Part shown: in pieces, positions 1 to 32,628 of the stretch
How positions within the stretch are numbered: the stretch's first letter is position 1
Layout: every line of letters begins with the position of its first letter
Assembly (NCBI GenBank): GCA_947630575.1
Contig: CANRIB010000011.1
Location: 1 to 32,628, forward strand
Length of the DNA stretch: 32,628 nucleotides
Direction: 5' to 3'
DNA from: an uncultured Bacilli bacterium
GTDB lineage: Bacteria > Bacillota_I > Bacilli_A > RF39 > UBA660
Notes under the pieces: generated by a model
Database searches by the model: none
Seen by the model: only the letters and a program-made list of their open reading frames with translations
What the model was told of the DNA's origin: nothing
Translations under genes and position numbers: made by a program

Positions 1-85
1 AGCACTTACTAGTCGTACTTTTTATTCTTTTATCCCTTATAAACACTGGGTTTATTCAAAACTGTCCGTAGCTAAGCATTATTCT

Positions 86-1651
86 TTACTTCGGTACAAA
101 TGGACTTTCTGATTTTCCTGTCCCTGTAAATTGAGTATCAGCAGAGAGATTTATTACTGGGCGCACACCTAATGCGTTGTTCACAACGTAATTGCCGTTG
201 CCGAGGGAGCCAGAGTTACTCACAATGAACACGCGAGCAAATTGACTAGACCCGAAATTATAAAAGTAAGACGGAGTCATGGTCCAATAATCCTGATGTG
301 TATATAGCCAGTATTTATTATTATTTTGGTTAAAAAAACATCCTGCATATATTGCTTCATCTGAAGTTATTAATCCTACTGGATTTTTTAATTTCTTATT
401 TCCTACTATTGTTCCACTTGATGTTATTACTCCTTTTGAGTTTTGTCCTGTAAATAAATCTCTTGTTGGATTTGCACATTTTAATGATGGTCTTTGAGTT
501 GTATCTGCTTGTTCAGTACCACTTTGCAATAATCTATCCCATGGGGCATATGCTGTTTGGGTAGTTCCTGTACCACCTCCAGGTCCTTTATAACTCCCAT
601 GATCTGCTGCAGATAATCCTCTATCATTACAAAATCCTGTTTCCACATCTATTTTATCTACTTGAGGAGAGGCTCCTAAGTTTGTTTCTGTCCACCAACT
701 ATCTAACTTTCCTTTTATGGAGCTATCTGAAGGATTAGAATCCATAACTACTTGACTACTATCACTATTTGAATTATACATAAATCCTACATATCTATTA
801 TCACTTCGTGTTGAATTAAATGCATTTGTTCCTATCTGAGTTATACTTGTATTTGTTGCAGGAGCAGAAGAACCAGTTCCTGCATATATTAATCTTATTG
901 TTCCATTTCCATTTATTCGGATGATTCTCCACCATATATCGTCACTGCCTTTTTTTCCAAATTTTACCCAGTTATTATCTACTTCTCCTCTAAATACATA
1001 ACTTTTACCATAATCATCCACTGTATCATATATTCCATTTTGTTTCATATTATTTGTTTTACTATCTCCCGAATAACATGTTGTAGTACTAGAACCACAA
1101 CTTGGTCCTGTTACTGTTGTTATTGTTCCAAGAGAATTTCCAAGTTTTAAATTTGCCAATGTCTTTTCTGATGTTGGTTTACTTTCAACATCAAAATATA
1201 AATAACATTTAGTTCCCTGTTTTTTTATACCTTTAAAATTGACTCCACCATTTTCATATCCTATAGTAATACCACTATTATTTCTTTGATTATCAACCAT
1301 ACAATAAGAGTCATAAGTTCCATTACCTAAAGGTTTTAAAGAATATCCAGTTGTAGGAACTGTACCATTAGATGCTTTAGTATAACTATTAGGTTTGCCT
1401 TCATCACCTTGTTTATCTTGCAAATAAACAGCCATCAAATTAAAATCTGCTAATGAATAATTAATATTACCATTAACTATTTGCACACTTTTAGTTACTT
1501 GATATTTTGCTTTGCTATTTGTTATATACATTATTCCTATTGCTAATACTATTATTGTTATAGCTAAAATTATTTTCTTACTTTTCCATTTACTTAACTT
1601 TTCTATTCTCATTAATCTTCCCTTCTTTATAATTGACTTATTATCAATCAT
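86..1651 (-). CDS. Membrane-anchored surface protein with C-terminal variable, lectin-fold-like domain (paralog of 25084..26649)
   Basis: 521-aa ORF; N-terminal TM segment; motifs shared with 25084..26649: VNGN(I/V)xYSLADFNLMA, WWRIIRINGNGTIRLIYAG, PWDRLLQSG, NPVGLITSDE, LGVRPVINL, SPFVP. Confidence 0.85.
   Translation of the reverse strand: MIDNKSIIKKGRLMRIEKLSKWKSKKIILAITIIVLAIGIMYITNSKAKYQVTKSVQIVNGNINYSLADFNLMAVYLQDKQGDEGKPNSYTKASNGTVPTTGYSLKPLGNGTYDSYCMVDNQRNNSGITIGYENGGVNFKGIKKQGTKCYLYFDVESKPTSEKTLANLKLGNSLGTITTVTGPSCGSSTTTCYSGDSKTNNMKQNGIYDTVDDYGKSYVFRGEVDNNWVKFGKKGSDDIWWRIIRINGNGTIRLIYAGTGSSAPATNTSITQIGTNAFNSTRSDNRYVGFMYNSNSDSSQVVMDSNPSDSSIKGKLDSWWTETNLGASPQVDKIDVETGFCNDRGLSAADHGSYKGPGGGTGTTQTAYAPWDRLLQSGTEQADTTQRPSLKCANPTRDLFTGQNSKGVITSSGTIVGNKKLKNPVGLITSDEAIYAGCFFNQNNNKYWLYTHQDYWTMTPSYFYNFGSSQFARVFIVSNSGSLGNGNYVVNNALGVRPVINLSADTQFTGTGKSESPFVPK
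158..277 (-). other. Variable-region-like block (VR1) in the surface protein gene, 40 codons
   Basis: Minus strand reads actccgtcttac...gctcgcgtgttcattgtg...gtgaacaacgcattaggtgtgcgccca; GC-rich codons unlike the flanking gene; shares anchors GTGTTCATTGTG, GTGAACAAC and GGTGTGCGCCCA with 26470..26577. Confidence 0.6.
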
Positions 1652-1778
1652 ATTAGAAATTTCTAACTTATACTTAAATTATAAACTCTCATATACTAAA
1701 AGTCAAGAAAAATGTTGGTATTACATCTAATTTTTGGAATACTAAATTATTAATGAGAAAATTAGATTGGTGGTAATT

Positions 1779-2231
1779 ATGATATATAGTGAAAGAATAA
1801 GGGATTTAAGAGGATATGAGGCTATTAAGCAAGCTGAAGTTGCAAGGTATTTAGATTTAAATCCTGTTGTTTATGGGCATTTTGAGAGAGAAGAAACTAT
1901 AATGCCTCTTAAGTATTTAATTAAAGTTTGTTATTATTTAAATTGTTCTTTAGATTATATATTTGGTTTTACTAGTGATGTGAAATATGATAATATGAGG
2001 GAAGCAAGTGATAAAGTTAAAGTTGGAGTAAGACTAAAAGAGTGGAGAAAAGAAAATAAAATTACTCAAGAAAAGTTAGCAGAGTATCTACATACTAATC
2101 GTTCTTTGTTATCTAATTATGAAAAGGGGATATATTTAATTTCTACTTCATTTTTATATATGATTTGTAAAAAATATAAAGTAAGTGCAGATTATCTTTT
2201 AGGTAGAATAGATAATCCTAAATATTTTTAA
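1779..2231 (+). CDS. XRE-family transcriptional regulator with two HTH-like segments
   Basis: RLKEWRKENKITQEKLAEYLHTNRSLLSNYEKG is a classic HTH_3; a second HTH-like segment (AEVARYLDLNPVVYGHFERE) at the N-terminus; start moved to internal ATG. Confidence 0.75.
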   Translation: MIYSERIRDLRGYEAIKQAEVARYLDLNPVVYGHFEREETIMPLKYLIKVCYYLNCSLDYIFGFTSDVKYDNMREASDKVKVGVRLKEWRKENKITQEKLAEYLHTNRSLLSNYEKGIYLISTSFLYMICKKYKVSADYLLGRIDNPKYF

Positions 2232-2269
2232 ATAAAAAAGTTAATAACTTTCTCATTATTAACATTTTG

Positions 2270-3580
2270 TTAGTAGTCTAATAAAGCGAATATAGCATAT
2301 ATGGGTATAGATTTTATGTTGTCTTTTATTCCAAAGTTTTTAGTTGATAATCTAATGCTATATTTTGGTTTGTATTTTTCAATATATACTTTTAAGCTTT
2401 TACTTTGAGTGTTGTTTCCGGCTTTAACTTCAATTGGAATAATTCCATCATTGTTGTAGATTAAAAAGTCTATTTCTGCACTATTGTTACTATTCCAAAA
2501 ATATAGAGGTTTATTATAAGCGCTTAGTTCACTTGCTATAAAGTTTTCCGCAATAATACCTTTATACATAAAGTTTGTATCTAATAATATATCATTGTAT
2601 TTAATATTTAGGAGTTTAGTTAAAATTCCTATATCATTTATATATAATTTAAAAGTTTTTTCGTCAATAAATGGTGTTAAAGGTATTTCGGGTCTAGTTA
2701 TTAAATCTGATTTATATATTAGATTAGAAGCAAGTAGCCATTCTAAAGATGTTTCATACTCTCTTTTACCATGTTTTAAATTGGTATCTGTAATTTTGTT
2801 ATATTGAAATTTATTGGAGTTATTTGCTAATTGTTTAGGAATTGAGCGATATAATTCTTCAATTTTTACAGCCTCTTTTTTATTGTAAATATATTTATTC
2901 ATGTCCGCTAAATATGAGAAGATAATTTCTTCAATAATTTCACCTTTAAAGTTTAGAATATCATAATTGATTTTTTTTAATTCTTTAATAGCTTCTGGCA
3001 TACCACCAGTGCATAAATATAATCTGTATAGTTTTAATATTTTGTCATGAATTATTAATGGAGTTCCATTTTTAGTATGTTCTTTGATTTCGGTTATCCA
3101 ACTTTCATGATTGGTGGCAGTTAAAAATTCTTCAAAAGTTAGGGGATACATATATTTGATTTTTACTTTGCCAACTGGAAATGAAGAATTGAATCTTTTT
3201 AATTTAACACCTAGAAGAGAGCCTGCACATATTATAATAAATTTTGTTTTATGTTCTTGAAAGAATTTTAAAGCGGAGATTAGTTCTTCACTTTCTTGAA
3301 TTTCATCAAAAAATAAAATAGTTTCTTCAATATTACTTTTAATGTCTAATCTTAAAAGCATTTGTTCATATATATCTTGTAATGATAATTCTTGTTTAAA
3401 TAGAGCAATAATATCTTTATGTTCTAGTAGATTTATATATACATAATGCTTAAATTCATTTTGACAAAATTCATTTATTATGTAGGTTTTGCCTGTTTGT
3501 CTTGCTCCAATAATCATAAGGGGTGTTTCAATGTTATTATTTTTCCAATTTAGTAGTTCTTGATATATTTTTCTTTGCAT
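2270..3580 (-). CDS. AAA family ATPase with DUF4143-type C-terminal domain
   Basis: Walker A IIGARQTGKTYI, ILFFDEIQE, C-terminal FWNSNNSAEIDFLI...IPIEVKAG nuclease-like motif. Confidence 0.85.
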   Translation of the reverse strand: MQRKIYQELLNWKNNNIETPLMIIGARQTGKTYIINEFCQNEFKHYVYINLLEHKDIIALFKQELSLQDIYEQMLLRLDIKSNIEETILFFDEIQESEELISALKFFQEHKTKFIIICAGSLLGVKLKRFNSSFPVGKVKIKYMYPLTFEEFLTATNHESWITEIKEHTKNGTPLIIHDKILKLYRLYLCTGGMPEAIKELKKINYDILNFKGEIIEEIIFSYLADMNKYIYNKKEAVKIEELYRSIPKQLANNSNKFQYNKITDTNLKHGKREYETSLEWLLASNLIYKSDLITRPEIPLTPFIDEKTFKLYINDIGILTKLLNIKYNDILLDTNFMYKGIIAENFIASELSAYNKPLYFWNSNNSAEIDFLIYNNDGIIPIEVKAGNNTQSKSLKVYIEKYKPKYSIRLSTKNFGIKDNIKSIPIYAIFALLDY

Positions 3581-3630
3581 TTTAAATCACCTATTATAAA
3601 AATAGCATATTCTGGCTTAATTGTCAATTG

Positions 3631-3721
3631 TTTTGGAGAAAAATGATAGGACTTTTTATATAAAAATGGAGATTTTTGACACCACTTTTTGATTAAAAAT
3701 GGAGAAAAATGGCACGACTTT
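3631..3721. repeat. Three degenerate ~30-bp tandem units
   Basis: ttttggagaaaaatgataggactttttata / taaaaatggagatttttgacaccacttttt / gattaaaaatggagaaaaatggcacgacttta. Confidence 0.6.
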
Positions 3722-5213
3722 AGATTATTAGGCTTGGTGTGTCAGTCATTTCTTCGGGTAAAGCGATATCCATATATTCAAGAATAGTAGGGGCAACATT
3801 GGTTAAATCGCCACTTTTTTTAAGGGTTATGGTGTTATCTGTTATAATAAATGGCACTTTACTTGTTGTGTGGGTTGTTACAGGATTTCCTGATTCATCA
3901 AGCATGATGTCGGCATTTCCATGGTCTGCTAGGATAAACATAGTGTAGAAATTATCTTTAGCCACTTCAAATAGTCTTTCTAGACAAACATCAACTGTAG
4001 TTACAGCTTTCATGGTTGCTTCTAAATTACCTGTATGACCAACCATATCAGGATTAGCAAAATTCATAAAGATAAAGTCTGTATCTTTTTCCATGGCTGT
4101 GATAGCTTTTTTAGTTATTTCCGTAGCGCTCATTTCAGGTTTTAAATCATATGTTTCAACTTTAGGTGAAGGAATTAGAATTTTATCACATTTATCAATT
4201 TTGCCATTATACATACCATCAAAGAAATAAGTTACGTGGGCATATTTTTCTGTTTCGGCAATTCTTGCTTGAGTTAAACCTAAAGTACTTAAATATCTTC
4301 CTAAAGAGTTGGTTACATTTATATCTTCTAAGAAATTAATAGTTTTAATATCTTTATCAAGTGGGAAAAATGAGTAAATTTTTGAATTGCTAAAATTATA
4401 AGTTGGGAAAGCATCTGTTTCAGAGTTTAGAGTTTTAATTATTTGTTTTCCACGATCACTGCGATAGTTCATCCATAAAATTAAATCTCCATCTTTAATG
4501 GTATTTTCAGGGTGAATAATTAAAGGATATAAAAATTCGTCAGTCATATTTTTTTTGTATAAATTTAAGATGCCTTCAGTGGCGGTTTTAGCAGAAATGC
4601 CAATGCCTTTAGTTAATAAGTCATAATAGACTTTAGTTCTATCATAATTATTATCACGATCCATCGCATAGTATCTACCACATAAAGAAGTAATATCTGC
4701 ATTTGGATTATCTTTTATTCTATTTTCTAAATCACTAATAAAATTTATACCAGCATTTACTTTGGTATCTCTTCCATCCGTAATTAAATGAAAATGGATT
4801 TTTTTAGCATTACTCTCTTTTAATAATTCATATACACTTAAAAAGTGTTCTAGATTAGAGTGAACTTTGCCATCACTATAAAGACCGATTATATGTACTG
4901 TTTTTTCTTTGGCTTCATTTAGAAAATCATTAAAAGCATTATTGCTAGTATTTATTTCTTTTAAGAATTCAGTTATTCTAGGTCCATGTTGAGTTATTTT
5001 TCGTCCAGCACCGATGGTCATGTGGCCAATTTCACTGTTGCCAAATTCGCCGGGATTAAGTCCGACATATTCTTCTGATGCAAAAAGAGTGGTGTGAGGA
5101 AAATTATTCCATAGACGGTCAAAATTCTTGGTGTCCGCCATTTTAATGGCATTTCCATATTCTTCTTCACGATAACCAAAACCATCTAAAATTACTGTTA
5201 AAATTTTTCGCAT
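3720..5213 (-). CDS. gpmI: 2,3-bisphosphoglycerate-independent phosphoglycerate mutase
   Basis: ILDGFGYREEEYGNAI, GNSEIGHMTIGAGR, LITDGRDT, FILADHGNAD motifs. Confidence 0.95.
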   Translation of the reverse strand: MRKILTVILDGFGYREEEYGNAIKMADTKNFDRLWNNFPHTTLFASEEYVGLNPGEFGNSEIGHMTIGAGRKITQHGPRITEFLKEINTSNNAFNDFLNEAKEKTVHIIGLYSDGKVHSNLEHFLSVYELLKESNAKKIHFHLITDGRDTKVNAGINFISDLENRIKDNPNADITSLCGRYYAMDRDNNYDRTKVYYDLLTKGIGISAKTATEGILNLYKKNMTDEFLYPLIIHPENTIKDGDLILWMNYRSDRGKQIIKTLNSETDAFPTYNFSNSKIYSFFPLDKDIKTINFLEDINVTNSLGRYLSTLGLTQARIAETEKYAHVTYFFDGMYNGKIDKCDKILIPSPKVETYDLKPEMSATEITKKAITAMEKDTDFIFMNFANPDMVGHTGNLEATMKAVTTVDVCLERLFEVAKDNFYTMFILADHGNADIMLDESGNPVTTHTTSKVPFIITDNTITLKKSGDLTNVAPTILEYMDIALPEEMTDTPSLII

Positions 5214-5292
5214 TTAACTCACCTTTTCTATTAAATAATACCATAAATTTTAATAAATTACAAATTGTTACAAGAAAAAAAGGCTTAAGCCT

Positions 5293-6066
5293 TTAAATAT
5301 GTAATAGTTTACGGTCAAAGCGAAGTCTATCGGCGATGGTGGCAATAAACTCGGAATTTGTTGGTTTAGCTCGGTCAAAAGCAACAGAGTTACCAAATAT
5401 TTCTTCCATTAATTCATAATCTCCACGATTCCAACTAACTTCAATCGCATGTCTGATAGCTCTTTCAACACGAGATGCGGTGGTAGAAAATCTAAGAGCT
5501 ACTTCAGGGTATATTTCTTTGGTGATACCACTGTAGGCATCACTATTTTTATAGAATAAAAATACACTTTCTCTTATATATGTATATCCTTTAATATGAC
5601 TTGGAATACCTAATTGATGTAATAATTTACTGATAGCAACATGAACTTCTCGGTCTTTGTCATTTAATTCAATTGTTTTTACAAGTTCACGATTAGATAA
5701 TTCTAATATTCTGGTTTCTAATGCTAACATGCTGAAAGGTTTCAACATATAATAGCTGACACCATAATTATTAGTCATATTTATGGTATATTCTTTTTTG
5801 TAACTGGTGATGACGATGATTTTTTTCTTGATGTTTTCTTCTTTCATCTTTTGCAAAATGGTTATACCATCAACTTCAGGCAAGATTAAATCCATGACGA
5901 TAATGTCAAACTCATTTTGGTTGTTAAGTATGTAATCTAAAGCAACCTCCCCATTTTCAATTGTGTTTACAACTTTGATTACTGCGTGACTACTAAATTG
6001 TTCTTTGATTTTAGTTGTAACGTTTTCGTTATTGTCCACAACTAAAACTCTTGTTATGTTTTCCAT
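5293..6066 (-). CDS. spo0A: Sporulation transcription factor Spo0A
   Basis: Receiver domain (VLVVDNNE...MDLILPEVDG...TSYKK) plus Spo0A C-terminal domain (LLHQLGIPSHIKGYTYIRE...RVERAIRHAIEVSWNRGD). Confidence 0.95.
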   Translation of the reverse strand: MENITRVLVVDNNENVTTKIKEQFSSHAVIKVVNTIENGEVALDYILNNQNEFDIIVMDLILPEVDGITILQKMKEENIKKKIIVITSYKKEYTINMTNNYGVSYYMLKPFSMLALETRILELSNRELVKTIELNDKDREVHVAISKLLHQLGIPSHIKGYTYIRESVFLFYKNSDAYSGITKEIYPEVALRFSTTASRVERAIRHAIEVSWNRGDYELMEEIFGNSVAFDRAKPTNSEFIATIADRLRFDRKLLHI

Positions 6067-6111
6067 TTTCTTCTCCTTACATTTAGTTACTTATTTACTA
6101 CACGCATGATT

Positions 6112-6140
6112 ATTGTATCACACATAGCTAAATGTATCAA
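6112..6140 (-). promoter_or_regulatory. Putative sigma-A promoter of spo0A
   Basis: Minus strand TTGATA - 17 nt - TACAAT about 45 nt upstream of the spo0A start. Confidence 0.55.
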
Positions 6141-6147
6141 GTAAATG

Positions 6148-6197
6148 TTTTGACAAGTTTTGTCTAATCGTGTAAACAAAAGTCGAATTATGTCGAA
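6148..6197. promoter_or_regulatory. Cluster of 0A-box-like sites upstream of spo0A
   Basis: TTTTGACAA (6148), TGTCTAA (6161), AGTCGAA (6181), TGTCGAA (6191) resemble the TGNCGAA / TTTGTCRAA consensus. Confidence 0.5.
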
Positions 6198-6206
6198 AAA
6201 AAATAA

Positions 6207-6953
6207 CTATTTGTTTGGATTAGTCATTTTTTCTATGATTAACTCTAAATTCGCAGGGTTAAGACCGGAGGAACTTATAATAAAACCATTTAATTCCGAA
6301 ATGTCGTCAAATTCTTTAATATTTTCAGGGGTAATGTTACCACCAAAAACAATGGTTATTTGATGGCCATAGTAGGCATAAATTAAATCTTTTAGAAATT
6401 TAATGGTGTCTTTTATTTTATTAATATTATAAGGGGTATTAGTGCCAATTAGATAAGTAGGTTCATATGCTAAAATTATATTAGATAAATATTGGGGATT
6501 AATGTTATTAAATATTTGAGAAATATATCTACTTAAAGTTTGGTATTCTACTTTGCGGGCTAGTTCTTCTTTAGTTTCACCAAGACAGATAATAACTTTT
6601 AAATCTTGTTCTAAAGCGTTTTTAACTTTATTAATTATTTCACTCATGGTTTCATGATAATATTTTTGTCTTTCATAATGACCAATTATGGTGTATTTAA
6701 CATCAAGGCTTTTTAACTGTTTAATAGTTATATTACTGGTAACATTACTAAAGTTATTAGAGCTTATATCTTGGGTACATAAATTAATATTAGAGTCTTT
6801 AAACATGGGTAAATATATATTACTTGGAGCTAATATAAAATTTAGATTATTAAAATTTAAATGGTCTAAATAATCTTTATATAAAAGCATTTCATGGTAG
6901 TTTTTTTGAGCTTTTAAATTACAAATCAAGTGTTTCAATATTATCTTCCTCAC
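6207..6953 (-). CDS. tpiA: Triosephosphate isomerase, divergent
   Basis: CNLK, IGHYERQ, AYEPTYLIGT, FGGNITPENI retain the catalytic Lys/His/Glu contexts; directly downstream of pgk. Start may be the TTG at ~6938. Confidence 0.85.
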   Translation of the reverse strand: MRKIILKHLICNLKAQKNYHEMLLYKDYLDHLNFNNLNFILAPSNIYLPMFKDSNINLCTQDISSNNFSNVTSNITIKQLKSLDVKYTIIGHYERQKYYHETMSEIINKVKNALEQDLKVIICLGETKEELARKVEYQTLSRYISQIFNNINPQYLSNIILAYEPTYLIGTNTPYNINKIKDTIKFLKDLIYAYYGHQITIVFGGNITPENIKEFDDISELNGFIISSSGLNPANLELIIEKMTNPNK

Positions 6954-8139
6954 TTATAGCTTCAATTCCTGGCAATGTTTTTTTAGCAAGATATTCTAAG
7001 GTAGCTCCTCCTCCACTGGAAACATATTTAAAGTCAGATTTAAAGCCTAAACTATTCATGGCCGATATGGTGTCGCCTCCACCAATAATTACTTTTCCAG
7101 AAGTATTTTTAAGAGCATTAAATATTTCCATTGTTCCATTTTTGTAAGCATTTTCTTCATATATACCCATTGTTCCATTAATAAAAATGGTTTTACTTTC
7201 GTTTATAATTTTACTATATTTAGCAGTAGTTTTAGAGCCTATATCTTTAATAATATCATTATCTTCAATTTTATTAATATTTTTTAAGGTTGGTTTTTCA
7301 TTATAGGTTGTTTCAACAACTGCATCTAGAGGAAAAGCAAATTTTTCTTTGTAATTTAACATTAAAGTTTTTAGTTCTTCGATTGTTTTAAGATTCGTGG
7401 TTCTAAGAGAAGTGCCAACATTTAGGCCTAAACTTGCTAAAAAGGAATTAGCAATACCACCACTTACTAATAAGTGATTACATTTAGGTATTAAGCTTTT
7501 AATAATTTCTAGTTTATCGTCAACCTTAGCTCCTCCGACAATGACAGTGAAAGGAACTTCGGGATTTAATAAGTTATCATTTAACATATTTAGTTCTTCT
7601 TCAACAAGAAAACCTAGACAGTTGGGCAAGTATTTAGGAATACCTACGACACTGGTATGAGCACGATGGAGTGAGGCAAAAGCATCTTGGACAAAAACTT
7701 CACCAAGACTAGCAAGTTTTTGGGCAGTTTCTTCATTTAAGTTGGATTCTAGTTTATTTGGTATATCTAAAAAACGGGTATTTTCTAATAATAATATTTC
7801 TTTTGGTTGAAGATTTAAAGCCATATTTTTGGTTTCTTCTGATAATATATCGGAAGCAAATTTTACTTCAGTATTTAAAAGATTACTTAAAACATTTTTT
7901 ACAGGTAAAAGAGAATTTTCCTTTTTATCTTCTTCAGTTTTAATTCGTCCTAAATGGCTCATGATTATAACTTTACAATTATTTTCTAGAAGATATTTAA
8001 TGGTTTTAAGACTTTTTTCGATTTTGGTAGTATCTAGGACATTGCCACCTTTAATTGGAACATTTAAATCACATCTTACTAATACTCGTTTATCTTTAAT
8101 ATACATATTTTTTAATGTCTGTTTCATATTATCCCTCAT
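6919..8139 (-). CDS. pgk: Phosphoglycerate kinase
   Basis: RVLVRCDLNVPI, SHLGR, ENTRF, VIVGGAKVDDKL, GGGDT, SSGGGATLEYL; likely start at Met5. Confidence 0.95.
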   Translation of the reverse strand: MRDNMKQTLKNMYIKDKRVLVRCDLNVPIKGGNVLDTTKIEKSLKTIKYLLENNCKVIIMSHLGRIKTEEDKKENSLLPVKNVLSNLLNTEVKFASDILSEETKNMALNLQPKEILLLENTRFLDIPNKLESNLNEETAQKLASLGEVFVQDAFASLHRAHTSVVGIPKYLPNCLGFLVEEELNMLNDNLLNPEVPFTVIVGGAKVDDKLEIIKSLIPKCNHLLVSGGIANSFLASLGLNVGTSLRTTNLKTIEELKTLMLNYKEKFAFPLDAVVETTYNEKPTLKNINKIEDNDIIKDIGSKTTAKYSKIINESKTIFINGTMGIYEENAYKNGTMEIFNALKNTSGKVIIGGGDTISAMNSLGFKSDFKYVSSGGGATLEYLAKKTLPGIEAISEEDNIETLDL

Positions 8140-8319
8140 ATTCTTTTTATATTATAACTTATTTAGGTTATATTTTGTAGTTAAAAGTTATATTTTTTAC
8201 TTTAAATTACAAATTTTTTCTTTTTTAGAATATTTAAAAGTTTATTTTTGATGTTGTTAGAGGTTTTTGAATAAATATTTTTCTATAGTACTTCATATTA
8301 TTAGATTATAGGAGGCATT

Positions 8320-9276
8320 ATGAATAGATTACTGGGATTAGTAGTAATAGTATTATTGCCGGTAACGTTTGTTACTTATAATAAAGATGAAGCAGTTATG
8401 GCAGGAGAAAGTTTAGAAAATTATAATTTAGAATGGCAAGTTAAAGATTCGTTTAAAGAAGAAGAAAGTAAAAGTTATCAAGTGTTAATTAGTAACAACA
8501 AAGATAGAAGTAATGCTTTTTCTTTGGATTTGGAAGATTATATAATTGGAGTGGTGGCAGGAGAAATGCCCGCATCTTTTAATAAAGAAGCTTTGAAAGC
8601 TCAGGCCGTCGCGGCTAGAACATATGCCCTTTATAAAATGCAAAATATTGAAAATTATGTGCTTTTAACAAGTGTCAGTGACCAAGTTTATCTTAGTATG
8701 GATGCTATGAAGAAAAAATGGGGTAATGATTTTGATTATTACTATAACCGAGTTAAAGAGGCAGTTGATAGTACTAAAGGCGAAGTTTTAACATATAATG
8801 ATGAGCTAATTATCGCGTATTATTTTGCTATATCTAATGGATATACTGATGATGGTAAAACAGTTTTTAATGATGATAAAGCTTATTTAATGAGTGTTGA
8901 TTCTTCTTGGGATAAAAATTATAAAGCCTATTATTCAGAGGCTACAATTCCTAAAAATACTTTTTGTTCTTGTTTAAGTATTAGTTGTGATGCCATTAAC
9001 ATTAGTAATGTTGTTCGTAGTGATAGTCATTATGTTAGACAGATTACAATTAATGGGAAAACATTTACAGGGTTGCAAGTATTTAATAAATTAAGTCTTA
9101 AGTCAACTGATTTTGAAATTATAGTTCAGGGTGATAGTGTTAAAGTTAAGACTTATGGTTTTGGCCATAGTGTGGGTATGAGTCAATATGGGGCTCAGGG
9201 GATGGCTAATTCGGGATATTCTTATCAAGATATTTTGAAACATTATTATCAAAATACAGAAATAAATAAAATTTAA
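8320..9276 (+). CDS. spoIID: Stage II sporulation protein D (SpoIID/LytB)
   Basis: YIIGVVAGEMPASFNKEALKAQAVAARTYAL and GFGHSVGMSQYGAQGMA motifs. Confidence 0.93.
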   Translation: MNRLLGLVVIVLLPVTFVTYNKDEAVMAGESLENYNLEWQVKDSFKEEESKSYQVLISNNKDRSNAFSLDLEDYIIGVVAGEMPASFNKEALKAQAVAARTYALYKMQNIENYVLLTSVSDQVYLSMDAMKKKWGNDFDYYYNRVKEAVDSTKGEVLTYNDELIIAYYFAISNGYTDDGKTVFNDDKAYLMSVDSSWDKNYKAYYSEATIPKNTFCSCLSISCDAINISNVVRSDSHYVRQITINGKTFTGLQVFNKLSLKSTDFEIIVQGDSVKVKTYGFGHSVGMSQYGAQGMANSGYSYQDILKHYYQNTEINKI

Positions 9277-9328
9277 GTATAAAATTTATAAAGTTGCTCA
9301 CTTTAATAGTAAGAAAGGTGAGTAATAA

Positions 9329-9958
9329 ATGAAACAAAGAAAACTTCGAGGATATGTTTTACCAGCTTTGTATGTAATTATTTTAATGGTGGTATTTGGA
9401 ACAGTTAGTTTAATTAGTACTTTACTTAAAAGTAATCCTAATTATTTATATTCGATAGGAATACTTAATAATAATACTGTACCGGTTGTAGATGTAGAAG
9501 GAGAAGTTCCAAGTGTTATTAATAAGCCTTATATTGGGGATAATGTAGAGGTAGCAAGTAATTTTTATGATATTAAAAGTGATGCTAGTTTACAAGAAAA
9601 AGCTTTAATATATTACCAAAATACTTATATGAAAAATACAGGAGTTTTATATACAAGTAAAAATAATTTTGATGTAGTGATGGTACTTGATGGTAAAATA
9701 ACAAATATTAAAGAAGACGATATTTTGGGTAAAGTTGTTGAAGTAGAGAATAATACAGATTTAAAAACTATTTATTATAGTTTGGATAATATTCAGGTTA
9801 AAGTTGGAGATACAATTGGACAGGGAGAAATAATTGGTAAAAGTGGTGCTAATAAAATAAGTGAGTTAGATAATAATTTATTATTTGAAGTTTATTATAA
9901 GGGAACTTTAATAAATCCTGAAGAATTTTATAAAATGAATACTAATATGTTTAATTAG
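9329..9958 (+). CDS. spoIIQ: SpoIIQ-like membrane protein with degenerate LytM/M23 domain
   Basis: Single N-terminal TM; V.VGD.IGQGEIIGKSG...LLFEVYYKGTLINPEEF resembles the M23 fold; adjacent to spoIID. Confidence 0.7.
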   Translation: MKQRKLRGYVLPALYVIILMVVFGTVSLISTLLKSNPNYLYSIGILNNNTVPVVDVEGEVPSVINKPYIGDNVEVASNFYDIKSDASLQEKALIYYQNTYMKNTGVLYTSKNNFDVVMVLDGKITNIKEDDILGKVVEVENNTDLKTIYYSLDNIQVKVGDTIGQGEIIGKSGANKISELDNNLLFEVYYKGTLINPEEFYKMNTNMFN

Positions 9959-9963
9959 TTTAT

Positions 9964-9985
9964 CCTCCTAAATAGGAGGCTTTTT
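9964..9985 (+). terminator. Rho-independent terminator
   Basis: CCTCCTAAATAGGAGG hairpin followed by CTTTTT. Confidence 0.8.
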
Positions 9986-10040
9986 ATTGGGTTAAAATAT
10001 TGAATTTAGAGCATAATATTATTGGATGGAGCTGAAATAA

Positions 10041-10586
10041 ATGATTCTTTATATAGTAGATAATAAAATTAATGTTATATATAAAAATAAAGTTATTATT
10101 AATAGTTTTACAAGTATTATAGATGGATATATTATACAAAAAGATAGGTTTATGAATGAGTTTTTAAATATGATAAAAAAAGAGAAGATTAAAGGTAAAT
10201 TATTAGGAGATAAGTTAACTATTTTAAAAGAGTCTTATTATAGTATTAGTGATTTAGCTTTTTTGGAAAGTATTTTTTCAGATTTGGGTTTTATTAAAAT
10301 AGAATTTAGAAAGATAAATGATTTTTTTGATAGAGAAGCAACATATATTGAGATTAATAAAAATTATATGATAATAAATTTAGATAAAGGGTTATATTTA
10401 GATTTATATTATTATAAAGATATACCTAGAATTATAGAATATTTTAAGTATTTTATGGCTAAAGATATTATTTTATTTGGAACTAATAAGAATATACCAA
10501 ATATTAAAATTAAGGGGTTTAATGTGTATTTTATGGATAATAGAGATACATATATTGTAGATTGTTTACTCAAAGTAAAAAAATAG
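10041..10586 (+). CDS. Hypothetical protein, possibly a degenerate actin-like (ASKHA) protein
   Basis: Clean 181-aa ORF; position after spoIID-spoIIQ is where mreB/mbl often lies; no motif is decisive. Confidence 0.5.
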   Translation: MILYIVDNKINVIYKNKVIINSFTSIIDGYIIQKDRFMNEFLNMIKKEKIKGKLLGDKLTILKESYYSISDLAFLESIFSDLGFIKIEFRKINDFFDREATYIEINKNYMIINLDKGLYLDLYYYKDIPRIIEYFKYFMAKDIILFGTNKNIPNIKIKGFNVYFMDNRDTYIVDCLLKVKK

Positions 10587-10608
10587 TAAGTGAGACATCA
10601 TATTTCTT

Positions 10609-10637
10609 TTGACTTTAGAACAAGTTTATATTATAAT
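10609..10637 (+). promoter_or_regulatory. Sigma-A promoter of the agrA/agrC-like operon
   Basis: TTGACT - 17 nt - TATAAT, ~35 nt upstream of ATG 10672. Confidence 0.7.
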
Positions 10638-10671
10638 TACTTGTAGTAAACTTGTATGGAGTGATAAAAGG

Positions 10672-11373
10672 ATGGTAAAGTTTATTTTAGTAGACGATGA
10701 TAAAAATGAATTAGAGCATATTAAAAGCTTACTAAATGAAATTGTAGAAGATGATAAGGAAATTTGTTGTTTTTCGAAAGTTACCACAGAATTAAAGCAA
10801 GAAATACAAAATACAGATAGTAGAAAAGTATATGTACTTGATATTGAATTAGGTAATAGCAAAGTTAGTGGAATTAGTATTGCTAAACTTATTAGAGCGA
10901 TCGACTGGGAAAGTGAAATTATTTTTATTACAAATCATGATAAGATGTTTGAATCTGTTCATAGAAGTATTTATGAAGTTTTTGATTTTATTGAAAAATT
11001 TCATGATTTTGATAAGAGATTTAAGAAGGATATTTTAGCTATACTTGATAAAAATTTTGATAATAAAATGTTTAAATATCAATCTAATAATAATATAGAG
11101 CTAAGTATATATTATCGTAAAATTTTATATATTTATAGAGATACTGAAGAAAGAAAGCTAGTAATTGTAACAGATAATAATACTTATATTGTTAATATGA
11201 ATATTAAAGATATATTGTTGCAGTTAGATAAAAGATTTAAACAATGTCATAGATCTTGTATTGTTAATGTTAATAAAATAGAAAAATTGGATTTTAAAGA
11301 AGGCTATTTTGTGTTAGATAATGGTGAAAAAGTGTATATGCTTTCTAAGAAGTATCGTAAAGATTTGGAGTAG
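10672..11373 (+). CDS. LytTR-type response regulator, AgrA-like
   Basis: Receiver (FILVDDDKNE, VYVLDIELG) and LytTR tail (FKQCHRSCIVNVNKIEKLDFKEGYFVLDNGEKVYMLSKKYR); start moved to ATG 10672 with an AAAGG SD. Confidence 0.88.
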   Translation: MVKFILVDDDKNELEHIKSLLNEIVEDDKEICCFSKVTTELKQEIQNTDSRKVYVLDIELGNSKVSGISIAKLIRAIDWESEIIFITNHDKMFESVHRSIYEVFDFIEKFHDFDKRFKKDILAILDKNFDNKMFKYQSNNNIELSIYYRKILYIYRDTEERKLVIVTDNNTYIVNMNIKDILLQLDKRFKQCHRSCIVNVNKIEKLDFKEGYFVLDNGEKVYMLSKKYRKDLE

Positions 11374-11377
11374 AAAT

Positions 11378-12637
11378 ATGAGTTTTGAAGTATTGATAGA
11401 TTTTATATCTTGTTTAATTTCTACTTTTGGTATAGCGTATTTTTTCTGTAAGATATCTAATACAAAAATTGTATATAAAAGATGGAAGGCAATTGCTTTT
11501 ATTATAATGTCAGTAATTACTACTTGTTTGCAAAGTGATGCTTTTAAAATTTTAAATTTTATGGCTTATTTCTTATTTTATCCTATGTATTTTAAGATAA
11601 TTTCAAAATTACCTTTTAAAAAAATATGGATATATACTGTACTGATATGGGTGGCTAGTGCTACTTTCGATTCTTTCTTTATGCTTTTAGTAACAATTAT
11701 TTTTTGGTTGTTTAATTTAAAACTAAATATGTCATTTTTTATTATTTTGGCAACTCTATTTTTAAATATTATTTATGTTTATGTTGGTAATTCCGCGAAA
11801 ATAAAAAAGATAGTTATAAAGTTAGTTGATTTTTTTAATAATGTTGTTTTTATGGATTTTGTAATTATTATATTTATTTTATTTTTAGTATTTACTTGTT
11901 ATGTTTTATTTATAAATTTACGTAATATAAAGATTTCATTGACATTATCGTTTATAATTATTTTATCTATATTTCTTTTTGTAACAATTTTGAATTACAA
12001 ACTTAGTAATTATGAAATGAAAGTTTTTTTAAAAAATTTAAAAGTTAATAATGATTTATATATTAAATCTCAGGATGAGTTTAGAATTTTTAGACATAAT
12101 TTAGTTAGTGAATTAAATTCAATTAAAAGTGTTTCTAATAAAAAATCGTCAATGTTAATACAAGATGTAATTGAAAAATATAATACAAAATATAGTGCTT
12201 CTATTATTGTTCAGCAATTGCCTTATGGATTAAATGGTATTATTTATGAAAAAATTTTTCCATATCAAAATGATATTAAATTTGATATTGAAAATAATGT
12301 TAAGGATGATTTATTTGATTTATTGAAACCTAAGAAATATAATTTGTTGGTTGAAAAATTGGGATTAATGATGGATAATGCAATAGAAGCATGTTTAAGT
12401 TCTGAAAAAAGGGATTTAAAATTGGAGATTAACATCAATAATGGTGTTATTAATATTAAAATTATTAATACGTTTAAAGGTAGCTTAAATATTGATAAAT
12501 TAGGTAATAAAAATTATACTACTAAAGAAAATGGCAATGGATTAGGTTTGTTTTCAATTCTTTTAACTAAAAACATTAAGTTAGATATTAAAATAATTGA
12601 AGATATGTTTATAAGTTCTATAAGCCTTAAATTATAA
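11378..12637 (+). CDS. GHKL sensor histidine kinase, AgrC-like
   Basis: Multiple TM helices; FRHNLVSELNSIK; C-terminal GLMMDNAIEACLSS...ENGNGLGLFSI; start moved to ATG 11378. Confidence 0.85.
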   Translation: MSFEVLIDFISCLISTFGIAYFFCKISNTKIVYKRWKAIAFIIMSVITTCLQSDAFKILNFMAYFLFYPMYFKIISKLPFKKIWIYTVLIWVASATFDSFFMLLVTIIFWLFNLKLNMSFFIILATLFLNIIYVYVGNSAKIKKIVIKLVDFFNNVVFMDFVIIIFILFLVFTCYVLFINLRNIKISLTLSFIIILSIFLFVTILNYKLSNYEMKVFLKNLKVNNDLYIKSQDEFRIFRHNLVSELNSIKSVSNKKSSMLIQDVIEKYNTKYSASIIVQQLPYGLNGIIYEKIFPYQNDIKFDIENNVKDDLFDLLKPKKYNLLVEKLGLMMDNAIEACLSSEKRDLKLEININNGVINIKIINTFKGSLNIDKLGNKNYTTKENGNGLGLFSILLTKNIKLDIKIIEDMFISSISLKL

Positions 12638-12651
12638 AGATTATTTATTAG

Positions 12652-12684
12652 CAAATAAGTTATAAAATATGCTTATTTGTTTTT
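12652..12684 (+). terminator. Terminator of the agrC-like gene
   Basis: CAAATAAG ... CTTATTTG followed by TTTTT. Confidence 0.6.
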
Positions 12685-12710
12685 AAATACTACTTTTTAT
12701 TAAAATAAAA

Positions 12711-12746
12711 AGACTGTTTTCCAAATTTAAAATTTGTAAACAGTCT
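12711..12746 (-). terminator. Terminator of the agrB-agrD transcript
   Basis: AGACTGTTT ... AAACAGTCT perfect 9-bp stem; minus strand continues into TTTTTATTTTAAT. Confidence 0.7.
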
Positions 12747-12776
12747 AGGTTTAATCATATGATTAACTTATAATAA

Positions 12777-12893
12777 TTATCTTAATTCTTCTGGGCAAGT
12801 TGGTTCATCAAAAACAAAGTATGGTGTTCTAGCGTCTCCATTACTTGCAGATAAAGATGCTCCTGCAAGAGCATTTGCAATCATTTCTAACAT
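12777..12893 (-). CDS. AgrD-like autoinducing peptide precursor (38 aa), not in the ORF track
   Basis: MLEMIANALAGASLSASNGDARTPYFVFDEPTCPEELR; SD AAAGGAGGT just upstream; directly downstream of agrB; tail DEPTCPEEL resembles AgrD DExxxPxEL recognition tails. Confidence 0.75.
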   Translation of the reverse strand: MLEMIANALAGASLSASNGDARTPYFVFDEPTCPEELR

Positions 12894-12952
12894 TTTTCTA
12901 CCTCCTTTACTCTTTATTGTTTAAATATATATTAATATTATTTAAACCTCAA

Positions 12953-13543
12953 TTAAATTTTTTTGTAATTGTTATAAGGTGTTTTATTTAGAAAATAAAA
13001 AATTGGATTTATTAGTATTGATGTTTGTAGTATGCTTATGCTTGTAATATTTATTAATAAATTATTGTTTGTTAAATATATTATTAAGAAATATATTAGC
13101 CATATTATTAAAGATTTACATTTAAGACTTATTCGTTCATTTTTTCTTATTAATGGTCTTTTGGGTGTATCAGCAGGTGCAAATAAAATTATTGAGAATA
13201 GTCCAATTAGCATTAAGATAAATGCTATGTTTTTTGAAAATGAGTAATATTTTATTATTAATGGTAGCCCTATGTAAGTAATAATTGTAAATATCCAACA
13301 TGAAATGTTATTTTTTGCATGAAATCCAAAACTGACACTTCTTATTATTGCGTAAAAAAACATTAATAATATGGTTTCTAACAAAGTTTTAAATATTAAT
13401 GATAGTATTAAAACAGTTGAAACTTTAGTGATTAAACTATATATTCCTTCTAAGCCGTATTTTAATCGCATATTTTTAACATCGTTACATTCTTGATATT
13501 TATTTATGAATGCAAGCGAATTATTTACAAATTTTTCTTTCAT
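12953..13543 (-). CDS. agrB: AgrB-family peptide-processing membrane protease
   Basis: RSVSFGFHAKNNISCW (catalytic His/Cys context), APADTPKRPL, multiple TM helices. Confidence 0.88.
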   Translation of the reverse strand: MKEKFVNNSLAFINKYQECNDVKNMRLKYGLEGIYSLITKVSTVLILSLIFKTLLETILLMFFYAIIRSVSFGFHAKNNISCWIFTIITYIGLPLIIKYYSFSKNIAFILMLIGLFSIILFAPADTPKRPLIRKNERISLKCKSLIIWLIYFLIIYLTNNNLLINITSISILQTSILINPIFYFLNKTPYNNYKKI

Positions 13544-13780
13544 TTCATTTTAAACTTCCTCACAACAAAAAGAGTATAACTTATTTTAAAAATTATTTAT
13601 ATATTCTTTACTTAAAGTTGCAGTATTTTGGTTTAAAATTATATTTATGAGTTTAGAGTTTTAGATATGATAAATTTTAAACATTAAAGTACAGTTTTTA
13701 GACAATGATATTTAATTTTAAATTTAAATGTGGTATCTTTGGGATGACTTGATATTAAAGAGAAGTTTTTTCTTGCAAAT

Positions 13781-13789
13781 TTTGTCGAA
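13781..13789 (+). promoter_or_regulatory. 0A-box-like site TTTGTCGAA upstream of the cold-shock gene
   Basis: Exact TTTGTCRAA match 70 nt upstream of ATG 13859. Confidence 0.35.
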
Positions 13790-13858
13790 CGATTTTTATT
13801 GAGTTGGGGGTAGCTTGTATGTTATTTTTAATACGGAGGTAGAAAGGCGAGGTGTGAT

Positions 13859-14071
13859 ATGCAAGGCAAAGTTAAGTGGTTCAATAACGAAAAAGGTTAC
13901 GGATTTATTGAATATGAAGATTTAGAAGACATCTTTGTTCATTATTCGGCTATTGTTAAAGAAGGATACAAGACTTTAAAAGAAGGGGCAATTGTAGACT
14001 TCAAGCTTATTGAAACATCTAAAGGTTTACAAGCAGTTGATGTTTGTGAAAAAGAACTTACTACTATTTAA
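13859..14071 (+). CDS. Cold-shock protein, CspA family
   Basis: GKVKWFNNEKGYGFIEYEDLEDIFVHYSAI. Confidence 0.95.
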   Translation: MQGKVKWFNNEKGYGFIEYEDLEDIFVHYSAIVKEGYKTLKEGAIVDFKLIETSKGLQAVDVCEKELTTI

Positions 14072-14129
14072 TTAGTAGTTTGTTTTTTTCTTTATTCATG
14101 ATATAATTAACTAAAGGTTAGGTGATTTT

Positions 14130-14663
14130 ATGGAGCTCCAAATAAGAGGAGATAAGATAACTGTTACAAAAGCAATTAAAGATTATGTAACAGAAAAGAT
14201 GGGTAGACTAGATAAGTACTTTGATTCAGATAAAAAGATTGTTGCTCAAGTTATTATTAGAGTAAAAAATAAGGAACAAAAAGTAGAAGTTACAGTACCT
14301 ACTAATAAGTTTACTTTAAGAGCAGAAGAAACACATACGGATTTATATGCGGCGATTGATTTAGTTATTGATAAGTTAGAAAGACAAATTCGCAAGAATA
14401 AAACTAAATTAGATACTAAATATAAAAATTTAATTCAGCTTGATATTAATACTAATTTTGAAGTTGATGAAAATGAAGAAGAAGATAGTCGTATTGTTAA
14501 GAGAAAAACAATTGATAGTAAGCCGATGGATGAAGAAGAAGCTATACTTCAAATGGAATTATTAAATCATGATTTCTTTGTTTTTAAAAATGTTGATGAA
14601 GAATGTGTTTCCGTAATGTATAAAAGACGTGATGGCAATTTTGGAATTATTAATGTGAAATAA
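14130..14663 (+). CDS. hpf: Ribosome hibernation promoting factor, long form
   Basis: N-terminal HPF/YfiA domain and C-terminal extension KPMDEEEAILQMELLNHDFFVFKN. Confidence 0.93.
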   Translation: MELQIRGDKITVTKAIKDYVTEKMGRLDKYFDSDKKIVAQVIIRVKNKEQKVEVTVPTNKFTLRAEETHTDLYAAIDLVIDKLERQIRKNKTKLDTKYKNLIQLDINTNFEVDENEEEDSRIVKRKTIDSKPMDEEEAILQMELLNHDFFVFKNVDEECVSVMYKRRDGNFGIINVK

Positions 14664-14795
14664 TGGCTAGAAAATAGTCATTTTTCTTTTAGTTATAGAA
14701 ATATGTAAAATGGTGTATATTTTCATTATTTATTGATTTTGTGATTGCTTTAAGATTTTATTTATGATTTAATGATATTGAAAGTAGATGGTTTT

Positions 14796-15677
14796 ATGAA
14801 AAATGGAGAAAGAATAGTGTATATAGTAACGATTGTTATTTTATTGATAATTATTGCAGGAGGGGCTACTTATATTGTTATGATGAATAAAAGTCATGAT
14901 GATATTGTAGATAAAGATGATGATAAAGATATTGATGATAATCGTGATTCAAATGTTTCTTTAGATGATCAAATTAAGTTTCTTAAAACAAATGTTATTG
15001 GAAATAGAATTGTTCAGGAATATGAAATTAAGTTAAATGGAAAAACTAATAAATTAAAAGTGGATTATTTATATTCTACTGATGATGATATAGAAATAGT
15101 TGAAGGAAGGTTTAATGATAATGTTTTATATTTAGATGAAGAGAATATGTATGATGAAGATGGTGAATTAGATATTAATAAAGATGAAATGTTTAGTTCT
15201 AAAAATTTAAGAGAAGAATTTAATAAAGATAACTTTAGAATAATTAAAGGGGAAGATAATAAAAGTTATTTATTAATTATGACAGAAGAAGATGTTTTAA
15301 GTCATTTGTTAATTTTAAATGATGATTTAGAGATTATTAATAAAAGTTTTAATAATTATGGAGTTGAAGCTCAAGAAGATGATAATAAATATGGAATGAT
15401 TATTTTAGGTTATAATAATTGGAAGATAGAAAATAGTAATAAATGGGTTAAATATGATGATCAATTTGATTTATGTGATAATGATGATATGTGTTATCCT
15501 CATTTGAAAATAGAAGATAATAAGATATATTATTTATATCCTGTTTTAAAAAGTGATTTTGAAGAAGGAGATTATGGTTATTTAGAAGAAAGAGTATATA
15601 CAATTAAAGATAATGAAATTCATTATGAAATAATTGATAAAAATAAAATTATTGATGCGAGTGGACAATTACCATAG
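14796..15677 (+). CDS. Hypothetical membrane-anchored acidic protein
   Basis: N-terminal TM (IVYIVTIVILLIIIAGGATYIVM) then Asp/Glu-rich ectodomain; no recognised family. Confidence 0.7.
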   Translation: MKNGERIVYIVTIVILLIIIAGGATYIVMMNKSHDDIVDKDDDKDIDDNRDSNVSLDDQIKFLKTNVIGNRIVQEYEIKLNGKTNKLKVDYLYSTDDDIEIVEGRFNDNVLYLDEENMYDEDGELDINKDEMFSSKNLREEFNKDNFRIIKGEDNKSYLLIMTEEDVLSHLLILNDDLEIINKSFNNYGVEAQEDDNKYGMIILGYNNWKIENSNKWVKYDDQFDLCDNDDMCYPHLKIEDNKIYYLYPVLKSDFEEGDYGYLEERVYTIKDNEIHYEIIDKNKIIDASGQLP

Positions 15678-15781
15678 ACTGTAAATAGTCCTTTTTTTAA
15701 TTTTTATAGGGTGATGATGCTAAAATTATTTGTACTGGAATAAAAGATATGATATAATCTTTGTTATGGAAGGTGAAATAC

Positions 15782-18265
15782 ATGGGATTTTTACGTAAAA
15801 TTTTTGATACCGAATATAAAGAATTAAAAAAATTTGAAAAGATTGCTGATCAGATAGTTGCTTTAGATGAAGAAATGACTAAATTATCAGATGATGAATT
15901 AAAAGCTAAGACCGAAGAGTTTAAAGCTAGATTAGATAAGGGAGAGTCTTTAGATGATTTAATTGTACCAGCTTTTGCAGTAGCAAGAGAAGCGGCTTTT
16001 AGAGTTATTGGGGAAAAGCCTTATTATGTGCAAATATTGGGTGGTTTAGCGATTCATTTTGGTAATATTGCCGAAATGAAAACTGGTGAAGGTAAAACTT
16101 TAACAGAAACTATGCCAACATATTTAAATGCTTTAACAGGGCTTGGAGTACATGTTGTTACGGCTAATGAATTCTTAGCAAAACGTGACTCTGAGTGGAT
16201 GGGAAATATTTATCGTTTTTTAGGATTAACGGTTGGTCTTAATATGCGAGAAATGTCACCAAAAGAAAAACAAGACGCTTATAATTGTGATATTTTATAT
16301 TCAACTAATAATGAAATTGGTTTTGATTACTTGAGAGATAATATGGTTGTACAAAAAGAAGGTAGAGTACAAAGACCACTTAATTTTTGTATTGTGGATG
16401 AAGTAGATTCAATTTTAATTGATGAAGCAAGAACACCACTTATTATTTCGGGAGGAAGATTTAATTCTAATAATTTATATATAGATGCAGATAGAGCAGT
16501 TAAAAGACTTAAAGAAGAAGAGGATTATGTTGTAGATGCTAAGACTAAAAGTGTTTCTTTAACAGAAGAAGGTAGTAGAAAAGTTGAAGGAATATTCAAT
16601 TTAAAGAATTTATATGATTTAGATAATACAGCATTAGTTCATCATTTAAATCAAGCTTTAAAGGCTAATTATGGATTTAAAAAAGATGTTGATTATGTGG
16701 TACAAGATGATGAAGTAATAATTGTTGATCAATTTACAGGAAGACTTATGCATGGTAGACAATTTAGTGAAGGATTACATCAAGCTATTGAAGCTAAAGA
16801 AGGTGTAACAATTAATACAGAAACTAAGACTATGGCTACGATTACATTTCAAAATTTGTTTAGAATGTATAATAAATTATCAGGTATGACTGGTACAGCG
16901 AAAACCGAAGAAGAAGAATTTAGAAATATATATAATATGTATGTTATAGAAATACCTACTAATAAGCCGGTTATTAGAGAAGATTTAGCAGACCTTGTTT
17001 ATGCGACAAGTAAAGCAAAATATAAAGCAATTGTTAATACAGTAAAAGAAATAAATGCAACGGGTAGACCAATTTTGATTGGTACTATTAGTGTAGAAGC
17101 AAATGAATATTTAAGTAGTTTACTTACTAAAGCAGGGCTTAAACATGAAGTATTAAATGCAAAGAATCATGAGAGAGAGGCTGAGATTATTGCTCATGCT
17201 GGAGAAAAGAATGCAATAACTTTAGCTACTAATATGGCTGGTCGTGGAACCGATATTAAGCTTGGCGAAGGAGTTAAAGAATTAGGTGGTTTATGTGTTA
17301 TTGGAACAGAACGTCATGAATCTCGTCGTATAGATAATCAGTTAAGAGGTCGTGCTGGTCGTCAAGGGGACCCTGGAATGAGCCAATTCTTTGTTTCTTT
17401 TGAAGATGATTTAATGCGTCGTTTTGGAACAGATAGAATTAAGGGTATGCTTGAGAATTTAGGTATGGATGATCAAGCAATTAGAAGTAAGACTTTAACT
17501 CGTTCAATTGAATCAGCCCAAAAGAAAGTTGAAGGAAATAACTATGATATAAGAAAGAGTTTACTTGATTATGATAATGTTTTAAATGAACAAAGAGAAA
17601 TAATTTATGCTAGACGTAATGAAGTTTTAGATATGGATTCAATACATGAAAGAGTACTTGAAACATTTAAAAATGTTATTGCGGATATTTGTGAAGCTCA
17701 TTTAGCACCTGAAAATTATTTAACTGAATCAGATAAAGATGAAATAGTAGAATATGTTAATAATAATTTCTTAAAGAAGACAGATTTAAAATTTGTTGAT
17801 GTTAAAGATTTAAGTGATGAAGATACAGTTAAATTTATTCAAGATTTAGTAATTAAAGATTATGAAGAAAAGATTAAAGATGTTCCGGTTAGTGATGATT
17901 TTGAAAAGGCAATAACTCTTAGAGTAATTGATTCTAATTGGGTTGATCATATGTCGGCGATGGAACATTTAAAAGAAGGTATTGGGCTTAGAGGATATGG
18001 ACAAGTTAATCCAGTTCAAGCTTATACAATGGAAGGGTTCCAATTATTTGAAGAATTTTTAACAAGAATTGATAATCAAATTGCAACATTTTTACTTAAT
18101 GCGGAGATTAGACAAAATATTGAGAGAAAACAAACTTTAGAAGGTCATGCGAATGATGGTAAAGAAAAAGAGAAGGCTGCTCCTAAAAGAGTAAATAAAG
18201 TTGGTAGAAATGATCCGTGTCCTTGTGGCAGTGGTAAAAAGTATAAAAATTGTTGTGGAAAGTAG
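15782..18265 (+). CDS. secA: Preprotein translocase ATPase SecA
   Basis: MKTGEGKTL, DEVDSILIDEARTPLIISG, NMAGRGTDI, C-terminal SEC-C PCPCGSGKKYKNCCGK. Confidence 0.97.
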   Translation: MGFLRKIFDTEYKELKKFEKIADQIVALDEEMTKLSDDELKAKTEEFKARLDKGESLDDLIVPAFAVAREAAFRVIGEKPYYVQILGGLAIHFGNIAEMKTGEGKTLTETMPTYLNALTGLGVHVVTANEFLAKRDSEWMGNIYRFLGLTVGLNMREMSPKEKQDAYNCDILYSTNNEIGFDYLRDNMVVQKEGRVQRPLNFCIVDEVDSILIDEARTPLIISGGRFNSNNLYIDADRAVKRLKEEEDYVVDAKTKSVSLTEEGSRKVEGIFNLKNLYDLDNTALVHHLNQALKANYGFKKDVDYVVQDDEVIIVDQFTGRLMHGRQFSEGLHQAIEAKEGVTINTETKTMATITFQNLFRMYNKLSGMTGTAKTEEEEFRNIYNMYVIEIPTNKPVIREDLADLVYATSKAKYKAIVNTVKEINATGRPILIGTISVEANEYLSSLLTKAGLKHEVLNAKNHEREAEIIAHAGEKNAITLATNMAGRGTDIKLGEGVKELGGLCVIGTERHESRRIDNQLRGRAGRQGDPGMSQFFVSFEDDLMRRFGTDRIKGMLENLGMDDQAIRSKTLTRSIESAQKKVEGNNYDIRKSLLDYDNVLNEQREIIYARRNEVLDMDSIHERVLETFKNVIADICEAHLAPENYLTESDKDEIVEYVNNNFLKKTDLKFVDVKDLSDEDTVKFIQDLVIKDYEEKIKDVPVSDDFEKAITLRVIDSNWVDHMSAMEHLKEGIGLRGYGQVNPVQAYTMEGFQLFEEFLTRIDNQIATFLLNAEIRQNIERKQTLEGHANDGKEKEKAAPKRVNKVGRNDPCPCGSGKKYKNCCGK

Positions 18266-18395
18266 TAGGTTTTATAAGGGTTTGCGAAGATTTTATAAGT
18301 ATAAAAGTGAGCGAAAATTGCTAATATTTTAAAAAATGTTTGAAAAAAAATGAGTTTTTGTTATAATATAGAGTATAAAATTTAGGAGGTAAACA

Positions 18396-19091
18396 ATGGA
18401 AACTATAAACCAAGAAGTAGTATTAGCGAATGCTGAATTATGGAATGAATTACAAAAAAGGAGAAATATATTGTTAAGATCGGGATGTATTCAAAGAACA
18501 AATTTGACCAATCATTTCCAATATACATTTTCTGATGAAAATATCAAAAAAGAATTTTATGATATTTGTAATTTAATGGCCGATTTGGCAAGTGCCTGCA
18601 TAAGTAAAAGAGAAACGATAATTAAAAGTTCAAATGGACAAATGATAGCGACAGAAGATATAAATGAGTTTAATGATACATTGGTAGAATTGCAAAATTT
18701 AGTAAAAGTAAATAATGCTTCTGGAAAAATCTTTGATCCAACTTATGACGAAGGAAGTTATGAAATTGGAACTACTAATATAGACAGTATAATAGAACGT
18801 ATTAGCACTTTAACAAGTAGTAATTTAAGAGAAATAATAAATTTTGATGAGATAAACAATCTTTTAGCTGAAATATATATTTTAGAAAGAGAAATTAATG
18901 ATAGTTTAGAACATGCTAGTTTAGCGGAACATTTAAGAATTTATCAGTCTGGAATGTATGATAAATTTAATGAGTTGATAGTTATAGCAAGACCGATTGC
19001 TATCAATCAAGCAAAAAATTGTGGGGTTGATTCTGTTTCTGATAAATATGAAACAGAATTTGGGCCTATGAAATCAGAAAAGAAATTGTGA
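18396..19091 (+). CDS. Hypothetical protein
   Basis: 231-aa ORF with TTGAAA-16-TATAAT promoter (18340-18367) and AGGAGG SD. Confidence 0.65.
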   Translation: METINQEVVLANAELWNELQKRRNILLRSGCIQRTNLTNHFQYTFSDENIKKEFYDICNLMADLASACISKRETIIKSSNGQMIATEDINEFNDTLVELQNLVKVNNASGKIFDPTYDEGSYEIGTTNIDSIIERISTLTSSNLREIINFDEINNLLAEIYILEREINDSLEHASLAEHLRIYQSGMYDKFNELIVIARPIAINQAKNCGVDSVSDKYETEFGPMKSEKKL

Positions 19092-19458
19092 AAAAATTTT
19101 ATTATTAAGCATTTAGTTACTTTTATGTGGTTGTTATCCTAAAGAAGATGAAGATGGTTTGATAATAATCAGCAACCGGAAATAGAGTAAGCAATAGAAG
19201 AAAACTTTCCTGATGGCATCTATTATAGAAGTACAATATATTATTTTACAATTGGTGGCGATGATAGTAAACCATTTAATAGATTATTAACAGAAAAATG
19301 ATGGAAATAACTTAGATAAAATAATAAAAAATTTAAATGTCAGCATATTATATATAAATCATAATTATTTTGAATATTTAAAAAGATTTATTGAATAAAT
19401 ATTCTTATTTTAATACTAGTTATTTTATAATTAAAGCCAGAAATAAAACAATCTAAAG

Positions 19459-19492
19459 ACTAAGGTAATTTCTTTTTAATCTTAGTTTTTTT
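19459..19492 (+). terminator. Possible rho-independent terminator
   Basis: ACTAAG ... CTTAGT followed by a T-run. Confidence 0.4.
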
Positions 19493-19526
19493 CAAATAGA
19501 TAATTATTATTAAAAAACGTGAAATT

Positions 19527-19745
19527 ATGGTAAATTCAAGACATAAAAATAAAATGGTATTTTCGCCGTTACAAATATCTGCCTATTCTTCAGATAATAC
19601 TATCGAAACAGAAGAAGCAAAAAATAAAAGATTTTATTTAGGGGTCCAATTTCATCCTGAAAGTTTATATAAAAAATATGAAAATATGAAAAAGATATTT
19701 ATTAGCTTTTTAGAAGCTTACATTGAATATAAAAAGATAAAGTAA
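19527..19745 (+). pseudogene. C-terminal fragment of a class I glutamine amidotransferase / peptidase C26-like protein
   Basis: VNSRHKNKM...ISAYSSDNTIE...GVQFHPES matches the C-terminal part only; N-terminal nucleophile region absent. Confidence 0.6.
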
Positions 19746-19839
19746 TCGTTATATTTATAATGTTTTTAATAATGTAAGATCATTTATCAATAAACTGGCT
19801 ATGTAATATTATAAGTGAACTAATTAGTATATGGAGTTG

Positions 19840-20063
19840 AATATTGCCATTTGGCAAAAATAATAATAAATATAAAACAAAAGAATTAGGAATTGAAAAA
19901 ATGCAGATTTATGATTTAAGGGGAAGTTATGCAACTAAAATAATGATATAGATTAGGTTATAACAATGTTGAAACAATCGAAAATTATTATGTTATAATT
20001 TCTTTTGCTTCAAGGAAAGAAGTAAGCGAAAATTTGAGCAAACAATTTCTTCAAAGTTATTAA
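19840..20063 (+). pseudogene. Tyrosine recombinase/integrase C-terminal remnant
   Basis: IYDLRGSYATK then, after a deletion/frameshift, RLGYNNVETIENYYV...RKEVSENLSKQFLQSY*. Confidence 0.65.
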
Positions 20064-20093
20064 ATAAATTATAAATAAAAAGGATTAAAATCA

Positions 20094-20122
20094 TTGACTA
20101 AAGATACCGTTTGCGGTATAAT
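20094..20122 (+). promoter_or_regulatory. Promoter with palindromic operator for the fic gene
   Basis: TTGACT - 17 nt - TATAAT; palindrome ATACCG-TTTG-CGGTAT (20104-20119) inside the spacer and overlapping the -10. Confidence 0.65.
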
Positions 20123-20142
20123 TATCTTGAGAGGTGATATCT

Positions 20143-21069
20143 ATGGAATTTATGACTACAAAAGAGGCTGTTCTAAAATGGAATATTAGTGAAAGAAGAA
20201 TAAGAAAATTATTAAAAGAGGGAAGAATAGAAGGTGCAGTCAAAAACGGAAATAGTTGGAATATCCCAATTGATGCACTTAAACCAGTTGATAAAAGGAT
20301 TATAAAACCAGACCACAATGATTTTATTATTAATTTACCAGATAATTTTTTTGATGAAGTAGACAATTTAAAAAAAGAACTTGATAATAAAAGACCTATA
20401 CCAAAAGATACACTTAGAACCTTACAAGAAAAAATTAATCTGGAATGGACTTATAATAGTAATGGTATAGAAGGAAATACTATGACACTTAGAGAAACAC
20501 AAGTAGTTTTAGAAGGAATTACTGTTGGAGGAAAATCAATAAAGGAACACTTAGAAGTTATAAATCACGAACACGCAATTTTGTTTTTACAGACTATAGT
20601 AAAGGATAATGACCCAATTACTGAATGGAACATTAAAAATATACACACTCTTATATTAAAGGGAATTGATGATGAAAATGCAGGAAGATATAGAAATGAA
20701 AATGTAACTATAAAAGGAGCAACTCATATTCCTCCAGATTTTGTAAAAGTTCCTGAGTTAATGGAAAAATTAATTTTAAATTATAAAACTTGGAATAAAT
20801 ATCATCCAATAATTCAAGCTACATTATTGCATGGTGAACTTGTTAAAATTCATCCTTTCGTTGATGGAAATGGAAGAACATCAAGATTAATTATGAATTT
20901 AGATTTAATGAAGTATGGCTTTAATCCTGTAATTATAAAAAAAGAAAATAGATTACAATATTATGAAGCTTTAGATAAAGCCCATACAACGAAAGATTAT
21001 ACTGATTTTATCAAATTGATAAATGGATTAGAGATAGAAATGTTAAAGAAATATTTAGAATTATTGTAA
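20143..21069 (+). CDS. Fic family protein with N-terminal HTH-like domain
   Basis: Fic motif HPFVDGNGRTSR; inhibitory-type motif SNGIEGN; N-terminal TTKEAVLKWNISERRIRKLLKEGRIEG excisionase/HTH-like; SD GAGGTG. Confidence 0.88.
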   Translation: MEFMTTKEAVLKWNISERRIRKLLKEGRIEGAVKNGNSWNIPIDALKPVDKRIIKPDHNDFIINLPDNFFDEVDNLKKELDNKRPIPKDTLRTLQEKINLEWTYNSNGIEGNTMTLRETQVVLEGITVGGKSIKEHLEVINHEHAILFLQTIVKDNDPITEWNIKNIHTLILKGIDDENAGRYRNENVTIKGATHIPPDFVKVPELMEKLILNYKTWNKYHPIIQATLLHGELVKIHPFVDGNGRTSRLIMNLDLMKYGFNPVIIKKENRLQYYEALDKAHTTKDYTDFIKLINGLEIEMLKKYLELL

Positions 21070-21274
21070 GAGGAGTTTTTAATGGGGTATAATAATTATA
21101 TGTTGGGAAAAGAGATATTTCTAAACATATAATAAATATGTTGTGATAGTAAACAGATGCAAACAAAGTTTGCAAAATGTTTGCAAATGAAAAAGTATTT
21201 ATAGTAACAATAATAACACAAATATTATAAATATCAATGTTCCCAGTCTTGAAACTATTAGAAATAACATTAAC

Positions 21275-21370
21275 ATGATAAATGCCATAAATGCTATAAA
21301 TACTGGAATATCTTCAACATGTGGAAGTGGAAAAAAGTATAATAACTGTTGCGGGAAAAGAGATAAATAA
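21275..21370 (+). pseudogene. SEC-C motif fragment
   Basis: MINAINAINTGISSTCGSGKKYNNCCGKRDK*; resembles the SecA C-terminal zinc motif without the rest of a protein. Confidence 0.5.
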
Positions 21371-21521
21371 AGGATTTTTAAAAGATTTTAATTAATAAAA
21401 ATTTAATCTAATTTAAATTTTGTCCATAAAAAAAAATCCAAAAAATGGTAAAAAATATGTAAAATATAGGGTGCCACCATATTATAAATGGTTGGTATCT
21501 TTAAGATTTAAGGAGGTATAA

Positions 21522-22123
21522 ATGGAAAATAAAAAAGATTTTAATAATATAATTATTTATCAGTCAGAGGATGGAGAACTAAAATTGATGTAAAATTAGA
21601 GAATGAAACTATTTGGTTATCTCAACAACAAATGGCTGAATTATATAAAACAACTAAACAAAATATAAGTTTACATATTAAAAATATATTTGAAGAACAT
21701 GAATTAGATGAAAATTCAACTGTAAAGGAATTCTTGACAGTTCAAAGTGAAGGCAGTAGAAATGTAGAAAGAAATGTTAAATATTATAATTTAGATATGA
21801 TAATTTCTTTAGGATATCGTATTAAATCCAAAATAGCTACTAATTTTAGAAAATGGGCTACTGAAAGATTGAAAGAATATATGATTAAAGGATTCACATT
21901 AGATGATGAACGCCTTAAAGGCAATGCTGGTGGTAATTACTGGAAAGAATTATTAGCTAGAATAAAGGATATCAGATCTTCAGAAAAAGTTCTTTACCGT
22001 CAAGTTTTAGATTTATATGCCACTAAATTATTACCTGATTATAAAATTGAATGGAAATTTAGTGAGGAAAAAGTGCCAATTCCCGAACTTGAAAATAAAA
22101 TTGTTAAAACATTTTTTAATTAA
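21522..22123 (+). pseudogene. RhuM-family protein, frameshifted and 3'-truncated
   Basis: AGGAGG SD + MENKKDFNNIIIYQSEDG.. then -1 shift to IDVKLENETIWLSQQQMAELYKTTKQNISLHIKNIFEEHELDENSTVKEFLTVQSEGSRNVERNVKYYNLDMIISLGYRI; ends abruptly at IVKTFFN. Confidence 0.8.
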
Positions 22124-22187
22124 TATTTTTAATAATTGAGTTTTAGTGTTTTTAAAAAAAGATGGTTAATAAGTTTTACCATTTTTT

Positions 22188-22826
22188 TTAGTTTTTAAAA
22201 CTAGCATCTAAATAATAGATTGGTCTTTTTTCTTCATAGTATTTTTTTTCAAAATTAGTCATTATATTAGGTATAGGTATTTCATTATTATGTAAATCTA
22301 GACTAACACGGTCAAAAACATACCAATAATTAGATAATGTTTCGAGAGAATAAGCAAAGAATCCTTTATTGTCTGTTTTTAAAATTATATGTTTATCTTT
22401 TTTAAATATTTTATCATAAAGTTTTAAGAAGCTTTCATGGGTGAATCTTTTCTTTTCGTCTATTTTTTTGGGCCAAGGTTCAGAGAAGGTTAAGTATATA
22501 GTGTTTATTTCTTTACCAAATATTTTGTCTATTTCTTTCGCGTCACAGTTAATTAATTTTAAGTTAGGTAATTTTTCTTTAGATAATTTTTCTACGGCTT
22601 TAACCATTTGATTAATATTTAATTCTAAACCAATAAAGTTACGATTAGGATAGTTTTTAGCCATATTTATGATAAATTCCCCACGTCCCATGCCAAGCTC
22701 TAAATTTATAGGATTGTTATTACCAAATAGTTCATGCCATTTATTTTTATAGTTTGTTGGTTTTTTTACTAAATAATCAGAGTTATTAACAATTATATCA
22801 GCATTTTTAAATTTTACATATTCCAT
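22188..22826 (-). CDS. trmB: tRNA (guanosine(46)-N7)-methyltransferase
   Basis: LELGMGRGEFIINMA, FIGLELN, YLTFSEPWPKK, KRFTHESFL, LKTDNKGFF. Confidence 0.94.
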   Translation of the reverse strand: MEYVKFKNADIIVNNSDYLVKKPTNYKNKWHELFGNNNPINLELGMGRGEFIINMAKNYPNRNFIGLELNINQMVKAVEKLSKEKLPNLKLINCDAKEIDKIFGKEINTIYLTFSEPWPKKIDEKKRFTHESFLKLYDKIFKKDKHIILKTDNKGFFAYSLETLSNYWYVFDRVSLDLHNNEIPIPNIMTNFEKKYYEEKRPIYYLDASFKN

Positions 22827-22941
22827 AAAATCACGTCCTAGATTTATTATAGCAAATAATGATTATTTTTGCAAATTAGTTATTAAGAGGTGGTAAAGAT
22901 TTTTATGTTTTGATATAATAAATATATAAAAGAGGGATAAT

Positions 22942-24010
22942 ATGGATAATAAAGAAAAGTTAGATATGCTTAATAATTTAGAATTGAGAGTAAAAGATAT
23001 TGGGAGGTCACTTTGACATAGATGAGTTAAATAAAGAAAAAGAAAAATTAGATTTAGAGGTAAAAAAAGAAGATTTTTGGAATAATGTTTCTCAAGCTAA
23101 TAGTACTTATCAACATTTGAAAAATATAAATAAGAAATTAAAATTATATAATGATTTATTAGATAATCTTGGTTTATTAAAAGAATTGTTAAAGTTAGAA
23201 GATGTTGATATTTTAGAGATTGAAGAGTTAAAAAGACAAGTGGAAGAATTGGAAATAAATACTTTGTTAAATGGAAAATATGATGGTAACAATTGTTATT
23301 TAGAGATACATCCAGGAGCTGGGGGTACAGAATCGTGTGATTGGGCTAGTATGTTACTTAGGATGTATCAAAGATTTTTAGAAAAGAATAATTATAAATA
23401 TAAAGTTATTGATATTCAAGATGGAGAAGAAGCGGGAATTAAAAGTGTTACTTTATACATTGAGGGAGAATATGCTTATGGGTATTTAAAAAATGAAACG
23501 GGAGTTCATAGATTAGTTAGAATATCACCATTTGATGCTAATAAGAGAAGACATACTTCTTTTGCTTCGGTGATGGTTACACCAGAATTTGATAGTGATG
23601 TTAATATTGAGATAAAGGATGAAGATTTAAAAATTGATGTTTATCATTCTAGTGGAGCGGGAGGACAATCTGTTAATACTTCTAATAGTGCAGTTCGAAT
23701 TACACATTTACCAACAAAAACAGTTGTTACTTGTCAAACAGAAAGAAGTCAACTTCGAAATAAAGAAATTGCAATGCAAATCCTTAGAAATAAACTTTAT
23801 CAACAATTAGCGTTAGAACAAGAAGAAGAGAAAAAAAATATTACAGGGGATGTTAGTAATATTGATTTTGGAAGTCAAATTAGGAGTTATATATTAGAAC
23901 CTTATAAGTTAGTTAAGGATTATAGATCTAAATATGAAAGTTCGGAACCTTATAAGGTTTTAGATGGAGATATTAAAGGATTAATAGAAAGTGTACTAAA
24001 AATAAAATAG
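22942..24010 (+). CDS. prfB: Peptide chain release factor 2 with programmed +1 frameshift
   Basis: ATG at 22942, 24 codons to GGG AGG TCA CTT TGA C; +1 frame continues DIDELNKEKEK...; GGQ motif SSGAGGQSVNTSNSAVRITH. Confidence 0.95.
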
Positions 24011-24034
24011 CTCGGAGGATAAGCTATTTTTTTA
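24005..24034 (+). terminator. prfB terminator
   Basis: AAATAGCT ... AGCTATTT plus T-run. Confidence 0.75.
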
Positions 24035-24043
24035 TGCGAAATT

Positions 24044-24427
24044 TTATAATAATATTTTTTTATTACATTTGGGACATGTTAATTTTATTTTTTTACTAGT
24101 TAATTCGTGGATATTGTTTAATATTTTTATTAATTCAATGGGTATTTCAGTATGATAATTACAATATTCACATTTTATTTCTTTGTTTTTAATAATTTCT
24201 TTATTGTCTTTAGGTAATAAATTTAACATGTTGGTGTTTAGAGCTTTGGCGATATTATTTAGGGCACTTATTGAAAACGATTGATAAGTTCGGCTTTCAA
24301 TGTTAGCAATAAATGATAATGAGTAATTAGTAAGTTCGGCTAATTTTTCTTGTGTTATACCTAAATTTTTACGTCTTTTTTTTATGTTTTTGCCTATTAT
24401 GTTATATAGTTCTAAATCATTTTCCAT
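24044..24427 (-). CDS. XRE-family regulator with C-terminal zinc-ribbon
   Basis: GKNIKKRRKNLGITQEKLAELTNYSLSFIANIES HTH; CEYC...CPKC. Confidence 0.85.
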   Translation of the reverse strand: MENDLELYNIIGKNIKKRRKNLGITQEKLAELTNYSLSFIANIESRTYQSFSISALNNIAKALNTNMLNLLPKDNKEIIKNKEIKCEYCNYHTEIPIELIKILNNIHELTSKKIKLTCPKCNKKILL

Positions 24428-24472
24428 TTCGCATCACGTATAAATATTATCACATTTGAAGGTCGAAATTTG

Positions 24473-24913
24473 TCACATTTTGGCGGGAAAGTTGTTTTTT
24501 GGCAATAATTTTTTGCCACATTTGGGACAGGTAAATGTTGGATAAAGTTCTTTACTTTTTCCTACCGCGTATATAAATTCGAAAACATCAATTATTTCTA
24601 TTGGTAAATCTAGGGTATTTCCACATTTTTCGCAGGTATATTCAACACTTTTCATGTTAGTATCACTCCCTAGTTTGTTGTTATCATAACATAGTTCGTG
24701 AAGACCAACTCCAAGTGCAGAAGCAATTCGCCATAGAGCTCCAAGGGAAAAAGTTTGGTGGGTAGAAGATTCAATGTTGGCAATAAATGATGGGGAATAA
24801 TTTACTAATTCGGCTAGATCATCTTGGGTTAATCCTCGCATTTTACGGTATTTTTTTATATTTTTTCCTACAAAACCATAAACGTAGTTTTCGTCGTTTC
24901 TATTAAACCTCAT
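24473..24913 (-). CDS. XRE-family regulator with C-terminal zinc-ribbon (paralog of 24044..24427)
   Basis: GKNIKKYRKMRGLTQDDLAELVNYSPSFIANIESSTHQTFSLGAL; CEKCG...CPKCGKK. Confidence 0.87.
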   Translation of the reverse strand: MRFNRNDENYVYGFVGKNIKKYRKMRGLTQDDLAELVNYSPSFIANIESSTHQTFSLGALWRIASALGVGLHELCYDNNKLGSDTNMKSVEYTCEKCGNTLDLPIEIIDVFEFIYAVGKSKELYPTFTCPKCGKKLLPKNNFPAKM

Positions 24914-24970
24914 GATACTACCACCTACTACATTTTTATTATAATATCCAATCGTTTACAAGTTACTAAC

Positions 24971-25019
24971 ATAAATAGTAGAACTTTTATAAAAAGTTCT
25001 ATAAATGGTAGACTTTTTT
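24971..25019. repeat. Direct/inverted repeat between divergent XRE and surface-protein genes
   Basis: AGAACTTTT-ATA-AAAAGTTCT perfect 9-bp inverted repeat; ATAAATaGTAGAaCTTTT / ATAAATgGTAGACTTTTTT direct repeat. Confidence 0.55.
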
Positions 25020-25083
25020 GTGGATATGTGATATATTTTAGGAGAATAAGGAAGTAAATTGTCAATAGAAGGGAGAAAAAATA

Positions 25084-26649
25084 ATGAAATTTGAAACCTT
25101 AAATTCAGGGAAATCGAGGTTTTGGAAACGATTTTGCCTAGGTGCATTCGGCTTTTCCCTTGTTCTAGTTGGATTATTGCTGTTCTATAGGTCATATGCA
25201 AGTTATAGAGTGACGGCAAATGTTCAATTGGTTAATGGAAATGTAAGTTATTCTTTGGCAGATTTTAATTTGATGGCTATTTATTTGGAGCAGAAAGACG
25301 GTTCAGGTAAGGGAAATGGAACGTATAAACTTAGTCCTGACGGGAGCGTTCCATCAACTGGATATAAATTAAAGTCATTAGGTACTAATACTAACGACTC
25401 TTATTGTATGGTAGGTACTACTAAAAATCCTAGTGGATTGGAAATTTCGTACCAAAATGGAGGAGTGAATGTTACTGGTATAAAAAAGCAAGGAACAAAA
25501 TGTTATTTTTATTTTGCAGTTGGAAGTAGTGGAGATCCTGATAGTACATTAGCAAATTTAAAAATAACAAAAATTGATGGAACATTAGCTAGTTCAATAA
25601 CAGGTCCAAGTTGTAAAAGCGATTCTAATAATTGTGGCGGTAGCGGAAACAATATGAAACAGAATGGTGTATTTGAAACAGTGGATGATTATGGAAAAAC
25701 ATATGTATTTAGAGGAACATTGGATAATAACTGGGTCAAATTTGGAAAATTCAAATCTTCAACTACAAATTATAGCAGTGATAATGGTAAAGACATATGG
25801 TGGAGAATTATTAGAATAAATGGTAATGGAACAATTAGATTAATATATGCTGGAGCATATAATTCAGGGAGTACACCAAATAATAATGGAACAAATTTAT
25901 CAATAGGAAATAAAGAATATAATAAGCAGTATGGTGATAACACATACGTAGGATTTACAAATACTGGTGGTACTACAAACAATTATACTGATGCACATAA
26001 AGGAAGTAATGATAGTGACATAAAGAAAGTATTAGATGAATGGTGGACAGATACGAATTTAGGAGAACAAGCTCAAATAGACCATATAGATGATGGCACA
26101 GGATTTTGTAATGATAGAGAACTATCAGAAAAAGCTCATAGTTCATATTTAGGAAAAGGCTCGAATGCAGGATATGGAACTCAACAAACAGCATATGCAC
26201 CATGGGATAGGTTACTACAAAGTGGTAGTACTAGTGCTGCAACAGATCAAAAGCCATCATTAAAATGTACTAACTTAGAAAGAGATTTGTATACAGGACG
26301 GAATGCTAAAGATATAACAACATCAGATGGAAAAACAATAAAAGGAAATAAGAAACTAACAAATCCAGTAGGCTTAATAACAAGTGATGAAGTAGTATTT
26401 GCTGGGGGATATATGTATCAAAATAATACAGAGTATTGGTTATATACAAACCAATATTATTGGACAATGTCTCCGTTTGACTTTAGCAGCGGCTATGCTC
26501 AGGTGTTCATTGTGAATACGAATGGCTACCTCAACAACCACGCGAGCGTGAACAACGCGAACGTCGGTGTGCGCCCAGTAATAAATCTGGAGGCTGATAC
26601 AACATTCACGGGTGGAGGTACAAAAGGTAGCCCATTTGTACCAAGTTAG
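25084..26649 (+). CDS. Membrane-anchored surface protein with C-terminal variable, lectin-fold-like domain
   Basis: 521-aa ORF with N-terminal TM; paralog of 86..1651; C-terminal YYWTMSPFDF...VFIVNTNGYLNNHASVNNANVGVRPVINLEADT. Confidence 0.88.
   Translation: MKFETLNSGKSRFWKRFCLGAFGFSLVLVGLLLFYRSYASYRVTANVQLVNGNVSYSLADFNLMAIYLEQKDGSGKGNGTYKLSPDGSVPSTGYKLKSLGTNTNDSYCMVGTTKNPSGLEISYQNGGVNVTGIKKQGTKCYFYFAVGSSGDPDSTLANLKITKIDGTLASSITGPSCKSDSNNCGGSGNNMKQNGVFETVDDYGKTYVFRGTLDNNWVKFGKFKSSTTNYSSDNGKDIWWRIIRINGNGTIRLIYAGAYNSGSTPNNNGTNLSIGNKEYNKQYGDNTYVGFTNTGGTTNNYTDAHKGSNDSDIKKVLDEWWTDTNLGEQAQIDHIDDGTGFCNDRELSEKAHSSYLGKGSNAGYGTQQTAYAPWDRLLQSGSTSAATDQKPSLKCTNLERDLYTGRNAKDITTSDGKTIKGNKKLTNPVGLITSDEVVFAGGYMYQNNTEYWLYTNQYYWTMSPFDFSSGYAQVFIVNTNGYLNNHASVNNANVGVRPVINLEADTTFTGGGTKGSPFVPS
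26470..26577 (+). other. Variable-region-like block (VR2), 36 codons
   Basis: tctccgtttgactttagcagcggctatgctcaggtgttc...ggtgtgcgccca; near-copy of 26879..26980. Confidence 0.65.
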
Positions 26650-26661
26650 TGGTACAAATGG
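26632..26661. repeat. 11-bp perfect inverted repeat straddling the stop codon
   Basis: CCATTTGTACC-aagttagt-GGTACAAATGG. Confidence 0.8.
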
Positions 26662-26693
26662 AGAAATACACTTTTCAAGGAGTGTAGCGTGGT

Positions 26694-26721
26694 GGTTCAA
26701 AATGACTCTTCATTTTGGACC
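26694..26721. repeat. 12-bp inverted repeat (one G:U) with tetraloop
   Basis: GGTTCAAAATGA-CTCT-TCATTTTGGACC. Confidence 0.7.
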
Positions 26722-26839
26722 TTCTCACCAAAGTTATGTATAATATAATATATCCAAATTTGCAAAACTTGTTTTGCAAGAATAAATTTTTTGAATTCAG
26801 GTATAGTCGGCAACTTGTTGTCGACTTTTACATTTGTTG

Positions 26840-26848
26840 TGATATAAT
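26840..26848 (+). promoter_or_regulatory. Extended -10 promoter upstream of the AAC-rich cassette
   Basis: TGATATAAT (TG-N-TATAAT); weak -35 TTGTCG at 26818, 19-nt spacer; no matching ORF downstream. Confidence 0.5.
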
Positions 26849-26878
26849 TAAGAGGGTTAATCTAAAGAATTATGCGAG

Positions 26879-26980
26879 TCTCCGTTTAACTTTAACAGCG
26901 GCTATGCTAACGTGTTCTTTGTGAGAAACGATGGCAACCTCAACAACAACAACGTGAACAACACGTTAGGTGTGCGCCCA
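26879..26980 (+). other. Stand-alone template-repeat-like, AAC-rich cassette (34 codons)
   Basis: tctccgtttaactttaacagcggctatgctaacgtgttctttgtgagaaacgatggcaacctcaacaacaacaacgtgaacaacacgttaggtgtgcgccca; covers only the variable block of the surface genes. Confidence 0.6.
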
Positions 26981-27140
26981 ATATCCTTTTTAAAACTCAT
27001 ATATCTGGTTAAGGCTTGGTATAGTAGAACTAGGATACAAGATTAGTCCAAAGTATTACTTAAATATTTGATACTGATATTTTATATCTTGAATATAAAA
27101 TTATAACAGTATCTTTTTTAGTTTTTGCGTATTTTAGGGC

Positions 27141-27169
27141 TTGACTATCATAAAATATATTGTTATAAT
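27141..27169 (+). promoter_or_regulatory. Promoter of the S10 ribosomal protein operon
   Basis: TTGACT - 17 nt - TATAAT. Confidence 0.75.
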
Positions 27170-27301
27170 CTATTTCGTATGACTGGCTTAGATGTGCGAG
27201 GTTGCTGATACGCGAGGGTTGGTTGTTCCAATTAATTCTTAATCAGGGAATTCGGACGGAGCAAGTCTATACTAGATATAGGCGAAAGGAGGACATTTTA
27301 T
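27170..27301 (+). promoter_or_regulatory. Long rpsJ leader, candidate r-protein autoregulatory leader
   Basis: ~130-nt untranslated, relatively GC-rich (gtgcgaggttgctgatacgcgagggttgg...ggaattcggacgg) ending in AAAGGAGG. Confidence 0.45.
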
Positions 27302-27610
27302 ATGTCAAGTACAAAAGTTAGAATTAATCTTAGAGCGTATGATCATAGATTGTTAGATAATGCGGCAGTAAAGATTGTAGAAACAGTAAAAAGAACTGGT
27401 GGAGAAGTAAGCGGTCCAGTACCACTTCCAACAGAAATTCAAAAGTACACGGTTTTAAGAGCTGTTTATAACTACAAAGATGCTCGTGAACAATTTGAAA
27501 TGCGTACTCATAAGAGATTAATTGATATTAAAAATCCAAGTAAAGAGACTATTGATGCTTTAACTCACTTAGATTTACCTAGTGGTGTAGACATTGATAT
27601 AAAATTATAA
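27302..27610 (+). CDS. rpsJ: 30S ribosomal protein S10
   Basis: [15 protein letters not shown]...[16 protein letters not shown]. Confidence 0.97.
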
Positions 27611-27629
27611 TTAGAAAAGAGGAAAAAAC

Positions 27630-28427
27630 ATGAAAGGAATCTTAGGGCGTAAGCTCGGAATGACTCAAGTATTTACTAAAGATGGTAAATTAATTCCGGT
27701 TACAGTTGTTGAAGTTGCACCTAATACTGTAATGCAAGTTAAAACTGTTGAGTCAGATGGCTATAATGCGATTCAAATAGGCGTTTTTGATAAAAAAGAA
27801 AAAAATGCTAATAAACCTGAAATGGGAAGAGCTAAAAAAGCAAATACAACTCCTAAGCGCTTCTTAAAAGAAATAAGAGATTATGAGGGAACTTATAATG
27901 TAGGAGATACAATTGGTGCAAGTTTATTTGAAGTTGGAGAAGTTATTGATGTTACAGGAACTAGTAAAGGTAAAGGGTTTACAGGTGTAATTAAACGTCA
28001 TAATCAATCTCGTGGACCAGAGACTCATGGTTCTAATTATCACAGAAGACCAGGATCAATGGGTACAATGCTTCCAAAGAGAGTTTTGAAAGGTAAGAGA
28101 TTATCTGGACATATGGGAGTAGAAACAGTAACTATTCAAAATTTGGAAGTTATTGAAGTAAATGAAGCTGAAAATTATATTTTAGTAAGTGGAAATATTC
28201 CAGGAGCAAAAAATTCATTAGTATTAATTAAGAGTGCTGTTAAAAATAATAGAAAGAAAAATCCAAAAGAAATTATAACTTATGAAGCTGTTGTTGATGA
28301 AATAGTAGAAGATAAGAAAGAAGAAGTAGCAGTAGAAAATGTCGAAACTACAGAAGAAACTACTACTGATGAGGCAGTTATAGAAGAAAGTACTAATGAA
28401 GAAGAAAATCCAGGAGAAAACAATTAG
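27630..28427 (+). CDS. rplC: 50S ribosomal protein L3 with acidic C-terminal extension
   Basis: [15 protein letters not shown]...[18 protein letters not shown]; ~55-aa Glu-rich tail. Confidence 0.97.
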
Positions 28428-28448
28428 TTTTCTAGAAAGGAAATCGTT

Positions 28449-29069
28449 ATGAAAATAAGTGTAAAAAATAAGCTTGGCGAAAAAGTTAAAGATTTAACTT
28501 TAGCTGATAATGTTTGGAATATTGAAGCTAATGATTTAGTTTTAAAGAAAATGATTAGATTACAACTTGATGCAACTCGTCAAGGTACGGCTAAAACTAA
28601 AACTCGTAGTGAAGTTTCTGGAGGCGGAAAAAAACCTTGGAGACAAAAAGGTACTGGTAGAGCTCGTCAAGGAAGTACTCGCGCTCCACAATGGAGAGGC
28701 GGAGGAATTGCTTTAGGTGTAACTCCTCGTGATTATACTTTTGATATTAATAAGAAAGAAAGAACTTTAGCTTTAAAAAGTGCTTTAACTCATAAAGCTC
28801 AAGATAAAGAGTTAGTGGTTCTTGATAATATTAAGCTAGATAGTTTAAAGACTAAAGAAGTTAAGAAATTAATAGATACTTTAAAACTTGAAGGTAAAAT
28901 ATTATTTGTAACACTTGAAGAAAATGAAGATTTATTCATGGCTACAAGAAATTTAGGGTATGCTTATCATATTATGGCAAGTGATATTAACTGTTTAGAT
29001 TTAGTTAATGCAGATATGCTTGTAATTGATGAAGCGGCTGTTAAAAAACTAGAGGAGGTGCTTAAATAA
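28449..29069 (+). CDS. rplD: 50S ribosomal protein L4
   Basis: [32 protein letters not shown]. Confidence 0.97.
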
Positions 29070-29347
29070 TGAAAGATTATACAGATATTATTTATTCACC
29101 AGTTATAACTGAAAAAAGTGCGCTTAAGATGCAAAATGATAATGTTTATACATTTAAAGTTGCTAAAGATGCTACTAAGCCACAAATAAAGAAAGCAATA
29201 GAAAAAGCATTTGGAGTAAAAGTAGTTAGTGTTAATACTTTAAATACAAAGGCTAAGAAAAGAAGAGTTGGAAGATATACAGGGATGACTAAAACTTATA
29301 AAAAAGCAATAGTTACTTTGGATGCTAACTCTAAAATAGAATTATAG
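29069..29347 (+). CDS. rplW: 50S ribosomal protein L23
   Basis: [12 protein letters not shown]...[26 protein letters not shown]. Confidence 0.96.
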
Positions 29348-29358
29348 GAGGAAAGTTT

Positions 29359-30189
29359 ATGGCTATTAAGAAATTTAAACCTACGACTAATGGACGTAGA
29401 GGAATGTCTGCACTTGTTAATGAAGAATTAACAACTAGTACTCCTACAAAAAGTTTACTTAAAACAAAAATGAAAACTGGTGGAAGAAATAATCAAGGTA
29501 AACTTACTGTTCGTCATATTGGTGGAGGAGCTAAAAGAAAATATCGTTTAATTGATTATAAGAGAAATAAAATTGGTATTACTGGTAAAGTTGCTTCTAT
29601 TGAATATGATCCAAATAGAAGTGCTAATATCGCGTTAATTAATTATCGTGATGGTGAAAAAAGATATATTATTGCTCCTAAAGGATTACAAGTGGGAATG
29701 ATTATTGAAAATGGTAAAGATGCTGATATTAAAGTTGGAAATGCTTTACCACTTGAGGCTATTCCAGTAGGTACATTTATTCATTGTATTGAATTAAAAC
29801 CTGGTAAGGGTGCAGAAATGGCAAGAAGTGCTGGAGCTAGTGCGCAAATTCTTGGTCGTGATGGCAAATATGTTATCTTAAGACTTCAAAGTGGTGAAAC
29901 TAGAAAAGTACTTGGTGCTTGTATGGCAACTATTGGAGTTGTGGGAAATGAAGATTATGAACTTGTTAATTTAGGAAAAGCAGGAAGAAAAAGACATATG
30001 GGAATTAGACCTACTAACCGTGGTAGTGTAATGAACCCTAATGACCATCCACATGGTGGTGGTGAAGGTCGTACTCCTGTTGGACGTAAGAGTCCGATGA
30101 CACCTTGGGGTAAACCAGCGCTTGGATATAAGACAAGAAAAAATAAAAAGGCTTCTAGCAAGTTAATTGTTAGTAGAAAGAACAAATAG
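29359..30189 (+). CDS. rplB: 50S ribosomal protein L2
   Basis: [48 protein letters not shown]. Confidence 0.98.
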
Positions 30190-30199
30190 GTGAGTAAGA

Positions 30200-30463
30200 A
30201 TGGCAAGAAGTTTAAAGAAAGGTCCTTATGTATTTGATAGATTACTTAAAAGGATTCAAGAATTAAATAAAAACAATAAAAAAGAAGTTGTTAAGACTTG
30301 GTCTCGTCGTTCAACTATTTATCCAGATTTTGTAGGGCATACAATTGCTGTACATAATGGTAAAGAATTTATTCCTGTATATATCACAGAAGATATGGTA
30401 GGACACAAGCTTGGAGAGTTTGCATTAACTCGTAAGTTTGGTGGACATGCAGGACAAAAGTAG
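30200..30463 (+). CDS. rpsS: 30S ribosomal protein S19
   Basis: [11 protein letters not shown]...[43 protein letters not shown]. Confidence 0.98.
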
Positions 30464-30474
30464 GAGGTTAATAG

Positions 30475-30825
30475 ATGGAAACTTATGCAATACATAAGGG
30501 AGCTATGATTGCCCCTAGAAAAGCAAGAATGACTATGGACTTAATTCGTGGAAAAGATGTACAAACTGCTCAAGGAATTTTAGAGAACACTAATACTAAA
30601 GCAGCTAGATTAATTCTTAAAGTACTTAATAGTGCTATTGCAAATGCAGTAAATAATAATGGTGCTAAGGAAGAAGATTTAGTTATTAGTGAATGTTACA
30701 TTAATCCCGGACAAGTTTATAAGAGAATTAAATTTGCAAGTCGTGGAAATGTCGATAGAAGAGATAAAAGAACTAGTCATATAACTATTAAAGTTAGTGA
30801 TGGGAAAGTTAAGGAGGAAGCATAA
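30475..30825 (+). CDS. rplV: 50S ribosomal protein L22
   Basis: [17 protein letters not shown]...[22 protein letters not shown]. Confidence 0.96.
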
Positions 30826-31502
30826 TGGGACAAAAAGTTAATCCAATAGGTTTTAGACTTGGAGTTAATAAAACTTGGGAATCAAAATGGTTTTCAAAAA
30901 ATGATTATGCCGAGACTCTAAATAAAGATATTAAAATTAGAGAATTTTTAGAAAAGAAGTTAAAAGATGCGGCTGTTGCTTCAATTGAAATAGCCCGTAA
31001 GAAAAACAGAATTGATGTTACAATTAATACTGCTAAACCTGGTGTTATTATTGGTAAAGGTGGCGAAGACATCGAAAAACTTCGTAAAGATATTAAAAAA
31101 TTAGTGGGTGAAGATGTCTACATTAATATTGTAGAAGTTAAGAATCCAGATTTAAATGCTAAATTAGTTGCGCAAAATATTGCATCACAAATTGAGGCTC
31201 GTGCTCCATTTAGAAGTGCGCAAAAAAGAGCAATTAGAAATACAATGAAAGCTGGAGCTAAAGGAATTAAAACTAGTGTTTCTGGAAGACTTGGAGGAGC
31301 TGAAATGGCTCGTACTGAAGGTTATACAGAAGGAACTGTTCCACTTCATACAATTAGAGCAGATGTTGATTATGCAATTGCAGAAGCTAATACCACTTAT
31401 GGTAAAATTGGAGTTAAAGTTTGGATTTATAAAGATGAAATTTTACCAGCTAAGAAACCCATGAGAGGAGCTGATTCAAATGTTGATGCCAAAAAAGACT
31501 AA
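30825..31502 (+). CDS. rpsC: 30S ribosomal protein S3
   Basis: [13 protein letters not shown]...[15 protein letters not shown]. Confidence 0.98.
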
Positions 31503-31914
31503 GTATAGAAAACCACATAGACTTACTTATGATGGTAAAGCCAGAGGAAATACTGAACTTCATTTTGGAGAATATGGACTTCAAGCAACAACTGGTGCTT
31601 GGGTATCAGCTCGTCAAATAGAAGCAGCTCGTATTGCAATGACTCGTTATATGAAACGTGGGGGAAAAGTTTGGATTAATATTTTCCCACATTTAGCAAT
31701 TACTAGAAAACCTCTAGAAACTCGTCAAGGTACCGGAAAAGGAAACGTTGAAGATTGGGTTGCAGTAGTTAAAGCAGGAAAAATTATGTTTGAAATTGGT
31801 GGTGTTGATGAAGCAACAGCTCGTGAAGCTTTTAGACTTGCTAGTCATAAACTATCAGTTAAAACTAAATTTGTGAAAAAAGATGTAAAGGAAGGTGGAA
31901 CTCTTGAAAATTAA
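31480..31914 (+). CDS. rplP: 50S ribosomal protein L16
   Basis: [14 protein letters not shown]...[22 protein letters not shown]. Confidence 0.97.
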
Positions 31915-32113
31915 AGATATAAGAGAACTTTCAAATAAAGAATTAGAAGGAAAAATAATTAGTGCTAAAAAAGAATTATTTGATCTTCGAATGAAACAAG
32001 CAGTTGGTACTTTAGAGAAGCCTTCTAAAATTAAAGAATTAAGAAAAGATGTTGCGAGAATGAAAACTGTTATAAGAGAAAGAGAACTTAAGGAGGCTCA
32101 TGATGGAGAATAG
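31895..32113 (+). CDS. rpmC: 50S ribosomal protein L29
   Basis: [13 protein letters not shown]...[40 protein letters not shown]; start may be TTG 31904. Confidence 0.95.
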
Positions 32114-32360
32114 AAAACAAGAATTAGTTGGTAAAGTTGTAAGTAATAAAAATGATAAAACTATTACTGTACTAATTGAAACTTATAAAACACATCCACT
32201 TTATAAAAAACGTGTTAAATATTCTAAAAAATATACTGCTCATGATGAAAAGAATGAAGCAGGCATTGGAGATACAGTAAGAATTAGAGCTACAAGACCA
32301 CTTTCTAAGACTAAGAGATATGAACTTGTAGAAATCGTTTCTAAGGCTGTAATACTTTAG
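32100..32360 (+). CDS. rpsQ: 30S ribosomal protein S17
   Basis: [40 protein letters not shown]. Confidence 0.97.
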
Positions 32361-32371
32361 GAGGTAGAATC

Positions 32372-32628
32372 ATGGTTCAACAAGAAACAAGATTAAAAGT
32401 TGCTGATAACACAGGAGCTAGAGAATTACTAGTTATTCGTGTTATGGGTGGTTCTAAAGTTAAAACTGCTAACATTGGTGATGTAGTTGTAGGAACAGTT
32501 AAAAAAGCTATACCTAATTCAAATATGAAAAAAGGTAAAGTTGTTAAAGCTGTTATTGTGCGTACTACTGAAGGTGTTAGAAGAAATGATGGAAGCTATA
32601 TTAAATTTGATGATAATGCTTGTGTAAT
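32372..32628 (+). CDS. rplN: 50S ribosomal protein L14, truncated by window end
   Basis: [85 protein letters not shown].. Confidence 0.95.

Follow-up and report, generated by a model that had tools for sequence, protein, structure and literature searches.

Staphylococcal Agr systems pair AgrB, a membrane peptidase with a His/Cys dyad, with AgrD, a precursor built of an N-terminal helix, a ring and an acidic tail of the type DE..xP.EL, and they carry a GHKL sensor and a LytTR regulator within the same agrBDCA operon. In Staphylococcus aureus, AgrB His77/Cys84 cuts AgrD to give an acyl-enzyme thioester, and AgrD Cys28 then closes the ring of the autoinducing peptide (AIP), a thiolactone (PMC10482373; PMC4979651). 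Work on the Listeria peptide likewise describes the AIP ring residue as Cys, with Ser replacing it in some cases (PMC4916163). Ser lactones, in which a hydroxyl side chain closes a ring of five or nine residues, are known from S. intermedius/S. pseudintermedius and from the E. faecalis peptide GBAP (PMC3673130). Six-residue rings occur in Clostridium acetobutylicum and its relatives, as Cys thiolactones (PMC10301443; PMC4916163). Ring closure by Cys and by Ser is thus established, and closure by Thr, which the comparisons below point to, is probably new; the literature that we searched, largely open-access, contained no report of a Thr-closed AIP, although such an absence is not proof.

The window, a stretch of 32,628 nucleotides from an uncultured bacterium of the genus ‘Candidatus Caccenecus’, which the NCBI taxonomy places in Bacilli incertae sedis, carries an Agr locus with the staphylococcal components in a different arrangement: agrB and agrD are convergent with agrA and agrC rather than joined with them in one operon. 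The agrB gene (12953..13543, minus strand) encodes a 196-residue membrane peptidase/cyclase that matches PF04647 with E=6.7e-34 and 117 bits (cut-off 23). Together with the catalytic pair His75 and Cys82, which we take to be the equivalents of S. aureus His77 and Cys84, this match places the protein in the AgrB peptidase family (PF04647, C75); a comparison by sequence returned no solved AgrB structure. On the opposite side of agrD lie an agrA-like response regulator (10672..11373, plus strand) with receiver and LytTR domains (Response_reg, PF00072; LytTR, PF04397) and an agrC-like sensor kinase (11378..12637, plus strand) with a membrane domain and a GHKL ATPase (PF14501, E=7e-6), so that a GHKL sensor and a LytTR regulator adjoin agrBD as in known Agr loci. 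The AgrA model NF046049 matched the regulator at E=8e-15, under the model's cut-off. For the regulator, the ATG at 10672 is a more likely start than the listed TTG at 10609, and the sensor gene, which lies in an open reading frame spanning 11321-12637, probably begins at the ATG at 11378.

Reading the sequence directly, we found an inverted repeat, AGACTGTTT...AAACAGTCT, at 12709..12747 between the convergent agrC and agrD genes. It is a probable two-way terminator, although a terminator scan did not return it. Upstream of agrB (13544..13650, minus strand), an alignment of the upstream regions of the genus revealed two conserved boxes, one resembling AGTTACTTtaAGCAAAC and one GAGTTATACT, the latter probably the -10 element of the agrB promoter. 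The AGTTACTTtaAGCAAAC box could be a candidate binding site for the AgrA-like regulator. Beyond agrB follow csp and hpf, both identified by Pfam, a gene that Pfam did not match, and secA, whose name we took from its sequence. The open reading frames at 10041-10586 and 14772-15677 had no Pfam match; the former is flanked by an M23 peptidase gene and agrA, and the genus keeps it beside the locus. The order agrA and agrC in one direction, agrD and agrB convergent to them, then csp, hpf and secA in the forward direction is retained in most loci across the family (about 100 genera), which makes the agr loci of the family orthologues rather than transferred copies.

A first-pass annotation of the window had pointed to an open reading frame for 38 residues, with a strong Shine-Dalgarno sequence, after agrB, and this is a real agrD (12777..12893, minus strand). 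It begins with ATG 59 nt downstream of agrB on the same strand, is preceded by its own Shine-Dalgarno sequence AAAGGAGG and encodes MLEMIANALAGASLSASNGDARTPYFVFDEPTCPEELR. Its conservation directly after agrB within the genus rules out a chance open reading frame. The product is predicted to comprise an amphipathic N-terminal part, a ring TPYFVF (or TPYFV) and a tail DEPTCPEELR. The tail fits the acidic DExxxPxEL type, as the annotation had proposed, and among in-register family rows its Asp is found in 120 of 130 and its Glu in 128 of 130. The sole Cys lies in this tail, DEPTCPEEL, just as that annotation described, leaving the mature part without one. The ring-closing position lies six residues ahead of the DEP Asp and is occupied by Thr23 (codon ACA, 12825..12827, minus strand); other relatives have Cys or Ser there, and known AgrDs have Cys, or Ser in the lactone members. 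The annotation had offered Thr as one possibility for this role, counting the ring position as five residues from the C-terminus of the peptide; the relatives place it six before the tail. The profile TIGR04223 matched the window AgrD weakly, its 13.8 bits falling below the cut-off of 19. The same profile matched 20 of 25 Thr-type relatives at E<=0.01, so many Thr-type AgrDs are probably already in databases under the generic AgrD name.

A precursor lacking Cys at this position could be explained away if a Cys-containing one were encoded elsewhere. We found no such rival: TIGR04223 gave no match to a second AgrD-like precursor in this genome at E<=1, and the genome holds a single AgrB.

Nor is the precursor a quirk of one strain. 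AgrB is encoded in 33 of 36 genomes of the genus, and an AgrD gene follows agrB in all 31 loci that could be read (31 of the 33 genomes with AgrB; in the others the contigs end). These genes share a strong Shine-Dalgarno sequence and a (D/N)EPxCPxxL-type tail, with one exception, whose tail is DEPTYPKEL. The ring position is Thr in 28 of the 31 precursors, Cys in three and Ser in none. The Thr types include the window (DARTPYFVF|DEPTCPEEL), L003 (DARTVWFVW|DEPECPEDL) and L009 (TPYTYWFIF|DEPECPEEL). Cys stands exactly at the position of the window Thr in the orthologues L020 (ENRCAWFFY|DEPTYPKEL), L026 (SPACAWLFW|DEPECPEEL) and L034, which bears out the alignment of the precursors. Most relatives are metagenome bins, and sample labels (‘Lapin’, goat caecum/rectum) suggest animal guts.

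To see the position in a wider frame, we sampled 243 genomes of the family, 149 of them with AgrB, and read most of those loci, taking the gene after AgrB without requiring any particular residue at the ring position. Across 152 precursors, the residue at -6, that is, six residues ahead of the first residue of the conserved D-E-P tail, was Cys in 103, Thr in 39 and Ser in 6; the remaining 4 have Cys at -7. One locus with a second-copy AgrB and another layout (L165) was omitted from this count, and L164 gave no precursor. We then built a quick tree of the Csp, HPF and SecA proteins encoded beside agrBD in these loci, in which several rows are incomplete across the columns. The ring residue changes 13 times on it and never leaves the set Cys, Thr and Ser. 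Taken by itself, the Thr label requires 12 changes, of which well-supported branches force at least 10; changes in both directions enter these counts. The AgrB tree yields 12-13. The ring columns from -5 to -1, by comparison, undergo 62-86 changes each, into 10-13 residue types. Two bases separate the Cys codons TGT/TGC from the Thr codons ACN; Ser codons link them, and both kinds, TCN and AGY, were seen. This pattern is most simply read as selection that keeps a nucleophilic side chain in the ring position.

Two closely related AgrD types, L278/L042 and L043 (...TSKTCMFAFDEP and ...TSRTCTFIFDEP), have Thr at -6 plus Cys at -5. They were scored as Thr, a call that is uncertain as either residue could close the ring; they might represent an intermediate state or a five-residue Cys ring. 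The residue at -7 is mostly Ala or Gly before Cys and Ser, and Arg, Phe, Tyr or Glu before Thr; the association of a bulky -7 residue with Thr as against Ala/Gly with Cys is a weak trend (4.6 vs 0.9 of 11 independent pairs). The omitted locus, L165 (G111:C17), combines its second, divergent AgrB with an AgrD-like open reading frame, MKKISKIIAKASLRAAEKAMNKSSDWILFQTKEPKNLRKMLRK, which lies outside the family layout and has a possible Ser ring.

Taken with the known chemistry of AgrB, these comparisons lead us to consider it likely that the signal of the window locus is a Thr lactone with the six-residue ring TPYFVF. From thioester chemistry and lactone formation to ring size, trimming and receptor activation, the pathway that we infer would run as follows. 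AgrB would hold AgrD through the N-terminal helix and the acidic DEP..CPEEL tail; Cys82, aided by His75, would cut ahead of the tail and retain the peptide as a thioester (acyl-enzyme); the hydroxyl of Thr23, replacing the usual Cys thiol, would attack the thioester to form the lactone T-P-Y-F-V-F; a second protease would then trim the N-terminal part, and the trimmed peptide would activate the convergent AgrC-AgrA pair. Such a product would share a hydroxyl-closed ring with the staphylococcal and enterococcal lactones, with Thr in place of Ser. Its predicted spacing of six residues from nucleophile to cleavage site would be that of the C. acetobutylicum-type AgrD, which is a Cys thiolactone precursor from another bacterial class; compared with staphylococcal AgrD, there is one extra residue between the ring position and the tail.

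The first-pass annotation had left three readings standing, a Thr-linked lactone, a linear signal and an unusual cleavage site, and the evolutionary pattern strongly favours the first of them, with ring closure itself inferred from that pattern. A linear signal, cut from the precursor by AgrB or another protease with no ring role for Thr, would sit well with a mature peptide in which no Cys is available. It would not explain, however, why the position stays Cys, Thr or Ser across 13 changes, or why Thr, in orthologous loci, takes the place of Cys precisely at the ring residue, and linear staphylococcal peptides are inactive (PMC10482373). Because -6 is occupied only by Cys, Thr or Ser while its neighbours change often and into many residue types, we favour a ring-closing nucleophile and hold a linear signal to be very unlikely. 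Still less probable is that the Cys of the DEPTCPEEL tail is the real nucleophile, or a helper for Thr cyclisation. That Cys is present in 39 of the 41 Thr types and in 45 of the 114 Cys types, but Cys types of the same clade carry it as well, two Thr types (L052 and L106) lack it, and 11 independent pairs show no association beyond ancestry; moreover, known systems discard the tail.

Rivals within the lactone reading, on ring size and on the final form of the signal, carry somewhat more weight. If AgrB cut one residue earlier, leaving the tail F-DEPTCPEELR, Thr23 would close a five-residue ring, TPYFV; this is by far the commonest ring size (PMC4916163), and in the other Bacilli families sampled the nucleophile mostly lies five before the tail. 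Throughout nearly the whole family studied here, by contrast, it lies at -6, as for the six-residue ring of C. acetobutylicum (PMC10301443). The tails themselves tell against the shorter ring, since DEPTCPEEL is comparable to the S. aureus tail DEVEVPKEL. S. aureus AgrD is cleaved immediately ahead of the first residue of DEVEVPKEL, an Asp whose counterpart here is that of DEP, and we therefore prefer the six-residue ring and judge the five-residue one unlikely, if worth keeping in view. A fully trimmed Thr lactone might also undergo an O-to-N acyl shift, making homodetic cyclo(TPYFVF) the real signal. For the Listeria thiolactone without exocyclic residues the half-life of such a rearrangement is 1.3 min, and the corresponding lactone shifts too, more slowly (PMC11297923). 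The shift would, however, require removal of all exocyclic residues, and the lactone and homodetic forms are indistinguishable by mass alone; we think it rather improbable that the homodetic form is the signal.

Returning to the six-residue Thr lactone, a caveat comes from S. aureus, whose AgrB1 and AgrB2 cannot process Ser-containing AgrD (PMC10482373), so that oxygen nucleophiles are not automatically accepted and some adaptation of AgrB to Thr, which is bulkier than Ser, would be expected. In favour of the lactone, the catalytic His75 and Cys82, like Gly73 and Asp125, do not vary among 167 relatives, be their precursors of the Cys, Thr or Ser type. Elsewhere in AgrB, Asn79 (13307-13309, minus strand), between His75 and Cys82, is shared by 27 of the 41 Thr types and by 1 of about 115 Cys types; Asn65 (13349-13351, minus strand) shows the reverse pattern, accompanying Cys types. 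Pagel-type tests of these two residues against the switch gave only an uncorrected p of about 0.01, with 741 characters to correct for, independent pairs ranked both together with many other sites, and after multiple-test correction no AgrB site clearly tracks the change from Cys to Thr. Asn79 is nonetheless the most interesting lead in AgrB, though ancestry could explain its distribution.

More broadly, we think it probable that these loci define a natural class of Thr-lactone AIPs, one that is the norm in a single genus and arose several times in the family through repeated switching among Cys, Ser and Thr at a vertically inherited locus. If so, AgrB here would accept both sulfur and oxygen nucleophiles, and switching would be a route by which quorum-sensing signals diversify. 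The 13 changes within one orthologous locus offer a natural experiment on nucleophile choice by AgrB, bearing on why a hydroxyl nucleophile serves some AgrB proteins and not others, such as those of S. aureus, and on whether lactone signals are selected because they are specific or because they withstand acyl shift and thiol exchange. If Thr is used too, entire groups of gut bacteria would escape searches that demand a Cys.

Hydroxyl-closed signals may also be commoner than thought. Among AgrD-like precursors of other Bacilli families, Ser stands at the classical -5 position in L277, L280 and L287 (SASTWFI-HQP, STSLWFV-HQP and SISVLGM-YQP), and in another Bacilli family an AgrD beside AgrB (L253/L282, G518) has Thr at -5, RVTWGGL|YQPQKP.

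Follow-up and report, generated by a model that had tools for sequence, protein, structure and literature searches.

The window analyzed here, a stretch of 32,628 nucleotides, is an entire contig (C11) of the draft genome of a gut Bacilli bacterium (G000; 62 contigs, 1.33 Mb), an assembly that is 92% complete and in which many contig breaks fall at the repeats described below. Two ORFs in the window encode proteins of 521 amino acids, namely, a membrane-anchored surface protein with a variable C-terminal block that belongs to a family of 27 genes (25084..26649, forward strand), and a protein with a weak C-terminal match to DUF6273 (86..1651, reverse strand). The variable repeats (VRs) of these genes span positions 26470..26577 on the forward strand and 158..277 on the reverse strand, respectively. 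Downstream of the first gene lies a segment, 26879-26980 (TCTCCGTTTAAC...GGTGTGCGCCCA), that the first-pass annotation described as an AAC-rich, stand-alone repeat of the upstream gene's variable block. Direct reading of the sequence bears out this description: the translation in the VR frame is SPFNFNSGYANVFFVRNDGNLNNNNVNNTLGVRP, with AAC in all 11 of the 11 asparagine codons, and within the first 24 codons the segment differs from the block at 26470 by 12 substitutions, 7 of these at template adenines, exactly as originally counted. The similarity to 26469-26580 is far above chance (81% identity, E=2e-22).

The segment is embedded in a larger unit on the forward strand. A TATAAT sequence that resembles a -10 promoter box (26843..26848) precedes the GGTTAATC leader (26855..26862), which comparison of the cassettes identifies as the conserved 5' end of the predicted RNA gene and, probably, the region of transcription start. 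The leader is followed by the AAC-rich, non-coding core, the putative template repeat (TR; 26879..26968), in which the VR frame contains no stop, as seen in the sequence itself and in its orthologue in the related genome G019; by the GGTGTGCGCCCA end that comparison of cassettes and VRs shows to be common to the VRs (26969..26980); by a scaffold that was delineated with a covariance model (R1) and from covariation (26979..27117); and, at the 3' end of the scaffold, by a hairpin with a T-run that resembles a Rho-independent terminator (27070..27119, GATACTG...CAGTATCTTTTTT) and in which helices 6 and 7 covary across 87 sequences. The flanks of the segment, called unrelated in the first-pass annotation, are indeed unrelated to those of the VRs but not to those of other cassettes: leader, scaffold and terminator are all kept in 12 further stand-alone copies. 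Farther downstream, just 5' of rpsJ (27302), the segment 27181-27285 matches the S10-Clostridia ribosomal leader at 21.1 bits, below the gathering threshold of 35.1, and is possibly a divergent S10-type leader.

Approximately 36 places in the genome match a 141-nt query built around the window cassette. The copies fall into two classes, 27 that are located near the 3' ends of open target genes, i.e., the VRs, and 13 that lie outside any gene and, unlike the VRs, share the GGTTAATC leader and about 140 nt downstream. The segment is thus not a lone silent copy but belongs to a set of 13 predicted RNA genes, all of which possess a leader, a structured scaffold and a terminator of their own. The whole unit is about 260 nt long and consists of the leader, an AAC-rich core of about 100 nt, a scaffold of about 140 nt and the terminator. 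The leader is present, with at most one mismatch, in 47 of 49 cassettes, and a divergent relative (L063) has the leader-like GGGATAATC/GGGGTAATC. Of 47 cassettes sampled from 4 species, some two thirds contain a TATAAT-like box at a similar distance 5' of the leader; those without this box mostly lie immediately 3' of a host-gene stop codon. Past the common GGTGTGCGCCCA, the cassettes continue with ATATCC, as opposed to GTAATAAA / GTAATAAAT in the VRs, and this end is a candidate counterpart of the IMH*/IMH boundary of diversity-generating retroelements (DGRs). A one-base deletion at the 3' boundary, with GGTGTGCGCCAATATCC in place of GGTGTGCGCCCAATATCC, was observed at C1:8294 in the source genome and at C17:16186, C24:16336, C66:2364 and C34:8118 in G019.

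Several lines of comparative evidence indicate that the scaffold is a structured RNA. In the RNAalifold prediction for the 13 copies of the source genome, double changes occur in 14 pairs, and the R1 model recovers exactly these 13 cassettes (E from 3e-23 to 6e-17), with the next match at E 0.8. Among the 87 R1 matches from about 30 species, 34 of the 38 pairs show changes on both sides, and 95.7% of the cells are paired; the covariation score is 0.441, compared with 0.202 for shuffled and at most 0.096 for slid alignments, and although the alignment was fitted to R1, which favors the structure, the slide control and the count of double changes are well beyond that effect. The structure is visible only in the alignment, folding of single sequences being uninformative (z-scores of -1.15 and 0.23), and no Rfam 15 family matches 26855-27119 even at E<=5. 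In the BPP-1 system, bRT-Avd is recruited, and cDNA synthesis primed, by the spacer (Sp) located 3' of the TR (PMC12875486), and by analogy, the scaffold is the likely counterpart of this spacer. The core appears to be constrained as well: over the last 22 codons, the VR frame is interrupted by stops in none of the 49 cassettes, compared with 43 and 34 in the other two frames. As judged from these features, the copies that stand alone are predicted small RNA genes rather than debris.

The first-pass annotation also recorded that no reverse transcriptase (RT) is present in the window, and this holds for contig C11 but not genome-wide: the search of the whole genome that it proposed finds both a DGR-type RT and an Avd-like gene, on contig C32, and because an RT is present, the scenario of a genome with no RT anywhere, which was envisaged as an argument against a DGR, does not apply. 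A search with the RVT_1 domain detects three RTs, on C51, C18 and C32. As the enzyme responsible for the variation, the C51 protein, a group II intron maturase, and the C18 protein, a UG31-type defence RT, were rejected, both being of the wrong family. The C18 locus (L003, G000:C18:17496-20867) is reported by PADLOC as RT_UG31 (E 3e-85) and adjoins a gene similar to cytosine-5 DNA methyltransferases. The C32 RT (L002:1321-2433; 370 aa; RVT_1 E 1e-22) contains PIGNMTSQ and RYMDDF, that is, the xGxxxSQ motif and the YMDD-type site of the DGR RT clade. The closest solved chain is 8ub7 with its companions (E 3e-27, aligned across GIPIGSLTSQ/RYMDD), which we take to be the BPP-1 DGR enzyme. Models of group II and DRT RTs stay below their cut-offs, where given, and the assignment of the C32 RT to the DGR class is based on the motifs, RVT_1 and the 8ub7 match. 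Upstream of the RT is a bAvd gene (PF22296 at E 4.5e-10, above the cut-off; NCBIfam DivGenRetAVD at E 1.4e-9, below the cut-off), and bAvd adjoins the RT in most congeneric genomes. A VR-bearing target gene is located upstream of the operon. The operon also encodes, 5' of the RT, a 140-aa MutS domain I protein (L002:2754-3176; G000:C32:7489-7911). Relatives of the C32 RT in the public records come mostly from uncultured Bacilli in gut and similar samples; one of them is Candidatus Caccenecus avistercoris.

Cassettes recognized by R1 are present in 32 of 36 congeneric genomes, in up to 25 copies, and are located, among the matches listed, on contigs other than the RT contig. All 24 genomes that have an RT orthologue, intact or decayed, contain cassettes, compared with 8 of the 12 genomes without one (Fisher p 0.008, kinship ignored). 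Cassettes are kept in the RT-less draft genomes G008, G011, G014 and G029; G002, G012 and G021, among others, have neither RT nor cassettes. Weak R1 matches are found in sister genera, in some cases spread over several contigs (G097, G140). Among viral contigs, no sequence matched a scaffold pattern exactly, so that by this strict criterion nothing points to carriage by phages. In the draft assemblies, contigs frequently terminate within or beside VRs and cassettes (e.g., the end of G019:C24, L201), so that the counts of templates and targets are probably underestimates.

The G019 orthologue of the window cassette adjoins the same ribosomal protein genes, with 3 differences in the 93 positions of the core and 13 in the 171 positions of the scaffold. 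In 6 of the 9 orthologous pairs between the two genomes, the core is as conserved as the scaffold or more so (differences at 2-11 of 93 positions vs 13-35 of about 172). In the remaining 3 pairs, the core is replaced, with flanks and scaffold still orthologous, which suggests core exchange between cassettes, i.e., that cores are swapped while the scaffolds stay fixed. These observations bear on the possibility that the cassettes are dead relics, that is, old template copies that were spread by duplication and fell into disuse, the real template being unassembled or the DGR inactive. Some species fit such a picture: in G006:C43, G009:C50, G026:C6 and G030:C47, several in-frame stops disrupt the orthologue of the RT with the cassettes persisting, and the system is apparently decaying there; the 5' part of the core is incomplete in the cassettes C1:7956, C1:72936 and C13:24283 of the source genome, which may be decayed; and the TR cores of an array in G013 look adenine-poor. 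However, covariation over 87 copies from some 30 species, the lack of in-frame stops in all 49 cores and the conservation of most orthologous cores indicate continuing selection on the cassettes, and we consider the relic explanation improbable.

The prospective targets of the cassettes in the source genome are the 27 genes with C-terminal VRs, which encode proteins of 440-670 aa, most of them with an N-terminal membrane anchor, and with DUF6273-like C-termini, although only two of the DUF6273 matches are above the cut-off. The AlphaFold model of a target (pLDDT 86) has no match in the PDB at E<=0.001, fold comparison elsewhere yields only weak matches to DUF6273 phage proteins, and a C-type lectin fold was not identified in the model by fold comparison.

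The differences between the VRs and the cassettes are strongly adenine-directed. With each VR compared to its best-matching cassette under symmetric scoring, a design that is accordingly not independent of the homology search, the mismatch rates in the source genome are 0.46 at A, 0.16 at C, 0.13 at G and 0.13 at T (Fisher OR 5.1, p 1e-59), with the VR C1:100826, which lies within an ORF, counted among the cassettes to small effect. The adenine excess is repeated in G019 (OR 6.0, p 6e-76) and in G015 (OR 10, p 1e-16), and is absent in the reverse direction, with the VRs taken as templates. Together with the RT, bAvd and the many variable targets in the same genome, this pattern supports the early suggestion of a remote-acting DGR template. 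Three VRs on three contigs (C17:9207, C45:198 and C5:66204) fit a single cassette, C1:69438, with 47 mismatches at adenines and 3 elsewhere (p 1.4e-19).

The same pattern weighs against a second explanation, under which the cassettes are silent donors for RecA-type gene conversion without reverse transcription, as in the pilE/pilS and vlsE systems. The likeness to these systems, each with an expressed surface gene and many silent partial copies, is real, and the matching blocks in expressed genes and the mosaic VRs would be expected of gene conversion. However, conversion copies its donor and would not place differences at donor adenines, where mismatches are about threefold more frequent than at other bases; unbiased differences are not what is seen, and the excess vanishes in the reverse direction. 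Furthermore, a DNA donor needs no promoter, leader, covarying RNA scaffold or terminator, and the genome encodes a DGR RT and Avd that track the cassettes across relatives. To our knowledge, the pilE/pilS and vlsE systems involve no adenine-directed mutation, no RT and no RNA scaffold. Gene conversion therefore appears very unlikely as the origin of the variation.

Across all VRs of the source genome, 242 of the 584 mismatches to the best single cassette (about 40%) fall at non-adenine positions and, therefore, many VRs need mosaics, missing cassettes or ordinary drift. Under a copying model, VRs are best fitted by cassettes of their own genome, compared with those of other species (non-adenine mismatch of 0.136 in the source genome, 0.094 in G019 and 0.074 in G015, vs 0.11-0.22 with foreign cassettes), and thus, templates and targets co-change at non-adenine positions within species. 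Direct templating of the VR at 26470-26577 by the neighboring cassette, the pairing considered in the first-pass annotation, was rejected: it leaves 10 adenine and 6 other mismatches, and a mosaic of other cassettes, with segments like C16:22421, C13:24283 and C1:7956, fits better. The VR at 158-277 is assigned by the copying model to C1_8294x38 / C11_26969x77, with mismatches at 17 of 33 adenine and 6 of 63 non-adenine positions, and the 3' halves of this VR and of C38:201 could plausibly have been templated by the window cassette, in both cases with additional drift. Homing that initiates 3' and terminates at variable positions should produce mosaics; cassettes missing from the draft assembly would give the same picture.

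In the usual DGR arrangement, which is not strictly required, the TR is close to the RT, and this is not the case in the source genome: no cassette or TR-like repeat was found on C32 in the kilobases on either side of the RT operon, nor was there an R1 match at the close-RT loci of related genomes, most of which have several kilobases of flank. The least credible alternative is a conventional cis DGR that lost its TR at a contig end or has it on another contig, with the cassettes being an unrelated RNA: the 62-contig draft and the VRs that no single listed cassette explains leave some room for it, but the TR-free flanks at C32 and related loci speak against it, and the cassettes themselves carry a TR that agrees with the VRs at non-adenine positions.

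Taken together, these findings make it very likely that the segment 26879-26980 serves as template repeat in a trans-acting, multicopy DGR in which the template-plus-spacer RNA has become an autonomous gene family. We further consider it probable that the template is fully separated from the RT. It would form a dispersed, expanding guide-like library of as many as 25 units per genome, some of them in tandem, that share a structured handle and have exchangeable cores; the library would be served by a single RT-Avd and act on dozens of surface-protein targets. Under the proposed mechanism, a cassette would be transcribed from its own promoter or by read-through from the preceding gene to give an RNA of about 260 nt that would consist of the GGTTAATC leader, the TR core, the IMH*-like GGTGTGCGCCC(A) and the scaffold of about 140 nt ending in the terminator. 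The scaffold would be bound by RT-Avd and prime cDNA synthesis, as Sp does in BPP-1, and the RNA would be reverse transcribed by the sole RT-Avd complex, encoded on another contig, with errors arising opposite template adenines. The cDNA would then replace the C-terminal VR of any of the approximately 27 surface-protein genes that has a 3' GGTGTGCGCCC(A) block and sufficient 5' homology; different cassettes would supply different targets, and successive events would leave mosaic VRs. The sequences directly establish the cassette family and its RNA structure, the adenine asymmetry, the frame constraint, the RT-Avd operon and its physical separation from the templates. We infer transcription, scaffold binding by RT-Avd, priming, and retrohoming and integration by analogy with BPP-1, and present activity and a role at the cell surface from the sequences themselves.

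The predicted system resembles that of BPP-1 in its DGR-type RT, its bAvd, its AAC-rich TR, the structured RNA of about 140 nt located 3' of the TR, and VRs that lie 3' in the target genes and differ from the TR in an adenine-directed manner. It differs in that BPP-1 has one TR-Sp between avd and brt, whereas the source genome has 13 separate TR-scaffold genes (1-25 per species), none of them at the RT locus. In experimentally characterized DGRs, all components are found at one locus (PMC10907252). Remote targets are known in Treponema denticola (PMC4891356) and Trichodesmium (PMC8867640), and use of a TR in trans by other loci has been deduced for Thiohalocapsa PB-PSB1 (PMC10907252). In these three organisms, as in the system proposed here, targets at other genomic sites are served by one RT/TR, but their TR still resides in the DGR locus with the RT, whereas here the template RNA itself is detached from that locus, present in many copies and organized in arrays. 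Systems with more than one TR, another shared feature, were reported for 55 of 271 multi-VR DGRs (PMC6642488). Thus, use of the TR in trans, remote targets and multiple TRs are already known, and what appears to be new is the dispersed family of stand-alone template RNA genes; in the open papers searched, we found no description of such a dispersed family, of a covarying scaffold common to its members or of arrays distant from the RT. Published surveys sought repeats around the RT and, by their own account, would miss remote targets (PMC8144416); therefore, they would undercount systems whose templates are detached.

The minimal unit that RT-Avd must recognize is delimited by a template RNA that stands alone and has a conserved handle, so that the RNA part that recruits the enzyme and primes cDNA becomes directly testable. 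The arrangement also offers a way for a bacterium with just 1.3 Mb of DNA to maintain about 27 hypervariable surface proteins, with template alleles that are kept separate. Divergent related Bacilli encode RTs and Avd proteins homologous to those of the source genome next to templates in cis, unlike the arrangement in the source genome. One of these loci (L071) has a single cis TR, with VR mismatches at 14 adenines and at no other base; another (G036:C8, L261) has one TR after its RT; and L063 has four tandem cis cassettes 5' of Avd and RT, which share the leader and scaffold with the source-genome cassettes by the R1 model, and the third of which matches a VR with 5 adenine mismatches and 1 other. 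The RTs without a cis cassette form a single, monophyletic clade (support 100/100) in a tree in which the row of G036 (670 aa, very long branch) was disregarded. The layouts of L071, G036 and L063 look like ancestral and intermediate forms in a natural series that starts with a single template in cis, passes through a tandem array in cis and ends with a dispersed library acting in trans. In G013:C20 (L257), 12 cassettes form a tandem array with cores that look AAC-poor, as if already mutated; this array could be either a diversified template library or a product of decay.
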